Below, in pieces: positions 1 to 64,000 of a stretch of 64,000 nucleotides of DNA. The notes below the pieces were generated by a model. That model did not search any database. It saw only the letters and a list, made by a program, of their open reading frames with translations, and had not been told where the DNA came from. This DNA is from Hyalangium gracile (lineage in GTDB: Bacteria; Myxococcota; Myxococcia; Myxococcales; Myxococcaceae). The stretch lies in the NCBI RefSeq assembly GCF_020103725.1, contig NZ_JAHXBG010000009.1, positions 186,001 through 250,000 on the forward strand. The letters are read 5' to 3'. Made by a program: the position numbers and the translations under genes. Numbering within the stretch: the first letter of the stretch is position 1; the number at the start of each line of letters is the position of its first letter.

Positions 1-765
1 CGGCCTGCCGCCCGCACCGTCCTGCTGCCGTCCACCCGGGCGCCCGGGGCCGCGATCCTCGCGCCTCAGCGCGTCGTACTTCGCCTTCTGGTCCTCGGAG
101 AGGATCTGCCGCATCGCCTCGTCCGTCTGGTTCTGCAGCGCGCGGAGCTCCTGCCGCAGCTCTCTCGGCGACTTGCTGCCCGCGCTCACCTCGGCGAACA
201 GGGCCTGGCGGCGCGCATCCTCCTCCTGGAACCGACGCGTGAACTCCTGCTCCTGGCTGTAGTTCAGGCCCGCCTCGGACACGAACCTGCGCAGTCGCTC
301 GGAGCGCTCGGTCTGCGCCTGGGCCTGCGCCTGGACCCACTGCTGCTGGCGCTCCTCGCGCTGGGCGGTGCGCATCTCGTCCTGCACCGAGCGCACCATC
401 TCCTTGAGGTACTCACGGCCGCCCTGCGAGTTCAGCGCCTCGCCCGCGATCAGGCTCCGCACCTCCGTCTTGAGCTGCTCCACCTCCTGCGCGAGCGCCG
501 CGGGAGGCGCGCCCGCCGCCCCCGTCCCACCACCGGCGGCGCCGGGCTGCCGCTCGAGCGCCATCACCCGGCTGGACAGGAGCACCACCGTGTTCTCGAG
601 CGCCTTCAGCCGCTTCTCCAAGGCCTCCACCTCGTGCGAGGAGGTGGAAGCCGAGCGCTCGGGGGCAGGTGGAGCCACCGGCACCTCACCTGAGTTCGAG
701 AGGGCGACACCCAGTGCCACGACTGCCAGTCCCAGCGAGGCGAATCCGAGGATGCGGTTCATCAT
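1..765 (-). CDS. Coiled-coil protein with N-terminal membrane anchor (3' end cut off)
   Basis: The frame runs open from a start at 765 (two consecutive ATGs, 765 and 762) to the window edge, so the C-terminus is missing. The first 20 residues (MNRILGFASLGLAVVALGVA after the first Met) form a signal peptide or membrane anchor. After it comes a Ser/Pro/Ala stretch and then a long Glu/Gln/Arg-rich helix with heptad character (HEVEALEKRLKALENTVVLL). The remainder is charged and helical (QEFTRRFQEEDARRQALFAEV, RQILSEDQKAKYDAL). The last part resembles Spy/CpxP-like or LTXXQ periplasmic helical proteins (LSEDQKAKYDALR), but this is only a resemblance. It is probably periplasmic. The function is unknown. 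Confidence 0.72.
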   Translation of the reverse strand, partial: MMNRILGFASLGLAVVALGVALSNSGEVPVAPPAPERSASTSSHEVEALEKRLKALENTVVLLSSRVMALERQPGAAGGGTGAAGAPPAALAQEVEQLKTEVRSLIAGEALNSQGGREYLKEMVRSVQDEMRTAQREERQQQWVQAQAQAQTERSERLRRFVSEAGLNYSQEQEFTRRFQEEDARRQALFAEVSAGSKSPRELRQELRALQNQTDEAMRQILSEDQKAKYDALRREDRGPGRPGGRQQDGAGGRP

Positions 766-820
766 GGACCCATGGACGGAGGAGGCCCGCAGCCTATTCC
801 ATCCCCCCTCGGCCCTCCGC

Positions 821-2524
821 TCAGAAGAGCCGGGAGTAGGTGGGAGGCTGCCCCGGCCTCGGAGCCCACCGCTGGCCGTCGCGCGGCAGCCAGAGCAGGT
901 AGAAGGCTCGGGCGCTCCCCTCATAACGCACCGCGTGCTCTCCTTTGCTCAGCGTGAAGACGGGCTCGGTGATGCGGCGCTCGTCGATGAACAGTGCCCC
1001 CTGCTCCAGGGCGCTCGCCGGCTCGATGAAGTAGCGATCGTCCCGGACGGCGAGGAACTTCGCCTCCAGGGCGCCGGGGGCGGGCGCTTCGTACCGCTGC
1101 CCCCACAGGAAGACATCTCCATCGAGCGGCTGGTAGTGCTCCGTGAGGAAGCGCCGCAGCGAGGCAGGCAGCCCCTCCGTGCGCAGGTCATCCACGCGGA
1201 GCACGCAGCCGCTGGCGACGAGCGCCTCGGGGACCTCGCGAGCGAGCGTGTCCGCGATGGCGCCGCGAAGGTATGCGTCCGTGTAGAAGTAGAAGTACGC
1301 GTGCGGGCGGCTCACGTAGCCTCCCGAGTTGTCATAGGCCACATCCCCCGGCGCGGTGAGCGTGGCGACGCGGGCCAGGACGTCTCGCTGGCGCTCATTA
1401 CGGCTTGCCGCGAGGCGCTCCTCCAGGCGCCAGAGCTGCCCTCCGAGCAGCAGCAGGAGGGCACTGGCCCCGGCTACCTTCCACGCCCGTGCCTCCAGTG
1501 CACCGAGCACCGCTGCCGCTCCCCGAGCCGCGAGGATCGCTACGACGCCGAGGAAGGGCAGCAGGCTGTACGGGAACGGGGCGCGCTGGAGCGCGTAGGA
1601 ACCAAACGTGGCGGGCAGCGCCAGCAGGAGCAGCAGGTCCGGCTCACTGAGCATTCGCCGCCCCGCGCTTCCCAACCTCCGCACCGTGGCGGCGAGCCCG
1701 AGCCCCGCCAGCGTGAAGAGCCAGGGATGCTCCTTCCAGACAGGCTCGAAGTACGAGCGCCACGAGAAGCCGGGGTAGTGCCGCTGATGCTCGGACGCCC
1801 AGACGAAGCACCAGTGCCACCACGCCGCCCAGGAGCGCGTCACGGTCAGGTACGCGGCGATGAGCGCCAGCACGGCTCCGGCACCCGCGAGGAAGGCCCG
1901 AGGCGCTGGAAGAAGCGCGGGCTCACGGCCTCGCCGCGCCACCAGGTCCACGGCGAGGGCCAGACCAATGATGCCTCCATGGAAGAGGACCTTCTGCGAG
2001 CCCCACACCGCCGCCACCAGCAGCGCTCCCGCCCCGAAGGCCCGAGCGGATGAGGCGGGGCGCGCCGACACGAGCGCGAGCGCGCCCAGGAAGAGCGCGA
2101 AGGCCAGCGGGTCCGGGCGGATCTCCGTGGCCAGCGTGACGAAGGGCGGCGTGGCCAGCAACAGCGCGGGGGCCAGCAGCATCGCGAGCAGCCCGTGCCG
2201 TCGGTTGAGGCTCGCGGCGGCCACGCACGTGCCGACGAGAGGAAGGAGCATGCCCACGCGCAGCGCGAGGATGTGGAGCGGCGAGTCCCCGAGCAGCCAG
2301 AACACCGGCGCGAGGGCCTGGTACACCAGCGGCAGGTGCACCTCGAAGAAGTCGCGGTAGGGCACCTCGCCCCGAGCCACCAGCCACGCGGCGTGGGCGT
2401 ACTGGAACTCGTCGATGCTGAAGCTCTTGTACAGCGCGAGGCGAGCCGCCTGGACGCCCAGCCCCACGAGCACGAATCCGAGCCCCACCCCCGCGGCGAT
2501 GAAGCCGCCCACCGAGCGCTTCAT
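821..2524 (-). CDS. Membrane glycosyltransferase, GT39/ArnT-like
   Basis: A 567-aa multispanning membrane protein, likely transferring sugar from a polyprenyl-phosphate donor on the periplasmic face. The first membrane helix spans about residues 7-30 and is followed by an acidic pair in SIDEFQYAHAAW (D38, E39). That is where GT39/ArnT/PMT-type GT-C enzymes carry their catalytic acidic residue. About ten further hydrophobic helices follow up to residue ~400. A soluble C-terminal domain with FYFYTDAYLRG and HYQPLDGDVFLWGQRY closes the protein. I chose ATG at 2524, which lies 7 nt after the stop of the upstream VWA gene, rather than a longer frame reading into that gene. The substrate is unknown. 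Confidence 0.8.
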   Translation of the reverse strand: MKRSVGGFIAAGVGLGFVLVGLGVQAARLALYKSFSIDEFQYAHAAWLVARGEVPYRDFFEVHLPLVYQALAPVFWLLGDSPLHILALRVGMLLPLVGTCVAAASLNRRHGLLAMLLAPALLLATPPFVTLATEIRPDPLAFALFLGALALVSARPASSARAFGAGALLVAAVWGSQKVLFHGGIIGLALAVDLVARRGREPALLPAPRAFLAGAGAVLALIAAYLTVTRSWAAWWHWCFVWASEHQRHYPGFSWRSYFEPVWKEHPWLFTLAGLGLAATVRRLGSAGRRMLSEPDLLLLLALPATFGSYALQRAPFPYSLLPFLGVVAILAARGAAAVLGALEARAWKVAGASALLLLLGGQLWRLEERLAASRNERQRDVLARVATLTAPGDVAYDNSGGYVSRPHAYFYFYTDAYLRGAIADTLAREVPEALVASGCVLRVDDLRTEGLPASLRRFLTEHYQPLDGDVFLWGQRYEAPAPGALEAKFLAVRDDRYFIEPASALEQGALFIDERRITEPVFTLSKGEHAVRYEGSARAFYLLWLPRDGQRWAPRPGQPPTYSRLF

Positions 2525-2531
2525 GGCCTCC

Positions 2532-5300
2532 TCAGCGCCCCAGACGCTTGCGCGAGCGGGCGCGCGCCGCCTCGAGCGCCGAGTCCACGTTGCCCGCGGG
2601 CTTCTCCGGTGGAGGCTTCGCGTCCCCCTCGGCGGAAGACTGCTCCTGGCCAGCCTCCCGAGGCGCCTCCCGGGCCCGCGCCGGAGCGCTCGCAGTCGCC
2701 CCGGCCGTCGCCATCGCGGGAACCTGCGCCGGCCGAGACACCTTCGCGGGCGCGGGCTTGCGCAGCTGCGGCGTGGAGAAGAAGCGGCGCACGACCACCT
2801 CCGCCAGGAGCACCAGCACCGCGAACCCCACCAGCCACGGAGCCAGCGCCACGCGGCCCTCGGACACCGGCGCCTCCGCGAACAGGCCCACCATGGACAG
2901 CCGCTCGACGCCTCCGCCCACCGCCGCCACCGCGTCCAGCACCGCCCTGCCCTCCTTCGGGCTGCCCGGCTCGAACTCGGGCGCGTAGGGCAGCGCCACT
3001 GGGGGCGCTCGCAGGGCACGGTTGCCCAGCTTCACCACCGGGTGCCACGTGCCGCGCCCGGGCAGCGTGTACTCGGCCGCCAGGCGATCCTCGTCCTCCC
3101 AGCGCATCGGCAGCTCCACCGGCGCGGAGCTCCCATCGCCCGGCAGCACCACCAGCGTGGGCAGCGCGGTGGGCATCGGCTCTCCGGGCGCCAGGTCCAG
3201 CGTCACCCGCAGCAGGTTGCCCTGCCGCTCCGCCCGGGCCACGGCCTCGCCCTCCGGCTTGCCACCGCCCTCCATGGCCCAGCGCACCATGCTCTCCAGC
3301 GCCGCCCGCAGCCCGCTCCACTGGCGCAGCTCGCCGCTGAACTCCCCGTCCACCTCTCCCATGAAGGCCACCGAGCGCCCCGCGCCTCGCGGCCACAGCG
3401 CCAGCAGCGGCGCGGCGTTCTCGTCCAGCGTGCGCAGCGCCACGTTCGCCCGGGGCTTGAGGTACGTGAGGTTGTAGCCGCCCGCCTGGGGCAGCCCCTG
3501 CGGCGACAGCTTCCCGAGCAGCGGCAGGTCCGGCGCCGCCTCCATGGAGGTGGGCACGTCCACGAAGGCCGAGCGCGCCACCGTGATGGTCTCCTGGCTG
3601 AAGATGCGCGGCAGGCTCAGCGCGTCCTGGGCGAAGTAGATGCGCCCGCCGCCCAGCGCGGACACCTCCTGCAGCAGCCTGGCGTCCGAGTCGCTCGGCG
3701 TCCCCAGCCCGATGACGGACACCGTCACGTTCTCGCTGCGCAGCGCGGCGATGGTCGCCTTGTAGTCGTCCGGCTCCTCCGAGTCCGCCGCGTCCGAGAA
3801 GAGCAGCACGTGGCGCGTGGCCTTGTCGCTCGAGAGGATCTCCTTCCTGCCCGTGCGCAGCGCCTCGCCCACGTAGATGCCGCCGCCGCCGCTGAAGCCG
3901 CGCGCCACCTCGTCCAGCGGGAGCCCGCCGCTCACCGGGCTCATGGGGAAGATCTCGTGGCTCTGGGTGTCCACCATGTGCACCGAGACCTCGTCCCTCT
4001 CGTTGAGGAGCGTGAGCGCACCCACCACGCCCTCGGCGGCCACCTCCATCTTCGTGCGCCCGTCCGGCACGGTGGCGCCCATGGAGCAGCTGCAGTCCAT
4101 CAGCACGCTCATGGCCATCGAGGTGCGCCGCTGCTCCTCGCGCAGCTCCAGGGACACCGGCAGCACCGGCTCCAGCGCCGAGCGCCGGTACCCCCCCTGG
4201 CCGAAGCTGTCCCGCCCTCCCGTCATCACCAGCCCGCCGCCGGCCTGCTCCACGTACGCGGCCAGCGCGTTCAGCCCGGGCTCGCCCAGGGAGTTCGCAT
4301 CCACGTTCTCCAGCACCACCGCAGCCACACCGTCCAGCGTGTCCAGGGAGAGCTGGAAGGGCTCGCGCACCTCCAGCCGCATCCCGGTGGCCTCCAGCGT
4401 CTTCGCGAAGGTTCCTCCCGGCTGGCGGGTGAGGAGCAGCACCCTGGGCGGCCCCTCCACGCGCAGCACCGCGCGGCCCTCGTCGTTCTCCACCAGGCCA
4501 TCCCCGGGGGCCTCCACCGAGAGGCGGTAGCTGGCCAGCCCCTCCTTCTCCACCAGGTCCCGGAACGGCAGCACGTTGGGGCCGGGGCGGAACTCGTACG
4601 GCCCCTTCACCAGCAGCTGGCCGCTGCGCTCCAGGCTCACCGTACCCGTGACGGCGCCCGAGGCCACCACCACCGCGGAGAACTGGAAGGGCTCCCGCGC
4701 CGTCACGGACGAGGGCACGTCCACCGAGACGACCGCCAGGTCCAGCGGCGCCTCCTCCCGGGCCACGTGGCGGAAGTCCACGGCGATGCCTCGGGCGGCC
4801 AGCCTCCGTGCGGCGCCGCGCGCGTCCGCGCCCGTGGCCCTCCCGTCCGACACCACGAGCACCCGGCCCGTGCGCTCCGGGGGAATGAGGACCCCCACCG
4901 CGTCCAGCGCCGCCGAGAGATCCGAGGCATCGGCATCCACCGGCCGGGAGAAGCCACCGAAGGTGCCCGCCGCGCTCAGCGGCTGCTCCACCCGCGCCTC
5001 GCGACCGAAGGAGATGACGCCCAGCCGGTCGCCGGGCCGCCGCTGGCCCTCCAGCAGCTTCACCAGCTCCAGCGCGACGCGGTCGGCGTCCAGCGGCATG
5101 GAGCGAGAGCGATCCACCACCACGACGACATCACTGCCCGCGTCGCGCAGCACCAGCTCCGGTCCGGCGAGCGCGCCCACGGCGAGCAGCAGCAGCCCCC
5201 ACCGCAGGAGCATGGGGATGCCCGGCCGTGCCCCGCGCTTCCAGAGGAAGAGCCCGAGGGGCACGAGCAGCACCAGCGCCTGCGGCAGGGAGAAGCTCAT
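2532..5300 (-). CDS. Double von Willebrand factor A membrane protein with GATase1-like middle
   Basis: A 922-aa protein. Two N-terminal membrane helices (about residues 5-20 and 31-47) precede a first VWA domain with a MIDAS motif DRSRS at 63-67. Next comes a beta-rich region, then a glutamine-amidotransferase-like fold (about 290-390, with VLENVDANSLGEPGLNAL and GGGLVMTGGRDSFGQGG). A second VWA domain has MIDAS DCSCS at 402-406. A membrane helix lies near 848-865, followed by a charged Ala/Pro-rich tail. Such proteins usually belong to MoxR/DUF58/BatA clusters, and that cluster lies about 6.5 kb away in this window on the same strand. ATG 5300 is preferred over the TTG immediately before it. 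It is transcribed into the glycosyltransferase gene. Confidence 0.85.
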   Translation of the reverse strand: MSFSLPQALVLLVPLGLFLWKRGARPGIPMLLRWGLLLLAVGALAGPELVLRDAGSDVVVVVDRSRSMPLDADRVALELVKLLEGQRRPGDRLGVISFGREARVEQPLSAAGTFGGFSRPVDADASDLSAALDAVGVLIPPERTGRVLVVSDGRATGADARGAARRLAARGIAVDFRHVAREEAPLDLAVVSVDVPSSVTAREPFQFSAVVVASGAVTGTVSLERSGQLLVKGPYEFRPGPNVLPFRDLVEKEGLASYRLSVEAPGDGLVENDEGRAVLRVEGPPRVLLLTRQPGGTFAKTLEATGMRLEVREPFQLSLDTLDGVAAVVLENVDANSLGEPGLNALAAYVEQAGGGLVMTGGRDSFGQGGYRRSALEPVLPVSLELREEQRRTSMAMSVLMDCSCSMGATVPDGRTKMEVAAEGVVGALTLLNERDEVSVHMVDTQSHEIFPMSPVSGGLPLDEVARGFSGGGGIYVGEALRTGRKEILSSDKATRHVLLFSDAADSEEPDDYKATIAALRSENVTVSVIGLGTPSDSDARLLQEVSALGGGRIYFAQDALSLPRIFSQETITVARSAFVDVPTSMEAAPDLPLLGKLSPQGLPQAGGYNLTYLKPRANVALRTLDENAAPLLALWPRGAGRSVAFMGEVDGEFSGELRQWSGLRAALESMVRWAMEGGGKPEGEAVARAERQGNLLRVTLDLAPGEPMPTALPTLVVLPGDGSSAPVELPMRWEDEDRLAAEYTLPGRGTWHPVVKLGNRALRAPPVALPYAPEFEPGSPKEGRAVLDAVAAVGGGVERLSMVGLFAEAPVSEGRVALAPWLVGFAVLVLLAEVVVRRFFSTPQLRKPAPAKVSRPAQVPAMATAGATASAPARAREAPREAGQEQSSAEGDAKPPPEKPAGNVDSALEAARARSRKRLGR

Positions 5301-5365
5301 CAAGACGAGTGGCCGTCACTCTACTACGGCTCCCGCCTTCCACAGCCCACGGCGACTTCCCTGGA

Positions 5366-5398
5366 GCCGGGAGCCCCGTCTCGCCACGGGGCCCCGGC
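5366..5398 (-). terminator. Hairpin downstream of Ig-like protein gene
   Basis: A long GC-rich inverted repeat (5366-5379 with 5386-5398, loop of 6, one bulged base) begins 11 nt after the minus-strand stop at 5409. No T-tract follows, so its role as a terminator is inferred from position and stem strength. Confidence 0.5.
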
Positions 5399-5408
5399 CC
5401 TCGGAGCG

Positions 5409-6374
5409 TCACCAGGGGCAGTTGACGACGTCCACCGTGCGCGTCAGCGTCGGCGCGCTGTTGCCGCCGCTGTCCGTCAGCGTATAGGTGACGGTGTACG
5501 TGCCCGCGACCCAGCCGTTCGGGTAGCCGAACACCTTCACCTCGGGGGTGATGTTGCCGTAACAGGCGTCGGAGGCCTCCCAGCCCGGCTCCACGTACCC
5601 GTTGCCGCACTGGAGCGTCATGTGCGTGGCGCCCTTGAGCCTGAACGTGGGCGGCTGCGTGTCATCCACCTTCACCGAGCGGATGGCGCTCACCGTCCGG
5701 CCCCTGGCGTCCCAGGCGATGTACTGCACCGAGTAGGTGCCCTCGGCGCACGTGTTCGGGCCCGGGCCGTAGGCGTCATTGCCGGAGTTGTACGTGCGCA
5801 CCGTCAGCGGGCTGCACGTCGCATCATACGCGCGCGCGCCCGGATCCACCCACACGTCCTGGCCGCACTCGAGCGTCATGTTCAGGTCGCCGTTCACCTC
5901 CAGCGTGGGCTGGCCGTTCGCGTTGGGCGTGCAGCCCAGCGTGGGGAGCGCGCCTCCGCTCGTCAGGGTAGGTGTCGGCTCCAGGCAGGGCTGGCCGTTG
6001 TAGCAGGCCAGCAGCGGGTTGCTGCACGTCCCCTCGGGGGTGCAGATGTCCGCGGTGCAGGGGTTGTCGTCGTCGCACGAGGCGTCGCTCTCACAGCCCT
6101 GCTCCCCCAGGGTGTCCAACCCGCTCGTGTCCGGGTCCGGCGCGGCCGTCCATCCCTCGGCTCCCGAGGAGGGAATCGCGGCCACGCTGAGCCCACACGC
6201 GGCTCCGTTTCTGGACGGAGTGCAGGTGAAGGGCAGCAGGCCCAACGGGTTCTCGGACGACACCTCCAGCCCCTGCTGCGTCTCCCAGGGTGTCCGGGTG
6301 TGCGCGGCTGCGGGCAGGGCTCCCAGGGCCACGAGGGCGCCAGCAATGGCACCCACGACAGTACGCTTCGTCAT
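5409..6374 (-). CDS. Secreted protein with two Ig-like (DUF5011/HYR) domains
   Basis: A 321-aa exported protein. A signal peptide (MTKRTVVGAIAGALVALG, likely cleaved after PAAA near residue 24) is followed by a Cys-rich segment with DDDNPCTADICTPEGTC, a motif common in myxobacterial surface proteins. Two tandem Ig-like repeats follow. Each has a (T/N)MTL(E/Q)CG opening, a DPGA or EPGW element, and a closing strand such as TYTVTYTLTDSGGNSAP. That arrangement matches DUF5011/HYR modules. I chose ATG 6374 because GGGGG lies 6-7 nt upstream. The ATG at 6380 would sit directly on it. Probably an adhesive or structural extracellular protein; no catalytic residues seen. Confidence 0.8.
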   Translation of the reverse strand: MTKRTVVGAIAGALVALGALPAAAHTRTPWETQQGLEVSSENPLGLLPFTCTPSRNGAACGLSVAAIPSSGAEGWTAAPDPDTSGLDTLGEQGCESDASCDDDNPCTADICTPEGTCSNPLLACYNGQPCLEPTPTLTSGGALPTLGCTPNANGQPTLEVNGDLNMTLECGQDVWVDPGARAYDATCSPLTVRTYNSGNDAYGPGPNTCAEGTYSVQYIAWDARGRTVSAIRSVKVDDTQPPTFRLKGATHMTLQCGNGYVEPGWEASDACYGNITPEVKVFGYPNGWVAGTYTVTYTLTDSGGNSAPTLTRTVDVVNCPW

Positions 6375-6642
6375 GTGCATCCCCCACGGTTGCAATCGGT
6401 CGGCGGTCGCTCCCGAGCGGGGTCAGCGCTCGAGAGCGGGGGGGACGGTCATCACGGCCTTCGGGTGCAACAAGCGCTCGTGGAAGGCCTGTGTTGGACA
6501 GGTTCCAGAGGATCCGCGAGGGCCCAAGGTGAGTGCACGCAGCGCGACGCTTCTCTCGGCCGCCCGTGCAGCCGAGCGGCGACAGGCGGAGCCCACGGTG
6601 GGTGGGGCACGGCACACCCACCGTGGGCCCTGTCCTGGAGGA

Positions 6643-6837
6643 CTACTTCTGGATGATGACGATGGTGCCGTCGGGCTTCACCGTAATCTCGACGACGGGT
6701 TTCCTGCCGCCGACGACGGCGCGCAGCGCATCGGGGCCGATCTCGATCAGCTGCCCGCTGGAGACCATCAGCTGCTGCTCGATGGCGGGGGACTCACGAC
6801 GCTCGATGCTCTTCTCGGTACGGGGGGTGTTGCGCAT
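6643..6837 (-). CDS. Small conserved-looking hypothetical protein (64 aa)
   Basis: A short ORF with a good ribosome binding site (AGGAG, 8 nt before ATG 6837), supporting that it is real. The first half is charged and polar, and the second half is a beta-rich stretch (VVEITVKPDGTIVIIQK at the C-terminus). That tail resembles a KPDGT-type beta hairpin. No membrane segment or known domain was recognised. It stands alone between the Ku gene and the Ig-like gene, on the same strand as both. Confidence 0.65.
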   Translation of the reverse strand: MRNTPRTEKSIERRESPAIEQQLMVSSGQLIEIGPDALRAVVGGRKPVVEITVKPDGTIVIIQK

Positions 6838-6957
6838 GGCACGTCTCCTTGTGACGACTTGGGGGTCATCCAGAGAGAGCGTGAGGGGGCCATCTGTGAC
6901 GATGGCCCCCGCGCATTCCCGGCTGCTTCCGGCTCAGGCGTTCCGGGCGGGCACGGC

Positions 6958-7857
6958 TCAGTGCTTGCGCCGCCGCGAGGTACGAGCCGCCGCCTGGGAG
7001 CGGACCCGACGCGTGCCCGAGGCCCGGGTGGCGGTGGCACGGCGAGGCGTGCTGGCCTCCTCCTCCCGCTCCCGGGTGCGCTTGGCGGCCGCGAGGCTCT
7101 TCTTCAGCGCGTCCATGAGGTTGGCGGGCGCGGAGTACTCGGGGGTCGCGGTGGGCGAGGCGCGGATCTCCGCGCCTCCGGCCTTCTGGCGCAGCACCTC
7201 CTCGAGCTGCTCGCGGTAGACGTCGCGGTACTTCTCGGGCTCGAACGGGGCGCTCAGGGACTCGATGAGCTGTTCGGCGGTGGCCAGCTCGCGGGCGTTC
7301 ACCTTGGGCATGTGGCTGGGCATCCCGTCGATCTGCTCCAGGGGGATGACCTCGTCCACGCTGTTCATGGTGGAGAGCATCAGCCCGGGCCCGTTGGGGC
7401 GCACGGCGCACGAGTACTGCTTGGTCCGCAGCACGACCCGGCCGACGCCGATCCGCCCGGAGCTCTCGAGCGCCTCGCTCAGCAGCGCGTACGCGCGCGC
7501 GGCGTTCGTCTCAGGCACCAGGTGGTAGTGCGAGTCGAAGAAGAGCGGGTGGATGTCACCGGCGGGGACGAAGTCCTCGATGTCGATGGCGTAGGTGCCC
7601 TTGGGCGCGAGCGCCTTGAGCTCCTCGGGCGTGATGGTGACGTAGACGCCCTTGGAGATCTCGTAGCCCTTGATGATCTCCTCGTAGGGGACCTCGACGC
7701 CCTCGGCCTCGCAGATGCGCTTCTCGCGGATGCGGGCCTTGTCCTTCTCGTGGAGCTGGTGGAAGCGGATGTCCCTCGGAGAGACGGCGCGGTACATGCG
7801 CACCGGCACGTTCACGAGACCAAAGTTGACCGAGCCCTTCCACATCGGGCGAGCCAT
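6958..7857 (-). CDS. ku: Ku protein, non-homologous end joining
   Basis: A 299-aa bacterial Ku that forms a ring on double-strand DNA ends and recruits LigD. The N-terminus MARPMWKGSVNFGLVNVPVR is the family signature. The beta-barrel core continues through GVYVTITPEELKALAPK, DFVPAGDIHPLFFD and YHLVPE. The end of the core is seen at ELATAEQLIESLSAPFEPEKY. The C-terminal ~45 residues are Arg/Lys/Thr-rich (e.g. RRVRSQAAARTSRRRKH), the kind of basic extension that modulates DNA binding in some bacterial Ku proteins. GAGGAGG precedes ATG 7857. No ligD gene lies in the window. Confidence 0.95.
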   Translation of the reverse strand: MARPMWKGSVNFGLVNVPVRMYRAVSPRDIRFHQLHEKDKARIREKRICEAEGVEVPYEEIIKGYEISKGVYVTITPEELKALAPKGTYAIDIEDFVPAGDIHPLFFDSHYHLVPETNAARAYALLSEALESSGRIGVGRVVLRTKQYSCAVRPNGPGLMLSTMNSVDEVIPLEQIDGMPSHMPKVNARELATAEQLIESLSAPFEPEKYRDVYREQLEEVLRQKAGGAEIRASPTATPEYSAPANLMDALKKSLAAAKRTREREEEASTPRRATATRASGTRRVRSQAAARTSRRRKH

Positions 7858-8172
7858 GCGCTGCCTCCTCTGACGGCCCGGGTCGGAGAGAAAGGCGCTC
7901 GGAACGAGTCCGGCGCCGGGTGTCGAAAATCGCGCCGGAGGCCGAGAAATCGGCTCCGGACGCGATGGGCCGACGTCAGAAAGCTCGATCCGATCCCCTT
8001 TCGCGGCAAACCTCCCAGGTGCCCTTCCGATCGGGAAGCAGACGACTCTGATCCGAGGATCGTACTGAACTCCAGTTCCGGTTCGGGTTGACGAGAGGTG
8101 GGGTGGATCCGCGAGGTTCCGCAGGGAGAAGCGCTGGCGGTGGAGTGGATCACGCCAACGCTTCGGGTCGGA
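7858..8172. other. Intergenic region upstream of ku
   Basis: A 315-bp stretch without a convincing gene. It holds the ku 5' region and the downstream side of the decayed kinase. Only out-of-frame shadows are open here. I see no clear promoter hexamers or repeats. Confidence 0.5.
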
Positions 8173-8940
8173 TCACCTCGGGCCTGACGCCCTACCTTTC
8201 GAGTCCAACGGACTGGGGAGGCAGGCGGCCATCCGTCCGACGCGGCGCCGGATCATTTCGTGGGGGCCGAGGTCGGCCCGCGTGCGGACGGGAGTCAGCG
8301 CCGTGGCCGTGAGCCAGGGCAGCCATGTCTGGAGTCGCTCGCGAGGTGCTCTCTGGGAGCCTCGATCTTCGGCGGCTCTGCACTCACCCGTGCAACGGCA
8401 TCCGCCTGAAGGGCGACCTGCACCTCTGCGCTCCCGTCGCCGGACGCGGTGACCGAGAAGCCTGACCTCAGCCGCATCCTCGGGGGGCCACTCCGCGCGA
8501 GCCAGCGTCTCCCAGTCGAACAGCGGAACATCCGCTTCCGAGCCGACCCGTGCGGCCCTCCGCTCCATCGCCTCGGCCAGCTCCGCCGCGGTGCCACGCT
8601 CCTCGGGATTCAAGGACAGCATGCGAAGGATGAGCGCGTCGAGCTCGGGGTCGATCCGAGGATTGAGCTCCTTCGGCGGTCGAGGACCACCGCCTCCCGG
8701 CCGCCAGCACCGTCCCTCGGTCCGGCTGGAGTCCGAGAAGGGCGGGAGGAGTGTCGCCATGCTCTGGTCTCGAGCAACCGGGGCACGCTGGGGTGGCGAA
8801 TGCGCGAGAGCAGCACGGCCTCACGCTCGAAGCGCGGATCCGCGTCCAGCCCGTGAGACGGCGCTTCCATGAATCCCCTCCGGCAAGAGGTGCACACCGA
8901 GACCACCGGCCGCGAGCCTACCTCAGAGGTTGCCTGGGCA
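8173..8940 (-). pseudogene. Decayed serine/threonine protein kinase
   Basis: Kinase-like fragments lie in order on the minus strand but in different frames. Near 8770-8860 is FEREAVLLSRIRHPSVPRLLE, the N-lobe helix-C region. After a frame change, PELDALILRMLSLNPEERG at about 8580-8660 matches the end of a kinase C-lobe. After another shift, SVTASGDGSAEVQVALQAD near 8390-8450 continues as a linker. The catalytic loop (HRDLKPxN) and DFG region are absent, so a deletion has removed the centre. Protein fragments of this sort match the many Hanks-type kinases of myxobacteria. No single frame gives an intact protein. Confidence 0.65.
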
Positions 8941-9053
8941 CACCTCATCCATGGCGTCAACTGCTCTGTTCGGCATGGCTGAAGGAGTTCCGGATGGTGG
9001 CGGGTAGCGGGAAACGACCTCACGGGCGCCGCGTCGACTATGGTGCATCCGGC

Positions 9054-10247
9054 ATGCAGCTCAACCTCGTCGAGACCGTGGCGTTCGCTGGCATCACCCT
9101 GTACGTGGGCCATGGGGTGCGTCGGCTCATCCCCCCGCTGTCGAAGTACAACCTGCCGGCGCCCGTGATTGGTGGGCTGCTGGTGGCGTCCGTGCTGGCC
9201 GCCTGCCGGAGCGCGGGGTACACGCCGATCACCTTCGACACGACGCTCCAGAGCCCGCTGATGATCGCGTTCTTCGCGAGCATCGGGTTCGCCGCGTCGC
9301 TGTCGCTGATGCGCCTCGGAGGACCGCAGGTGGCCATCTTCCTGGCCGCCGCCACGGTGCTCGCCATCGTCCAGAACGGCGTGGGGGTGATGCTCAGCTA
9401 TCCGCTCGGCGTCCATCCCCTCTTTGGAGTGCTCGCGGGCTCCGTGACGCTGGCGGGAGGCCCTGCGACAGGGCTGGCCTTCGCCCCCTCCTTCGAGCAG
9501 GCCGGAGTGGCGGGCGCGTCCGCCATCGCCATCGCGTCCGCGATGCTGGGCATCATCTCCGGAGGGGTGGTGGGAGGGCCGGTGGGCACGTTCCTCATCA
9601 CGAGGAACTCGCTGAAGTCGTCGGCGGCTCCCCGCCCGGTGGCGCAGATCGGCGCGCAGCCGGAGGGTTCCTCGGGAGAGGGCTCTGACGGCCAGGGCTT
9701 CATCAAGCACGTCGTCATCATGCTCGCCACACTCTGGGTAGGCGGATGGGTGAGCAAGGGCTTCATGGAGCTCGGGCTGACGCTGCCCGGCTACATCGGC
9801 GCGATGCTGGTGGCGGCCTTCCTGCGAAACCTCGACGACAAGACGCGGTGGCTGAGGCTGTCAGGCCCCATGCTCGAGGAGATGGGCGGCGCGGCACTCT
9901 CCCTGTTCATCGTCATGGCGCTGATGACGCTGGAGTTGTGGAAGCTGACCTCTGTAGCCCTGCCGATGCTGGTGCTCGTGGCCGTGCAGGTGGCCTTCAC
10001 CGTGGCGGTGAGCCTGTGGCCAATGTTCCGGCTGATGGGCAAGGACTACGACTCGGCCGTGATGGGAGCAGGACTGTGCGGGTTCATGCTCGGCACCACC
10101 GCGAACGCCGTGGCCAACATGGAGGCGCTGGTGCGCAAGTTCGGCCCCGCCCCGCGCGCCTTCCTCGTCGTGCCGATGGTGGGCGCCTTCTTCATCGACT
10201 TCACCAACGCCGTGGTGATTACCGTCTTCCTCAATCTGCTGAAGTGA
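9054..10247 (+). CDS. gltS: Sodium/glutamate symporter, GltS (ESS) family
   Basis: A 397-aa inner-membrane carrier with about ten hydrophobic helices in two inverted halves, as in GltS. Each half carries a Gly-rich re-entrant motif. The first is AGGPATGLAFAP at about 134-145, and the second is GLCGFMLGTTANAVANM near 340-356, matching the GLGATPTAIANM-type signature. These form the substrate site for Na+-coupled glutamate uptake. Start ATG 9054 is chosen because the family N-terminus begins there (VETVAFAGITLYVGHGVRR). No strong Shine-Dalgarno is visible. It stands alone, followed by a GntR regulator gene in the same direction 180 bp later. Confidence 0.88.
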   Translation: MQLNLVETVAFAGITLYVGHGVRRLIPPLSKYNLPAPVIGGLLVASVLAACRSAGYTPITFDTTLQSPLMIAFFASIGFAASLSLMRLGGPQVAIFLAAATVLAIVQNGVGVMLSYPLGVHPLFGVLAGSVTLAGGPATGLAFAPSFEQAGVAGASAIAIASAMLGIISGGVVGGPVGTFLITRNSLKSSAAPRPVAQIGAQPEGSSGEGSDGQGFIKHVVIMLATLWVGGWVSKGFMELGLTLPGYIGAMLVAAFLRNLDDKTRWLRLSGPMLEEMGGAALSLFIVMALMTLELWKLTSVALPMLVLVAVQVAFTVAVSLWPMFRLMGKDYDSAVMGAGLCGFMLGTTANAVANMEALVRKFGPAPRAFLVVPMVGAFFIDFTNAVVITVFLNLLK

Positions 10248-10427
10248 GGCGCGGCCCGGAACGGTGGGGCCCGAGCCTGCTCCGTGGCGCGCCAGTCCAA
10301 AACCTGTCCGACCAACCTGTTTGAGACAAGTCCGGTAAGACACAAGCATGTGTGTTCGGGCTGCCTCATACGTTGTCAGAGGCCTCTGCTTGGATGGAGG
10401 AGGCGTGCAACGAGGAGGGTGGCGGGG

Positions 10428-11762
10428 ATGGAACACAAGGGGCTGGTGTCGAGAGTGGCGGAGCAGTTGGAGCAAACGATTGCCCTGGGGCAGTGGCCTA
10501 AAGGCAGGCTGCCTTCCGAGCGGCAGATGGCCCAGCGCTATGGGGTGTCGCGCACCACCATCCGAGGCGCCCTCCAGGGGCTGGCCGCCAGAGGACTCAT
10601 CGTTCAACACCCCGGGCGACAGAGCCGTACGGTGCCCCTGGGTGAAGCGCTGTCGCTGGAGAGCCTGAAGCTGCTGCTGCCCGAGGGCCGCCAAGACATG
10701 GACCGCCGGCCGCTGCTCGAGGGGTACTTCGCCCTCAAGCGGGAGGTGACGGTGGAGCTACTGGCCGCCTGCTGCGAGCACGCCAGCCAGCAAGACGTGG
10801 AGCTGCTGCTCAATGCCAGCTTCGCGTTGAGAGATGAGGCCCGCTGGCAGGAGAAGCGCATCCGGTGGGTGGAGCGAGAGTTCGACCTGCTGAGGCTGGC
10901 GGCCCAAGCAGCGGACCGTCCCGGCCACATGTTGCTCCTGATGTCGTTGGAGAAGGCCTTCCGGGGACTGGCGGACGCGCTGCTCCCCGCGCTGCAACCC
11001 GAGGCCCTCCAGCAGTGGGCCCAGTGCGTGTTCAACGCCCTGGCCGACCGTGACGCCCAGGCCCTTCGCCAACAGCTGCCGGCGCTGCTGAAGGCCGCCG
11101 ACGAGCCGCTGCTCGCCTGCCTGGCTCCGGTACGCGATGCCCCCACCGCACACCACCCCCCTTCGCCTGCCGGGGAGGAGCCCGTGTCGGGCGAGAACGC
11201 CAGCAACTGGTCTGCTTGTCATACCAGTTCGCAACAAGTCGAGCCGACAGGGAGGCCCCCGGTCCACGAGGAGGGGGGCACCCTCGCGTGTGCCACTTCG
11301 AGCCGGAACGCACCCTCGGCCCCACCCGCCCCGCTCTCCGTTGGAGCGGTGCAGGAGAATTCCTGCGGCCGCGAACCCATGGAGGCTCCTCCCGCCCTTC
11401 GCTCCTCCACCGGAGGTGCTCCTGGCAGTCCTTGTTATCCCCCCACCCTGATGCTGGCCTGGGTGCCTCCTTCCTGCTCGGCACTGCCGGCAGCAGACGC
11501 CGAGGGCCCACCTGCCCCGTGTCCGGAAGCTTCCAATGCCGTGGAAAGGGAGCCTGTCCCCAGCGAGTATCAGGCCGCTCTGCCGATGGACGTGGGGGAG
11601 TCCTGCGTGGCTGGTCCCGGCCATGAGCTTGGAGTGGGGGCTCGCCAGCGCTCAGGTGGGCGCCTCGGACTCCAGTCGCCGCCCCGTCCTGTCCACGACA
11701 CCACCGGCGAGTTCCTGGCTTCGCGCCCCACTCCCTCCCCCAACTTCCCTGAAGAGGATTAG
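10428..11762 (+). CDS. GntR-family transcriptional regulator with long low-complexity tail
   Basis: Residues ~1-75 form the GntR winged helix (LPSERQMAQRYGVSRTTIRG, then GLAARGLIVQHPGR). Residues ~85-230 are an all-helical effector domain of FadR/FCD type. The remaining ~210 residues are Pro/Ser/Ala-rich and unstructured, and look unlike a protein domain. The DNA inside this tail (11218-11255) carries an operator-like sequence that is also found in an intergenic region at 32.4 kb. The original stop may therefore have been lost and the frame now reads through intergenic DNA. ATG 10428 follows GGCGGGG. It converges on the BatA-like gene (53-bp gap). It may regulate itself or the neighbouring gltS; the ligand is unknown. 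Confidence 0.75.
   Translation: MEHKGLVSRVAEQLEQTIALGQWPKGRLPSERQMAQRYGVSRTTIRGALQGLAARGLIVQHPGRQSRTVPLGEALSLESLKLLLPEGRQDMDRRPLLEGYFALKREVTVELLAACCEHASQQDVELLLNASFALRDEARWQEKRIRWVEREFDLLRLAAQAADRPGHMLLLMSLEKAFRGLADALLPALQPEALQQWAQCVFNALADRDAQALRQQLPALLKAADEPLLACLAPVRDAPTAHHPPSPAGEEPVSGENASNWSACHTSSQQVEPTGRPPVHEEGGTLACATSSRNAPSAPPAPLSVGAVQENSCGREPMEAPPALRSSTGGAPGSPCYPPTLMLAWVPPSCSALPAADAEGPPAPCPEASNAVEREPVPSEYQAALPMDVGESCVAGPGHELGVGARQRSGGRLGLQSPPRPVHDTTGEFLASRPTPSPNFPEED
11218..11255 (-). repeat. GntR-type operator-like repeat, copy A
   Basis: Contains CATACCAGTTCGCAAC followed by a GTCG..GCCGACAGGG block. The same series occurs on the opposite strand at 32435-32469 with two mismatches and one indel. 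TTGTCATACCA here fits the FadR-type GntR consensus TNGTNNNACNA on one strand, and TGGTATGACAA fits it on the other. It lies inside the reading frame of the GntR gene. Confidence 0.55.
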
Positions 11763-11814
11763 CAAGCAGGTTCAGCCTGAGCGCGCAAATAGAGGCCGAG
11801 GCTCGGCGAGGAGA

Positions 11815-13533
11815 CTACCGTCGCCTCGTCACGTAGAAGTCCGCCAGCAGGGCTCCCAGCAGCACCAGCAGCGGCCAGCGCGCACGGCCGGATGAGCCCG
11901 CGCTACCTTCATCCCTTTGCTCCGCCTCCGCATCCCGCTCGCCGCTGCTGCGCCCACGCAGGTCGGACTCGCGCGCGTCCAGGGCCAGCACCTCCGTCAC
12001 GTCCACCGGCTCACCGTCCCGCTCCAGCGTGTAGCGGCCCGGCACCTGCGGCGCGGGCAGGGTCAGCGCACCGGCTCCAAACACCGGCTTCTCTCCCAGC
12101 GGGCCTACCAGCGTGTAGCGAGCCCCTGGCTGCGTCACCACCGGCAGCGGTTCCCCCAGCGTGAGCTGTCTGCGGGGAAATCCCTCTCTCGCGCGTCGAG
12201 CCTCTCGCAGCACGTTGCCCAACAACACCGGCCAGGCCGGCGTGCGCTGCAGGTTGGAGCGCGCCACCTCCACGTTCAGGTGGACGCGACCCTCCTCCTC
12301 GGACACCAGCACCGCGTCTCCCGCGGTGATGAGCGCGCGGCCCGGCGGATTGTCCCCCGCCGTCCAGCGCACGCCCGCGAGTTGCACGTCGTCCAGCAAC
12401 GGGTGCCCCTTCTCCGAGAAGAAGGGCCCCAGGAACGTGCGCAGCGTGCCTCCCGCTCCCACTGTGACCTTCGCGTCCGTCCCTCGTGGGCCGATGAGCA
12501 TCGCGCCCTCTCCCGGCCCAGCCTCCACCTCCGGAGCCACCACCAGGAACCGCTCCAGCGCCTGACGCGCGGGGGCATCCAGGCCCTCCGCCAGCGCCAC
12601 TCGCACCGGGCGCGCCGCCGAAGGCACCAGCCTCGCCTGCCCGTCCTCCGGCAGCGCGTCCTGCGGCAGCGTCACCTCCACGTCCCCCGCGTTCTCGAAG
12701 GTGAAGCGTACCGTCGCCGCTCCCTCCGCTGGCAGTTGCACCTGCTCGCGCTGCTCCGTGCCCTCCTTCGCGCCCGGCCCCGGCTGCGCGCGCACCCGAA
12801 CCTCCACGCTCTCCGGCCCGCCGAACCGCGCCACCCGCAGCGTCACCGTGGCCTTCGTGCCCTCGTCCCGCCGCTGCGCGGAGACGAGCGCCACGTTGTC
12901 TCGCGGTGCTCCCAGCGCCGTCCACCTCACTGCTGGCGGCACCACGACGCCTTCCGCGGGCAGCACATCCGTGAAGAAGTGCACCCGCCGGCCCGGCCCC
13001 GCCAGCTCCTGCGCCCACAGCAGCGTGGCCGTCACCTCGTGGTCCGCCCCCTGCGCCTGGAACGACTCCAACGCGCTCAGCCCCTTCGAGGGCTCCGTCT
13101 CCGGCCCCGCCAGCACTCGTGGCGCCGAGCCACTGGCCAGCACCGTCACCCGCGTGGCGCGCTCCTCCTCCAGCCGCTTCGCCGCCTCGCGCCTCACGCG
13201 CTCCAGCACCGTCACCCCGTCCGGCCCCCGCGCCGAGAGCGAGAGGCTGCCGTCCACCACCAGCACCACGTGCCTCGCCCGCACGTCGTCGCCAAAGCGC
13301 ACGTCCGCCAGGAAGAGCGACGCCGCGATCACCGCCAGAGTCTCCAGCAGCAGGGACGCCTCGCGCGTGAAGCGCTCGAAGCGGGGACCCGCCTCCGCGC
13401 GCGGACGCGGCGTGCGCCACAGGAAGAGCGCGCTCACCGTCACCGGCTTCTGCCGCCGCCGCAGGAAGTACGCCGCCGCCAGCGGCACCAGCGCCCCCAG
13501 CGCCAGCAGCCCCCATGGGAAGCCGAAGCTCAC
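11815..13533 (-). CDS. BatA-like membrane protein with VWA domain
   Basis: A 572-aa protein and the last gene of the MoxR operon. The N-terminus (FGFPWGLLALGALVPLAAAYF) is the BatA/aerotolerance-type membrane anchor, with a second helix near 60-77. A VWA domain follows with a MIDAS-like motif DGSLS at 94-98. The middle holds beta-rich domains. A C-terminal membrane helix (WPLLVLLGALLADFYVTRR) closes the protein. The start is GTG 13533, overlapping the DUF58 stop by 4 nt (GTGA), which implies translational coupling. VWA proteins of this kind act with MoxR ATPases as chaperones for large assemblies; the client here is unknown. Confidence 0.85.
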   Translation of the reverse strand: MSFGFPWGLLALGALVPLAAAYFLRRRQKPVTVSALFLWRTPRPRAEAGPRFERFTREASLLLETLAVIAASLFLADVRFGDDVRARHVVLVVDGSLSLSARGPDGVTVLERVRREAAKRLEEERATRVTVLASGSAPRVLAGPETEPSKGLSALESFQAQGADHEVTATLLWAQELAGPGRRVHFFTDVLPAEGVVVPPAVRWTALGAPRDNVALVSAQRRDEGTKATVTLRVARFGGPESVEVRVRAQPGPGAKEGTEQREQVQLPAEGAATVRFTFENAGDVEVTLPQDALPEDGQARLVPSAARPVRVALAEGLDAPARQALERFLVVAPEVEAGPGEGAMLIGPRGTDAKVTVGAGGTLRTFLGPFFSEKGHPLLDDVQLAGVRWTAGDNPPGRALITAGDAVLVSEEEGRVHLNVEVARSNLQRTPAWPVLLGNVLREARRAREGFPRRQLTLGEPLPVVTQPGARYTLVGPLGEKPVFGAGALTLPAPQVPGRYTLERDGEPVDVTEVLALDARESDLRGRSSGERDAEAEQRDEGSAGSSGRARWPLLVLLGALLADFYVTRRR

Positions 13534-14390
13534 GCGCTCCCTCCCGCCAGGAAGAGCGGCCTCAAGGGGCCTCTCACGAGCGCGCTCAGCGGCTCCGGAG
13601 CCGCGGCCGTCACCAGCGTCGCCCTCGCCCGCACTGCCGCGGCCCGCAGCCCACGCTGGTGCTCCGCGAAGCGCCGCGCGTACGCGGCCAGCACGTCCTC
13701 CGTCAGCAGTTCCTCCAGCGCCGCCCCGCTCTCCGAGTCCACCAGCCGAGCCCCCTCGCCTCCCGACGGCTCCACGTCCTCCGCGTCCAGCACCTGCACC
13801 AGGAAGAGCGCCGAGGCCCCTCTCGCCAGCCGCGCCGCCAGCGCGGACAGGTCCGTCTCGAACAGGAAGTCGCTCACCACCACGCGCAGGCCACACGGTC
13901 GCAGCGGCGGCATCCGCCCCAGCGCCGCGGACAGATCATCCCTCGCGTCGAATGGAGTCGTCCGCAGCGCCGAGCGGCACACCTGTCCCTGCGCCCGCTC
14001 CGGCCGCGAGCTCGTGGTGAGCAGGGTCGGCGCCAGCCCCTGCAGCGCGCCCACCTCCAGCGCCAGCAGCGCCACCTCCCGCGCTCGCGCCTCCTTCGTC
14101 GGGCTCAGCGCCACCGAGCGCGAGGCATCCACCAGCACCTCCAGGCGCGGAGACACCTCCTCCTGGCGCACGCGGAGGATGATCTCCCCGGTGCGCGCCA
14201 CCGCGTTCCAGTCCACCTGCCGCAAGTCATCCCCAGGCTGGTAGACGCGGAAGTCGTGCAGCTCGAGCGAGGCGCCCGCGGAGGTGGCGCGCACCTCGCC
14301 CAGCTGCCCCCGGTGAGGCACGCGCGGCAGCGCCAGGGCGAGCCCCGGCGCCAGCCTCGCCACCTCGGTTTCGTCCGCCGCCCCGCTCAC
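13530..14390 (-). CDS. DUF58 domain protein
   Basis: A 286-aa soluble protein. The DUF58 signature YQPGDDLRQVDWNAVARTGE is at residues 50-69. It leads into a VWA-like fold with VLVDASRSV (D-x-S-x-S type) and VVVSDFLFETDL. DUF58 proteins pair with MoxR AAA ATPases and Bat proteins. Both ends overlap neighbours by 4 nt (the permease stop upstream, the BatA start downstream), so the genes are translationally coupled. Confidence 0.9.
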   Translation of the reverse strand: MSGAADETEVARLAPGLALALPRVPHRGQLGEVRATSAGASLELHDFRVYQPGDDLRQVDWNAVARTGEIILRVRQEEVSPRLEVLVDASRSVALSPTKEARAREVALLALEVGALQGLAPTLLTTSSRPERAQGQVCRSALRTTPFDARDDLSAALGRMPPLRPCGLRVVVSDFLFETDLSALAARLARGASALFLVQVLDAEDVEPSGGEGARLVDSESGAALEELLTEDVLAAYARRFAEHQRGLRAAAVRARATLVTAAAPEPLSALVRGPLRPLFLAGGSA

Positions 14391-15865
14391 GACGCGTGGA
14401 CCCGCCGCTCGCGCTCGACCAGGGCCCGATCCGCGCCGAAGGCCGCCAGCGCGGCCACCCCGCAGAGGAAGTACACCAGCTCCACCGTCATCTTCGGCTG
14501 GTCCGTCGCGTAGTCATGCGTCGCGAAGTTGACGAGCCCGACGACGGGGTTGAGCAGGTTGATGAGCCCGTTGTCGGCGGACTCCTCCATCAACAGGGCC
14601 AGCAGGGGCGGCAGCACAGCGGCCAGGCCCGCCAGCGCCATGAACAGGATGCGCACCGCCGCCGGAGACGCCAGCCGATCCGAGCGCGGCAGCTTCGCCA
14701 CCAGCACCGCGGCCGACAGGAACAGCACCGGGTACGCTCCCGCGGCCGCCGTGGCATGGAGCAGCGAGCGCCAGTTGTTGCGCGTACCGGAGGAGCTCCA
14801 CCCGAGCACCGTGCAGAAGAGCGCCCACCCCACCAGCAGCAGCACCGCGAGCCGGAACCCTCGCACCGCGCCTGGCCGCAGCAGGCTCCACGCCCGCGTC
14901 TTCGCCCGGAGCGCCCGCGCCTGCCCGTCCACGTCGGACATGACGAAGAGCCCCGCCATCGTCAGGTGCAGACACCCGAGGATTCCCGCCACGGCAGCGA
15001 GCTCCCGAGGAAAGCCCTCCTTCACCCACGCCCCCAGCACCCCCAGCGCGGTGATCAGCATCTGCACCACGAGCGCCCCTCGAGGCCCCCACGAGTAGTT
15101 CTCGGTGATCAGCGACAGCCGCGCGGCGGCCGCCTCGTACAGCAGCCACCCGTAGCTGAGCATCAGCCACAGCGCCACGCCGATGACGTAGGGCAACTCC
15201 TTCTCGCGCATCAACCGGGAGCTCTCCTCGCTGAGCGCGAAGGCTGCCACCAGCCCCTGGAACACCGCCCCGGCCAGCACCCCCAGCACCAGGAAGTGCA
15301 CGAAGGCCCGCCCCAGCCGGCCGTCCGCCAGCGTCGCCGCGCACACCGCCAGCACCGTGAGGAACATCAGCCAGGCCGCTCCCAGCGACAGCACCACCAG
15401 GATCGTCGGCAGCGAGATGCCGTTGAGGTAGTAGCTGAACAGCAGGAAGGGCCCGGCCGCGGACGCGTACAGCGCCGCCTGCACCAGGTAGGACATCACC
15501 TTGCCGCGCAGGATGCGCCGAGGCCCCAGCCCGGTGAGCGCCAGCAGCACCCACGTCTCGTCCTCGCGCTCTCGCGCCAGCGAGCGGTACGCGCTGTAGG
15601 GGATGACGAAGAAGTGCACGAGCCCCAGGCACACGAAGTAGCTGAAGAAGTACCTGCCCCCCCGAGGCCGATAGCCCCCATCCCGCACGTCCGCGTACGC
15701 CATCAGCGACAGCAGCACGCACGCCAGCAGCATCAGCCCGAAGCACACCCAGAACACGCGGGTACGCACACCCTGGCGGATCTCCTTCACCACCAGCGGG
15801 TTGAGCCGGTCCCCCAGCCGCTCGCCCAGGGGCGCCTTCGCCGCGCTCTCCACCGCCGCGCTCAT
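14387..15865 (-). CDS. ABC-2 type transporter permease, GldF-like
   Basis: A 492-aa membrane protein with about twelve hydrophobic helices. The opening NPLVVKEIRQGVRTRVFWV, followed by a first helix, is typical of ABC-2 permeases (ABC exporters that lack a fused ATPase). SAYRSLAREREDETWVLLAL is the conserved cytoplasmic loop that contacts the ATPase. It is encoded directly after its ATPase with a 4-nt overlap. The arrangement recalls the GldA/GldF-type transporter, but cargo and role are not visible from the sequence. Confidence 0.87.
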   Translation of the reverse strand: MSAAVESAAKAPLGERLGDRLNPLVVKEIRQGVRTRVFWVCFGLMLLACVLLSLMAYADVRDGGYRPRGGRYFFSYFVCLGLVHFFVIPYSAYRSLAREREDETWVLLALTGLGPRRILRGKVMSYLVQAALYASAAGPFLLFSYYLNGISLPTILVVLSLGAAWLMFLTVLAVCAATLADGRLGRAFVHFLVLGVLAGAVFQGLVAAFALSEESSRLMREKELPYVIGVALWLMLSYGWLLYEAAAARLSLITENYSWGPRGALVVQMLITALGVLGAWVKEGFPRELAAVAGILGCLHLTMAGLFVMSDVDGQARALRAKTRAWSLLRPGAVRGFRLAVLLLVGWALFCTVLGWSSSGTRNNWRSLLHATAAAGAYPVLFLSAAVLVAKLPRSDRLASPAAVRILFMALAGLAAVLPPLLALLMEESADNGLINLLNPVVGLVNFATHDYATDQPKMTVELVYFLCGVAALAAFGADRALVERERRVHAS

Positions 15866-16842
15866 GCCACCCTCCCCTTCGTCACCGTCATGAACGCATC
15901 CTCGAGGTTCAGCTCCCGGTGGCTGAAGGCGCAGACCGGCACCCCCGCCCCCACCAGCGCCGCCAGCAGCCGCGCCGCCGCCTCATCCACCTGCGTCCGC
16001 GTGGCGCCCGGCTCCAGCTCCAGCCGCACCCGCAGCCCGTCCGCCTCCAGCGCCACCTGCCCCACCCGTGGCTGCTCCAGCAGCACCTTCTCCGCCCGCG
16101 CGTACGCCGCCTCCCCGTCCGCGCCCACCGCCAGCCGCACCGTCAGCTCGCTCCCCCCTCCGCTCTGGCTCTGCGCCAGCAGGTCCGCCACCTTGCCCGT
16201 CGCCAGCAGCCGGCCCTGCTCGATGATGGCGCACGTGTCGCAGATCTCCGCCAACTCCGTGAGGATGTGACTGGAGATGAGGACCGCCTTGCCCTGGTCC
16301 GCCAGCGCTCGCAGCAGCTCTCGCAGCTCGATGCGGGCGCGCGGATCCAGCCCGTCCGCCGGCTCGTCGAGGATGAGCAGCTTCGGGTCGTGCAGCAGCG
16401 TCCGCCCCAGCGCCACGCGCTGGCGCATGCCCTTGGACAGCGCGCTGGTGAGCTTGTCCTTCAGCGGCAGGAGCCCCGTGAACTCCATCACCGACGCCAC
16501 GCGCTTCTTGCGCGCCTCGCCCTTGAGGCCATAGGCGCGCGCGAAGAAGTCCAGGAACTCCCAGACGGTGACGTCGTCGTAGGTGCCGTACCGGTCCGGC
16601 ATGTAGCCGATCAGCGGCCGGGCCTTGTCCGGCGCATCCACCAGCGACTGCCCGTCCAGCAGCACCTCGCCCGCGGTGGGCGTGTCCAGCGTGGCGATGA
16701 TGCGCATGGTGGTGCTCTTGCCCGCGCCGTTGGGCCCGATGAAGCCCAGGATGGTGCCCGCCTCCAGCTCGAAGGACACCTCGTCCACCGCGCGCAGCGC
16801 GCCATAGTCGCGCCGCAGCCCCTTCACCTGCAGCAGGCTCAT
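15862..16842 (-). CDS. ABC transporter ATP-binding protein (GldA-like)
   Basis: A 326-aa ABC ATPase. Walker A GPNGAGKST lies at 36-44, the signature LSKGMRQRV near 137-145, and Walker B LLILDEPADGLD just after. A switch His occurs in ISSHILTELAEICD. A ~90-residue C-terminal extension with a beta-rich domain is typical of ATPases serving ABC-2 exporters. It overlaps the permease by 4 nt and lies 28 nt after the stop of the upstream membrane-protein gene. Confidence 0.92.
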   Translation of the reverse strand: MSLLQVKGLRRDYGALRAVDEVSFELEAGTILGFIGPNGAGKSTTMRIIATLDTPTAGEVLLDGQSLVDAPDKARPLIGYMPDRYGTYDDVTVWEFLDFFARAYGLKGEARKKRVASVMEFTGLLPLKDKLTSALSKGMRQRVALGRTLLHDPKLLILDEPADGLDPRARIELRELLRALADQGKAVLISSHILTELAEICDTCAIIEQGRLLATGKVADLLAQSQSGGGSELTVRLAVGADGEAAYARAEKVLLEQPRVGQVALEADGLRVRLELEPGATRTQVDEAAARLLAALVGAGVPVCAFSHRELNLEDAFMTVTKGRVA

Positions 16843-16870
16843 CGCCCCACCTCGACTCGTCGCGGGCCGC

Positions 16871-18754
16871 TCATGGCTTGTCCACCTGTCCGCGCATGAA
16901 GTGAGTGCCCTCGTGGAGCTGCGCCGGCAGCGTCGCCAGCGGCGCGAAGCCCGGGCCTCCCAGCCTCGCCATGAAGTCCCCCTCCTCCAGCGGCAGCATG
17001 AAGTTGCTCCGGATGCCTTGCGCGCGGATCTCCACTCTGACCGGTGGGCTCACCACCCGCCCGAGGGACTCCTTGCCCGACGGGACCTCCGTAGCCATCC
17101 CCTCGGCGCCATCGGCGAGCTCGGGCAGCGCGTAGTGCCGCTTGCCGAGCCTCACGAGCCCTCCCTGGAGCGGCGCCCCGAGCGCGTTCTGCACCTTCCA
17201 CCCCGCGCCTTCCTGGCGCACCACCAGCCGGGCGCGCGTCGTCAGCACGGCCAGCTCGCCCCACTCCACGTAGGTGCGAGAGGGCAGGAAGCCTTCCGCC
17301 ACCATGCCCCCGCCCGTCCAGCTCACGTCCACGGTCCAGTCCTCCAGCTCGTCCGGCGCCACCAGCACGCCGGTGGAGGGCAGCTGCACCCTGTCAAGCG
17401 CCAGGTTGGCGTAGTACCCCCCCACCGCGGACGTCACCAGGCGATCCCTGGGACGGTCCAGCCAGGTGTAGCTGTAGCGCGAGGCGTGCGTGACGAAGCC
17501 GTCTCCCAGCAACGAGTCCCCGACGATGATCAGGCAGGTGAGCAACGCCACCGCCGGCACGCCGATGAGCAGCGCCACGGGCCCCTTGCGCCGGGCCAGG
17601 ATCAGCCCTCCCGGCCCCACCACCAGCGAGAACAGGAAGATGAGGACGAGGAAGCGCCCCACCGGCACCAGGGCGTTGGGCAGCAGCGGCCACTCGCCTC
17701 CGCGCAAGGCGGACCGCGCCTCCTCCCAGCGCTGCGGCGGGCCGATGGGCTCCAGGTGCGGCTTGCCGTTCTCGACCACCGACAGCAGGGCATCGCGGCA
17801 GTCCTCCGCCCCGGACTGGCACAGGTACACCTGGCCGAAGGCGTACGCGTTCCACGCCTGCCGCTCCGGCTCGGGCTCGAGCAGGGGCAGGCGCTGGAGC
17901 ACGTCTCGCGGCGGCCGCGCCAGGATGAGCGAGCCTCCCGCCGCGGCGTAGTTCTCCAGCGCGGCCCAGACATCCGCGGGCACGGAGGCCACCTCCCCGG
18001 TCACCATAACGGCGGGGAACCCGGAGTAGGCCGCCAGCTCCCGCGGCGCCTCCTCCACGGACATGAACCGGGTATTCACCAGCGGGGACTTGCTGTTCTC
18101 GACGCGAGACAGGCCGGTCCCCGCCTCGAAGGCCTTGGACGTGCCCAGCACCAGCGTGGCGAGGGCATCCCCCTCGTTCAGGTAGATGCCACTGGTGCGC
18201 TTGCGGAGATTGGGCCCCTCCACGGAGAAGAGGCCGGAGGGGACGGCGGAGGGAACGAGCAGGTACGTGGTCAGCCGCTGGCGCGGTGCGAGTTCCACCT
18301 CACGCACGGTGGAGGGAGAGCCCGAGCGATACCCCTGAAAGCCCAGGCGCAGCGGGCGCGGCACGGAGTCCAGGTTCTGCAGCGTCACCTCGAGAGGAGC
18401 GAAGCCGCGCTTGCCGCGCAGCGAGCCGGTGCGTACGGAGACGCGCAGCCCGTCCGTATCCTCCAGGTTCTCCAGGGTGCCAGTCGTATCGGCGTAGCCG
18501 AATCGCTCGGGCTCCTCGGCCTCGACCTCCCACTCCTCCGCGGGGGGAGGCGCTTCGGCCGCGGCCTCCGCTTCCTTCTGGTTCGAGGTGTCCTCCGCGA
18601 GGTCCTTCATGTGGTCCTCCGCGGCGCTCGCCTCACCGGCTTCCTCCGCGGGCTTCGCGGGCGCGACCACCGCGGGAGGCTGAGGCTGCGCGAGCCCGAG
18701 GCCCGCGACGAGCAGCGAGGGCAGCAGCAGCCAGGGCGCCAGGAGCCTACGCAC
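16871..18754 (-). CDS. Membrane protein of the MoxR operon, GATase-like periplasmic part
   Basis: A 627-aa protein with a signal peptide (RRLLAPWLLLPSLLVAGLGLA) and an Ala/Glu/Pro-rich linker to residue ~80. A beta-rich extracytoplasmic region follows with a GATase-like stretch (AVMVTGEVASVPADVWAALE, then AAAGGSLILARPP). Two membrane helices lie near 363-382 and 390-415. A final C-terminal domain may be cytoplasmic. No catalytic motif was recognised. The start is GTG 18754, overlapping the MoxR stop by 8 nt. Its place between MoxR and the ABC ATPase suggests it is part of the same envelope complex. Confidence 0.75.
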   Translation of the reverse strand: MRRLLAPWLLLPSLLVAGLGLAQPQPPAVVAPAKPAEEAGEASAAEDHMKDLAEDTSNQKEAEAAAEAPPPAEEWEVEAEEPERFGYADTTGTLENLEDTDGLRVSVRTGSLRGKRGFAPLEVTLQNLDSVPRPLRLGFQGYRSGSPSTVREVELAPRQRLTTYLLVPSAVPSGLFSVEGPNLRKRTSGIYLNEGDALATLVLGTSKAFEAGTGLSRVENSKSPLVNTRFMSVEEAPRELAAYSGFPAVMVTGEVASVPADVWAALENYAAAGGSLILARPPRDVLQRLPLLEPEPERQAWNAYAFGQVYLCQSGAEDCRDALLSVVENGKPHLEPIGPPQRWEEARSALRGGEWPLLPNALVPVGRFLVLIFLFSLVVGPGGLILARRKGPVALLIGVPAVALLTCLIIVGDSLLGDGFVTHASRYSYTWLDRPRDRLVTSAVGGYYANLALDRVQLPSTGVLVAPDELEDWTVDVSWTGGGMVAEGFLPSRTYVEWGELAVLTTRARLVVRQEGAGWKVQNALGAPLQGGLVRLGKRHYALPELADGAEGMATEVPSGKESLGRVVSPPVRVEIRAQGIRSNFMLPLEEGDFMARLGGPGFAPLATLPAQLHEGTHFMRGQVDKP

Positions 18755-19742
18755 GCGGCACCTCGGGCACCGCCTGGATCAGCGCTCGGATGACCTCCGT
18801 GGACGCCACCTTCTCCAGCGAGGCCTCGTAGGCGAGCACCAGCCGGTGGTTGAGGATGGCGGGCGCCACGGCGACCACCTCGTCGAACCCTACGTTGGGC
18901 TTGCCACGCAGCAGCGCCAGGGCCCGGCCCGCGGCGGCCAGTCCCAGCGCGGCGCGCGGCGAGGCGCCATAGCGGACGAAGCGGCGCACGGCGTCCGGCG
19001 CGTGCGGCTGGCGCGGGTCGGTGGCCTCCACCAGGCGGCCGATGAAGTCGGCGACCGGCCCGGGCAGGTGCACCCGGTCCGTGGCGGCGAAGAGGCGCCC
19101 GAGGCTCTCCGCGTCGAGCACGGGCGGCAGCGCGGGGGGGGCGCCTCTCACACGGGTGGTGAGCAGCGTGCTCAGCGTCTTGGCTCCCACGGGCGGCACC
19201 TGGACGCGGAAGAGGAAGCGGTCGAGCTGCGCCTCGGGCAGCGGGTAGGTGCCCTCCAGCTCGATGGGGTTCTGCGTGGCCAGCACGAAGAAGGGGTCGG
19301 GCAACGAGCGGGTCTGCCCGAGCACCGTCACGCTGCGCTCCTGCATGGCCTCCAGCAGGGCGGACTGCGTCTTCGGGCTGGAGCGGTTGATCTCGTCAGC
19401 CAGGACGATGCTGGCGAAGAGCGGGCCCTCGCGGAAGGTGAACTCGCGGCGGCCCTCGCCCTCCAGCACGTAGGTGCCGGTGATGTCGCCGGGCAGCAGG
19501 TCCGGAGTGAACTGGATGCGGCGGAACGGCAGCGCGAGCAGCCGCGCGAGCGCCTTGCACAGCTCCGTCTTGCCGAGACCCGGCAGGCCCTCGAGCAGCA
19601 CGTGGCCTCGGGCGAGCACCGCCACCACCACCTGCTCGACGACGGTCTCCTGATCGAGCAGCACCTGGTTGAGGCCCTTCTTCAGCTGGGCCGCCACCTC
19701 CGCCGCCCCCTGCACCTCGGCGGGGCTCAGAAGCTCAGACAC
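18747..19742 (-). CDS. MoxR-family AAA+ ATPase
   Basis: A 331-aa MoxR ATPase. Walker A GLPGLGKT is at 52-59 and Walker B VLADEIN at 113-119. Sensor 1 is in ATQNPIELEGTYPLPEAQLD, with the RFLF element after it, and a C-terminal lid domain completes the fold. MoxR proteins act as chaperones with DUF58 and VWA partners, which are encoded downstream here. I prefer GTG 19742 because AGGAG lies 5 nt upstream. The longer frame begins at TTG 19772 and would overlap the upstream gene. Confidence 0.93.
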   Translation of the reverse strand: MSELLSPAEVQGAAEVAAQLKKGLNQVLLDQETVVEQVVVAVLARGHVLLEGLPGLGKTELCKALARLLALPFRRIQFTPDLLPGDITGTYVLEGEGRREFTFREGPLFASIVLADEINRSSPKTQSALLEAMQERSVTVLGQTRSLPDPFFVLATQNPIELEGTYPLPEAQLDRFLFRVQVPPVGAKTLSTLLTTRVRGAPPALPPVLDAESLGRLFAATDRVHLPGPVADFIGRLVEATDPRQPHAPDAVRRFVRYGASPRAALGLAAAGRALALLRGKPNVGFDEVVAVAPAILNHRLVLAYEASLEKVASTEVIRALIQAVPEVPRA

Positions 19743-19758
19743 GTCCGCTCCTCTCGTT

Positions 19759-21261
19759 TCACTGACTGCCAAAATATCGCTTCACCAGGTCGCGGTTGCG
19801 CGGCAGCAACGGCCCGGTGGAGTACCCCGGCGTCGCGTCGCCCTGCGCCCCCGTGCCCTGCGTCGGCGAGGGCACCACCATGATGCCCTCCCGCCGTGGC
19901 TCCGCGGCCTTCAGTCCCCACAGCTCGCTCGCCTCGCCGCCCTGGCCCTCTGGCAGGGGCTGGAACTCGAGGCGATCCGGATCCATCTCCGCCGCGTCCC
20001 CGAAGACGAGCGGCCGGCTCTCCCCCCCGCGCCCCACTCCCGCTCCCTTGCCCTCCCTCACGGAGCGGCTCGCGTGCCCGCCACGCTGCCCCTGACCCTG
20101 CCCCTGACCCTCACCATCTTCCTGCTCGCCCTGTCCCTGTCCTCTCCCCTGGCCCCGCCGTCCCGAGCCAGACCGACTTGCGCTCCCCTGCTGGCTGGGA
20201 TTGCCCTGGCCGAAGCGATCCGCGAGCTGCTGCTGTCGTCGCTCCAACGAGCGACGGAGGTCGGAGATCTGATCGAGGTTTCCTCCCGCCTGTCCGGACG
20301 CCGCCTTCCGTTGGCCCTGGGAGCCCTGCTGGCCCCCCGTCTCCGTGCCCTGGCTGTCTGTGGCGCCGTTCTCGCCGTTCTCCCCGTTCGCGCCCTTCGC
20401 ACCGTTCTCGCCGTTGGCCTCGCGCTGGCCCTGGGCACCGTTCTCGCCTGCCGTCCCCTGGCTATCCGAGAGCGCCATCAAGGCCCGCTCCAGTTCCTCG
20501 CGCTCGCGGGCCACGCTCTCCGCGCTTCCGGCGGCTCCCAGCTCCTCTTCCAATTCTCGAGCGGCCTCGGCGGCTCCGGCGAGCTCCGCGGCGGCCTCGG
20601 CGGCGCGCTCGGAAATCCGCTTGTCCAGCCCATCGGCGGCCTCCCAGTCGGCGGAGTCGAAGCGACCCTCGGCGACCTCCTCGGCCAGCCGGCGCAGCTC
20701 CTCGTCCATGGGACTGCCCAGCGGCTCCTCCCTGGCGAGCGCTTCGGCCTTGGCCTGAACGGCGGCGACCTTGGCGGCGGCAGCGGCGTTGATGTGGCGG
20801 GGAGAGGGGGCGGGCAGTGGCAGGAGGAAGCCAACGGCCAGGAACACGAGCGCGCCGAGCAGGGCGCCCACGGGACGCCGCCAGCGCACCTCGGGAGGCT
20901 TCACGGCGCGAGCGAACTGGTTGACGGAGAGCTCCCACTCTCCGACGGGGCGCTCCAGGCGGGTGAGCAGCAGGCCGCCCGCGTTGGCCGAGCGATCCGC
21001 GAGCACCGCCGCCTGCTCCAGGGAGATGCCTCGGTGGCGGGCGCGAAGTCCCCACCACAAGCCACCGGCCAGGAGGAACAGGGGCGCGGCCCACAGGGCG
21101 GTATCGCGCAGGAGCAGGCGAGCCACGACACAGAGCGTGACGGCGGCCCACATCGGACCGATGCCCGCTTCGGCCCAGGCCACCGCGTTGAGACGCCGCT
21201 GCACGCGCCGCACGGGCGCGAGCACGAGAGCCTGGAACCGGCGTTCTTCACTGACGGCCAT
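19759..21261 (-). CDS. Membrane protein with Gly/Gln-rich repeats, first gene of MoxR operon
   Basis: A protein of about 500 aa. Two membrane helices near the N-terminus (around AAVTLCVVARLLLRDTALWA) and one near 125-140 (GALLGALVFLAVGFLLPLP) precede an Ala/Glu-rich coiled coil. After that comes a highly biased section rich in Gly, Gln, Glu, Asn and Ser with short repeats (GANGENGENGA, GRGQGQGEQEDGEGQGQGQG). The C-terminal 80 residues are ordered-looking (SRPLVFGDAAEMDPDRLEFQ). It resembles the large DUF4175/DUF4159-like membrane partners seen next to MoxR genes, but I cannot assign a family firmly. The start is ATG 21261; GTG 21300 is an alternative. Confidence 0.75.
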   Translation of the reverse strand: MAVSEERRFQALVLAPVRRVQRRLNAVAWAEAGIGPMWAAVTLCVVARLLLRDTALWAAPLFLLAGGLWWGLRARHRGISLEQAAVLADRSANAGGLLLTRLERPVGEWELSVNQFARAVKPPEVRWRRPVGALLGALVFLAVGFLLPLPAPSPRHINAAAAAKVAAVQAKAEALAREEPLGSPMDEELRRLAEEVAEGRFDSADWEAADGLDKRISERAAEAAAELAGAAEAARELEEELGAAGSAESVAREREELERALMALSDSQGTAGENGAQGQREANGENGAKGANGENGENGATDSQGTETGGQQGSQGQRKAASGQAGGNLDQISDLRRSLERRQQQLADRFGQGNPSQQGSASRSGSGRRGQGRGQGQGEQEDGEGQGQGQGQRGGHASRSVREGKGAGVGRGGESRPLVFGDAAEMDPDRLEFQPLPEGQGGEASELWGLKAAEPRREGIMVVPSPTQGTGAQGDATPGYSTGPLLPRNRDLVKRYFGSQ

Positions 21262-21455
21262 GGACGGGACAGAGTGTCGGTCACCCGGAGGGGCTTTCAC
21301 AAGCCGCCCGGGACGTAGCCGCGCTCACAAGGGGCATGCTTCGGGTATGGCGTGGCAGGGCAAGCTCTCCTGGTCCGCGAATGGCCGGAGCTGCGAGCAC
21401 GATCCGACGCGCTCCAGCCTGAGCCTCACGGCGCCCTCGCGGTAGCCTGCCCCTC

Positions 21456-23204
21456 ATGGCTCATGCTGCGAAGCTGTCCCAGCACTGCCGCACCTCCCTG
21501 GCGCTCCCCTCGGCGCTCCTCGTCCTGGCCATGAGCCTCCTGCCAGCCTGTGCCACTCGCTCGGCTGGCTCGACGGCTCGCGAGTTCAGGCTCTCGGGTT
21601 ACGACTCGGCTGCGCATGTCACCCGAGATTCCTCATCCGATGAGTCCCAGCGCCTTCCTGTCCCCTCGTGGAAGGCTGACACCGCGACACTGGAGCGAGC
21701 ACGACGCGCGGAAACAGAACACGCGGTGCAAACGCTCTGGACGGTGGTGAGGGCCACGGACTCTCCCGGTGCCAGATGGGAGTTCCGCTTCTGGTCTCAT
21801 GCTGGCGCCCTCACGCTCCTCTCCCTGCGACTCATCGAGGAAGGCGATGGGCAGGCGGTCCCCGTGAGCCGAGGGGCGTTCCTCCAGCGCCTCGAACGAG
21901 AGTTCCCCACTCTGCTGGGGACCCGACCGCGAGAACTCACCCTCTCCCTTGAGAGGCAGGAGAAACGTTGGAGCGTGGATCTCGACACGTCCTCACGCGA
22001 CTCTCCGCCCGCCTACGCGAGGACGCTCCCCTCCACTCGCGCTGGCACCTCCGATGAAGAGTACCGACAGGCACTGGACATGGCGCGACGCGTCACGAGG
22101 CTGCTGGGCGTGTCTCGCGATGGCAGTTCTCGCCTGGTGGTGCGGTTGATGCTGGAGGACCAGCGGCTCGTGGGCTGGGAGCCGGGAGAACTGGACTCCT
22201 CGGGCGATGGCCCCCTCCTCCACCCTGGCGAGGAAGCAGTGACCACGGTCCTCGGAGCCTTGCTGCCCTTCATGCGCGGAATGGGCGAACGCTCGGTGGC
22301 CCTCACGCTGCACGGCAGGCACAGGCACGGAGACGCCCAGCCTCGCTGGCAGGTGGTGGAAGCTCGCACGCTGGAGCCACCGCCACCGCCCATGGAGGTG
22401 GCGGACTTCCACCAGGAGTACCGCGCACTGCACGAGCACATCCTCGTCGAGTTCCAGGATCAGTCGCGCCAATACGCGGTGCTCGCGGCGGGCTTCACCC
22501 TGGAGCAGATCGCCTACGCCGTCGTGGGCGGCCTGCTGATCAAGCGCGCTCTGGTGCTCATCGAAGTGGCGGCCCCCACCATCACCTCCGTCCTGGCGCG
22601 GGGCGGCAAAGGCGCGGTGAGCTGGTTCCGTACCGTGCTGGTGCGTGCGGCTCCCGAGGAGCGTGTGCTCCTCCAACAGTTGTGGATGAAGGTGGAGACG
22701 CAGGGGCTCAACTCACTCACGGTGGCGGAGAGGCAGCAGTTCGGTGCCCTCATGAGCCGCCTGGAGAGAGTGTTGAGCACGCCTCTGGACAACTATGCCA
22801 AGGACAGACTCCGCGAGTGGGCACGCCAGGAGTACTTCACTCTGTACAATCCTCAGTTCGCCAGGCTGCTGGGAACCCAGGAAATGAAGTTCTACCAGGT
22901 GCATCACCTCCATCCGATGGAGTATGCCCACCTCTTCCCGAAGCTGGATATCAACGGCGGATTCAACCTCACGGCCGTCCACGTGGATGTTCACCGCAGC
23001 ATCAGTGCTGTCTGGCGCTCACTTGGAGGAGCCTCGGAACGGATGAAACCTCAGGACGTCGAGCGGGCAGTGGAGATCATCCACCGCCATTACCACCGCT
23101 GGTTCGGGAAGCGCTTCGATCCAAGAGAGGCCTCGGCTCTGGCCAACGCCAAGAATGCTGCGCTGGAAGAGATGGCTGCACTCAAAGCATCACTGACTCC
23201 ATGA
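21456..23204 (+). CDS. Lipoprotein with C-terminal His-rich nuclease-like domain, candidate toxin
   Basis: A 582-aa predicted lipoprotein. A signal peptide with lipobox LLPAC puts the lipidated Cys at 32. Residues ~40-330 have no recognised domain. A hydrophobic, membrane-like section spans about 335-395 (LEQIAYAVVGGLLIKRALVL). The C-terminal domain has VHHLHPMEYAHLF (H483, H484, H486) and VHVDVHRSI (H509, H513). That spacing (HH..HP.E..N..NL..VH..VH..I...W) recalls HNH/AHH-type nuclease toxins and, loosely, the DUF2380 lipoproteins of myxobacteria. A SUKH-like gene follows 18 nt later. A lipoprotein leader joined to a C-terminal toxin domain with a downstream partner is the layout of SitA outer-membrane-exchange toxins. 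The toxin role is inference. Confidence 0.72.
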   Translation: MAHAAKLSQHCRTSLALPSALLVLAMSLLPACATRSAGSTAREFRLSGYDSAAHVTRDSSSDESQRLPVPSWKADTATLERARRAETEHAVQTLWTVVRATDSPGARWEFRFWSHAGALTLLSLRLIEEGDGQAVPVSRGAFLQRLEREFPTLLGTRPRELTLSLERQEKRWSVDLDTSSRDSPPAYARTLPSTRAGTSDEEYRQALDMARRVTRLLGVSRDGSSRLVVRLMLEDQRLVGWEPGELDSSGDGPLLHPGEEAVTTVLGALLPFMRGMGERSVALTLHGRHRHGDAQPRWQVVEARTLEPPPPPMEVADFHQEYRALHEHILVEFQDQSRQYAVLAAGFTLEQIAYAVVGGLLIKRALVLIEVAAPTITSVLARGGKGAVSWFRTVLVRAAPEERVLLQQLWMKVETQGLNSLTVAERQQFGALMSRLERVLSTPLDNYAKDRLREWARQEYFTLYNPQFARLLGTQEMKFYQVHHLHPMEYAHLFPKLDINGGFNLTAVHVDVHRSISAVWRSLGGASERMKPQDVERAVEIIHRHYHRWFGKRFDPREASALANAKNAALEEMAALKASLTP

Positions 23205-23222
23205 GCTGAGAGACAAGGCTGC

Positions 23223-23870
23223 ATGCCTGATACGGCCCCGCTTCCAGGATTCGACCGGCTCGTCGGCATCTGCCAGCGCCACGCCCTCGCCTTGAGCCTC
23301 TCTCCCCCGCTCTCAACCGCGCCCAAAGCTGGAGAGCTGCTCTTCGGCGAGCCTGTGGACCCTCAGCTGGCAGCCGTCTACTCGCGCCTGGGCGCCGCTG
23401 AACTCGGTCCACTCACTCTCTACCGACCCGGCTCTGAATGGATGGATCTCGTTCCGTGGAATGAGCGGCTGAGGGAAGATGGAGCGGAGCCCTTTCGCTC
23501 CTGTCTCGTCTTCGGAGAGAAGACGGGCTTCTCCTATTACCTCGGCACCGTTCCCACCCTGGCCAACGCCCACGCGCTCCAACCGGTCGTCTACATCGAC
23601 GGTCACGAAGCTCCGTTTGCCATCCCCGTCGCCTCCAGCGTCGACCGCTTCTTCGACACCTACTCCCGTTACCTGGAGCGGATGGCCGTCGACCTCGAGT
23701 ACGTCCATACGGGCTCTCCCGCCCTGCTCTTCCCCTGGAGCACGCCCGAACTCGTCGCCTCGGACGCTCCCCTGATCGCTCAGGTGCGCGCCGGCCGCTT
23801 CGATTTCCTGGCCCATGGCGCCCCGGGCGCACTCGAGTGGCTCGAGCAGTTGCGGCACACGCTCCCCTAG
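23223..23870 (+). CDS. SUKH (SMI1/KNR4)-like protein, candidate immunity protein
   Basis: A 215-aa soluble protein without signal peptide. The centre has alternating strands (CLVFGEKTGFSYYLGTV, PVVYIDGHEAPFAIPV) and then ASSVDRFFDTYSRYLE at 138-153. That resembles the closing (I/V)ASSFxxFL helix of SMI1/KNR4 (SUKH) immunity proteins. SUKH proteins bind and neutralise nuclease-type toxins. The gene follows the lipoprotein gene by 18 nt in the same direction and is probably co-transcribed. The family assignment is by pattern only and moderate; the pairing is the stronger argument. Confidence 0.62.
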   Translation: MPDTAPLPGFDRLVGICQRHALALSLSPPLSTAPKAGELLFGEPVDPQLAAVYSRLGAAELGPLTLYRPGSEWMDLVPWNERLREDGAEPFRSCLVFGEKTGFSYYLGTVPTLANAHALQPVVYIDGHEAPFAIPVASSVDRFFDTYSRYLERMAVDLEYVHTGSPALLFPWSTPELVASDAPLIAQVRAGRFDFLAHGAPGALEWLEQLRHTLP

Positions 23871-24158
23871 AAGCCAGGCGTCCCTCTACCCAGGGAAGCA
23901 CACGTCTTCCCACTTTCTCCGCCTCACACTCCCAGCGCGGGCCTCAGCTCCGTCGGCCCCTGGCGGGGTCAGCCGCTCCAGGTCCTTTCTTGCGGCCTGG
24001 GAAACGAGCGCCAACCTGCCGATTCATTTGACTTTTTGTCCCCGGAGAAGAATGGATGCGGCGCTCTGTTCGAGCCTCGGGTCCCGATGGACCCCGTGAC
24101 ACAACCAGCACGTGGCATTTCCACGCAAGGCCGGTGTTCTGCTGGTTCCCTCTCACCG

Positions 24159-24872
24159 ATGCAGGCTTCCATGACGTCCCTCCTTCTCCTCGTCCAGGCT
24201 GGCCAGCCCGAGCTCGGCTGGCTGAGCCGCAAGCTGCTCGGCGTCACTCTCTCCAGCGCGGAGTGGGTGCTGTGGCTGCTCGTCACCCTGTCCGTGCTCT
24301 CCATCGCGCTCATGCTCGAGCGCGCCGTCTACTTCGCCACCCACCGGCTCAGTGACTCGGAGGCCCTGGCCGTCAAGCTGGCCCGCGGCGAGTTCGACGC
24401 CGTGCGCGCCGCCATCCAGGGCAAGAAGGGCATGGAGGCCGCCGTCATCCGCGAGGGCCTCGACTCCACCGCCCAGGGCCCCGACACCGTCGAGCAGGTG
24501 ATCGCCTCCACCGTCTCCCGCGAGCGCCCCCAGTACGAGCGCTACCTGTCCTTCCTGGGCACCCTGGGCAACAACGCGCCGTTCATCGGCCTGTTCGGCA
24601 CGGTGCTCGGCATCATCAAGGCGTTCAACGACCTGGGCGCCACCAACGTCAAGGGCGCCGCCATCCAGCAGACCGTGATGGCCGGCATCTCCGAGGCGCT
24701 CGTCGCCACCGCCGTGGGCCTGGCCGTGGCCATCCCCGCCGTGGTCGCCTTCAACGTCTTCAACCGCCAGCTCAAGACGCTCACCAGCCGCACCAATGCC
24801 CTGGGCTTCGCCCTGGTGGGCAGCCTGCGCGCCGAGGGCCGCAAGACCGCCACCTCCGCGGAGGGGCGCTAG
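24159..24872 (+). CDS. exbB: MotA/TolQ/ExbB proton channel family protein
   Basis: A 237-aa inner-membrane protein with three hydrophobic helices. The first (EWVLWLLVTLSVLSIALML) follows a short N-terminus. The pair near the C-terminus includes the conserved TolQ/ExbB stretch LGTLGNNAPFIGLFGTVLGI and ISEALVATAVGLAVAIPAVV. It forms the proton channel with ExbD to energise TonB. ATG 24159 is chosen; ATG 24171 is equally possible and neither has a strong ribosome binding site. exbD follows after 3 nt. Confidence 0.92.
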   Translation: MQASMTSLLLLVQAGQPELGWLSRKLLGVTLSSAEWVLWLLVTLSVLSIALMLERAVYFATHRLSDSEALAVKLARGEFDAVRAAIQGKKGMEAAVIREGLDSTAQGPDTVEQVIASTVSRERPQYERYLSFLGTLGNNAPFIGLFGTVLGIIKAFNDLGATNVKGAAIQQTVMAGISEALVATAVGLAVAIPAVVAFNVFNRQLKTLTSRTNALGFALVGSLRAEGRKTATSAEGR

Positions 24873-24875
24873 GCC

Positions 24876-25319
24876 ATGGCCGGCGGTGCGCAGCAGGACA
24901 ACGAAGAGGAAATCACCGGCATCAACGTCACGCCCCTGGTGGACATCGTGCTGGTGCTCCTCATCATCTTCATGGTGACGGCCAACTTCATCGTCCGCGA
25001 GACGGTGGAGGTGGACCTGCCCCGCGCCGCCAACGGCGGCGAGACGGTGCAGGGGCTCGTCAACGTCGTCCTCGACAAGGACGGCAAGCTCTACTTCGAC
25101 GGCACCGAGGTGCCCGAGGACGAGCTGAATCGCAAGGTGGCCGAGGCGGTGGCCAAGGACAAGGACACCCGCGCCATCATCAGCGCCGACCAGAGCCTGC
25201 CGTACGGCCGGGTGATGCACCTCATCGACGTGGTGAAGGGACAGGGCATCGCCAAGTTCGCCCTCAACATCCAGAAGGATGCCGCGCCCACACCCGCGGC
25301 GGCTCCCGCGAGTCCCTGA
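24876..25319 (+). CDS. exbD: ExbD/TolR biopolymer transport protein
   Basis: A 147-aa protein with a short cytoplasmic N-terminus, one membrane helix (INVTPLVDIVLVLLIIFMV) and a periplasmic domain. The essential proton-carrying Asp of the family is D23 in TPLVDIVLVLL. The periplasmic part (KDGKLYFDGTEVP, DQSLPYGRVMHLIDVVK) matches ExbD. It sits between exbB and tonB with gaps of 3 and 12 nt, which indicates one operon. Confidence 0.94.
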   Translation: MAGGAQQDNEEEITGINVTPLVDIVLVLLIIFMVTANFIVRETVEVDLPRAANGGETVQGLVNVVLDKDGKLYFDGTEVPEDELNRKVAEAVAKDKDTRAIISADQSLPYGRVMHLIDVVKGQGIAKFALNIQKDAAPTPAAAPASP

Positions 25320-25331
25320 GGCGAGGCGCCC

Positions 25332-26120
25332 ATGAGCCAGGCGATTCTCGACAACCCGCTGCCTCCACGCCGCTCGTCGCAGTGGGCCCTCGTGTTCGTG
25401 CTCGTCTCGCTGGCGCTGCACGGCGTGGGCCTGTTCGCGCTCAGCCGCATGAAGGACCGCGCCATCCACGAGGCGCAGAAGCCGGTGGAGCTCGTCATGG
25501 TGGAGGTGCAGAAGCCTCCGCCTCCGCCCCCTCCCCCCAAGGAGGAGCCCAAGCCCCCCGAGCCTCCCAAGGCCAGGCCCCCGCCCAAGCCGCCCCCCGT
25601 GAAGGTGGCCCAGGCGGAGAAGCCGCCCCCGCCTCCGCCGGAGCAGGCCCCGCCTCCGCCCAACGAGCCGCCCCCCGAGCCCACCAAGCCGGTGCCGCTC
25701 GTGGTGGGCATCTCCATGTCCTCCACCACCGCCGCCGGCGGCTTCGCCGCGCCCGTGGGCAACACCGCCTACGGCAAGGTGGACAGCAAGGCCAAGGCCC
25801 CCAGCGAGGTGAAGGAGTACGCGGCGCCCAAGTACACCCCCATCTACCAGGTGGACTCCGAGCCCCAGGTCGCCTCCGAGGTGAAGATCCCCTACCCCGA
25901 GGAGGCCCGGCGCGCCGGCATCGAGGGCACCGTCACGCTCTCCATCACCATCGATCCCGAGGGCAAGGTGGTGGCCGCGAAGATCATCTCCGGCCCCGGC
26001 TACGGACTGAACGAGGCGGCGCGCGACGCCATCAAGCGCTTCCGCTTCAAGCCCGCCATCAAGGGCGGAGAGGCCGTCTCCACGGAGATGAAGTACGCCT
26101 ACACCTTCCTGCTGGACTAG
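25332..26120 (+). CDS. tonB: TonB energy-transducing protein
   Basis: A 262-aa protein. One membrane helix (about 17-36, WALVFVLVSLALHGVGLFAL) is followed by a Pro/Lys-rich periplasmic spacer (residues ~58-120, with PPPPPPPPKEEPKPPEPPK). The C-terminal TonB domain carries IPYPEEARRAGIEGTVTLSI and FRFKPAIKGGE. It delivers the ExbB/ExbD proton energy to outer-membrane receptors. Its TAG stop shares bases with the stop of the convergent marR gene (CTAG). Confidence 0.93.
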   Translation: MSQAILDNPLPPRRSSQWALVFVLVSLALHGVGLFALSRMKDRAIHEAQKPVELVMVEVQKPPPPPPPPKEEPKPPEPPKARPPPKPPPVKVAQAEKPPPPPPEQAPPPPNEPPPEPTKPVPLVVGISMSSTTAAGGFAAPVGNTAYGKVDSKAKAPSEVKEYAAPKYTPIYQVDSEPQVASEVKIPYPEEARRAGIEGTVTLSITIDPEGKVVAAKIISGPGYGLNEAARDAIKRFRFKPAIKGGEAVSTEMKYAYTFLLD

Positions 26121-26671
26121 CCCGGCTTGTCGTCTCGCGCGGGCAGCGGAGCACAGCTCCCGCGCGAGGCCTCCCGCTGCTCGCTCAGCTTCGCCACCGC
26201 GCGCACCATCACGTCGCGCAGCGCGCGCAGGTCCTCCGCCGAGAGCGCCGAGATGGCCGCGGGCGGCTCGGCCACCCGCTCCATCAGCCGCTGCCGCACC
26301 TCCGCGCCCGCCGCCGTGAGACACAGCAGCTTCACCCGCCGGTCGTGCTCCGCGCTGCGCCGCTCCACCAGGCCCCGCGCCTCGAGCCTATCCACCAGCC
26401 CCGTCACGTTCGAGGCATCACACGCCAGGTAGCTGGCCATCACGCTCATCGGCTGCGGGCCGTAGCCCAGCGTTCGCAGCATGTGCGCCTGCACCGTCGA
26501 CAGGTCGAACTCCGCCGCCAGTCCCGGGAAGTGCCGCATGCGCTCCTGGATGAGCTCGAAGAGCGGCTTCCACGCCTCGCGCGCCAGATTCTCCTCGGGT
26601 CTGGAGGAGCCCACCGCCTCGCTGCTCTGCGTCGCGCGGGCCTCCATCCCTTCCACTTCCGTCCTGCTCAT
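26117..26671 (-). CDS. MarR-family transcriptional regulator
   Basis: A 184-aa winged-helix regulator. The recognition part is PMSVMASYLACDASNVTGLV and the wing RLEARGLVERRSAEHDRRVK. The MarR signature DRR(V)KLLCLT follows. I chose ATG 26671. A promoter (TTGTCG, 17 nt, TACGAT) lies immediately upstream and would start the transcript at about this ATG, which suits a leaderless message since no ribosome binding site is visible. A longer frame begins at TTG 26719 but would contain that promoter. The ligand is unknown; tonB converges on it. Confidence 0.88.
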   Translation of the reverse strand: MSRTEVEGMEARATQSSEAVGSSRPEENLAREAWKPLFELIQERMRHFPGLAAEFDLSTVQAHMLRTLGYGPQPMSVMASYLACDASNVTGLVDRLEARGLVERRSAEHDRRVKLLCLTAAGAEVRQRLMERVAEPPAAISALSAEDLRALRDVMVRAVAKLSEQREASRGSCAPLPARDDKPG

Positions 26672-26726
26672 GGCGCCATCGTAATTCACTCGTGGCACCT
26701 CGACAATTGACTTCCTCAACCATTGG
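26672..26726 (-). promoter_or_regulatory. Predicted marR promoter and imperfect palindrome
   Basis: On the minus strand a -35 TTGTCG (26701-26706) and a -10 TACGAT (26678-26683) are 17 nt apart. The predicted start is near 26671. The stretch 26704-26725 (CAAT-TGA-CTTCC-TCA-ACC-ATTG) is an imperfect palindrome over the -35 box, so MarR could repress itself here. This is a prediction from pattern only. Confidence 0.4.
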
Positions 26727-26811
26727 GGATGACAAGCTCACCGGTTCCCCGTGTGCCTGGAAGCCACGGGACGGGGCAGCCTGATGGCCCCCCGCCCCGC
26801 TCACGCCGCGC

Positions 26812-27264
26812 TCAGCAGGCGATGTCGAGGCAGGAGGCGCCCTTCGGCGCGCAGACGCCGCAGCTCGGGTTGCAGCACCAGGTGCCCGCGCCGCAGCTGT
26901 TGCCACCGCAGGAGCCGCCCAGCTGCTGCTCCTCCGGGGGCAGCGGCTTCATGGCCGCCGCCTCGGGCTGCTGCGGCTGCTGCGCCACCTCGCACATCAC
27001 GTCCAGACATGAGGCGCCCTTCGGGGCGCAGACGCCACAGCTCGCGTTGCAGCAGTAGGTGCCCTTGCCACAGGTGTTGCTGCCGCAGGGCACGCCGATG
27101 ACGTTCTCGTCCGCCTCCGCTCCGCCACCGTTGTGGAGGCCGGCGCCAGCAACGGGGTCGACGTTCGCATGCTGAGCCTGCGTGTCGGTGGACTCCTCCA
27201 CCGTGCCGCCGCACGCCGAGGCCATCAGGGCCAACACCGCGACTGCCATCCAACGAAGCTTCAT
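26812..27264 (-). CDS. Cys-rich lipoprotein with two CCN-SCGVCAPKGASC repeats
   Basis: A 150-aa lipoprotein. The signal peptide (KLRWMAVAVLALMASAC) has a lipobox and the lipidated Cys at 18. The mature part holds two near-identical repeats, each with CG.N.CG.GT.CC, then N.SCGVCAPKGASCLD and a final Cys. The repeats are separated by a Pro/Gln/Ala-rich linker. The Cys spacing suggests a disulfide-bonded knot. GGGAG lies 5 nt before the ATG. Many myxobacterial lipoproteins carry similar modules; the function is unknown. Confidence 0.8.
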   Translation of the reverse strand: MKLRWMAVAVLALMASACGGTVEESTDTQAQHANVDPVAGAGLHNGGGAEADENVIGVPCGSNTCGKGTYCCNASCGVCAPKGASCLDVMCEVAQQPQQPEAAAMKPLPPEEQQLGGSCGGNSCGAGTWCCNPSCGVCAPKGASCLDIAC

Positions 27265-27322
27265 GGGAACTCCCGTGGGTAGAGGGACACTGCCGGCGCG
27301 GGAAGGTACGGAAGCCTCGACT

Positions 27323-27341
27323 CAAAAAACAGGACTTCCTG
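27323..27341 (-). terminator. Rho-independent terminator-like hairpin after oxidoreductase gene
   Basis: On the minus strand, CAGG-AAGT-CCTG is followed by TTTTTTGA, about 40 nt after the stop at 27382. TCAAA upstream and TTTGA downstream can lengthen the stem. T-runs are rare in this GC-rich window, which supports the call. Confidence 0.5.
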
Positions 27342-27381
27342 CATCTCTTTGAAATCCAGCCAGAGCCGCAACCCTCCTACA

Positions 27382-28026
27382 TCAGCCACGCTTGAGCAGC
27401 TTGAAGGCCACCTCGCGGCCCTGCCCGGCCCTCAGGGCCAGGTGGATCCACAGGATGGCCAGGGACTCCAGGTGGGCCGCGTTGCGCATGGGGCCCACGT
27501 CGATGGGCGTGAAGCCGGCACGGGTGGCGATGGAAGCCACGAGCGCCTTGGCCTCCGCGTCGTCTCCGGCCAGCTGCACGTCGACGGACGTGGTGCCAAT
27601 CTTCGGATCGAGGTGGAACTCGGAGCCGAAGGTGGAGAACCCCTTCACCACGCGAGCCTTCGGGAAGGCCTTGGCGAGCGCGGCGGTCAGCGAGCCCTCG
27701 GGGGGCGGGGTGTGAACGGGACCGTCGTCCCACCGGAGCGGGTTGTTGCAGTCCACGAGCACCTTGCCGGAGATGTCTCCCAGGGAGCCGGCGGCCTCCA
27801 CGACGGCGTTGCCAGGCACGGCGAGGATGATGACGTCGGCCCACTTGGCGGCCTCGGGCACGCTCGTGACGTCCGCCCTGCCTTCGCACCGGGCGAGCAC
27901 GTCCTTCAGGTCCTTGCCCTCGCGGACGCCGAAGCGGATGGAGAAGCCACTGCGGGCAAGGAGGATGCCCAGATTGCCGCCGACGTTCCCGGCACCGATG
28001 AGGGCAATACGAGGGTTCTGGCTCAT
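27382..28026 (-). CDS. NADPH-dependent F420 reductase-like oxidoreductase
   Basis: A 214-aa Rossmann protein. The N-terminal IALIGAGNVGGNLGILLARS carries a GxGxxG loop at 11-16 for NAD(P). DVIILAVPGNAVVEAAGSL and DCNNPLRWDDGP follow, as in F420-dependent NADP oxidoreductases and related two-domain enzymes. The C-terminal part (AHLESLAILWIHLALRAGQG) is helical. It could equally act on another substrate, since this fold is widespread outside F420 users. ATG 28026 is chosen because AGGAG lies 8 nt upstream. Confidence 0.82.
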   Translation of the reverse strand: MSQNPRIALIGAGNVGGNLGILLARSGFSIRFGVREGKDLKDVLARCEGRADVTSVPEAAKWADVIILAVPGNAVVEAAGSLGDISGKVLVDCNNPLRWDDGPVHTPPPEGSLTAALAKAFPKARVVKGFSTFGSEFHLDPKIGTTSVDVQLAGDDAEAKALVASIATRAGFTPIDVGPMRNAAHLESLAILWIHLALRAGQGREVAFKLLKRG

Positions 28027-28320
28027 GACAGGACTCCTGGGAGATGGGGAGGGCATGAGGCCGCTCCCCTGGCCCGGAAGGTCTAGCGCCCCCATTCCCA
28101 GGGCTGTGTTTCATTTCTCGCAACGGGATGTTGCATGCGGCGCAACCCTCCACGGCCTGCTCCAGGGTGGACGGGGCCCCTGCGCCATCCCGGAGCACGC
28201 CGCCCCAGAGTGGAGCATCCCTCCGGGCGGGGCTCCGTCACGAGCGCCAGTGCTTTTGCGGGGTTGGCCATGGCACGGCAGGTGCTTTCCAGGAGAGCGT
28301 GACTTTCCTGAGGAGGCGCC

Positions 28321-28890
28321 ATGTCGGGAGTTGATACGAACCTGCTCAAGCACTTCAACCTCGCGGCCCAGCTGGGCCATGACGGCGAGCACTGGGCCGC
28401 GCTCTCCGCGTATCGGTCGGTGATTGCCCGGGCCAGTGAGCCGGGGGGCCCGAAGAGCTCGCCGGCGTTCATCGCCACCGCGCGCATGCGGGTGGGGCTC
28501 TGCCTGAAGGACCTGGCGCTCCATGAGGAGGCGCGGCAGGAGTTCGCCGACATGGCGCCCTTGGCCGGTGCGCTCGCCCGCGCGGCGCGCTTCGAGTACC
28601 ACTTCGCCTACGGCACCACGCTGGGGAGGCTCCGCCGGATGGAGGAGATGTACCTGGAGCTCCTCCAGGCGATGAGCGTCGCCGAGGCCATGGGGGACTA
28701 CACCTCTCGGCTCGAGCGCTGCTGGGTGAAGCTGCTCTCCCACGCCGAGCAGGCGCGGGACTGGGACTTCCTGGAGCAGAAGGCGCGGCTGGCGGCGGAC
28801 ATCGCGCACAAGCGCGGGATGATGCGGCTCTACGTCTACGCCACGGACATGGCCTCGGTGGCCCGCCACCACCGCCAGCAGCTGAACTGA
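28321..28890 (+). CDS. Helical-repeat (TPR-like) hypothetical protein
   Basis: A 189-aa protein made almost wholly of helices, with TPR-like patterns such as QLGHDGEHWAALSAYRSVI and LKDLALHEEARQEFADMAPL. No signal peptide or membrane segment is present. GAGGAGG lies 5 nt before the ATG. It ends 21 bp from the convergent Rieske gene. It is probably a protein-binding scaffold; partner unknown. Confidence 0.75.
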   Translation: MSGVDTNLLKHFNLAAQLGHDGEHWAALSAYRSVIARASEPGGPKSSPAFIATARMRVGLCLKDLALHEEARQEFADMAPLAGALARAARFEYHFAYGTTLGRLRRMEEMYLELLQAMSVAEAMGDYTSRLERCWVKLLSHAEQARDWDFLEQKARLAADIAHKRGMMRLYVYATDMASVARHHRQQLN

Positions 28891-28891
28891 G

Positions 28892-28907
28892 AGGCGCCTC
28901 CGCGCCT
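28892..28907. terminator. Hairpin between convergent genes
   Basis: AGGCGC-CTCC-GCGCCT forms a perfect 6-bp stem in the 21-bp gap between the helical-repeat gene (plus) and the Rieske gene (minus). It could end transcription in both directions. Confidence 0.45.
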
Positions 28908-28911
28908 TGCC

Positions 28912-29949
28912 TCAGCTGCCAGCGCTCTGGACGAGCGAGAGGGGCGCGGTCTCCTCCGTGGGGCCCTGAGCGAAGTAGATGCGCTCGAGCAGCTTGCGCT
29001 GATGGATGAGGGGCTTGTCGTACTTGCCCAGTCGCATGCCCTTGAGGCTGTACGGCGTGTCGGCGACGAGCGGGATGAAGCGCGCGTCATCGCGGATCTC
29101 GAACCAGGCGAGCACGCGCTGGGCCTGGCGCACCACGGGCAGCAGCGGCCGGAAGCGCGCGTCCAGGAGCTTGAGGAACGCGAAGACGTGGAAGCGGGTG
29201 GTGCGCGGCGTCTCCGGCACCATGAAGATGGCGAAGTGGTGGTGGAACGGGCGCGGCGCGCCCGAGGGCGCTCTCCAGTGGATGGAGTAGTTGGTCCGCA
29301 CGGGATCGAAGCGCGTCACCCAGTCGTTGTGGAAGGTGTCGCCGGGCTTCAGCAGCAGCAGCCGCACCAGCCGGCTGGCCCGCTGGGGCGCGCGGTAGTG
29401 CACCTCCGTGCGGTCCTCGTGGTTCTCCGCGGAGTAGTCGATGTGGTGGGTGTCGTGGTCGTCCCAGCCCAGGCGCGTGTGGACGAACGGGGTGTGCTCG
29501 TCCTCGCTGAAGTTGTCGAGCGCCACGTGCAGCGGCGCGCGGAACAGCATGGAGAAGGCGCCGGTGAACTCGAAGCCCTCGGGCGCGAAGTCCGGGAAGG
29601 CGGACAGCGGCGTGTCCCGCGCGGAGAGCCACAGGTAGCCGTAGCGCTCGACGAGCTGGAAGGCGCGCGCGTCGCACTTCTTCAGGTCGGGCTGGCTGGG
29701 GCTGCGGCCGTGGCCCTCGGCGTCGAAGTTCCAGCCATGGTACGGGCACTGCAGCCGGCCGTCCCTGCTCACCTTGCCCGCGGAGAGCGGCGCGAAGCGG
29801 TGAGGGCAGGCATCCGCCAGCGCGGCGGCCTTCCCCGTCCCATCCCGGAACAGGGCGTAGGCGCGTCCGGCCAGCTCCACACGCAAGGGCTTCTTTTGAA
29901 GCGCCCGGGCTGGCAGAACGGGGTGGAAGAAGCGGGTGACATCCGGCAT
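28912..29949 (-). CDS. Rieske [2Fe-2S] aromatic-ring-type oxygenase
   Basis: A 345-aa protein with an N-terminal Rieske domain. Ligands are CPH at 48-50 and CPYHGW at 68-73 (C48, H50, C68, H71). The catalytic domain has DNFSEDEHTPFVH at 145-157, where H152 and H157 and a downstream acid would bind mononuclear iron. The layout matches PaO/VanA-type monooxygenases; the substrate is unknown. ATG 29949 is chosen; ATG 29958 is also possible. The start codon overlaps that of the divergent peptidase gene in the palindrome CATG at 29947-29950. Confidence 0.85.
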   Translation of the reverse strand: MPDVTRFFHPVLPARALQKKPLRVELAGRAYALFRDGTGKAAALADACPHRFAPLSAGKVSRDGRLQCPYHGWNFDAEGHGRSPSQPDLKKCDARAFQLVERYGYLWLSARDTPLSAFPDFAPEGFEFTGAFSMLFRAPLHVALDNFSEDEHTPFVHTRLGWDDHDTHHIDYSAENHEDRTEVHYRAPQRASRLVRLLLLKPGDTFHNDWVTRFDPVRTNYSIHWRAPSGAPRPFHHHFAIFMVPETPRTTRFHVFAFLKLLDARFRPLLPVVRQAQRVLAWFEIRDDARFIPLVADTPYSLKGMRLGKYDKPLIHQRKLLERIYFAQGPTEETAPLSLVQSAGS

Positions 29950-31465
29950 GGGTTCCATACGCCTCAACATAATGCCCCTGCTCGGGGTGGTGCTGGCCCT
30001 CTCGGTCGCCTGCGTCCGGCGCCCCCTCGCCACATGTCCGGACAAGGGGGGACACACGTGGCGCGAAGTGAACAGCCCTCACTTCCGAGTATTGACGGAC
30101 CTGGGCAACCGCGTGGCCCGCCTGTCGGCCTTGGAGCTGGAGCAGCTGCGCGCCGCCCTGCTCCTCGTCTGGGGGAGCCCGGTGGATCCCGCCGGCCAGG
30201 TGGAGGTCATCGTCGCCCGCAGCGACGTGGAGCTGGAGGAGTTTACCCAGGGCGCGCCCATGGAGGCGTTCCTGGACTCCTCCGGCCGGAGCCCGCTGAT
30301 GGTGATGGCGGGAGACGGGGAGTACCTCCTGCAGCGCCCCGAGTCCCTGCAGGTGCAGGCGCACGAGCTGGCCCACCACATCGGCCGCTTCGTGATGGTG
30401 CGGCAGCCGCGGTGGCTCTCGGAGGGGCTGGCCACCTACCTCCAGACGGTGCGGTTCACCAACCTGCGCAGGAAGGCCACGTTCGGGGAGTTTCCTCCGG
30501 ACTACGCCCGCTACCTGCGCAGCCACCGGCGGCTGCCGATGAAGCAGCTGTGGACGTGGGATCGACGGCCGTATGCAAACTCGGAGGACTCGCTGCCCTA
30601 CTACGCGACGTCCTGGCTGTGGGTGGTGTACCTGATGGACCGCCAGCCGGAGCGCTTCCGGAGCTTCCAGGAGCGGCTGTCGCGCGCCGAGGAGCCCCGT
30701 CAGGCCTGGGAGGCGACCTTCCAGGACGTGCCTGGGCTGGAGGAGGACCTCCAGAAGTACGAGCCGAAGGAGGAGGGACGGCTCACGGTGGAGCTGCCAC
30801 CCATCGCTCCGGAGCTCGAGGTGAGGGAGCTGGACTGCGCGGAGATCCACGCCCTGCGCGCTCGGCTCTTCCTGCGCAGCCCGGGGCCGCGGCGCGTGGC
30901 GGAGCGCGTGCGGCTGGCGAACGAGGAGGTGAAGGAGGCGCTGCGCGAGGACCCGACGAACGTGAGCGCCGTGCAGCTGAGGGCAAGCTTCACTCCCGAG
31001 CCGGAGAAGCGGCTCGCCCTCGCGCGGGCGCTGGTCCAGGCCCGGCCGGAGAGCGGAGCCGCGTGGAGCCTGCTGGGCCAGTCACTCCAGGAGGCGGGCG
31101 CTCCGGCGGCAGAGCAGGTGAGCGCGCTCCAGCGGGCGCTGGAGCTGGAGCCGGAGGACGTGGATGCCCTGGTGGCGATGGCCTGGCTCCACACGGAGCA
31201 GGGCGCTACGGCGGAGGGGCTGACGAAGGCCGAGCGCGCCGTCCGTCTTGCGCCTGGGAGAGCCTCCACGCTGGAGGCCTACGCGGCGCTGCTCTTCCAG
31301 GCGGGGCGGTGCGAGGAGAGCGTCACCGCGCAGCAGCGAGCCATCGGCGTGCTGGGCGGCCACGTCACCGAGGCCCTCCGGCCCGCGGCGGAGGCCACGC
31401 GAGAGGCGATGCGGCGCAAGCTCGCGGAGTACGAGCGTCACTGCGTGGACGGGCGGAAGCGCTGA
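29948..31465 (+). CDS. Lipoprotein metallopeptidase (peptidase MA-like) with TPR-like repeats
   Basis: A 505-aa protein. A lipoprotein signal (RLNIMPLLGVVLALSVAC) puts the lipidated Cys at 22. A gluzincin-type zinc site follows: HELAHH at 139-144 and WLSEG at 156-160 (E159 as likely third ligand). This matches DUF1570/peptidase MA families. The C-terminal half (~300-500) has helical repeats of TPR type (LLGQSLQEAGAPAAEQVSAL, AMAWLHTEQGATAEG). I prefer ATG 29948 because it gives a charged N-region in the signal peptide. ATG 29972 is the alternative. Probably a membrane-anchored protease or repeat scaffold. Confidence 0.8.
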   Translation: MGSIRLNIMPLLGVVLALSVACVRRPLATCPDKGGHTWREVNSPHFRVLTDLGNRVARLSALELEQLRAALLLVWGSPVDPAGQVEVIVARSDVELEEFTQGAPMEAFLDSSGRSPLMVMAGDGEYLLQRPESLQVQAHELAHHIGRFVMVRQPRWLSEGLATYLQTVRFTNLRRKATFGEFPPDYARYLRSHRRLPMKQLWTWDRRPYANSEDSLPYYATSWLWVVYLMDRQPERFRSFQERLSRAEEPRQAWEATFQDVPGLEEDLQKYEPKEEGRLTVELPPIAPELEVRELDCAEIHALRARLFLRSPGPRRVAERVRLANEEVKEALREDPTNVSAVQLRASFTPEPEKRLALARALVQARPESGAAWSLLGQSLQEAGAPAAEQVSALQRALELEPEDVDALVAMAWLHTEQGATAEGLTKAERAVRLAPGRASTLEAYAALLFQAGRCEESVTAQQRAIGVLGGHVTEALRPAAEATREAMRRKLAEYERHCVDGRKR

Positions 31466-31515
31466 GCCCCAACGGGCGTCACTCCGGCGCGCTCGTGGAC
31501 TACAGTGAGGGCGCC

Positions 31516-32421
31516 GTGGAAACCCCCGCTCCCAGCCGGCGCCGTCTCCTGCTCGTGATGGCGGCCTTCCTGCTCTCCGCCGTGCTCGCGGTGGGCGGAG
31601 TGCTCTACATGCACGGCCTGCTGCCGGCCTCCGTCCCGAGCGGGGACTTCCCCTTCCACTACGGCGGCTATGCGCGCGTGCTGCGCCACGTGAAGCCGGA
31701 CGGGGACGTGGACTTCTCCGCCATGGGCCGGGAGCGCCTGGAGCTGGACACCTTCGTGCGCTCCCTGGCCACCTTCTCGCCGCGCTCGCGGCCCGACCTC
31801 TTCGAGAAGCCCGAGGACGCGCTGGCCTACTGGCTCAACGCCTACCACGCGCTGGTGCTGCAGGCGCTGGTGGACGAGTACCCCTACCTGGAGAGCGTCG
31901 AGAGCAAATGGCTGGGCAGCTTCTTCTGGAGCCGCTCGTGGCCGGTGGGAGGCCAGCGGCTGACGCTCTGGGCGCTGAAGCACCGCATCCTCCTGAAGGA
32001 GTTCGCGGACCCGCGCATCCACCTCGCCCTCTTCCGAGGCACGCGCGGCGGGCCGCTGCTGGATGGGGCCCCCTTCGAGCCCGCCTTCCTCGACTCGCAG
32101 CTCAACGACGCGGCCCGGCGCTTCATCGGCGACAAGCGCCACGTACGGCTGGAGGGAAACACCGTCCACCTGGCCCGCGTCTTCGACACCTACCGGGAGG
32201 ACTTCCTCGCCGCGCTGCCCGAGGGCCGCCGAGGCACCGTGCTCCAGTTCGTCTGGGCCTTCCTTCCAGACACGTGCACGGACCGCTATGGCTGCGACAC
32301 CCGGGGAGACCTCGATCGCGTGTGCGGCACGAAGCTCGACCAGTGCAGCATCGCCTTCGAGGCCGAGAATGTGTCGCTCCCGGATGCCGCCGAGCGCGGG
32401 CTCCGGACTGGCGCTCCGTAA
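31516..32421 (+). CDS. DUF547 domain protein, membrane-anchored
   Basis: A 301-aa protein. An N-terminal helix (LLLVMAAFLLSAVLAVGGVL) acts as anchor or uncleaved signal, followed by a DUF547 domain. Signature elements are YWLNAYHALVLQALVDEYP, LTLWALKHRILLKEFADPRIHLAL and RRFIGDKRHVRLEGNTVHL. DUF547 proteins are widespread and uncharacterised. The start is GTG 31516 because GAGG lies about 6 nt before it. It follows the peptidase gene by 50 bp in the same direction. Confidence 0.83.
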   Translation: METPAPSRRRLLLVMAAFLLSAVLAVGGVLYMHGLLPASVPSGDFPFHYGGYARVLRHVKPDGDVDFSAMGRERLELDTFVRSLATFSPRSRPDLFEKPEDALAYWLNAYHALVLQALVDEYPYLESVESKWLGSFFWSRSWPVGGQRLTLWALKHRILLKEFADPRIHLALFRGTRGGPLLDGAPFEPAFLDSQLNDAARRFIGDKRHVRLEGNTVHLARVFDTYREDFLAALPEGRRGTVLQFVWAFLPDTCTDRYGCDTRGDLDRVCGTKLDQCSIAFEAENVSLPDAAERGLRTGAP

Positions 32422-32434
32422 ACGCCAGCCCCGC

Positions 32435-32482
32435 CCCCTGTCGGCCGACGGGTTGCGAACTGGTATGCCTGTCATACCAGTT
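32435..32482. repeat. GntR-type operator palindrome and repeat copy B
   Basis: AACTGGTATG-N5-CATACCAGTT (32458-32482) is a perfect 10-bp inverted repeat with a 5-bp centre. The adjoining 32435-32469 matches, on the opposite strand, the copy at 11218-11255 inside the GntR gene. It lies between convergent genes, where an operator is unexpected, so it may be a mobile or fossil repeat. Confidence 0.6.
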
Positions 32483-32590
32483 GGTGGCGCTCTGGACCGA
32501 CACGGGCACCTCCCGAGAGGTTGTAGGGGCTCGGGGGGCGGTGTGCGCATCGCGCCCGGGGCCAGTCGGTCGAGCAGCGACAGACAGGTT

Positions 32591-32614
32591 GGGACGGCAC
32601 GCGGGTGCCGTCCC
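32591..32614. terminator. Strong hairpin between convergent genes
   Basis: GGGACGGCAC-GCGG-GTGCCGTCCC is a perfect 10-bp stem with a 4-nt loop. It lies 13 bp from the XylH stop (minus) and 170 bp after the DUF547 stop (plus). It can serve either strand, though there is no T-tract. Confidence 0.65.
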
Positions 32615-32626
32615 CTGTGTCCCGTC

Positions 32627-33856
32627 TCAGGCCCGGCCCGCCGCCTGCCGTCCCCGCCGCGAGAGCGCGTCGATGGAGGCCGCCACGAGCAGCACCGCGC
32701 CCGTGACCATGAACTTCACGGACGAGGACAGCGCCAGCAGGTCCATCCCGTTGGAGATGGAGCCGATGACCAGCGCGCCGAGGATGGCCGACCACGCCGA
32801 GCCACGGCCACCGAAGAGGCTGGTGCCGCCGATGACCGCCGCCGCGATCGAGTTGAGCAGCACGTCACCGCTGCCCGAGGACTGGTTCACGGCCAGCAGG
32901 CGCGAGGACGCGAGGATGCCGCCGGCCGCGGCCATGGTCGACGCCAGCGTGAAGATGGCCACGCGGATGGTCTCCACGCGGATGCCGGCCCGCTTGGCCG
33001 CCTCCGCGTTGCCGCCCACCGCGAAGACGTGACGGCCGAAGCGCGTGCGCTTGATGAGCAGCTCGATCAGCACCACGAAGCCCGCGAAGATGAGCCCCGC
33101 CAGGGGCAGGCCGCGGTCCTGGGTGAAGACGGCGACGGCCGCCACCACCGCGCCGGAGATGACCACCATGCGCGCCACCGTGGAGCGCATGGGCGCCAGG
33201 GGCAGCCCCGCCCCCGCGCGCCGCCAGCGCTCCACCAGCACCGAGGCCACGTAGAGCAGGATGATCAGGATCGCCACCGGCCAGGCGATCTCCGCCTCGA
33301 AGAAGGTGCCGGTGAGCCCGGTGATGAGCGGGTCATTCAGGTTCACGGTGCCCGTGCCGCCCAGCGCGAAGAGCAGCGCGCCCTGCCACCCGAGCAGTCC
33401 GGCCAGCGTCACCACGAACGAGGGCACGCGCAGCCGGGTGATCCACAGGCCATGGAACAGGCCGATCCCCGCGCCCGCCGCCAGCCCCATGAGGATGGAG
33501 GGCACGGGAGCCCACTGCTGCTTCACGTTGAGGATGGTCATCACCGCGGCGGACAGGCCGCTCACGGCGCCGGCCGACAGGTCGATCTCCCCCAGGAGCA
33601 GCACCAGCACGATGCCCGCGGAGATCGTCCCCATGGCGGCGATCTGCAGCATCAGGTTGGTGAGGTTGACCGCGGACAGGAACCGCTCGTTGGCCATGTA
33701 GAAGATGAGCCAGATGACGACCAGCCCGATGAGGACGGGCAGGCTCCCCAGCTCGCCCTGGGACACGCGGCGGAGGAACCCCTGCCAGGCTCCCTTCAGC
33801 CCCGGGGCATCCTGGATGAGCCGGGGATCGACTGCGATTTCACGGGGGGCGCTCAT
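32627..33856 (-). CDS. xylH: Sugar ABC transporter permease (XylH type)
   Basis: A 409-aa membrane protein with about ten helices. It has the BPD_transp_2 pattern of monosaccharide importers: LLLGEIDLSAGAVSGLSAAV, RTRFGRHVFAVGGNAEAAKR and the loop LLNSIAAAVIGGTSLFGGRG. Its length is close to XylH rather than the shorter RbsC. It overlaps the ATPase gene by 4 nt. The sugar is most likely a pentose, but this is a family guess. Confidence 0.9.
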   Translation of the reverse strand: MSAPREIAVDPRLIQDAPGLKGAWQGFLRRVSQGELGSLPVLIGLVVIWLIFYMANERFLSAVNLTNLMLQIAAMGTISAGIVLVLLLGEIDLSAGAVSGLSAAVMTILNVKQQWAPVPSILMGLAAGAGIGLFHGLWITRLRVPSFVVTLAGLLGWQGALLFALGGTGTVNLNDPLITGLTGTFFEAEIAWPVAILIILLYVASVLVERWRRAGAGLPLAPMRSTVARMVVISGAVVAAVAVFTQDRGLPLAGLIFAGFVVLIELLIKRTRFGRHVFAVGGNAEAAKRAGIRVETIRVAIFTLASTMAAAGGILASSRLLAVNQSSGSGDVLLNSIAAAVIGGTSLFGGRGSAWSAILGALVIGSISNGMDLLALSSSVKFMVTGAVLLVAASIDALSRRGRQAAGRA

Positions 33857-34641
33857 GTGGCCTCCGGCTTGAGCGTCTCGACGACCTCGGTCTTCTTCAC
33901 TCCGGTGATGGCGGCGACGACGTCCACCTGCTTGACGTCCTTCACGTCGAACGTCGCCACGCGCTTGCCCAGCCGCATGACGATGATGCGGTCGGCCACG
34001 GAGAACACGTCCACCATGTTGTGGCTGATGACCACCACCCCCAGGCCCTGCTCGCGCAGCCTGCGGATGAGGTCCAGCACCTGCTTGGTCTGCGCCACGC
34101 CGAGCGCCGCGGTGGGCTCGTCCAGGAGCACCACCTTGGGCGAGCCCATCATCGCGCGCGCCACCGCGATGGACTGCCGCTGTCCGCCGGACAGCGACGC
34201 CACCTGGGTGCGCACGCTGGGGATGCTCACGCTCAGGCGCTGGAGCAGCTCCGAGGCCTGCTGCTCCATGGCCGTCTCGTCCAGCCAGCCCGCCAGCTTC
34301 CGGATGCCCCCCGCGCGCAGCTCGCGCCCGAGGAACAGGTTGCCGACGACGTCCAGGTTGTCGCAGAGCGCGAGGTCCTGGTACACGGTGGCTATTCCCA
34401 GCGACGTCGAGGCCTGCGGCCCCGTCAGGGACACCGGCCGGCCCTCGAAGAGAACCTGGCCCTCGTCGATGGGGTTGATGCCCGAGATCACCTTGATCAA
34501 CGTGGACTTGCCGGCGCCGTTGTCGCCCACCAGGGCGACGACTTCACCGGCGTGCACCTCGAAGTCCACCGCCGTCAGGGCCTGAACGGCGCCAAAACGC
34601 TTGGAGATGCCTCGAAGCGCGAGCAGCGGGGTCGCGGACAT
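33853..34641 (-). CDS. xylG: Sugar ABC transporter ATP-binding protein (XylG type, single domain)
   Basis: A 262-aa ABC ATPase. Walker A GDNGAGKST is at 39-47, the signature LSGGQRQ around 140-146, and Walker B VVLLDEPTAALG follows. Typical XylG/RbsA proteins have two fused ATPase domains (about 500 aa). This one has only one, so it must work as a homodimer, as in related one-domain variants. It sits between the periplasmic protein and the permease. Confidence 0.9.
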   Translation of the reverse strand: MSATPLLALRGISKRFGAVQALTAVDFEVHAGEVVALVGDNGAGKSTLIKVISGINPIDEGQVLFEGRPVSLTGPQASTSLGIATVYQDLALCDNLDVVGNLFLGRELRAGGIRKLAGWLDETAMEQQASELLQRLSVSIPSVRTQVASLSGGQRQSIAVARAMMGSPKVVLLDEPTAALGVAQTKQVLDLIRRLREQGLGVVVISHNMVDVFSVADRIIVMRLGKRVATFDVKDVKQVDVVAAITGVKKTEVVETLKPEAT

Positions 34642-34662
34642 CCGTGCCTCCTGGCCGTGTGG

Positions 34663-35823
34663 CTACTGGAGCTGCGCCGTCGCGCAGGCTTCCTTGTAGC
34701 TGCCCGCGCAGATCTCGTCCGCCTTCCAGAAGCCGTCGGCGATGACGGTGCTCTTGACGTTGTCCTTGGTCACCGCCACCGGCGTGAGCAGGATGGAGGG
34801 CACGTCCTTCTGGCCGTTGTTCACCTTGGCGTTGACCTTGCCGGCCGGGGCGGGCTGCCCGCGGACCAGGGCCACCGCGAGCTCGGCGGCCACCTCGGCC
34901 TCCGGCTTGATGGCCTTGTACACGGTCATGAACTGCTCGCCGGCGACGATGCGCTGGATGCCGGCCAGCTCCGCGTCCTGGCCCGTGACGGGAGGCAGCG
35001 GCTTGACGCCCGCGGCCTTCATCGCGGCGATGGCGCCACCGGCGGTGCCGTCATTGGCGCAGTACACGCCGGCGATCTTGTCCTTGCCAATCGAGGTGAT
35101 GGCCTGCTCCATCTGCTGCTGGGCCTTGTCGGGGCTCCAGTCCGGAGTGTCGTACTCGGCGCCGATCTTCAGGCCGCTGCCGTCGATGACGCTGTGCGCG
35201 CCGGCCTTGAACAGCTTGGCGTTGTTGTCGGTGGGCGCCCCGTTGATCATCACGATGGTGCCGCCGGCCTTGCCGTCCGCCTTGAGCTTGTCCACGAGCG
35301 CCGTGCCCTGCAGCTTGCCGACCTGCTCGTTGTCGAAGGAGATGTAGTAGTCCACGTCCGCGCCGGTGATGAGGCGGTCATAGCTGATGACGGGAATCTT
35401 GGACTGCCGGGCGCGCGTGACGATGGCGGCCGCGGAGGCCGAGTCCACCGGATCCAGCACCAGCACCTGGGCGCCGTTGGTCAGCGCGGCCTCGGCCTGG
35501 TTCTGCTGCTTGGCGGCGTCCTGGTCCGCGTTGCTGTAGATGACCTCGCACTCGGCGCACAGCTCCTTCACCTTGCGCTCGAAGTGCGGCCGGTCGTGGG
35601 ACTCGTAGCGCGCCGTCTTCGACTCGGGCAGCAGCAGGGCGATCTTCCCGCCAGCCGGCTTCTTCACGGCGGGGGCGGTGCCCGTGGCGGTGCCCGTGGT
35701 GCCAGTGGCGGCGGTGTCTCCACCCGCCTCCTTGTTCTCCTTCTTACAGCCAGGGATCAGCAGCATCACAGCGGCCAGCACCGACGCGGCGCCGACTCGA
35801 GCCATCGAAGAACGGGTATTCAA
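34663..35823 (-). CDS. xylF: Xylose-type periplasmic sugar-binding lipoprotein
   Basis: A 386-aa binding protein. A lipoprotein signal (ARVGAASVLAAVMLLIPGC) puts the lipidated Cys at 26, followed by a Gly/Thr/Ala linker. The periplasmic-binding fold begins at KIALLLPESKTARYE. GAQVLVLDPVDSASAAAIV and VISYDRLITGADVDYYISFD are characteristic of XylF. The start is TTG 35823 because AGGAGG lies about 5 nt upstream; ATG 35805 is the next in-frame choice. It is the first gene of the xylFGH operon. Confidence 0.9.
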   Translation of the reverse strand: MNTRSSMARVGAASVLAAVMLLIPGCKKENKEAGGDTAATGTTGTATGTAPAVKKPAGGKIALLLPESKTARYESHDRPHFERKVKELCAECEVIYSNADQDAAKQQNQAEAALTNGAQVLVLDPVDSASAAAIVTRARQSKIPVISYDRLITGADVDYYISFDNEQVGKLQGTALVDKLKADGKAGGTIVMINGAPTDNNAKLFKAGAHSVIDGSGLKIGAEYDTPDWSPDKAQQQMEQAITSIGKDKIAGVYCANDGTAGGAIAAMKAAGVKPLPPVTGQDAELAGIQRIVAGEQFMTVYKAIKPEAEVAAELAVALVRGQPAPAGKVNAKVNNGQKDVPSILLTPVAVTKDNVKSTVIADGFWKADEICAGSYKEACATAQLQ

Positions 35824-36144
35824 CTCGTCCTCCTTCTCGTGAAGGGTGAAGGGTGTGGGGAAGCGGGCGCGCATCCTGTCCCCACCCGTCAGGTACCGCA
35901 AGACTTTGTCTGAAAGCGCTAGTCAACGCCGCGCGCTGACGCAGCGGGCCATGCATGACGCACTGCTTCCTCGCGCACCTACGAAACGCCTGTTCATTGA
36001 GTCATCGAAAACCCGAGCATCTCTTTTCTCGATATTCGATAACCCGTGCGGCGCGGCCGGCTCCGCCTCATGAGCGGCTGCGGTAACACGTTCCGTGCGC
36101 CTCGGTGTTCCGTGCCGGCAAGCACAACACCCGGAGGCACACGG
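35824..36144. other. Intergenic region between xylF and cytochrome gene
   Basis: A 321-bp divergent region. It holds the xylF promoter area (a TTGACT -35-like box on the minus strand at 35921-35926) and, around 35990-36045, an unusually AT-rich stretch that probably carries the cytochrome promoter. I see no perfect operator. Confidence 0.45.
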
Positions 36145-37584
36145 ATGAAACCCACTCGAACCCTGTCGTGTCTGCTGAGTGCCTTCGCACTCGGCGGACT
36201 CGCGGGCTGCTCCACCTCGGATGCGGAGCTGGACCCAGCCCCGACGACGACACAGTCCGAAGCGGGACTCTCATCGGCGGCCAGGGCCGCCACGGGCAGG
36301 CAGCTCTTCCAGCACGCGCTCCCGAACACCAACGGGCGCTCCTGCGCCACCTGCCACGTCCTCGACGAGGACACGGCCCTGCTGCCCCAGAGCGTCGAGG
36401 CGCGCCTGGCTCGCAACCCTCGAGACCCGCTGTTCAACCGCCTCGACGCGGACGACCCGCTCGCCCCCACCCCCACGTACGAGCACCTCAAGAAGGGGCT
36501 CGTGCGCATCATCCTGCCGCTGCCCGCCAACATGGATGTCATCGACACGGCGGGCAACGTCATCACTCCCCCGGACCGGAAGATCTTCGTCTGGCGGGGA
36601 GTCCCCAGCATCGCGGACACGGCCATCACCGCGCCCTACCTCTTCGACGGCCGCGCCACCACGCTCCAGCAGCAGGCCCAGGCCGCCATCCACGACCACA
36701 GCCAGGGCGGTGACGTGAGTCAGCGGACGCTCGACCGGATCGCCGACTTCGAGCGCAGCGTCTTCTCCTCGGGTCGCGCGCGGTTCGTCTCGCAGCTGCT
36801 CGACTACGGCGTCCCCCTCGAGAACATCCCCGTCCCCGAGAACTTCATGGCGCTCAGCCCCCAGGAGCAGCGCGGCCGAGATATCTACGCGGCGGCCTGC
36901 CAGGCCTGCCACGGCGGCGCCACCACGAGGCAGATCGTCAACCGCCCCGTCCACGACTTCCTGTTCTCGGCGCTCAAGCCTGATGGCAACGTCGTCTACA
37001 CCATCGTTCCTGGCCAGGGCCCCGTCCGGGTGCTGGAGCCTCGCCCCGATGACGAGTTCCTGCTCGTCGGGTTCAGCTACTTCTCGTACCTCGGCCAGCT
37101 CGGGCTCTTCCCCACCTTCAATGCCTCGGTCGAGCTGCCTCGCTACCGCTTCCGCTTCTACACGGACGGCACGCGCCAGCAGCAGGTGACCGACCTGCCG
37201 CCCATCCCGGTGACGGCCAGCGGAGATCCCTTCGATCTGGTCCCCGCCCTGGATGAGAACGGAGCCCCCATCGCCGGCCCCAACAACGCCCCTCAGTGGT
37301 TCTCGACGGATCCGGGGCGCGCCCTCATCACCGGAGACCCGCTGGACTTCGAGGCCTTCGACGTCCCACCGCTCCGAGGCGTCGCGCGCACCGCTCCGTA
37401 CTTCCACGACAACAGCTTCGCGACCCTGCCGGAGGTGGTGGACGCCTACAGCCAGTTCCTGCTGCCCTTCGTCCCCGCGCTGAACCTGCCCCCGGTCCAC
37501 CCGCCCCAGTTCCCCGGCGGGCCGCCCGAAGCGCTCAGCCCGGCCCAGAAGCAGGACCTGCTCGCCTTCCTCAACCGGCTCTGA
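36145..37584 (+). CDS. Di-haem cytochrome c peroxidase-like lipoprotein
   Basis: A 479-aa lipoprotein with signal GLAGC (lipidated Cys 22). Two haem c sites are visible: CATCH at 67-71 and CQACH at 252-256. A conserved (T)APY(F)HDNS segment near the C-terminus is typical of MauG/CcpA-type proteins. These proteins use two haems to reduce peroxide or oxidise a partner. GGAGG lies 8 nt upstream of ATG 36145. The oxidation partner is unknown. It is convergent with the 760-aa gene. Confidence 0.87.
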   Translation: MKPTRTLSCLLSAFALGGLAGCSTSDAELDPAPTTTQSEAGLSSAARAATGRQLFQHALPNTNGRSCATCHVLDEDTALLPQSVEARLARNPRDPLFNRLDADDPLAPTPTYEHLKKGLVRIILPLPANMDVIDTAGNVITPPDRKIFVWRGVPSIADTAITAPYLFDGRATTLQQQAQAAIHDHSQGGDVSQRTLDRIADFERSVFSSGRARFVSQLLDYGVPLENIPVPENFMALSPQEQRGRDIYAAACQACHGGATTRQIVNRPVHDFLFSALKPDGNVVYTIVPGQGPVRVLEPRPDDEFLLVGFSYFSYLGQLGLFPTFNASVELPRYRFRFYTDGTRQQQVTDLPPIPVTASGDPFDLVPALDENGAPIAGPNNAPQWFSTDPGRALITGDPLDFEAFDVPPLRGVARTAPYFHDNSFATLPEVVDAYSQFLLPFVPALNLPPVHPPQFPGGPPEALSPAQKQDLLAFLNRL

Positions 37585-37611
37585 GCAACCCCGGTCCTCG
37601 CGGGCGGAACC

Positions 37612-39894
37612 TCACTCCGCTCGCGAGGCGCTGAACACGAGCTGCGTCTGCTGCTCGCCCGTGCCCGCCACCACCGTGAACGTGCGCTCCACGGCCTTGA
37701 GGCCCTGGACGCTCCTGGTGGATAGGTCGAGCAGCATCGCGCCGAACGCCTTCACGTGGAACGAGACGAGCCAGAGCTCCTCCAGCTCCGAGAACACGCT
37801 GTCGATGAGGGTGGGATCCGCCCCCTGCACCAGCCCGTCCCTCAGCCGAGCCATGCCGGACACCAGGCGCTGCCAGCGCACGTACGTGCCGCCATACATG
37901 CCGCCCACGTCCGCCAGCCGCGAGTTCTTGTCCAGCACGTCCGCGAAGGTGTTGGCCCGCCCCGTCCCCTCCCAGAACGCGACCTCCCCGCCCACGCCCT
38001 TGGCGATCCTGTCCTGCTTGAGCCACGCCGCGGCGCGCTGCGCGGCCTTCTGCGGCGTCCAGTCCTTGGCCTTCTCCGTCAGGTACGCCATCCACAGCGG
38101 CGCGTAGACGCCCTGGCGGAACTCGGGCTCGGAGCGGGCGCGGATGGAGGACCAGGGCATGGAGCGCGCCAGCGCCTTGGCGAAGAACTCCGGCTGGCCG
38201 AACGCCACCAGGGACGTCAGCTCCCGGAACAGGGTGTCGGCCAGCTTCACCTCCAGGCGGACCTCCACGGGCCCACCCTTGGCCGCGTCCCGGATCTGCT
38301 TGAAGACCTGCTCCTCGTCCGCGTCATCCAGCACGTGCCAGACGATGGCCTCGTCGATGGCCTGGCGCAGCGACTCATCCGAGAGCTTCCCGTTGCGCCG
38401 CAGCAACATGTAGAGGCCGAAGTCGAAGTCCCGCACGGTGGGCTCGGACTTGAACCCGCCCATGTCGCACTTGAAGTCGATGGACCAGCCGCCCCGATCC
38501 TGGAAGAGGCCACCCTCGTAGCTGCGCAAGCCCACGTAGGCGTAGCGCTTCGGACCGTGGACGCGATCCGGCGAGCCATACTGCGTCACGCGCTGGAGCT
38601 TCTTCTGCGTCTGGCTATGGAGCAGCGACCACTTCGAGAAGCCGAGCGAGAAGCCCCACGCCTCGTTCAGCGTCCGCGTGGCCTGCTGGAAGTAGCTGCG
38701 CAGCGCCCCGGGCTCGATCTTTCCGAGCACCTGTGAGAGCCGCCCCATCACCAGCGGGGTGTGGAACTGCTTGAGCTGCTCGTCGGACAGCACCAGCCGC
38801 AGCAGGGTCTGCTCGTCGGAGAGTCGGGCGTACTCGTACTGGAACCCGGCGGCGATCTTCTCCGCGGCCATGGTCGTGAGCGCCTGCTTCGCCTTGGCCT
38901 TCTGGTCCTCCCAGGCCTTCTTGAGGGCGGACGCGTCGGCCTCGTAGTCGCTCAGGCCGAGCCGGTCGAGCGCCAGGCGCAGCACCTTCTTCTCTTCCTC
39001 GTTGAGCTGCAGGGTGGCCAGCTTGTCCAGCAGCGCCTCGAACTGGGCGAGGCCGGGCAGCCCCACGAGCGCGTTCAGCGCGGCGTCGATCACCTCCGCG
39101 CCCGCGGCCTCCACGCTGACGCCGATCTGCGCGGCGAGCTTCGGGCCGCGCACGGCGCCCTTCTGCACGGAGACCACCATCGCGCCGGCCTGCTCGCGCG
39201 AGAAGGTGAGGATGAAGTCGTCCGACACGGTGACCGAGCCCACCACGGAGGCGCCGATGGACGTCTTCAGCCCCAGGAGCGTGCCCGCCGGCAGCAGCCG
39301 ACTGAGGGCGTTGAGGTTGGAGGTGAAGACATCGGCCCACCGCAGGGACACCGAGGTCTCCAGGCGCGTGCGGGCCTGGAAGCTCAGCGCCTCCTTCGGC
39401 TGGAGCTTCAGCACATGGTCGAGCACCAGCGGCAGCCGCAGGTTCTTGGTGTCCTTGTTGATGGCGTCGCGCAGCTGCTCGGTGAGGGAGTGCACGTGGT
39501 AGTCGGCCACGAACAGGGTCACCTCGCCGCTGGCGGAGGCGGACAGGAAGGGCATGGTCGCCCCGGCCTGGGCCTTGGCGCGGGCCCGTACGCCATACTT
39601 CAGCCACGCGTCCTGCCCGAGCACCAGCGGCGGGCTCAGCTTGAGCACGTCCTCCTGGGTGGCCGCCTCGCCGATGACGCCATCCACATCCACGTCGCCG
39701 GGCGCATTGAAGGCCTCGATGGAGGTCTCCGCCCCTCCGTCCACGACGAAGGAGAGCGCCTCGAGCCCCAGGCTGATGGGCTGCTCCACCTTGACGGTGG
39801 CGAGGTTGACGCGGACCTGCGAGTCCTGAAGGGGCGTAGCCAGCAACAGCCCCTTCAGTTCATCGAGACTGGCGAGCTTCCATTCGAAGGGCAT
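37612..39894 (-). CDS. Large orphan protein (760 aa), no recognised domain
   Basis: A 760-aa soluble protein with no signal peptide or membrane helix. The N-terminal half is rich in beta strands (VKVEQPISLGLEALSFVVDG, LFVADYHVHSLTEQL). A charged helical section lies near 310-370 (LNEEEKKVLRLALDRLGLSD). The C-terminal half mixes Trp/Tyr-rich strands (YAYVGLRSYEGGLFQDRGGW). I do not recognise a family. GAGG before ATG 39894 supports the start. It stands alone between convergent and parallel genes and could be a toxin, a shell protein or an enzyme. Confidence 0.72.
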   Translation of the reverse strand: MPFEWKLASLDELKGLLLATPLQDSQVRVNLATVKVEQPISLGLEALSFVVDGGAETSIEAFNAPGDVDVDGVIGEAATQEDVLKLSPPLVLGQDAWLKYGVRARAKAQAGATMPFLSASASGEVTLFVADYHVHSLTEQLRDAINKDTKNLRLPLVLDHVLKLQPKEALSFQARTRLETSVSLRWADVFTSNLNALSRLLPAGTLLGLKTSIGASVVGSVTVSDDFILTFSREQAGAMVVSVQKGAVRGPKLAAQIGVSVEAAGAEVIDAALNALVGLPGLAQFEALLDKLATLQLNEEEKKVLRLALDRLGLSDYEADASALKKAWEDQKAKAKQALTTMAAEKIAAGFQYEYARLSDEQTLLRLVLSDEQLKQFHTPLVMGRLSQVLGKIEPGALRSYFQQATRTLNEAWGFSLGFSKWSLLHSQTQKKLQRVTQYGSPDRVHGPKRYAYVGLRSYEGGLFQDRGGWSIDFKCDMGGFKSEPTVRDFDFGLYMLLRRNGKLSDESLRQAIDEAIVWHVLDDADEEQVFKQIRDAAKGGPVEVRLEVKLADTLFRELTSLVAFGQPEFFAKALARSMPWSSIRARSEPEFRQGVYAPLWMAYLTEKAKDWTPQKAAQRAAAWLKQDRIAKGVGGEVAFWEGTGRANTFADVLDKNSRLADVGGMYGGTYVRWQRLVSGMARLRDGLVQGADPTLIDSVFSELEELWLVSFHVKAFGAMLLDLSTRSVQGLKAVERTFTVVAGTGEQQTQLVFSASRAE

Positions 39895-40002
39895 GGGCGA
39901 CCTCGGAGCGTGACGCTGGAACGGCGCGCCAGCTCAGCGTAGCGGACAGGCCCCACCTTGGCGTGGATTTCTGGGCGGGTCTGCCCTACCCCACACTTCA
40001 GA

Positions 40003-40938
40003 TCAGAGGCCCAGCAGCGCCGCGCCGATGAGGCCGCTGTCGTCGCCCAGCTCGGCCTCGGCGATGAGCAGGCCCTCGCGCGAGGTATTGGAGGACAGCG
40101 CCTGCACCCCCTCCACCACGTACCGGCGGATGCCGGGGCAGTTCAGGAGCACCCCGCCGCCGATGATCAGCCGCGCCGGGTTGAGCACCGTCACCATGTT
40201 GGCGACGGCCATGCCCAGCATCTGCCCGGCCCGCTCGTGGAGCTCCCGAGCGGCGGGGTCTCCCGCCTCCGCCGCCCTCTCCACCGTGAGCGGGGTGATG
40301 CGAGACGGGTCTCCCTCGGTCAGCTCCGCCAGCCCGGGAGAGCGCCCGGCCAGGAGCACCTCGCGCGCCTGGGCGATGAGGTTGTGCCCACCCGCGTAGG
40401 CCTCCAGGCACCCCAGCTCGCCGCAGCCACAGCGCCGGCCGTTCGGAATCACCTTGGTGTGGCCCAGCTCTCCGGCCACACCCCCGGCGCCGCGCACCAG
40501 CTGGTTGTTGGCGATGACGCAGCTGCCCACGCCCGAGCCCACGAAGACGACATACACGTCCGTGGCGCCCCGGCCCGCGCCAGCGTGCAGCTCGCCCCAG
40601 GCGGCGGCGGCCAGATCGTTCACCACGCGCACCGAGTGCCCCAGCCGCTCCGCCAGCAGCGCGCCCAGTGGCACGTTGCGCCAGCCCAGGTTCGGCGCCA
40701 CCGCGATGACACCGGAGTCCCGGTGGATCTGCCCGGCCGCCCCGACACCGCAGCCGCGCACCTGCGCTCCACCGCTGGCGGCCATGGCCGAGGCGGCGGC
40801 CTGGGCAATCACTTCCACGACGGCCATGGGGCTGCGCTCGGTGAGCGCCACCTTCGCGGAGGCAAGGATCCGGCCCTGCTCATCCACCACGGCGGCGCGA
40901 GCGTTGGTTCCTCCCAGGTCGATTCCCAGCGTCGGCAT
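40003..40938 (-). CDS. ROK-family sugar kinase (glucokinase-like)
   Basis: A 311-aa kinase of the ROK family. The phosphate loop is DLGGTNARA at 7-15. A second nucleotide motif is VGSGVGS, and the zinc/ROK signature CGCGELGCLE lies near 167-178. It phosphorylates glucose or a related hexose with ATP. GAGGAG lies upstream of the ATG. It is followed after 30 bp on the same strand by the upstream mutase gene, so the two may be co-transcribed. Confidence 0.9.
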   Translation of the reverse strand: MPTLGIDLGGTNARAAVVDEQGRILASAKVALTERSPMAVVEVIAQAAASAMAASGGAQVRGCGVGAAGQIHRDSGVIAVAPNLGWRNVPLGALLAERLGHSVRVVNDLAAAAWGELHAGAGRGATDVYVVFVGSGVGSCVIANNQLVRGAGGVAGELGHTKVIPNGRRCGCGELGCLEAYAGGHNLIAQAREVLLAGRSPGLAELTEGDPSRITPLTVERAAEAGDPAARELHERAGQMLGMAVANMVTVLNPARLIIGGGVLLNCPGIRRYVVEGVQALSSNTSREGLLIAEAELGDDSGLIGAALLGL

Positions 40939-40968
40939 CTGTGCGCTCTCCTCTCCTCCTTATACTCC

Positions 40969-42339
40969 CTACGCGCCCAGCTCGCGCTTCACCTTCTCGA
41001 CGGTGCCCTCGATGAGCCGCTGGATCTCCTCGAGCCGCTCCGGGGTGCTGGCCTCGAAGCGCAGCACCAGGATGGGCTGCGTGTTGGAGGAGCGCACCAG
41101 GCCCCACCCGTCCGGGAAGGTGACGCGCACGCCGTCCACGTCGATGATCTTGTGGCCCGCCGCGCGCAGCGTCTCGGTGACGCGCTTGACCAGCTCGAAC
41201 TTCTTCTCCTCGCGGGTGTCCACGCGCAGCTCGGGCGTGGCGTACGTCTTCGGCACGTCCGCGAGCAGCTCGGACAGCTTGCGCGGCTCGTGGGTGAGGA
41301 TCTCCAGCAGCCGGGCCGAGGAGTACACCGCGTCGTCGAAGCCGAAGTAGCGGTTCTTGAAGAAGATGTGGCCGCTCATCTCACCGGCCAGCTCGGCGTG
41401 GGTCTCCTTCATCTTCGCCTTGATGAGCGAGTGCCCCGCCTTCCACATCACCGGCTTGCCGCCGTGCTTCTCGATGTCGTCATAGAGGGTGTAGCTGCAC
41501 TTCACCTCGCCGACGATGGCGGCGCCGGGGCTCTCCTTCAGCACGTAGCGGCTGAAGAGGACCATCAGCTGGTCGCCCCACAGGATGTTGCCCTGGTCGT
41601 CGATGACGCCGATGCGGTCGCTGTCGCCGTCGTAGGCGATGCCCACCTCGGCCTTCTCGCGCTTCACGGCGGCGATCAGGTCCTCGAGGTTCTCCACCAC
41701 GGTGGGGTCCGGGTGGTGGTTGGGGAAGGTGGCGTCCATCTCGCAGAAGAGGGGCACCACGTCGAAGCCCATGGCCTGGAACAGGGGCACCGCCACCGCG
41801 CCGCCCGTGCCGTTGCCGGCGTCGATGACGATGCGCATCCCCTTGCGGCCCACCTTCACCGTCTGGCGGACGAAGTGGTTGTACGGGGTGACGATGTCGA
41901 ACGGGCTCACCGTGCCCGGCTTGTCGCTCTTCTCGAAGTCGCGCGCCTCGATGAGCTTGCGCAGCGCCTGGATCTCCGGGCCGTGGAACGTCGTCTTCCC
42001 CGCGCCGATCTTGAAGCCGTTGTACTCGGGCGGGTTGTGGCTGCCGGTGATCATCGCCAGGCCGTCCACCGGCAGGGTGTTGGCGGCGAAGTACGTCAGC
42101 GGCGTGGGCACCACCCCCACGTCCAGCACGTGGAGGCCGGTGGAGGTCAGCCCCTTGGCCAGCGCGTCCCGGAAGCGGGTGGAGGACTCGCGGCAGTCCC
42201 GGCCCACGACGATGGTGCGCCCGTGCTGGCGGCGGATGATGGTGCCCAGGCCCTTGCCCAGCAGCTCCACCACCTCGACGGTGAGATCCTTATCGACCAG
42301 GCCACGGATGTCGTATTCGCGAAAGATGTGCGTATTCAT
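40969..42339 (-). CDS. algC: Phosphomannomutase/phosphoglucomutase (AlgC type)
   Basis: A 456-aa alpha-D-phosphohexomutase. The active-site serine loop is TGSHNPPEYNG (S100). The Mg2+ loop is DGDSDR at 237-242, and the sugar-binding loop and phosphate-binding R(S)SNTQP lie near the C-terminus. It interconverts mannose/glucose 6- and 1-phosphates. Together with the guanylyltransferase at 59.2 kb it could feed GDP-mannose synthesis. ATG 42339 is chosen over GTG 42354. Confidence 0.93.
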   Translation of the reverse strand: MNTHIFREYDIRGLVDKDLTVEVVELLGKGLGTIIRRQHGRTIVVGRDCRESSTRFRDALAKGLTSTGLHVLDVGVVPTPLTYFAANTLPVDGLAMITGSHNPPEYNGFKIGAGKTTFHGPEIQALRKLIEARDFEKSDKPGTVSPFDIVTPYNHFVRQTVKVGRKGMRIVIDAGNGTGGAVAVPLFQAMGFDVVPLFCEMDATFPNHHPDPTVVENLEDLIAAVKREKAEVGIAYDGDSDRIGVIDDQGNILWGDQLMVLFSRYVLKESPGAAIVGEVKCSYTLYDDIEKHGGKPVMWKAGHSLIKAKMKETHAELAGEMSGHIFFKNRYFGFDDAVYSSARLLEILTHEPRKLSELLADVPKTYATPELRVDTREEKKFELVKRVTETLRAAGHKIIDVDGVRVTFPDGWGLVRSSNTQPILVLRFEASTPERLEEIQRLIEGTVEKVKRELGA

Positions 42340-42729
42340 GGGATGAACCCTCACCCTCCCTACCGGTTGAGGAGGGGTACCACCAGAGGGCGGCGGACTC
42401 TACACAAGCGAGGGCGGAGGGGTAAGCGCTTCAGGCCTCGGGTGAGCGTCTGCTGTCCCAAGGTGGGAGAACCGCCCAGCGGGCCAGACGGCCGGCCGTA
42501 GGCGCGTTTGGTCACTCCGGTGACCGCGATTTGTCACTCCGCGAGCAGCCGCGAGGGGCCAAAGGGCTGGATTCCGTGCTGCGGACCCGCACCGGCGGAG
42601 TGGCACGGCGGCTGCTCTGGGCACCCGACACACGGCAAGACAGGTGTCCCCAGCGCGCTTCGCGAGGCGTCCGCCTCGAGGGGGACAGGTGTTGCCGCGC
42701 ATCCGTCACCCCAACGGAGGACTGCAGCA
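42340..42729. other. Divergent intergenic region: algC and RCC1 promoters
   Basis: A 390-bp region. A minus-strand promoter candidate reads TTACCC (42420-42425), 17 nt, TAGAGT (42397-42402) before algC. A perfect inverted repeat GGTCAC-TCCG-GTGACC and two direct copies of a TTTG(G)TCACTCCG motif (42507-42519 and 42530-42541) lie on the RCC1 side. These may bind a regulator. Confidence 0.4.
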
Positions 42730-45021
42730 ATGACACGAACGGCGTGGTTCGCGATGGAACTGTTGTGGAAGGTGATGATGGTGCTCGCCTTCGCCCTGGG
42801 CGTCAGCGCCCGGGCGGAACCCCCGCTGGAGCCGGAGCGACTCGCTCAGGGCTCCCTGGAGGAGCGCCAGCGGCAGTCCGCTCGGTACGTGCTGACGACC
42901 TCCAACAGCCACTCGATGGTGCTCGGCGAGGGCGGCTCGATCTGGGTCTGGGGCGGAGGCCGAGGGGAGGATCTGGGGATCGCGCCGGAGTACAGCGCCG
43001 GCAGCGCCACACCCGTGCGGATGCCGAGGATGCAGGGCGCCGTCTCCGTCTCCACGGGCGGCGGAGGGGGACACTCGCTGGCGCTCATGCAGGACGGCAC
43101 CGTGCAGGCCTGGGGTAACAACTACTATGGGCAGCTCGGGGACGGCACGACGGCGACGCGGACGGCCCGGGTGACGGTGCTGGGACTGACGGGAGCGGAG
43201 GCCGTCGCCGCGGGGAGCCAGCACTCGCTGGCTGTACGCCAGGACGGCACCCTGTGGGCCTGGGGCGACAACTGGCGCGGGCAGCTCGGAGATGGGACGA
43301 CGACCCGGCGCGCCACGCCCGCCCAGGTGCTGGGACTGACGGGCATCGTGGCCGTGGCCGCGAGCGACTACCACTCGCTGGCGCTGAAGCAGGACGGCAC
43401 CGTGTGGGGCTGGGGTGACAACGGCTTCGGCCAGCTCGGAGATGGTACCCAGCAGCGTCGCCTCACGCCGACCCAGGTGCCGGGACTGACGGATGTGGTC
43501 GCCATCGATAGCCGGGGCTATTCCTCTTACGCGCTCCGCGCGGACGGCACGGTCTGGGCGTGGGGAGCCAACCACCAGGGCCAGCTCGGAGACGGCGGAA
43601 CAGGGCCTGTGCGGCTCACTCCGGGCCGGGTGCAGGGGCTGCCGAGCGTGGTCGCCCTGGCCGCGGGCCACACGCACGTGCTGGCGCTGCGCGCGGATGG
43701 CACCGTGTGGGCCTGGGGTGACAACAGCGTGGGGCAGCTCGGCAACGGCTCCCAGGGCGGAGCGAGCCTGCCGCGGAAGGTGCGAGGCGTGCACGGGGTG
43801 GTGGCGCTGGCCGCGGCCGCCGGTCACTCGATCGTCCTGCGCCGGAACGGCACCCTGTGGACGTGGGGGCACAACCAGGCGGGGCAGATGGGCACCGGCA
43901 CCGATCGGCGGACCTCTCCCGTCCGGGTGGTGGGCCTGAGGGATGTGCGCGCCGTCGCCTCCCGCCCCTTCCAGACCCTGGCGGTCCGCGGAGACGGCTC
44001 GGTGTGGGCCTGGGGCAGCCCTCAGGGTTTTGGTGGCGGCATCCAGGCCACTCCGAGGCGGGTCCCGGGTCTCACGCAGGCGAAGGGCGTCGCGGCGGGC
44101 TCGCTGCACGCGCTGGCGGTGCGCCAGGACGGCACCGTGTGGGCCTGGGGCGACAACTCCCGCGGCCAGCTCGGAGATGGAACGGTGGGCGAGCGCCGTG
44201 ACACGCCAGCCCCCGTGCAGGGCCTGAGCGGCGTGGTGGAGGTGGCCGCGGGCGACTACCACTCGCTGGCGCTCAAGCACGACGGCACCGTGTGGGCCTG
44301 GGGTGCCAACCACTTCAGCCAGCTCGGGGACATGACGCTGGAGGATCGGCCTCTGCCCGTGCAGGTGCAGGGCCTCGCGGGCGTGGCCGCCCTCTCCGGC
44401 AGCGTCGATCTCTCGGTGGCGGTGAAGCAGGACGGCACCGTGTGGACGTGGGGCAGCGACTGGAGCGTCTGGACCTGGGGCGATCAGATGCCGCATCCCC
44501 CGGCGCAGGCGGAAGGGCTGTCGGAGGTGGTGGCGGTGAGCGTGTTGGCGCCGTCACTGCTGGCTCTGCGAGCGGATGGCACCGTGTGGCAGTGGTACCT
44601 CGGCTTCGAGGGAGACCAATGGCCGGCGTGGCCGGTGGATGGCCTCACGGGCGCGGTCGCTGTCACCTCGAGCGCACAGACGACGCAGATCCTGCGCGCG
44701 GACGGCACGGTGTGGAACACCGGCGGCAACCTCTATGGAGAGCGCGGGTTCCCGACGGCCGAGTCGTACTCCTTGGAGCCGGCGCAGGTGCCGAACCTGA
44801 CGGGGGTAGTGGCCCTATCGTCCGAGTCCGGCTCGGTGCACGCGCTGCGCGCGGACGGCACGCTGGTGAGCTGGGGCCACAACGTCCACGGGACGATCGG
44901 AGACGGCGTCTCGCCCATCCACCTGGAGCCGACCCGGGTGCTGATGCCTTGCAGGCTCGCGGGGCTGGCCTCGGGAGAGGATGACGTCCGCGAGCAGCGC
45001 AGGTGCCACGCGGACGACTGA
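42730..45021 (+). CDS. Secreted RCC1-repeat (beta-propeller) protein
   Basis: A 763-aa protein with a signal peptide (WKVMMVLAFALGVSARAE) and 14 tandem RCC1-type repeats. Most carry DGTVWAWGDN..GQLGDGT, e.g. the copies beginning near residues 115, 170 and 220. Repeats 8 and 11 to 14 are more divergent. Fourteen repeats suit two seven-bladed propellers. Eukaryotic RCC1 is a GTPase exchange factor, but bacterial secreted versions are generally binding or adhesion proteins. The far C-terminus has a small Cys/Arg tail. It is probably extracellular or periplasmic. Confidence 0.9.
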   Translation: MTRTAWFAMELLWKVMMVLAFALGVSARAEPPLEPERLAQGSLEERQRQSARYVLTTSNSHSMVLGEGGSIWVWGGGRGEDLGIAPEYSAGSATPVRMPRMQGAVSVSTGGGGGHSLALMQDGTVQAWGNNYYGQLGDGTTATRTARVTVLGLTGAEAVAAGSQHSLAVRQDGTLWAWGDNWRGQLGDGTTTRRATPAQVLGLTGIVAVAASDYHSLALKQDGTVWGWGDNGFGQLGDGTQQRRLTPTQVPGLTDVVAIDSRGYSSYALRADGTVWAWGANHQGQLGDGGTGPVRLTPGRVQGLPSVVALAAGHTHVLALRADGTVWAWGDNSVGQLGNGSQGGASLPRKVRGVHGVVALAAAAGHSIVLRRNGTLWTWGHNQAGQMGTGTDRRTSPVRVVGLRDVRAVASRPFQTLAVRGDGSVWAWGSPQGFGGGIQATPRRVPGLTQAKGVAAGSLHALAVRQDGTVWAWGDNSRGQLGDGTVGERRDTPAPVQGLSGVVEVAAGDYHSLALKHDGTVWAWGANHFSQLGDMTLEDRPLPVQVQGLAGVAALSGSVDLSVAVKQDGTVWTWGSDWSVWTWGDQMPHPPAQAEGLSEVVAVSVLAPSLLALRADGTVWQWYLGFEGDQWPAWPVDGLTGAVAVTSSAQTTQILRADGTVWNTGGNLYGERGFPTAESYSLEPAQVPNLTGVVALSSESGSVHALRADGTLVSWGHNVHGTIGDGVSPIHLEPTRVLMPCRLAGLASGEDDVREQRRCHADD

Positions 45022-45050
45022 GCCGGTTCGAGCTCAGGGAGCGCACGGGT

Positions 45051-45079
45051 CAGGCGCGGGCACGGGGAGCCTGCGCCTG
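45051..45079. terminator. Hairpin between RCC1 and CotH genes
   Basis: CAGGCGCGGGC pairs with GCCTGCGCCTG (11 bp including one G-U wobble, loop of 7). It lies 29 bp after the RCC1 stop and 11 bp after the CotH-like stop on the other strand. No T-run is present. Confidence 0.6.
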
Positions 45080-45090
45080 GCCCGAGTGCG

Positions 45091-46911
45091 TCAAGGTCCA
45101 GACTGGGGACCGAACGTCTCCGCGCCGCGAGGCTGCCGGCCGTAGGCCTGGCCCGGAGCCAGCGGGGCCAGCCACATCATGTCCAGCGCCGTCCGCCCGT
45201 CCGCCGCGAAGAGCGCCACCTCCGGGCGCTCCGGGCTCAGCACCGCGCCGAGCCGCAGGGAGGCATCGGCGGCCCCCTGGCGCAGGGTGACGAAACCACG
45301 AGGCGGCACGGTGGCGGCGGCCAGCCGGGACTGCGTGGGCAGGCGGGTGAAGCCGGTCAGGTACAGCCCGTCGAGCGGCGCCGCCGTATTCCCCCGGTTG
45401 TAGAGCTGCACCCACCACGCGCCCGAGGCATCCCGCCCCACCCGGTCGATGACGAGCGGGCCCTGGCCGTGGGCCGAGATGTCCGAGAGGTGGGCGCGCA
45501 GCCACGCGCGGCGCTCGTGCACGAAGCGGCGGAGGAACTCGGGGCTGTAGGCGGCGTGAGGTGGGCTCACCCAGGGATCCTTCGCCTTGCCCTCCGGGCC
45601 CGCGAGGATGAAGGGCGCCAGCAGCCGGTGCATCGCGTTGATGCGCGCGTTGAGGTTCTCCTCCGTCAGCCAGGTGTCCAGCAGCTGGCGCATCCGTGAG
45701 ACGAAGCGGGCGCGCAGCACCTCGTCATCGACGATGCGGGTGGAGAGCGTGTTCCACGCCGGCTTCATGTCGGCGTACCCCAGGTTGCGGCGGAACTCCG
45801 CCAGCTCGTACACCAGCGGATCATACGCGGTGAAGCAGAGCGGCGGACGCTCGGCCCTCCACGTGACGCCGGCCTCGACGGAGCCGTTCCTGTCATAGAG
45901 CGACAGGGCGTTGTTGAGATCCCACGGGACGTACACCCACTTCTCCCGCTTCGGGTCGAACACGAGGTAGCTGCGCGAGTCGGTCTGGTACTCGTTGGAG
46001 ATGAAGGCGTCGATCACCATCCACGTGAGGTACTCGTCCAGCGCCACGTGCTCCTCGGCGAAGGCGCGGAACTGGTGCGGAGGCGTGCGGCTGATGTCGT
46101 CGATGAAGCTCCAGAGCCGATCCCACGGCTGGTCCTCGTTGGTGCGCTTGTCCCACGCCTCCATGTACGCCTCGGCCGGAGGCGGGCGCAGCTCGCAGTC
46201 GTGCATGCCGCAGCGGTAGATGTCGCTGTCTCCGTCCAGGCCATGTGCCTTGAGGAACGGTTTGTCGATGGACTCGACCTCCGTATAGACGCCCTGGTAC
46301 TGGCCGTTGACCATGAGGTGGACGTAGCGCACGGAGGGCACCTTCATCCCCACGCTGGCCGCCAGGTCGTACCAGAGCTTCTCCATCAGGTAGCCGCCAT
46401 CGTCGTACTCCGCGAGCAGCTCCAGGCGCTTGGCCCCGCCCAGGAAGCGATCCTCCTTGTCGAAGCGAACCTGCCAGGGCTTCTTCTCCTCGAAGCGCGT
46501 GGAGCGGCCGCGGTAGCGGACCTCGACGTTCCAGGTGCGCCCCTCGAAGGTGAAGCGAGCGGGGACCATGAAGTCCCGATCCTTGATGTGCTCGTCCAGC
46601 GCCTCCTGGTCCTCCGGTGAGATGGAAAGGACGTAGGTGGGGATGGACGTCTGCAGCTCCGGCCACGCGGGAGCCACGGGCGTGCCCGCGTCAGGCCCCG
46701 AAGTGCCCGCATCCGGACGAGGCGTGCCTGCGTCCGGCCTGGGACCGCCCGCATCCGGGACTCCCGAATCCGGCGGCGACACGCCCGCATCGGGCGAGCC
46801 CTCGGGCTGCTCCTGACCGGACGTCTCTGGAGGAAGAGGCGGAGGCGTTTCGGTCGCGCCTCCACATGCGCTCAGGAGCAGGAGCCCCAATACCCAAGCC
46901 GACAGTCTCAT
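45091..46911 (-). CDS. CotH kinase-like lipoprotein
   Basis: A 606-aa lipoprotein (lipobox LLLSAC, lipidated Cys 16). A repeated PDAG/PDSG linker covers about residues 40-78. The CotH (protein kinase-like) domain starts near 85. It includes EVRYRGRSTRFEEKKPWQV, YLMEKLWYDLAASVGM and VYTEVESIDKPFLK. DLNNALS occurs in VYVPWDLNNALSLYD, comparable to the acidic metal site of CotH. The C-terminal ~110 residues look like a lamin-tail/beta domain. CotH homologues phosphorylate surface proteins; a surface role here is inference. Confidence 0.83.
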   Translation of the reverse strand: MRLSAWVLGLLLLSACGGATETPPPLPPETSGQEQPEGSPDAGVSPPDSGVPDAGGPRPDAGTPRPDAGTSGPDAGTPVAPAWPELQTSIPTYVLSISPEDQEALDEHIKDRDFMVPARFTFEGRTWNVEVRYRGRSTRFEEKKPWQVRFDKEDRFLGGAKRLELLAEYDDGGYLMEKLWYDLAASVGMKVPSVRYVHLMVNGQYQGVYTEVESIDKPFLKAHGLDGDSDIYRCGMHDCELRPPPAEAYMEAWDKRTNEDQPWDRLWSFIDDISRTPPHQFRAFAEEHVALDEYLTWMVIDAFISNEYQTDSRSYLVFDPKREKWVYVPWDLNNALSLYDRNGSVEAGVTWRAERPPLCFTAYDPLVYELAEFRRNLGYADMKPAWNTLSTRIVDDEVLRARFVSRMRQLLDTWLTEENLNARINAMHRLLAPFILAGPEGKAKDPWVSPPHAAYSPEFLRRFVHERRAWLRAHLSDISAHGQGPLVIDRVGRDASGAWWVQLYNRGNTAAPLDGLYLTGFTRLPTQSRLAAATVPPRGFVTLRQGAADASLRLGAVLSPERPEVALFAADGRTALDMMWLAPLAPGQAYGRQPRGAETFGPQSGP

Positions 46912-47062
46912 GAGCCCCTCACCCGAGCAAAACGCGAGCCGCCACCTCAGCCCACGGTTTGCGCGGGCGCGGAGAAGCCAGTGACTTCGATGAGGGAAAC
47001 TCTTTGCTCGGCGCGGGAAGCATCGGTGCCCTGCATGGAGAGCCGGGCGCCCGCGAGCGCCA

Positions 47063-47539
47063 CTACGGCGAGCTGCCGCCGCTCACCTCACAGCTGCGCG
47101 TATACACCTTGACGCCGTCCACCTCGAGGGCGCCGTCCAGCTCCCAGAAGCCGCCGTCCTTCTTCCCCTGGAAGTGGAGCACGCCTCGGCCGGTGGAGCC
47201 GGCCACGGGCATCGTCCAGTCCACGGAGCCCCTGACCGCCGACCACGCCTGGCTGGTCCGAGGCACGCGGAGCCAGCCATGCGACCAGCCCCACCACACG
47301 GAGTCGATGTCCTCGCCCAGCAGGTTGCGCGCCTGCTCGCATGCCCGGAGCTGCTCCAGCGCGGCCCGGGGAGCGCCGCTCATGCTCAGCCGCATGCGAG
47401 ACCATGCCTCGAAGCCGATCCCGACGAAGACCAGGCCCAGGACGACCTGGCCGATGCGCCGGGGGATGCGGGTGGGCTGAGCGGTGCGGGTGGGCACGAG
47501 AGCAGTGTCCACTACCCGTTCGACGCCCGGCAACCCCAC
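47063..47539 (-). CDS. Coa1-like single-pass membrane protein
   Basis: A 158-aa protein with one membrane helix (IGQVVLGLVFVGIGFEAW) and a C-terminal domain. It has the Coa1/Tim21-like pattern: a small helix, then a beta sheet with a Gly-rich turn (VAGSTGRGVLHFQGKKDGGFW). In mitochondria Coa1 assists cytochrome oxidase assembly. Several bacteria carry homologues of unknown role. The GTG start at 47539 is uncertain; GTG 47494 is another choice. Confidence 0.62.
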   Translation of the reverse strand: MGLPGVERVVDTALVPTRTAQPTRIPRRIGQVVLGLVFVGIGFEAWSRMRLSMSGAPRAALEQLRACEQARNLLGEDIDSVWWGWSHGWLRVPRTSQAWSAVRGSVDWTMPVAGSTGRGVLHFQGKKDGGFWELDGALEVDGVKVYTRSCEVSGGSSP

Positions 47540-47722
47540 TCCCCCCAGGGCACCCAGGAAGTCACCTTCCCGCGCGCCTGCTCGAGACAGGCCCGGCGCG
47601 ATGGTGAGACGTTATCCGGTACACTTTCCGTGCGAGCGAGAAGAATAGGGTGGATGTGAAAAGACGCAGCCCAACCCCAGAGGTAGGCTAGAGTTCGAGC
47701 AATGGCCTACGGGGGGCCTGAC

Positions 47723-48355
47723 ATGATCCAGCCAAATGCACCGGTGATGTCTCCTGGCGCCGCGGGCAGGGAGTCCGCCTACTCGCGCTATGTGTCGCTG
47801 CCGTCTCCCTCGGACACCGTGCGAGGGATGTTCTTCAACGGGCTGCTGACCCTGGTGAAGACGTACGGAGGCGAGCCGGCCCTCAAGCAGTGCCAGGGCA
47901 TGCTGGGCGACATCCGTTTCGAGCGTAGCTTCATCAGCTTCTCCAGCTACCCGGCCACGGACTTCCTGCGGCTGTGCGTCGCCGCGTCCCAGGTGCTGGC
48001 GCCCAGCCTCGGCAACCCGGAGAACACCGCGCGCCAGCTGGGCATGTACACCTCGCGGGACTTCCTGGCCACCATGGCGGGCAAGTCGTTGATGGTGCTT
48101 GCGGGAGGCTCGCCGCACCGGCTGCTCGGCAGCATCTCCCAGGCCTACCGCGCGGCGGTGAGCTTCGGCGAGCGGAAGGTGTCTCCGCGAGGCGACAAGT
48201 CGCTCGTCGTCAGCTACACGCGGGACTTCTTCCCGCCGGTCCACACCGAGGGCGTGCTGCTGGCGGTGCTGGAGGCGCTCAAGGTGAAGAATCCCCAGGT
48301 GCGCTCGCGCTCCCTGGGGCTGCTCGACAGCGAGTACGAGGTGACGTGGGAGTAG
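47723..48355 (+). CDS. DUF2378 (TIGR02265) myxobacterial family protein
   Basis: A 210-aa protein. Its core (SPSDTVRGMFFNGLLTLVKT, FERSFISFSSYPATDFLRLC and PHRLLGSISQAYRAAVSFGE) matches the DUF2378/TIGR02265 family, which is largely confined to myxobacteria. The function is unknown. ATG 47723 is preferred because a G-rich block lies 6 nt upstream; ATG 47702 gives a 217-aa form. It is divergent from the Coa1-like gene and convergent with the kinase gene. Confidence 0.82.
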   Translation: MIQPNAPVMSPGAAGRESAYSRYVSLPSPSDTVRGMFFNGLLTLVKTYGGEPALKQCQGMLGDIRFERSFISFSSYPATDFLRLCVAASQVLAPSLGNPENTARQLGMYTSRDFLATMAGKSLMVLAGGSPHRLLGSISQAYRAAVSFGERKVSPRGDKSLVVSYTRDFFPPVHTEGVLLAVLEALKVKNPQVRSRSLGLLDSEYEVTWE

Positions 48356-48398
48356 GCCCCCCCACGCCAGTGCTGGCTCCCCTGCCCTCCGGCCGTGG

Positions 48399-50237
48399 CT
48401 ACCGCTGGATCGCGGGGAGCGACATCGTCATCGGGCGCATGCGCCGCTGAAGCGCCCAGTAGTAGCGGTGCCCGGGGATGTTGAGCGGATCCAGCGTGAG
48501 CGCCTGGGTGTAGCACTGGAGCGCCGCCTTCAGGGCCTCCTGCGCCTCCAGGCTCCGGGCCTGGACGAAGAGCGCCTGGGCCTGGGCCTCGGAGCCCGGC
48601 CGTGCGCAGAGGAAGGCCCGACGCATGGGCTCCACCTGCTGCTCCGAGAGCCCCGCGGCGATGCACCGGGCGATGCCGAAGGTGTTGCCCCGGCTGGCAT
48701 CGAAACCCGCGCGGGTGAGCGGATCGCCCAGCGTGCGCCGGGCGGCGTCCACGCGGGCGCGCAGCAGCTCCAGCTCGCGGCGCTGGCTTCGCGGAAGGGT
48801 GCGGCCCCAGAAGTGCGCCACGCGGTTGACGGCGGCCTCGCAGCGCTGGCGGATCTCATCGAAGCTCGCCGTGTTCGGCAGGCCCAGGAAGGTGTAAGGG
48901 TCCTGTCCGACGGCGGCGGTGCGAGAGAGGAGCTGCGCCAGCTCGGGGTCCGGCGGAGGCTCGGCGGCGCCAGCGCTGGACTGGGCCACCAGGGCGGTCA
49001 GCATCTCCGAGGGCTCGGCGAAGTGGACGAAGAACCCGGCGGACACCCCCCAGGCGACCGCCTCGTCCTGGGAGACGTGGCGCACCACATCCCCCACGCA
49101 GACGAGCGAGCGTCCCTGGAAGGAGAGCTCCAGGGGCAGCCGGGCCGCGAGCGGCGGCGGCGGCCCGTCGAAGATGACGAAGAGGCCCTCGGAGGTGACG
49201 TCGCTGACGCGGACCGGAAGCGGCTCGAGGCTGCCCAGGTTCCCCACGCGCACCTGCAGGCCCATGGGCTCCTGGGTGCTCGGGGCCACGGCCTCCAGCG
49301 TCATCGTGGGCCGGGACATGCGGCGCTGGGCCGTGATGAGCGCGAGCTGGAAGTCCCGCGCGCTGGGGAAGCGCTCCTCGGGCCGCCGGGCGATGGCCTG
49401 CATCATCACCATGGACAGCACGGGAGGAATCCGAGCGTCCAGCGCGTGCGGCGCCGGCGGTCGCAGCTCCTGCTGCTTGAGGAGCACCTCGCCCATGCGG
49501 CCACGGCCGAAGGGCAGGCGCCCGGTGAGGAGCCGGTAGCCGATGACGCCCAGCGCGTACACGTCCATGCGGGTGTCCGCGGCGGAGGTCTCCCACTGCT
49601 CCGGAGCCATGTACGCGGGCGAGCCCAGGGAGACGCCAGCGGCCATCTCCTCCTGGGAGAAGCACGCGGACAGGACGCTGGCCATGCCGAAGTCGAGCAC
49701 CTTCGCCAGGCGCTGGCCCTGCTTGTCACGGGTGATGACGACGTTGTCCGGCTTGAGATCGCAGTGCACCACGCCGCGCGCGTGCGCGGCCTCGAGCCCC
49801 TCGAGCACCTGGATGAGCAGGGCCGTGGCGTCCACCGGCGACAGCGGCAGCGGCATGCACGACAGCGGCTCGCCCTCCACGTACTCCATGAGGATGGACG
49901 GCAGGCCGCCGGGGCCCGGCCGCGCATCCAGCACGCGCGCCACGTTGCGGTGGAGGACGCGGCTGGCGGCCTGGGCCTCCACATAGAAGCGGGTGCGGAC
50001 GTTGGCATTCGCGGCCAGCGGCGGGTGCAACACCTTCACGGTGAAGCGCGCCCCGGTCGGGGGATGCATGGCCAGATACACGGCGCCCACGGCCCCGAGC
50101 CCGAGCAGGCGCTCGAGGATGAGGGGACCATGCCGCTGACCTACGAGAGAATTGACCTCGTCCATCTCGGTGGCACCGGTGAACGCCGGGCATGCACTCC
50201 CGGCCGGATGAACTGCCTGGCAGCGAACGCATCCCAT
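48399..50237 (-). CDS. Ser/Thr protein kinase with PilZ and J-like domains
   Basis: A 612-aa protein. A short Cys-containing start (MGCVRCQAVHPAGSACP) may bind zinc. A Hanks-type kinase domain follows: K68 in RFTVKVL, catalytic HCDLKPDN at 158-165, DFG (D182) and APEQ. Next come a PilZ-like domain (~330-430, VRVSDVTSEGLFVIFDGPP), a J-like domain (~455-520, YTFLGLPNTASFDEIRQRC) and a C-terminal TPR-like helix pair. PilZ domains bind cyclic-di-GMP, so kinase output may respond to it. That is inference; the RxxxR motif is not obvious. Confidence 0.85.
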   Translation of the reverse strand: MGCVRCQAVHPAGSACPAFTGATEMDEVNSLVGQRHGPLILERLLGLGAVGAVYLAMHPPTGARFTVKVLHPPLAANANVRTRFYVEAQAASRVLHRNVARVLDARPGPGGLPSILMEYVEGEPLSCMPLPLSPVDATALLIQVLEGLEAAHARGVVHCDLKPDNVVITRDKQGQRLAKVLDFGMASVLSACFSQEEMAAGVSLGSPAYMAPEQWETSAADTRMDVYALGVIGYRLLTGRLPFGRGRMGEVLLKQQELRPPAPHALDARIPPVLSMVMMQAIARRPEERFPSARDFQLALITAQRRMSRPTMTLEAVAPSTQEPMGLQVRVGNLGSLEPLPVRVSDVTSEGLFVIFDGPPPPLAARLPLELSFQGRSLVCVGDVVRHVSQDEAVAWGVSAGFFVHFAEPSEMLTALVAQSSAGAAEPPPDPELAQLLSRTAAVGQDPYTFLGLPNTASFDEIRQRCEAAVNRVAHFWGRTLPRSQRRELELLRARVDAARRTLGDPLTRAGFDASRGNTFGIARCIAAGLSEQQVEPMRRAFLCARPGSEAQAQALFVQARSLEAQEALKAALQCYTQALTLDPLNIPGHRYYWALQRRMRPMTMSLPAIQR

Positions 50238-50514
50238 CAACGCCACCCCCACGTGAAACCCCCACCCACGCAATGCGTGAGCGGGATCACTGCAACGTTC
50301 GTGCAGGGGGCAGTCGTGGCCTACCCGACGCTCGAACCCCTCGAAGTCGCGAGGAGGGGCCCGCCACGGGGGGCGAGGGGACCGTCATTTTTACCGGAGC
50401 CCCCTTCCGGGAGGCTCCAGCATCTACCGGCTTTTCCGAGATTGCCTGTCATCCGCCGCGGGGTGCCACAGGTGGTGCGTTCTGCAACGCTGCGCGGCGA
50501 GGGAGCCGGTGCGC

Positions 50515-51189
50515 CTACCGCTTGCGCACATTGGCGGCGCGCTGGAGCACCGTCTGCTTCCGGGTGCCCTCCTCGCCGCGCATCCACTCCTTCATGGCGG
50601 GCACCACCTGCTTGCTCCAGGCACGGCCCGCGCGCACGGTGATGAAGGCCTCCACCAGGGTGTGGACGATGTTGGAGAGCTGCTCGACCAGGTAGAGCCG
50701 CTCGCCGAGCTGGGAGTCCTCATCCTCGCTCATCAGCTGAGGGAGCTTGGCGGCGCGGAGGTCGAGGAACTCGGCGTCCAGCGTCGTCTCATACACCTTC
50801 TCGCCGTGGGTGAGCATCAGGCGCGCCTGGTGGACGAGCAGGCCGCGATCCAGCGAGTGCTTCACCTGCTCCGAGTAGGGAGCCATGGCGCCGCGAGCCG
50901 ACAGCTCGGTCACGTCGCCGCTGACGCCCTTGAGCACCACGCGCCCGAGGAAGAGGACGACGACGCCGGCCTTCTCGAACTCGACCAGCGGCTCGCCGGC
51001 CTCCGAGCGCCACAGCAGCCAGGTGAGGAACTCCCGGCCCAGGTACGCCTTGCCGCGCAGCAGGGCCTCGCGAGCCTTGCCACGTTCGACCTCGGCCTCG
51101 TCCTGCTTCTCCTCGGTGGCGGCGCCATCGATGCCGACCTCACCGCGCATGAAGGCCGCTTCCTGGCGGGCCTGCTCACGCTTCCCCAT
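50515..51189 (-). CDS. RdgC C-terminal half, separate gene
   Basis: A 224-aa protein. REFLTWLLWRSEAG, TTLDAEFLDLRAAKLPQL and RLYLVEQLSNIVHTLVEAF match the C-terminal part of RdgC, the ring-shaped DNA-binding protein that inhibits RecA. ATG 51189 overlaps the stop of the N-terminal-half gene by 14 nt, so the two are translationally coupled. The combined length (about 440 aa) exceeds the ~300-aa RdgC of enterobacteria. Confidence 0.72.
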   Translation of the reverse strand: MGKREQARQEAAFMRGEVGIDGAATEEKQDEAEVERGKAREALLRGKAYLGREFLTWLLWRSEAGEPLVEFEKAGVVVLFLGRVVLKGVSGDVTELSARGAMAPYSEQVKHSLDRGLLVHQARLMLTHGEKVYETTLDAEFLDLRAAKLPQLMSEDEDSQLGERLYLVEQLSNIVHTLVEAFITVRAGRAWSKQVVPAMKEWMRGEEGTRKQTVLQRAANVRKR

Positions 51190-51829
51190 GACGCACCTCC
51201 TCCACCGGCAGCTCGGCCGCCAGCTCGACACCGATCAGCTCCGCGGTCGGCCCCAGGGCCGACTCCTCGATGCCCATGCGCGCGGCGGCGGCGGCGGGGA
51301 TGAGCGGAGTGAGCTTCACCTTGAACGCCGTCTCGACACCGTTGAGCACCTCCTCCACGGCCTTGCGCGAGGCGGCCCAGACTTGCAGCTGCTGGGTCTT
51401 CAGGTTCCAGCTCACGTCATGCACCTTGGTGATGGGCACGGCGCGGTTGCGGAGCATCTGGCGCAGCGAGGAGCGGTTCTCGGTCTTCTCTCCGCGGCTG
51501 GGGGGGCGGCCCTTCTCCTTCTGGAAGGCGGCGGCCCACTTGTCGACCTCGGCGCGGAGCACGGCGCCCGGAATCTTGATCTGGTCGATGCGGTAGGAGA
51601 ACAGGGCGTACTCCCCATAGAAGAGGCTGCCGGCGGAGAACTCGGAGGCGTCGTGGTTCTCCAGCTCGACGAAGCCGGCGGCTCGCTCCTCCTCGGAGCG
51701 GCGGTCGATGGGGGCGAAGGCACGGGCCTTGAGGGCGCGAGACAGCGAGCGCTTGAGGTCCGCGGCGGCTCCCTCGGCGGGCTCGACGAGGAAGCGTGAC
51801 AGGGTGACGGCACCACGCAGGACGGGCAT
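51176..51829 (-). CDS. RdgC N-terminal half, separate gene
   Basis: A 217-aa protein. VTLSRFLVEPAEGAAADLKRS and ALFSYRIDQIKIPGAVLRAEV correspond to the RdgC N-terminal domains. RNRAVPITKVHDVSWNLKTQ is also shared with RdgC. A frame break separates it from the C-terminal gene, but the overlap suggests a stable two-gene arrangement rather than an error. It is divergent from argS, 150 bp away. Confidence 0.75.
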   Translation of the reverse strand: MPVLRGAVTLSRFLVEPAEGAAADLKRSLSRALKARAFAPIDRRSEEERAAGFVELENHDASEFSAGSLFYGEYALFSYRIDQIKIPGAVLRAEVDKWAAAFQKEKGRPPSRGEKTENRSSLRQMLRNRAVPITKVHDVSWNLKTQQLQVWAASRKAVEEVLNGVETAFKVKLTPLIPAAAAARMGIEESALGPTAELIGVELAAELPVEEVRHGEA

Positions 51830-51979
51830 GAGGCGCGGCACAATGAGGAGAGCAGATGCGTCAGTCAAGCTACCTGGGGTACGACACCTATCAGAGGGTG
51901 CACGGAAGCCGTGAAGCCCGGGCGGATTCTGCCTAGATTGCGCAGCCCTCAAGGCCAGTGACTGGAGAAAGACGTCCCC

Positions 51980-53758
51980 ATGCGGCACAAGGTTTTCGCT
52001 CTCATCCATGAAACGCTCGCGGCGCTGAAGGCGGCCGGCACGCTCAAGCTGGAGCAGATGCCGGGCTTCACCGTGGAGCCCCCGAAGAACGCGGCCCACG
52101 GCGACTGGGCCGTCAACGTGGCGATGCTGCTGAACAAGCCGGAGGGCAAGCCGCCCCGAGACATCGCGAACGCCATCGTGAAGGGGCTGGTGGACAAGGA
52201 GGGCATCGTCGCCAAGGTGGAGGTGGCGGGCCCGGGCTTCCTGAACTTCACGTTGAAGGAGGCCGTCACCCAGCAGGTGGCGCGCGAGGTGCTGCAGGCC
52301 GGGGATGCGTTCGGCCGGCGGGCACCGAAGTCGACGGGCAAGCGGGTGATGGTGGAGTTCGTCTCGGCGAACCCGACGGGGCCGGTGCACATCGGCCATG
52401 CGCGCGGGGCGTTCATGGGAGACGCGGTGGCGCGGCTGCTGGACGCGGCCGGGCACGACGTGACGCGCGAGTTCTACATCAACGACTACGGCAAGCAGGT
52501 GGAGACGCTGGGCCGCACGTTGCAGAAGCGCTACCGCCAGCTGTTCGGGGAGCAGGTGGAGCTGGCCGAGGGCGAGTACCCGGGCGAGTACGTCATCGGC
52601 ATCGCGAAGGCGTGGAAGGAGGAGGTGGGCGACAAGTACCTGAAGGTGCCGGAGTCCGAGTGGCTGGCGGAGGCCATCGCGGTGGCCATCCGGGAGAACC
52701 TGAAGGCCATCCAGGCGAGCCTGGAGAAGGCGAACATCCGGCACGACGTGTTCTTCAGCGAGGCCTCGCTGCACCACGCGGGCAAGGTGAAGGCGATCGC
52801 CGAGGAGTACAAGAAGCGCGGGGTGACGTACGAGGCGGCGGAGGCTCGGCGCGACACGGAGAAGGTCCGGAGCGAGGAGAGCAAGGCGGCGCAGTACACG
52901 GAGCGGCAGAAGGGCGGCCTGTTCCTGATGACGAGCCAGCACGGGGACGACGAGGACCGCGTCATCCTGCGGCATGACGGCACGCCGGTGTACCTGACGG
53001 CGGACCTTGCCTACCACAAGGAGAAGTACGACCGGGGCTTCGACCGGATGATCGACGTGTTCGGAGCGGACCACGCGGGACACACGCCGCGCATCAAGGC
53101 GGGCATGGTGCTGCTGGGGTTGGATCCGAAGCGGCTCGAGTTCCTGCTGGTGCAGTTGGTGCGCATCACCCGGGGTGGCGAGGAGGTGAAGGTCAGCAAG
53201 CGCAAGGGCACGGTGTTCGAGCTGGAAGACCTGATCGACGAGGTGGGTCCGGATGTGTGCCGGTTCCTGTTCCTGATGAAGACGGCGAACTCGCGCTTCG
53301 ACTTCGACCTGGACCTGGTGCAGAAGCAGTCGAAGGACAACCCGGTCTTCTACTTCCAGTATGGCCACGCGCGGTGCGCGAGCATCCTGAAGAAGGCGGT
53401 GGAGAAGGGCACGCCGTTCGTGGGGCTGGAGGCACTGAAGCCGGAGCACCTGGCGCGGCTGACGCTGCCGGAGGAGCTGGCGATGCTGAAGAAGATGAGC
53501 CAGCTGCCGGACGTGGTGGCGAGCGCGGCGGAGCGGCTGGAGCCGCACCACGTGCTGTACTTCTGCCAGGAGCTCATCACGGACTTCCACAGCTACTACA
53601 CGAAGTACAAGACGGACCCCATCATCAGCGGGGACGTGGAGAAGACGCAGGGCCGACTGGCGCTGGTGGCGGCGCTGAAGCAGACGCTGCGAAGCGCCTT
53701 CGCGCTGCTGGGCATCACCGCTCCGGAGTACATGGAGGCCCCGCCCGAGGAGGAGTGA
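51980..53758 (+). CDS. argS: Arginyl-tRNA synthetase
   Basis: A 592-aa class I aminoacyl-tRNA synthetase. The N-terminal Add-1 domain leads to the HIGH motif in NPTGPVHIGHARGAFM and the YINDYGKQ element. A KMSKS-like VSKRKGT follows, then the C-terminal anticodon-binding domain. It charges tRNA-Arg. It is divergent from rdgC and followed by a convergent gene. Confidence 0.97.
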   Translation: MRHKVFALIHETLAALKAAGTLKLEQMPGFTVEPPKNAAHGDWAVNVAMLLNKPEGKPPRDIANAIVKGLVDKEGIVAKVEVAGPGFLNFTLKEAVTQQVAREVLQAGDAFGRRAPKSTGKRVMVEFVSANPTGPVHIGHARGAFMGDAVARLLDAAGHDVTREFYINDYGKQVETLGRTLQKRYRQLFGEQVELAEGEYPGEYVIGIAKAWKEEVGDKYLKVPESEWLAEAIAVAIRENLKAIQASLEKANIRHDVFFSEASLHHAGKVKAIAEEYKKRGVTYEAAEARRDTEKVRSEESKAAQYTERQKGGLFLMTSQHGDDEDRVILRHDGTPVYLTADLAYHKEKYDRGFDRMIDVFGADHAGHTPRIKAGMVLLGLDPKRLEFLLVQLVRITRGGEEVKVSKRKGTVFELEDLIDEVGPDVCRFLFLMKTANSRFDFDLDLVQKQSKDNPVFYFQYGHARCASILKKAVEKGTPFVGLEALKPEHLARLTLPEELAMLKKMSQLPDVVASAAERLEPHHVLYFCQELITDFHSYYTKYKTDPIISGDVEKTQGRLALVAALKQTLRSAFALLGITAPEYMEAPPEEE

Positions 53759-53767
53759 CCCGGCGGT

Positions 53768-53783
53768 GGAGCCCCAGGGCTCC
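53768..53783. terminator. Short hairpin between argS and convergent gene
   Basis: GGAGCC-CCAG-GGCTCC (6-bp stem) lies in the 34-bp gap between the argS stop and the convergent hypothetical gene. It is a weak candidate. Confidence 0.3.
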
Positions 53784-53792
53784 GTCGTCACC

Positions 53793-54404
53793 TCATCCTT
53801 GAGCTGCCGCGCTCAGCTCCTCCTGCAGGAGCTGAGCGACTTCCAGCCAGGCCTCCCGCTCGACGCATGCGGCGTCTGGATCCCGCTTGATGGTGGCCAG
53901 AATCTCGAACCGGCTCACGTCATCACTGCCAGAGGCTGCGGCCTGATACCAGCGGGCCCATGCTTCGGGGTGACGTGAGCCCCAGTACTCGAGCCGCTCC
54001 GCGCTGACGGCACGCTCGATGGCATCCGCCAACAGCTCGCCGCGCTTGCCTTCGTCATCCAGGAGATGACCTGCTTTCCAAAGCGCCTCCACCGCGGCAA
54101 TGAAGCTGTTGGCACCCGGGCCAGGGAAGTCGGACTCCGCCTCGGGCCAGCTCCTGCTGTCAGGGCTCCGGGCTGCATCGGCCACAGACTCGATGAACTC
54201 GCGGGGCCAATGCACATCGGGCTGATGGCGCTCGAAGGTGGTCAACCGACGCGAGACGAACTCTTGCGCGAGTCGAAGTCCCTGGCTCGAGGGCAGTCGG
54301 CGCAGCAGCTGCTGAGTGGCATCCCAGCACCCGTTCACATCGCCACGCCCGGCCGCCAGCCTCAAGGCTCCGAGCTCCTTCTCGATCGATATGGGCCCGT
54401 TCAT
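53793..54404 (-). CDS. Downstream partner of lipoprotein, candidate immunity protein
   Basis: A 203-aa soluble, helix-rich protein (CWDATQQLLRRLPSSQGLRL, EAWLEVAQLLQEELSAAAQG). No family was recognised. No signal peptide or membrane segment. It starts 15 nt after the stop of the lipoprotein gene and is probably co-transcribed. By its position it could be the immunity protein for that lipoprotein. It is unlike the SUKH-type candidate at 23.2 kb, as expected if each partner matches its own toxin. Confidence 0.6.
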   Translation of the reverse strand: MNGPISIEKELGALRLAAGRGDVNGCWDATQQLLRRLPSSQGLRLAQEFVSRRLTTFERHQPDVHWPREFIESVADAARSPDSRSWPEAESDFPGPGANSFIAAVEALWKAGHLLDDEGKRGELLADAIERAVSAERLEYWGSRHPEAWARWYQAAASGSDDVSRFEILATIKRDPDAACVEREAWLEVAQLLQEELSAAAQG

Positions 54405-54419
54405 GAGTGACCTGCGGAC

Positions 54420-55040
54420 CTACCAGACGATGCGGCACCTGACCCACATGAGAGGTCCAGGCTCGGTGTCCACACAACACGGGCAGCAGGTGATGGAGCC
54501 GACCCGCTCGCCATTCTTGCGCACGTTGTAGTGATCTCCAATGCCCGGGCAAGGGCCCGACCGCGAAGTGTCCGGGCTGTGGAGGGTGAGATTCTTCGCC
54601 CCTAACTTCTCCTTCATCGCGTTCAGTGCCTGCTGGACGCCATGGTAGGTGTACTCCTCGGGCAGCTCATGGCACGTGGGATGGGAGGGGAAGGCGGTGG
54701 CGCACGTACGGCGCTCGCCTGGAGGCTCCTCGGGCGTCACCCATGGAGTGACGGGGAGGTCATCTGAGCCATGCTGCGGACGTTGCCGGCGCTGGCGAAT
54801 GGCCTCGCGTAGTCGTGAGGCAGCCTCCCAGGAAACCAACCCCGTGGCGATGGCCTCCACCAGCAATGCCTCTGCCTCGGCGAGCTGGCCTTTGGCAATG
54901 AGCGCGCGGATATGCAACGTCGCGCTGTCCCCTCCCTTGACGCGCTCGGTGGGCTCGCCGCGCACAGTGCTGGGAGCACGGCTACACCCTCCGAGCAACA
55001 GCACAAGCCCGTAACAGAGCACCTCTCTCCAACCGGGCAT
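54420..55040 (-). CDS. Lipoprotein with Cys-rich C-terminal domain, candidate toxin
   Basis: A 206-aa lipoprotein (LLLGGC, lipidated Cys 19). A helical region (ALIAKGQLAEAEALLVEAIA, then WEAASRLREAIRQRRQR) precedes a Pro/Glu linker. The C-terminal domain of ~90 aa has clustered Cys/His (PSHPTCHELPEEYTYH, SGPCPGIGDHYN, TCCPCCVDTEPG). The Cys pairs suggest a metal- or disulfide-held fold. The order lipoprotein leader, helical region, distinct C-terminal domain, partner gene downstream matches polymorphic toxins. ATG 55040 follows GGAGGAG at about 7 nt. It is divergent from leuS. Confidence 0.62.
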   Translation of the reverse strand: MPGWREVLCYGLVLLLGGCSRAPSTVRGEPTERVKGGDSATLHIRALIAKGQLAEAEALLVEAIATGLVSWEAASRLREAIRQRRQRPQHGSDDLPVTPWVTPEEPPGERRTCATAFPSHPTCHELPEEYTYHGVQQALNAMKEKLGAKNLTLHSPDTSRSGPCPGIGDHYNVRKNGERVGSITCCPCCVDTEPGPLMWVRCRIVW

Positions 55041-55167
55041 GACCGTCTCCTCCAAGAGCGAAGGCTATCGGACAGACGGTAAAGCGCTTCTCACGTCCCT
55101 GGAAATGGCTCCCTGGAAATGCCCATTCTGGCGCTGACGATCGACGCGTCATGTAATGTGCCGCGCC

Positions 55168-57681
<2,514 letters not shown>

Positions 57682-57695
57682 GAGAGGCCGTCCTT

Positions 57696-59192
<1,497 letters not shown>

Positions 59193-59208
59193 GCTCCTTC
59201 GGCCTCGC

Positions 59209-60273
59209 CTACAGGAGCTTCTGGCGCTTGCGAGCCTTGAGAGCCTCGACGACCTTGCGTACGTCCTGGCTCTTGTCCTTGGGGACGACGAGCACCGCGT
59301 CCCCCGCGTCCACCACCACCACGTCCGTCATGCCCACCACGGCCAGCGGGCGCTTGTCGCCCAGCACCACGCAGCCGTTGCAGTCCACGACGATGGACTC
59401 GGGGCCGGAGACGACGTTGCCTCGCTCGTCCGCGGGGCGCACCTCGGGGATGGCGGCGAAGGAGCCCACGTCCGACCAGCCGAAGTCTCCCGGCAGCACG
59501 GCGATGTTCGACGCCTTCTCCATGACGCCATAGTCGATGGAGATGGACGGCAGCTTGGGGAACACGCGCTTGAGCACCGCGGGGAAGGTGCGCTTGCCCA
59601 CCGCGGCGCGCAGCGCCTCCAGCCCCTTCTTCATCTCGGGCATGTGCTGGGCGAAGGCCTCCAGCATCACGTCCGCGCGGAAGACGAAGATGCCGCCGTT
59701 CCACAGGAACTCACCCGAGTCCACATAGCCCTGAGCCGTCTCCAGGTTCGGCTTCTCCTTGAAGGCCTTCACCTTGCGCCCGCCGCCCTGGAGGGGCTCG
59801 CCGAGCTGGATGTAGCCATAGCCCGTCTCGGGGCGGTGGGGCTTGATGCCCAGGGTGACGATGTGCCCGGCCTCGGCGACGACGGCCGCCTCCACGAGCG
59901 TCGCCCGGAAGGCCTCCGGGTTGGAGACGTGGTGGTCCGACGGCAGGACGATGAGGATGCCCTTCGGATCCCTCGCGGCCACCTGCAGGGTAGCGAGCGC
60001 GATGGCCGGGGCGGTGTTGCGCGCCACCGGCTCCACCAGGAGGTTCTGCTTGGGCAGGCCCTTGACCAGCTTCGAGGCGGCCTTGGCGTGCAGGGGGCCA
60101 CAGACGATGAAGGTGTTCTTCAGCGAGGCCAGCCCCTTGAGCCGGGCGGCGGTGTCGGTGATGAGGGGGTTCTTCGAGGCCAGCGGGAGGAACTGCTTGG
60201 GCCGGGCCTGGCGGGACAGGGGCCAGAACCGGGTGCCGGAACCACCAGCCATGATGACGGGATAGAGGGCCAT
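59209..60273 (-). CDS. manC: Mannose-1-phosphate guanylyltransferase
   Basis: A 354-aa nucleotidyltransferase. The signature is GGSGTRFWPLSR at 10-21 and PKQFL at 25-29. ILIVLPSDHHV and ETGYGYIQLG follow the family order. It makes GDP-mannose from mannose-1-phosphate and GTP, using the product of the mutase at 41-42.3 kb. It lacks the C-terminal isomerase domain found in bifunctional forms. ATG 60273 is chosen although the AGGAG lies 12 nt away; TTG 60282 is an alternative. Confidence 0.93.
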   Translation of the reverse strand: MALYPVIMAGGSGTRFWPLSRQARPKQFLPLASKNPLITDTAARLKGLASLKNTFIVCGPLHAKAASKLVKGLPKQNLLVEPVARNTAPAIALATLQVAARDPKGILIVLPSDHHVSNPEAFRATLVEAAVVAEAGHIVTLGIKPHRPETGYGYIQLGEPLQGGGRKVKAFKEKPNLETAQGYVDSGEFLWNGGIFVFRADVMLEAFAQHMPEMKKGLEALRAAVGKRTFPAVLKRVFPKLPSISIDYGVMEKASNIAVLPGDFGWSDVGSFAAIPEVRPADERGNVVSGPESIVVDCNGCVVLGDKRPLAVVGMTDVVVVDAGDAVLVVPKDKSQDVRKVVEALKARKRQKLL

Positions 60274-60413
60274 GCGGGTCAAGAACTCCTGAGGGGCGCC
60301 GGGGGGCCGGCGCGGACGGCGGCGCACCATAGCGCCTCTCGGCCGGAAGGGAGCCGACTTCGAGCGCCCGCCCCCTCGCCTGCCCACCGGCCGGCACACC
60401 GGTGATCAGAGTT

Positions 60414-60451
60414 TTGACCCGGCACCAAAAAGCCAGTCTCATGCCCGCACG
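60414..60451 (+). promoter_or_regulatory. Predicted promoter of SGNH gene
   Basis: TTGACC (60414-60419), 17-nt spacer, TCTCAT (60437-60442). The predicted start is near 60449, almost at the TTG start codon (60452), suggesting a very short or absent leader. By pattern only. Confidence 0.35.
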
Positions 60452-63394
60452 TTGGACCACAAGGCCAAAACCACCGGATGGACGATCGTCCTCACGGCGG
60501 CGCTCGCGCTCGGGCTGTCCCTGGCGCCGCTGCCGGAGGACTTCCGTCCCATTCCGAGCCTGGGCAAGGAAGGGCCGCTGACGCCTCGGCTGGCCGAGGT
60601 CGTCCTGCCCAGAACCCTGACCGGAAAGGGCGCCCCGCAGCGCGGCGGAGATGACGCGCTGGCGGGCACCTCGCCCCACTCCACGGGTGAGCAGGTGCTT
60701 CCCCCCGAGGAGGACACCCCAGCAGTGGAGGACGAGAGCAGCCCGACCGCCACGGCACCTCCCTCCGATCTCGAGGGGCTGAGCACCCTCACGCGCACCC
60801 GGGCGCTGTCCCTGGAGGCCCTGCGGGAGAAGATGGGCTCGCGGCACGTGGACATCGAACTCGGCTGCCGGCGCATGGGCGCCTCTGGGTGCGAGGAGGA
60901 CGCACTGGCGCCGTTCTTCACCGCCCTGAAGGAGCTGCGCGAGGACAAGAGGAGGCAGCCGGTGCGGGTGGTGCACCTGGGTGACTCGCTGATCGCCTCG
61001 GACCACATCACGGACATGATCCGGGCGCGGCTCCAGGAGCGTCACGGCTCGGGCGGCAAGGGCTTCCTCTATGTCGACCGCCCCACGGGCGCGGGCCGCT
61101 CGGTGCGGACGGGCACGGCGAGCGAGGGCTGGCAGATCACCCGCCTCATCGATCGCAACTATCCCAAGGACAAGCTGGGCTACACGGGCGTGGCCTTTGC
61201 TTCGGCGGGCACGGGTACGCAGAGCGTGCGCTTCTCGGCGGAGGGGGCGCGCGTCGGAGAGCTGTTCTTCCAGACGCAGCCCATGGGTGGGACGGTGCTG
61301 TTCAACGTGGACGGCAAGCCCATGCAGCGCCTGCTGACGCGGTTCGAGCTACCCGGGGTGGCCTTCTCGCGCTTCACGCTGCCGGAGGGCACGAAGACGC
61401 TCTCGCTGCAGACGCTGGGCAAGGTGGAGCTGCACGGCGTCTCGCTGGAGAACGGCAAACCGGGCGTCGTCTACGACACCATCGGCCTGCCAGGAGCCAC
61501 CGCCGAGGTGTTCCTCCGGGCGAAGCAGGGCTCCTTCCGTTCGCAGCTCCGCCACCGCAAGCCCTCGCTGGTGGTGCTGATGGTGGGCGGCAACGAGGCC
61601 TTCTACATCTCGCGCAACCGCATCAAGCCGGAGGAGATCCGCGCCCACGCGACGGAGCTGGTGAAGTGGGTGCGCGAGTCGGTACCGGACTCCGCGTGCC
61701 TGCTGATGGCGCCCATCGACGCGGCGGTGCGCACCATGGGCGGCGAGCTGGTGCCGCGCCGCGGCTCCAAGGACGTGGGAGACATCTTCCGAGAGGTGGC
61801 GAAGGAGGGCGGCTGCGCCTTCTGGGACGCCCTGGAGGCCATGGGTGGCGAGGGCTCCTCCATCAAGTGGCTGTCCGCGGGGCTGTTCAACGAGGACCTC
61901 GTGCACCCGCGAGCCAGGGGCTCGGACCTGCTGGGCCACCTGTTCGACTTCGCGCTCCAGCGCGCGTATGCCAGGACCCACCAGCCGCTGCTGGTGGTGG
62001 ACGATCCGCCGGGGCTTGTCGACGGCGCCACGGCGCTGAAGGGCACCTTCGCGCGGCTGCGAGCCCTGGAGCAGAAGCAGGCCACGGAGCGGCTGGGCAT
62101 CGTCCAGCTCGGAGCGTCCCACACCTCGGCGCACTACTTCACGGACGCGGTCCGAGGCGCGCTCACCCGGAAGTTCGCGGACGCAGGGCGCGGCTTCATC
62201 GCCGCGGGCAAGCCTTCCCAGCGGCTGGCTGCCGCCCACGTGACACGAGAGCTGACCGGCGAGTGGCAGGTGCTGGACGCGCTGCAGCCGGAGGCTCAGC
62301 CCGGCGAGGCGTGGGGGCTCAGCGGCATCCGCGCAGTGGGAGCGCCCGGAGCCTCGCTGCGCATCCAGTTCTGCGACGACTGCGCGCCCGCGAAGTCGCC
62401 TCCGGCACAGCTGGCCCTGTACTGGCTGGACGCGCCGGGAGCCGGGAAGATGGAAGTGAAGGTGGATGGGCAGCCCGTGCCGCCCGAGGATCCGCCACCC
62501 GCGCCCGTCACCGCGCCCACGGTGCGCATCCGCACCTTCCCCGTCACGGGCCCGGCGCACTCGCTCGAGGTGACCAACGCCGGAGAGGGCCCCATCACGG
62601 TGCTGGGAGCCTCGCTGGACTTCGAGCAGCCCGGCGTCACCTACGACTCGGTGGGCCTGCCCGGGAGCACGGCCTTCACACTGAGCCGCCATGACCCGGC
62701 GGCGCTCGACACGCAGCTCGCCGCGCGCAAGCCGCAGCTCCTGGTGCTCTGGTACGGGACCAACGAGGCGGGCCTGCCGGACCTGGATCCCGAGACGTTC
62801 CGCAAGGAGTACGTCACCCTGCTCTCGCGGCTGCGGGCCTCGACGGGCGCGGAGTGCCTCCTCATCGGTCCCACGGACCGCCTGGTGCAGGACACGAACG
62901 GCCGGTGGACGGAGGCCGTCGCGCTGGGGCGGGTGCTCTCCACTCTGCCAGCCGTGGCCCGCGAGGCGGGCTGCGCGTACTGGTCTGCCCGTGCGGCCAT
63001 GGGCGGCGAGCGCTCCATGATGCGCTGGCAGCGCGCCGAGCCTGTGCTGGGCCACGAGGACGGCACGCACCTGACGCAGCCCGGCTACGAGCAGCTCGCC
63101 GCGTCCTTCGTGAAGGAGCTGCTCGCGGCCTACGAGACGTACAAGACGGCGCCCACGGAGCAGGTGCAGGCACCGACTCCGGGCCAGGTTCCGACCCAGG
63201 GCCCCACGCCGCAGCAGGCGCCCCCCGAGACACCTCCCGAGACGCAGCCTCCTGCCCCGACGCAGGGCCAGGCCCCCACCCCGATACCCGCTCCCGAGCC
63301 CCTGACGGCGCCTCCCGCCCAGGCGCGCGCCTCGCGCGGCCCTGCCCCTACCCTCACGCCGGCCTCCGCCGCGCGGACTGCGGAGGGAAGCTGA
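60452..63394 (+). CDS. Exported protein with two SGNH/GDSL hydrolase domains
   Basis: A 980-aa protein. A hydrophobic N-terminal segment (TGWTIVLTAALALGLSLAP) serves as anchor. The first SGNH domain starts at HLGDSLIASDH (S179) with GGNEA and DLVHP downstream. The second starts at QLGASHTSAHY, has YGTNEA and ends with DGTHLT. In the second domain the Asp before the Ser is replaced by Ala. The C-terminal ~95 residues are Pro/Gln/Thr-rich. With the MBOAT gene 1 bp downstream it resembles AlgJ/AlgX-type polysaccharide O-acetylation partners. TTG 60452 is the start; no strong ribosome binding site is seen. Confidence 0.85.
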   Translation: MDHKAKTTGWTIVLTAALALGLSLAPLPEDFRPIPSLGKEGPLTPRLAEVVLPRTLTGKGAPQRGGDDALAGTSPHSTGEQVLPPEEDTPAVEDESSPTATAPPSDLEGLSTLTRTRALSLEALREKMGSRHVDIELGCRRMGASGCEEDALAPFFTALKELREDKRRQPVRVVHLGDSLIASDHITDMIRARLQERHGSGGKGFLYVDRPTGAGRSVRTGTASEGWQITRLIDRNYPKDKLGYTGVAFASAGTGTQSVRFSAEGARVGELFFQTQPMGGTVLFNVDGKPMQRLLTRFELPGVAFSRFTLPEGTKTLSLQTLGKVELHGVSLENGKPGVVYDTIGLPGATAEVFLRAKQGSFRSQLRHRKPSLVVLMVGGNEAFYISRNRIKPEEIRAHATELVKWVRESVPDSACLLMAPIDAAVRTMGGELVPRRGSKDVGDIFREVAKEGGCAFWDALEAMGGEGSSIKWLSAGLFNEDLVHPRARGSDLLGHLFDFALQRAYARTHQPLLVVDDPPGLVDGATALKGTFARLRALEQKQATERLGIVQLGASHTSAHYFTDAVRGALTRKFADAGRGFIAAGKPSQRLAAAHVTRELTGEWQVLDALQPEAQPGEAWGLSGIRAVGAPGASLRIQFCDDCAPAKSPPAQLALYWLDAPGAGKMEVKVDGQPVPPEDPPPAPVTAPTVRIRTFPVTGPAHSLEVTNAGEGPITVLGASLDFEQPGVTYDSVGLPGSTAFTLSRHDPAALDTQLAARKPQLLVLWYGTNEAGLPDLDPETFRKEYVTLLSRLRASTGAECLLIGPTDRLVQDTNGRWTEAVALGRVLSTLPAVAREAGCAYWSARAAMGGERSMMRWQRAEPVLGHEDGTHLTQPGYEQLAASFVKELLAAYETYKTAPTEQVQAPTPGQVPTQGPTPQQAPPETPPETQPPAPTQGQAPTPIPAPEPLTAPPAQARASRGPAPTLTPASAARTAEGS

Positions 63395-63395
63395 C

Positions 63396-64000
63396 ATGCA
63401 GTCCACCAGCATCCCCTATCTGGCCTTCCTGGCCCTCACCTTCGGGCTGTACTGGCTGGGGCACCGCCACCGCATCGTTCGGATGAGCGTGCTGCTCATC
63501 GCGAGCCTCTTCTTCTACACGGTGTGGACGCCGCTGCCGGTGCTGGTGTTCTTCTGGTGCGCGGCGTTCGATCACCTGATCGTCAAGGGGCTGGCGCGAG
63601 CGAAGTCCCCGGGCGTGCGCAAGGCGCTGGTGACGGCGTCGGTGGTGTCCAACCTGGGCCTGCTGGCGACCTTCAAGTACGCGGAGCTGTTCCGCGAGAC
63701 GGCGCGCTCGCTGCTGGCGCCGCTGGGCGTGGCGGTGCGCGAGGAGCCCTTCGGGCTGCTGCTGCCCATCGGGCTGTCGTTCCTCTGCTTCCAGGCCATC
63801 AGCTACGTGGTGGACGTGTACCGCGGCAAGGCGAGCGCGGACCATAGCTACCTGGAGCACCTGCTCTACCTGCTCTTCTTCCCGCGAGTCGTCTCCGGCC
63901 CCATCGTGCGCGCCTCGGAGCTGCTGGAGCGCTTCCGCGAGGTGCCCACGCTGACGGCGGAGGACGGCGGCCGCGCGCTGTACCGCATCGCGGTGGGCCT
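63396..64000 (+). CDS. MBOAT O-acyltransferase (AlgI-like), 3' end cut off
   Basis: The first 201 residues of a multispanning membrane protein. The early part (AFLALTFGLYWLGHRHR, VRMSVLLIASLFFYTVWTPL) matches the AlgI/DltB family of membrane-bound O-acyltransferases. The segment FFPRVVSGPIVRASELLERF near 170-190 is typical (FFPxxxxGPI). It starts one base after the SGNH stop. It would transfer acetyl groups to a polysaccharide. The conserved active-site His lies beyond the window. Confidence 0.9.
   Translation, partial: MQSTSIPYLAFLALTFGLYWLGHRHRIVRMSVLLIASLFFYTVWTPLPVLVFFWCAAFDHLIVKGLARAKSPGVRKALVTASVVSNLGLLATFKYAELFRETARSLLAPLGVAVREEPFGLLLPIGLSFLCFQAISYVVDVYRGKASADHSYLEHLLYLLFFPRVVSGPIVRASELLERFREVPTLTAEDGGRALYRIAVG

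What the first reader, a model, noticed from the sequence alone, without database searches (positions are those of the whole stretch)
21456..23870. Lipoprotein with His-rich nuclease-like C-terminus plus SUKH-like partner: candidate exchange toxin
The 582-aa protein has a lipobox (Cys 32), a hydrophobic middle, and a C-terminal domain with HH.HP.E (483-489), N500, and VH..VH (508-513), an HNH/AHH-like pattern. A SUKH-like gene follows by 18 nt. SitA toxins of Myxococcus are lipoproteins that spread by TraA/B outer-membrane exchange and are each followed by an immunity gene. The architecture fits, but this protein is much longer and its domain differs from the described DUF2380-type one.
Basis: partly seen in the sequence, partly recalled or inferred. 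Interest (0 to 1): 0.82.

Follow-up and report, generated by a model that had tools for sequence, protein, structure and literature searches.

The report
Myxobacterial lipoprotein toxin and its antidote
This gene pair in a social soil bacterium looks like a membrane-anchored DNA-cutting toxin with its own antidote, of the sort these bacteria pass to neighbours to tell kin from strangers, and it may form a family not yet described.

Summary
In detail: a 582-aa lipoprotein (21456-23204) and, 18 nt on, a 215-aa partner. Neither matches a curated family over cut-off. Relatives show what they are. The lipobox Cys, H483, H484, P487, N500, H513 and W520 are invariant in 40 full-length relatives. The C-terminal profile matches the SitA6/DUF2380 nuclease (hhalign 43.9; at most 23.2 in 400 shuffles). 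The partner's model has a SUKH fold (Z 12.1). 52 of 53 nuclease-domain sequences have the partner downstream; the 53rd ends an RHS protein and has a divergent partner. At one shared site, G058 and G060 are mostly 0.80-0.94 identical in DNA before, 0.49-0.65 over the nuclease and most of the partner, and 0.91-0.99 beyond: a swapped toxin-immunity cassette. The genome encodes TraA and TraB; all 38 genomes found with the family carry SitA6. The escort domain matches neither SitA5 nor SitA6, and no family member was found in a Myxococcus xanthus-like genome. Best reading: a further SitA-like family of exchange toxins (new escort, SitA6-type nuclease, SUKH immunity). Toxicity, DNA cutting and delivery are inferred. 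SitA4 or SitA7 is not excluded: their sequences were not at hand.

The parts
21456..23204 (+). 582-aa lipoprotein, proposed toxin
   Evidence: 40 full-length relatives; own-genome paralogs
21540..21551 (+). lipobox LPAC, residues 29-32; Cys32 is the predicted lipidated residue
   Evidence: Cys in 40 of 40; +2 residue A/T/V, never K
21681..22373 (+). proposed escort domain, residues 76-306, two alpha-beta-beta-alpha-beta-beta halves
   Evidence: AF2 model, block means of pLDDT 80 or more between residues 81 and 310; halves weakly alike, hhalign 21 %, score 24.5 against max 18.5 in 100 shuffles; no match to SitA5 or SitA6
22410..22670 (+). helical, partly hydrophobic middle, residues 319-405; roughly its own co-variation block
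22839..23195 (+). C-terminal beta-beta-alpha (HNH/EndoVII-like) nuclease domain, residues 462-580
22902..22907 (+). H483-H484, proposed catalytic/metal histidines
   Evidence: invariant in 40 of 40
22953..22955 (+). N500
   Evidence: invariant in 40 of 40
22992..22994 (+). H513, in the alpha helix of the beta-beta-alpha unit
   Evidence: invariant in 40 of 40; model helix 510-521
23223..23870 (+). 215-aa SUKH-fold partner, proposed immunity protein; no signal peptide seen in its N-terminus

Best explanation
The pair is a polymorphic toxin-immunity cassette of the SitAI kind. Proposed course: the lipoprotein is lipidated at Cys32 and sorted to the outer membrane (inferred from a sequence rule). 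It passes to a neighbour when both cells carry compatible TraA and their outer membranes exchange content (inferred). The N-terminal domain (76-306) and the helical middle act as escort and entry parts that bring the C-terminus into the recipient's cytoplasm (inferred by analogy with SitA). The beta-beta-alpha nuclease (HH..P, N500, H513), a distant relative of the SitA6/DUF2380 DNase, then cuts DNA (homology shown, activity inferred). Clonemates survive because the SUKH-fold partner in their cytoplasm binds and blocks the nuclease (fold of the model, operon linkage and cassette swap shown; binding inferred). The combination of escort, nuclease and immunity marks a SitA-like family apart from SitA5 and SitA6.
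For: Lipobox Cys and nuclease residues invariant in 40 relatives. Nuclease profile against SitA6/DUF2380: hhalign score 43.9; max 23.2 in 400 column shuffles, 12.3 against the reversed profile. The nuclease HMM also hits the SitA6 protein in 9 of 10 SitA6 loci (not L117), E 5.6e-5 to 0.053 in a small custom set. A DUF2380 protein, pMF1.20, cuts DNA in vitro and is inhibited by its neighbour pMF1.19 (PMC6091211, passages). Partner model pLDDT 93; SUKH fold: 2icg and YobK Z 12.1, Knr4 Z 11.4. 40 of 40 full-length toxins have a partner within 400 nt; 52 of 53 distinct nuclease-domain sequences have one downstream; 18 of 75 partners have no nuclease upstream. Cassette swap: G058 against G060, DNA identity per 150 nt 0.80-0.94 from -500 to 1150, 0.49-0.65 from 1300 to 2200, then 0.82 and 0.91-0.99 for over 3 kb. 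In 84 close pairs the partner tracks the nuclease (Spearman 0.90; partial on escort 0.86) more than the escort (partial 0.40). RHS protein with the same nuclease core and a partner homolog. Paralogs in the own genome: two of full length (C2, C1), two broken or partial (C13, C44). TraA 1123 bits, TraB 933 bits to the NCBIfam models. All 38 family-bearing genomes carry SitA6 and 37 of 38 a TraA hit; the other, G065, is a draft of about 800 contigs.
Against: No curated family matches toxin or partner over cut-off. Over all 780 pairs of 40, partner identity tracks the escort (partial 0.64) and not the nuclease (0.06); this reverses in close pairs, and saturation is my explanation, not a test. Of five genome pairs compared along the locus, the two with G058 show the dip over nuclease and partner; the other three do not. 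No structural match for the whole toxin model, and the nuclease domain was not folded alone. No sitB-like gene precedes it (the upstream gene is on the other strand). Ten of the 38 genomes have only short escort-only lipoproteins, without nuclease or partner where I looked, so the escort domain can have another role. Seven of 40 have Ala at +7, which the outer-membrane rule quoted in PMC5562445 speaks against. Toxicity, activity, export and transfer are untested.
Confidence: 0.8

Rival explanations
1. It is one of the published families under another name (SitA4 or SitA7, both with non-modular nuclease domains), so nothing new.
For: SitA4, SitA6 and SitA7 have one toxin type each, as here (PMC8546572, passages).
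Against: The alleles that represent the six families were cloned from M. fulvus HW-1 and M. xanthus DZ2 (PMC8546572, passages). G117, with protein S 100 % identical to that of M. xanthus, is one of 13 of the 27 genomes of its genus g19 with no toxin hit and no partner hit, while 38 genomes have the family. The toxin searches scored only the best 7-9 first-look candidates per genome, so absence is not absolute; the partner search scored up to 21. SitA4 alleles tested are reported as AHH (PF14412); AHH is not found in the window protein nor among the 25 of 29 weak families shown for the 40 members, and AHH profiles do not align.
Confidence: 0.12
2. A lipoprotein toxin-immunity pair that is not delivered by TraAB exchange but by another contact-dependent or vesicle route.
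For: Delivery was not tested; the same nuclease core also ends an RHS protein, so the nuclease is not bound to one route.
Against: All 38 genomes with the family (195 genomes of the phylum) are SitA6-positive, 37 with a TraA hit. In one search two SitA6-negative genomes (G001, G004) gave weak hits with stops inside, which one search did not list. The distribution is also phylogenetic, so this is not proof.
Confidence: 0.1
3. The partner recognises the escort domain rather than the nuclease.
For: Over all pairs the partner's identity tracks the escort best.
Against: Escort without nuclease mostly goes without partner (14 of 16); nuclease without this escort (RHS) has a partner homolog; in close pairs the partner follows the nuclease and differs together with it at one site.
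Confidence: 0.05
4. A house-keeping nuclease lipoprotein with an unrelated neighbour gene, not a toxin system.
For: No toxin-family model matches over cut-off.
Against: Patchy presence, several divergent copies per genome, broken toxins beside intact partners, cassette swapping.
Confidence: 0.03

Closest known systems
SitA6 / DUF2380 (PF09533, TIGR02269) with double-CXXCG immunity (PF09535)
   Same: Lipoprotein, multi-copy, TraA-bearing genomes, related HH..P / VH..I nuclease core
   Different: The SitA6 proteins fetched are mostly 216-248 aa, have another N-terminus and, by PMC12077181, a double-CXXCG immunity; here about 580 aa, a two-part escort domain and a SUKH-fold partner
SitA1 with SUKH-type SitI1 (PMC5562445)
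   Same: Long lipoprotein with a C-terminal nuclease described with a WHH motif, followed by a gene with SUKH homology (passages)
   Different: SitA1 is preceded by sitB; its sequence was not compared here
SitA5 (NF050093 escort) with AHH nuclease and Imm11
   Same: Lipoprotein family present in this very genome (L133 scores 300 bits)
   Different: No escort similarity, no AHH similarity
RHS polymorphic toxins with HNH/EndoVII tips and Imm-SUKH (Zhang 2012, PMC3482391)
   Same: Same nuclease core and a partner homolog at the end of an RHS protein in G073; that paper lists HNH-fold toxins, Tox-LHH among them, with Imm-SUKH (passages)
   Different: RHS shell instead of a lipoprotein escort; relation to Tox-LHH not tested beyond the Pfam scans

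Membership tests
SitA toxins (outer-membrane-exchange lipoproteins) | Lipoprotein signal with outer-membrane sorting residues | tested here: met
   Cys at the lipobox in 40 of 40; no Lys at +2; Ala at +7 in 7 of 40, Gly in this protein; rule from PMC5562445
SitA toxins (outer-membrane-exchange lipoproteins) | Immunity gene directly downstream | tested here: met
   Partner gene beside 40 of 40 full-length toxins and below 52 of 53 nuclease sequences; that it gives immunity is inferred
SitA toxins (outer-membrane-exchange lipoproteins) | C-terminal nuclease domain | tested here: met
   By homology to SitA6/DUF2380; activity not testable here
SitA toxins (outer-membrane-exchange lipoproteins) | traAB in the same genome | tested here: met
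   L170: TraA 1123 bits (cut-off 750), TraB 932.8 bits (cut-off 700)
SitA toxins (outer-membrane-exchange lipoproteins) | TraAB-dependent transfer and killing | not testable with these tools
   Needs strains
SitA5 | SitA5 escort domain (NF050093) | tested here: not met
   0 of 40 members match at E up to 1 (all 10 weak families shown); hhalign to six own SitA5 proteins no match
SitA6 | TIGR02269 / PF09533 over cut-off and the SitA6 N-terminus | tested here: not met
   TIGR02269 in 0 of 40; PF09533 not in the window protein nor among the 25 of 29 weak families shown for the 40; N-terminus no match; nuclease core alone is related
SitA1/2, SitA3, SitA4, SitA7 | Their escort domains | not tested
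   No reference sequences at hand; indirect: no toxin or partner hit in an M. xanthus-like genome
AHH nuclease (PF14412) | AHH profile | tested here: not met
   Not in the window protein at E up to 5; profile comparison with 13 own AHH proteins 0.4 %
SUKH superfamily (partner) | SUKH fold | tested here: met
   AF2 model; Foldseek probability 1.00 to 2icg and Knr4, best E 1.2e-3; Z 12.1, 146 residues, rmsd 3.4 to 2icg
SUKH superfamily (partner) | Match to a curated SUKH sequence profile | tested here: not met
   1 of 55 partners reaches SMI1_KNR4 at E 0.056

The most novel reading that the evidence does not exclude
An undescribed SitA family ('SitA8-like'): a new two-part escort domain carries a SitA6-type nuclease with SUKH immunity, and nuclease plus immunity are exchanged as a cassette within the same chromosomal site and shared with RHS toxins. 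Half of its escort domain recurs in yet another lipoprotein family with a pre-toxin TG domain, which would make it a more widely used entry module.
Probability: 0.7. Interest if true: 0.7.

Novelty: new variant of a known kind. Interest (0 to 1): 0.62.

Why it matters
Six SitA families are described as molecular barcodes by which myxobacteria tell kin from non-kin (PMC8546572), and how each escort domain gets a nuclease into the cytoplasm is open. A further family with its own escort domain gives a new handle on that entry step. The in-place difference over nuclease plus partner between two genomes shows how a strain could change its barcode at one locus by recombination. The shared nuclease core ties SitA6, this family and an RHS toxin to one pool.

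Tried and rejected
Curated families for the single proteins: Pfam gave only DUF5623 and hemerythrin at E 0.05-0.2 for the whole protein, and about 0.003 plus DUF6587 at 0.25 for its last 184 residues, all below cut-off; NCBIfam and PADLOC gave nothing. I set hemerythrin aside because of the score and the HNH-like context. AHH as the nuclease type: not supported. A PA14 search for TraA found two unrelated lipoproteins; TraA was found beside an OmpA gene instead. A Paracoccus plasmid RHS hit matched the RHS shell, not the nuclease. No match of toxin or partner in plasmids, and none of the toxin in phages. One relative in genome contigs, on a contig of the same length as the one in G081.

Rows left out before counts: alignment A1 holds 40 of 57 non-redundant toxin ORFs (those over 530 aa), A2 55 of 61 partner ORFs (six with over-long or cut frames left out), A6 33 of the 40 (near-duplicates left out). 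Two weak hits (G001, G004) were dropped from the 39 genomes. Ten of the 38 genomes (G055, G056, G094, G095, G098, G099, G104, G105, G109, G111) hold escort-only proteins. Genome searches score only part of the first-look candidates, so copy numbers per genome are lower bounds. E-values from my own HMM runs are for small custom sets.
Full report
What is there. The window carries a 582-aa ORF (21456-23204) and, 18 nt later, a 215-aa ORF on the same strand. The first has a signal peptide ending in the lipobox LPAC with Cys32. The gene upstream runs on the other strand, so there is no sitB-like gene in front; downstream follow ExbB-, ExbD- and TonB-like genes (these labels are my reading of the sequence). 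Single-protein scans gave no curated family over cut-off.

Relatives. The own genome has further copies of the toxin on contigs C2 (55 %), C13 (61 %), C1 (35 %) and C44 (41 %, partial), and seven partner copies in all, two of them (C16, C8) with no toxin match beside them. The C13 toxin lacks residues 403-506 and changes frame, while its partner reads through. Across 145 genomes of the order, 39 had toxin hits and 31 partner hits. From fetched loci I took 57 non-redundant toxin ORFs (broken and escort-only ones included) and 61 partner ORFs. In 40 full-length toxins the lipobox Cys, H483, H484, P487, N500, H513 and W520 are invariant. Members of both alignments match Pfam and NCBIfam families no better than E 0.0055 in the lists shown (in one search, 25 of 29 weak families are shown).

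Structure. The toxin model (pLDDT 85, pTM 0.80) shows a disordered linker, a domain of two alpha-beta-beta-alpha-beta-beta halves (76-306), helices (319-477) and a beta-beta-alpha unit (strands 480-484 and 505-509, helix 510-521) around HH, N500 and H513. This is the arrangement of HNH/EndoVII nucleases (established knowledge; not confirmed by a fold match). The two escort halves are weakly alike (21 %, score 24.5 against a maximum of 18.5 in 100 shuffles). The whole model had no useful PDB match. The partner model (pLDDT 93) has a SUKH fold: 2icg and YobK Z 12.1, Knr4 Z 11.4.

The nuclease. The C-terminal profile (residues 462-556, 40 sequences) aligns with a SitA6/DUF2380 profile (10 sequences) at 91 %, with HH..P and VH..I in register. 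Score 43.9 compares with at most 20.6 and 23.2 in two sets of 200 column shuffles and 12.3 for the reversed profile. My nuclease HMM also finds the SitA6 protein in 9 of 10 SitA6 loci (L117 is missed), E 5.6e-5 to 0.053 in a small set. AHH proteins of the same genome do not match, and the escort domain matches neither SitA6 nor SitA5 nor three further AHH lipoproteins. A DUF2380 protein, pMF1.20, cuts DNA in vitro and is bound and slowed by its neighbour pMF1.19 (PMC6091211, passages read).

Toxin and antidote. All 40 full-length toxins have a partner within 400 nt. Of 53 distinct nuclease-domain sequences 52 have a partner downstream; of 75 partner sequences 18 have no nuclease within 2.6 kb upstream. 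Of 85 escort sequences (62 after merging fragments) 16 have no nuclease after them, and 2 of these 16 have a partner; these 16 include escort-only proteins, fragments and members of the second family named below. The 53rd nuclease ends a 2121-aa RHS protein in G073 (RHS_repeat E 3e-85 on a 1418-aa piece) and is followed by a divergent partner homolog (E 1.4e-4). So the partner goes with the nuclease, whatever carries the nuclease.

Cassette swapping. In G058 and G060 the locus sits at the same site. DNA identity per 150 nt is 0.80-0.94 from about 500 nt upstream to 1150 nt into the toxin gene, 0.72 in the next step, 0.49-0.65 from 1300 to 2200 (C-terminal third of the toxin and most of the partner), then 0.82 and 0.91-0.99 for over 3 kb (further upstream G060 has no sequence). 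Of five genome pairs compared, G058-G067 shows the same dip, and the three pairs without G058 do not. At protein level the G058-G060 pair has escort 0.87, middle 0.96, nuclease 0.39, partner 0.44; tandem copies in one genome (L096) have escort 0.99, nuclease 0.77, partner 0.74. Among 84 pairs with over 50 % toxin identity, partner identity follows the nuclease (Spearman 0.90, partial 0.86) more than the escort (partial 0.40). These pairs are not independent. Against this, over all 780 pairs the partner follows the escort (partial 0.64, reached by 0 of 2000 permutations) and not the nuclease (0.06, reached by 397 of 2000); I think the short nuclease is saturated at that distance, but did not test it. 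Windows along the toxin fall roughly into three blocks, 76-285, 286-405 and 406-580. The window's own locus has a same-site counterpart in G081: six flanking genes differ by dS 0.25-0.43, toxin and partner by 0.94 and 1.15, the toxin's middle by 0.55, which fits allele replacement in place.

Delivery. The genome encodes TraA (707 aa, with the SCNCCP signature and a sorting-type tail) overlapping TraB (540 aa), at L170; NCBIfam scores 1123 and 933 bits, over cut-off. TraA hits occur in 63 of 145 genomes and SitA6 in 64. A profile search of 195 genomes of the phylum found the family in 38; all 38 have SitA6 and 37 have a TraA hit, G065 being a fragmented draft. This agrees with exchange delivery but follows phylogeny too. 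The lipobox context mostly fits outer-membrane sorting by the rule in PMC5562445: no Lys at +2 in 40 of 40, Ala at +7 in 7 of 40.

Known or new. SitA toxins form six families by escort domain; SitA4, 6 and 7 have a fixed toxin type; loci typically number 25-80 per genome (PMC8546572, passages). SitA6 is DUF2380 next to double-CXXCG immunity genes (PMC12077181, part 1 of 2 of its text read). None of 40 members matches the NCBIfam SitA5 or SitA6 models, while these models recognise an own-genome SitA5 protein and a SitA6 protein of G071. Sequences of SitA1/2, 3, 4 and 7 were not at hand. Indirectly: G117, with protein S identical to that of M. xanthus and an 89 % copy 1.4 kb away, has no toxin or partner hit; it is one of 13 of the 27 genomes of its genus without a toxin hit, and of the other 14 eight have only escort-only proteins. 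Only the best 7-9 candidates per genome were scored in the toxin searches. No paper in the held library contains 'SitA8'; the SitA papers listed speak of six families where I read them. I therefore call it a candidate further SitA family, not an established member.

Extension. The first half of the escort domain recurs (hhalign 96 %, P 1.3e-9) in another multi-copy lipoprotein family of G047 and G043. The member scanned has a pre-toxin TG domain (PF14449, over cut-off); the family has a different C-terminus and a different 267-273-aa downstream gene.

Shown: gene structure, conservation, profile homology of the nuclease, SUKH fold of the partner model, linkage, the same-site difference over nuclease and partner, traAB presence. 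Inferred: outer-membrane location, transfer, entry, DNA cutting, neutralisation.

Noticed in passing
L183, L184, L197, L198 (genomes G047, G043): A second multi-copy lipoprotein family shares escort half 1 and has a different C-terminus with a 267-273-aa gene downstream in L183 and L184; a pre-toxin TG domain in the member scanned; tandem in L198. Possibly another SitA-like family.
   Followed up: partly
L109-L112, L115, L051-L054 (genomes of g5 and g19): Short lipoproteins (279-331 aa) made of the escort domain alone, without nuclease or partner; possible ancestor, decoy or helper.
   Followed up: partly
L181 / L196 (G073:C8): RHS protein of 2121 aa ending in the same nuclease core with a partner homolog after it.
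   Followed up: yes
G106:C10:4058, G119:C65:2143, G116:C13:150487, G117:C9:5510, G118:C1:6221891, G083:C1:197672, G107:C4:523996, G100:C1:3724013: A second, shorter TraA-like protein (open frames 492-526 aa) 48-52 % identical to the N-terminal half of TraA.
   Followed up: no
own genome C8:358200 and C16:182740 (L025, L024); also L104, L106, L107, L190-L195: Partner genes without a nuclease of this family upstream, as expected of orphan immunity genes.
   Followed up: partly
window 24036-26120: ExbB-, ExbD- and TonB-like genes follow the pair, also in G081; SitA5 entry is reported to involve an ExbB homolog (PMC8546572, passages), but the nearness may be chance.
   Followed up: no
window 26812-27264 (-): 150-aa lipoprotein-like ORF with two Cys-rich repeats (CGSNTCGKGTYCCN...).
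   Followed up: no
own genome: At least 16 SitA6/DUF2380 and 15 AHH matches in this one genome.
   Followed up: no

Follow-up and report, generated by a model that had tools for sequence, protein, structure and literature searches.

RdgC-superfamily (PF04381 fold) proteins occur in a conserved two-gene form, the adjacent genes N and C of Hyalangium gracile encoding on separate chains what appear to be the 2 halves of an RdgC-like protein, with the domain identity of N established by sequence comparison and that of C by predicted fold. This arrangement is old and conserved, in myxobacteria and in one other bacterial phylum. Canonical RdgC binds DNA as a ring-shaped homodimer and limits RecA, and it has so far been known mainly from Proteobacteria. 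We consider it likely that N and C are separate subunits of an RdgC-like DNA-binding protein, assembled non-covalently and most likely as N2C2, that holds DNA and tempers recombination. The initial annotation had described N- and C-terminal RdgC-like reading frames of 217 and 224 aa with a 14-bp overlap, together longer than single-chain RdgC, and both points hold. The 2 ORFs exist in different frames on the minus strand of the window (the whole 64,000-nucleotide stretch of DNA that was analysed), C being +1 relative to N, and they sum to 441 aa versus 303 aa for RdgC, the surplus consisting of a 40-aa tail on N and a 48-aa N-extension and 35-aa C-extension on C (Table 1).

Table 1. Features of the N-C gene pair, with positions in the window, and its single-chain relatives
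Feature	Position	Strand	Basis
Gene N (P0001), RdgC-like centre + tip domain protein, 217 aa	51829..51176	-	Pfam, model, profile
Gene C (P0002), RdgC-like base-domain protein, 224 aa	51189..50515	-	model fold
14-bp overlap between the end of N and the start of C	51176..51189	-	ORF coordinates
N residues 88-132, two-helix tip segment	51434..51568	-	model helices 88-106, 112-129; net charge +6
C residues 49-189, base domain proper, containing the G..FLTWLL helix	50623..51045	-	VIA-align range
Shine-Dalgarno-like GGAGGAGGT ahead of C, within the 3' end of N	51195..51203	-	sequence
TTGACT-N17-CATTGT hexamer pair, 10 nt upstream of the N start codon, no Shine-Dalgarno	51840..51868	-	sequence
Single-chain relative, Geoalkalibacter plasmid pGSUB1, 396 aa			
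Single-chain relative, IMG/VR phage contig L212, 372 aa			
Single-chain relative, Myxococcota G163, 346 aa			
Single-chain relatives, Sumerlaeota G215 and G222, both genomes also with the two-gene pair			

The assignment of N is straightforward. It scores 39.1 bits against the Pfam RdgC family PF04381 (gathering cut-off 25), matching only profile positions 20-156 of 298, and therefore corresponds to the first domain of an RdgC-like protein. A profile search of the PDB with N matched 2owl (7e-15), profile-profile comparison with canonical RdgC gave a probability of 99.2, and the AlphaFold2 model (pLDDT 90.3) superposes on residues 1-167 of 2owy with Z 12.1 and rmsd 2.9 over 166 aligned residues, the fold of the centre and tip domains. 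The tip segment is basic (+6 by charge count), and the tip-end “RAF” of RdgC, whose phenylalanine is important for ring opening, is aligned with “RAV” in P0001 in the profile alignment. Both the N and the C protein have a near-neutral net charge overall, which counts against the DNA-holding assembly that we favour.

Gene C is labelled “hypothetical protein” wherever an annotation was seen; sequence searches with P0002 alone gave no match in Pfam, NCBIfam, PHROGs, or the PDB, and the profile A4 found a sole, unrelated PDB match at E 0.16. When a profile of 55 C relatives was compared with a ten-protein canonical RdgC profile, the two aligned collinearly over positions 185-298 (probability 64%, E 6.7e-5), which is the place expected for a C-terminal RdgC half. 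An AlphaFold2 model of C built from a 53-sequence alignment (mean pLDDT 89.5) had 2 Foldseek matches with E <0.001 among 350,542 PDB chains, both of them E. coli RdgC (2owl chains), and VIA-align placed its residues 50-189 on residues 171-304 of 2owy with Z 10.5 and rmsd 4.0 over 120 aligned residues, the next non-RdgC chain scoring 4.2. Across a 53-sequence alignment G51 and T56 are invariant and L55, T56, and W57 near-invariant. By sequence alone C is only weakly tied to canonical RdgC, and it is the modelled fold that carries the case for an RdgC base domain. Since the models of N and C tile RdgC without overlap (2owy 1-167 and 171-304), the break falls in the linker between the centre/tip and base domains.

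The initial annotation raised the possibility of a fixed split, and a search of related genomes for the same break now upholds it. Among 59 relatives, N and C were present in the same 39 genomes. With broad profiles applied to 195 Myxococcota genomes, N was found in 121, C in 120, and both in 119, leaving 2 genomes with N only and 1 with C only; these 3 exceptions are one genome with a single-chain gene (G163) and 2 in which the genes are cut by contig ends (G011 and G106). In each of the 119 pairs N comes first and C lies next to it on the same strand. Both genes are under purifying selection, with pN/pS of 0.17-0.51 against 5 relatives. In genome G035 a partial repeat of the C-terminal part of gene C stands alone on contig C120, away from the contig of the main pair, and is apparently a duplicate in decay, and a Corallococcus-like gene pair appears in an assembly labelled Comamonas sp. 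KCTC 72670 (BNCN01000010.1) that is probably mislabelled or contaminated.

The same 2 genes recur in Sumerlaeota, where of 40 genomes 31 have N, 30 have C, 29 have both, 3 have one half only, and 8 have neither. Here the halves are unlinked in 11 of the 29 genomes with both: in G230 they share a contig but are separated by 1.8 Mb, in G223 the distance is 79 kb, and in the others they are on different contigs. Inspection of several unlinked N loci found no C within 1.5 kb. These unlinked pairs indicate 2 polypeptides acting in trans, and that the halves are kept together even so is the strongest sign of separate polypeptides with a shared task. Two of the 31 N-bearing Sumerlaeota genomes, both drafts, have no C match, which counts against the two-subunit reading. 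In the Sumerlaeota genome G214, N and C lie on the same strand separated by about 0.4 kb or more. An N-C pair, annotated “RdgC” and “hypothetical protein,” is also present on a Nitratidesulfovibrio plasmid, where it adjoins a SAVED / Mov34 / ThiF / nucleotidyltransferase cluster (9049-13346) that resembles a CBASS-type defence operon.

What is observed, then, is 2 conserved and selected genes that are co-retained even if unlinked; co-expression, complex formation, stoichiometry, a ring, DNA binding, and any effect on RecA or recombination are what we infer from this. In the arrangement that we favour, N would supply the centre and tip domain and C the base (dimerization) domain. With base and centre/tip divided between chains, 2 copies of N and 2 of C would be required for a ring, and the non-covalent assembly would therefore probably be N2C2, with base-base contact through C and tip-tip contact through N, holding DNA like the RdgC dimer and tempering recombination. 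The earlier suggestion that a split alters how the putative ring assembles is plausible on these grounds. Alternatively, N and C could be neighbours of common origin that now function apart from each other, N binding DNA as a monomer and C forming a dimer by itself or regulating N, with no ring. The unlinked loci of the 11 Sumerlaeota genomes and the lineage-specific extensions of C would fit such a divergence, but near-perfect co-retention (119/122 and 29/32 genomes) and the existence of natural single-chain versions are the usual marks of partners in one complex, and we regard separate functions as rather unlikely.

Expression of the pair as 2 polypeptides is suggested by the signals ahead of each gene. 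Of 15 relatives, 14 have a TTGAC(G/T)-N17-ATnnT pair ahead of N, at 10 nt from the ATG in 13 of them and at 12 nt in the other, and these conserved hexamers at a near-fixed distance from a start codon with no Shine-Dalgarno sequence suggest leaderless translation of N, likely from a leaderless mRNA. A consensus promoter scanner did not flag the hexamer pair of the window. Most relatives have a GGAGG-type (GGAGGTG-like) ribosome-binding site upstream of C, suggesting that C is translated in a Shine-Dalgarno-led, coupled fashion. The DNA that carries this site and the C start codon also encodes, in the frame of N, the conserved N tail, “EV.HGEA” in close relatives. N and C would accordingly be co-expressed from a single leaderless-type promoter, C being translated from its own ribosome-binding site within the 3' end of N. 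Gene context gives no function, since argS and the kinase have stayed with the pair at just 2 of 64 loci, a third locus having a weak kinase match only. In the window, a DUF2378 protein (47702-48352, plus strand, 138 bits), of a family of unknown function, adjoins the Ser/Thr kinase gene (48399-50273).

Programmed ribosomal frameshifting could in principle fuse both frames into one polypeptide, and the 14-bp overlap, the commonest junction among the inspected loci, is indeed kept in most close relatives. The junction varies, however: C is +1 relative to N in 95 of the 119 pairs, +2 in 20, and in frame in 4, and overlaps of 8 bp and 1 bp and intergenic gaps of 58 and 207 bp also occur. These varied junctions and all 3 relative frames, together with the good Shine-Dalgarno sequence ahead of the C start and the unlinked genes of some Sumerlaeota, argue against frameshifting, which we reject as highly improbable. 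An artefact of sequencing or assembly, or decay of rdgC to a pseudogene in this strain, is more improbable still and is likewise rejected, for although overlapping halves out of frame are the typical appearance of a frameshift error, the identical split occurs in 119 Myxococcota and 29 Sumerlaeota genomes, C has its own Shine-Dalgarno sequence and start, and both genes are under selection.

That the pair arose by division of a single rdgC, as the word “divided” in the initial annotation implied, is not borne out, since the two-gene state is the deep and common one in the family. Single-chain relatives of 336-396 aa do occur, on phage (viral) contigs, on a plasmid, and, as divergent copies, in 3 genomes. 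They belong to the same family, having an N domain and an LG..FLTWL-type C domain in the same order as N then C, but fused in one chain. The Geoalkalibacter protein aligns over 98% of its length with the 2 Nitratidesulfovibrio plasmid genes; it is followed after 3 bp by a gene for a 189-aa hypothetical protein (6102-6671). A scan of viral contigs with A1 found 3 similar fused genes and one with P0003 found none, while in 50,697 phage records P0001 matched solely the canonical-type RdgC of Vibrio phage HY01 and P0002, P0003, and P0006 matched nothing. In maximum-likelihood trees the 5 single-chain forms are scattered, 2 of them nested with strong support among the two-gene Sumerlaeota, and fission from a single rdgC is therefore not the sole possible history. 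Repeated fusion appears at least as likely from these trees, in which several single-chain branches are long and there is no reliable root.

How should such a protein be classified? It shares with RdgC (E. coli 2OWL, P. aeruginosa 2OWY; PF04381) both domains, their order, and their folds, and differs in having 2 polypeptides, extra tails, and a C half that Pfam, NCBIfam, and PHROG do not detect. N reaches at best 33.2 bits against the NCBIfam PRK00321 RdgC models, below their cut-offs of 227 or more, and in place of the canonical single chain of about 300 aa there are 2 genes of 217 and 224 aa, so the pair is not to be filed as canonical RdgC. Among other relatives of the fold, for which we follow the centre, tip, and base domain names of PMC11077077, Lambda RexA, which has a globular and a dimerization domain, is reported there to be structurally related to RdgC and was aligned to the RdgC centre and base domains only; it is likened to the pair by that description, but is a single-chain phage exclusion protein. 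The N model also resembles CENP-N (Z 7.8), and CENP-N/CENP-L (Chl4/Iml3) of the inner kinetochore is a heterodimer on an RdgC-like scaffold that binds centromeric DNA (PMC11077077), although each eukaryotic subunit contains both domain types whereas here there is one domain per subunit. The RdgC-histone operon protein is reported to have an RdgC-like fold but is a single chain with extra domains, from Halobacteria and Bacillus (PMC11390915).

We found no published two-gene RdgC in the open-access literature searched. The pair gives RdgC a new architecture and widens its range to Myxococcota and Sumerlaeota, and it provides a lead on the function of the unannotated gene C, which stands beside N in 119 of the 195 sampled Myxococcota genomes. 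A bolder possibility, which we put forward only tentatively and think somewhat doubtful, is that RdgC-type rings are obligate N2C2 clamps in whole phyla, in which control of one subunit would allow the cell to open, load, or limit the ring, and that the two-subunit form may predate the one-chain proteobacterial RdgC, which would then be a fusion. In any case, separately expressed domains would allow ring closure, DNA contact, and the RecA block to be tested easily for each domain, which is hard with one chain.
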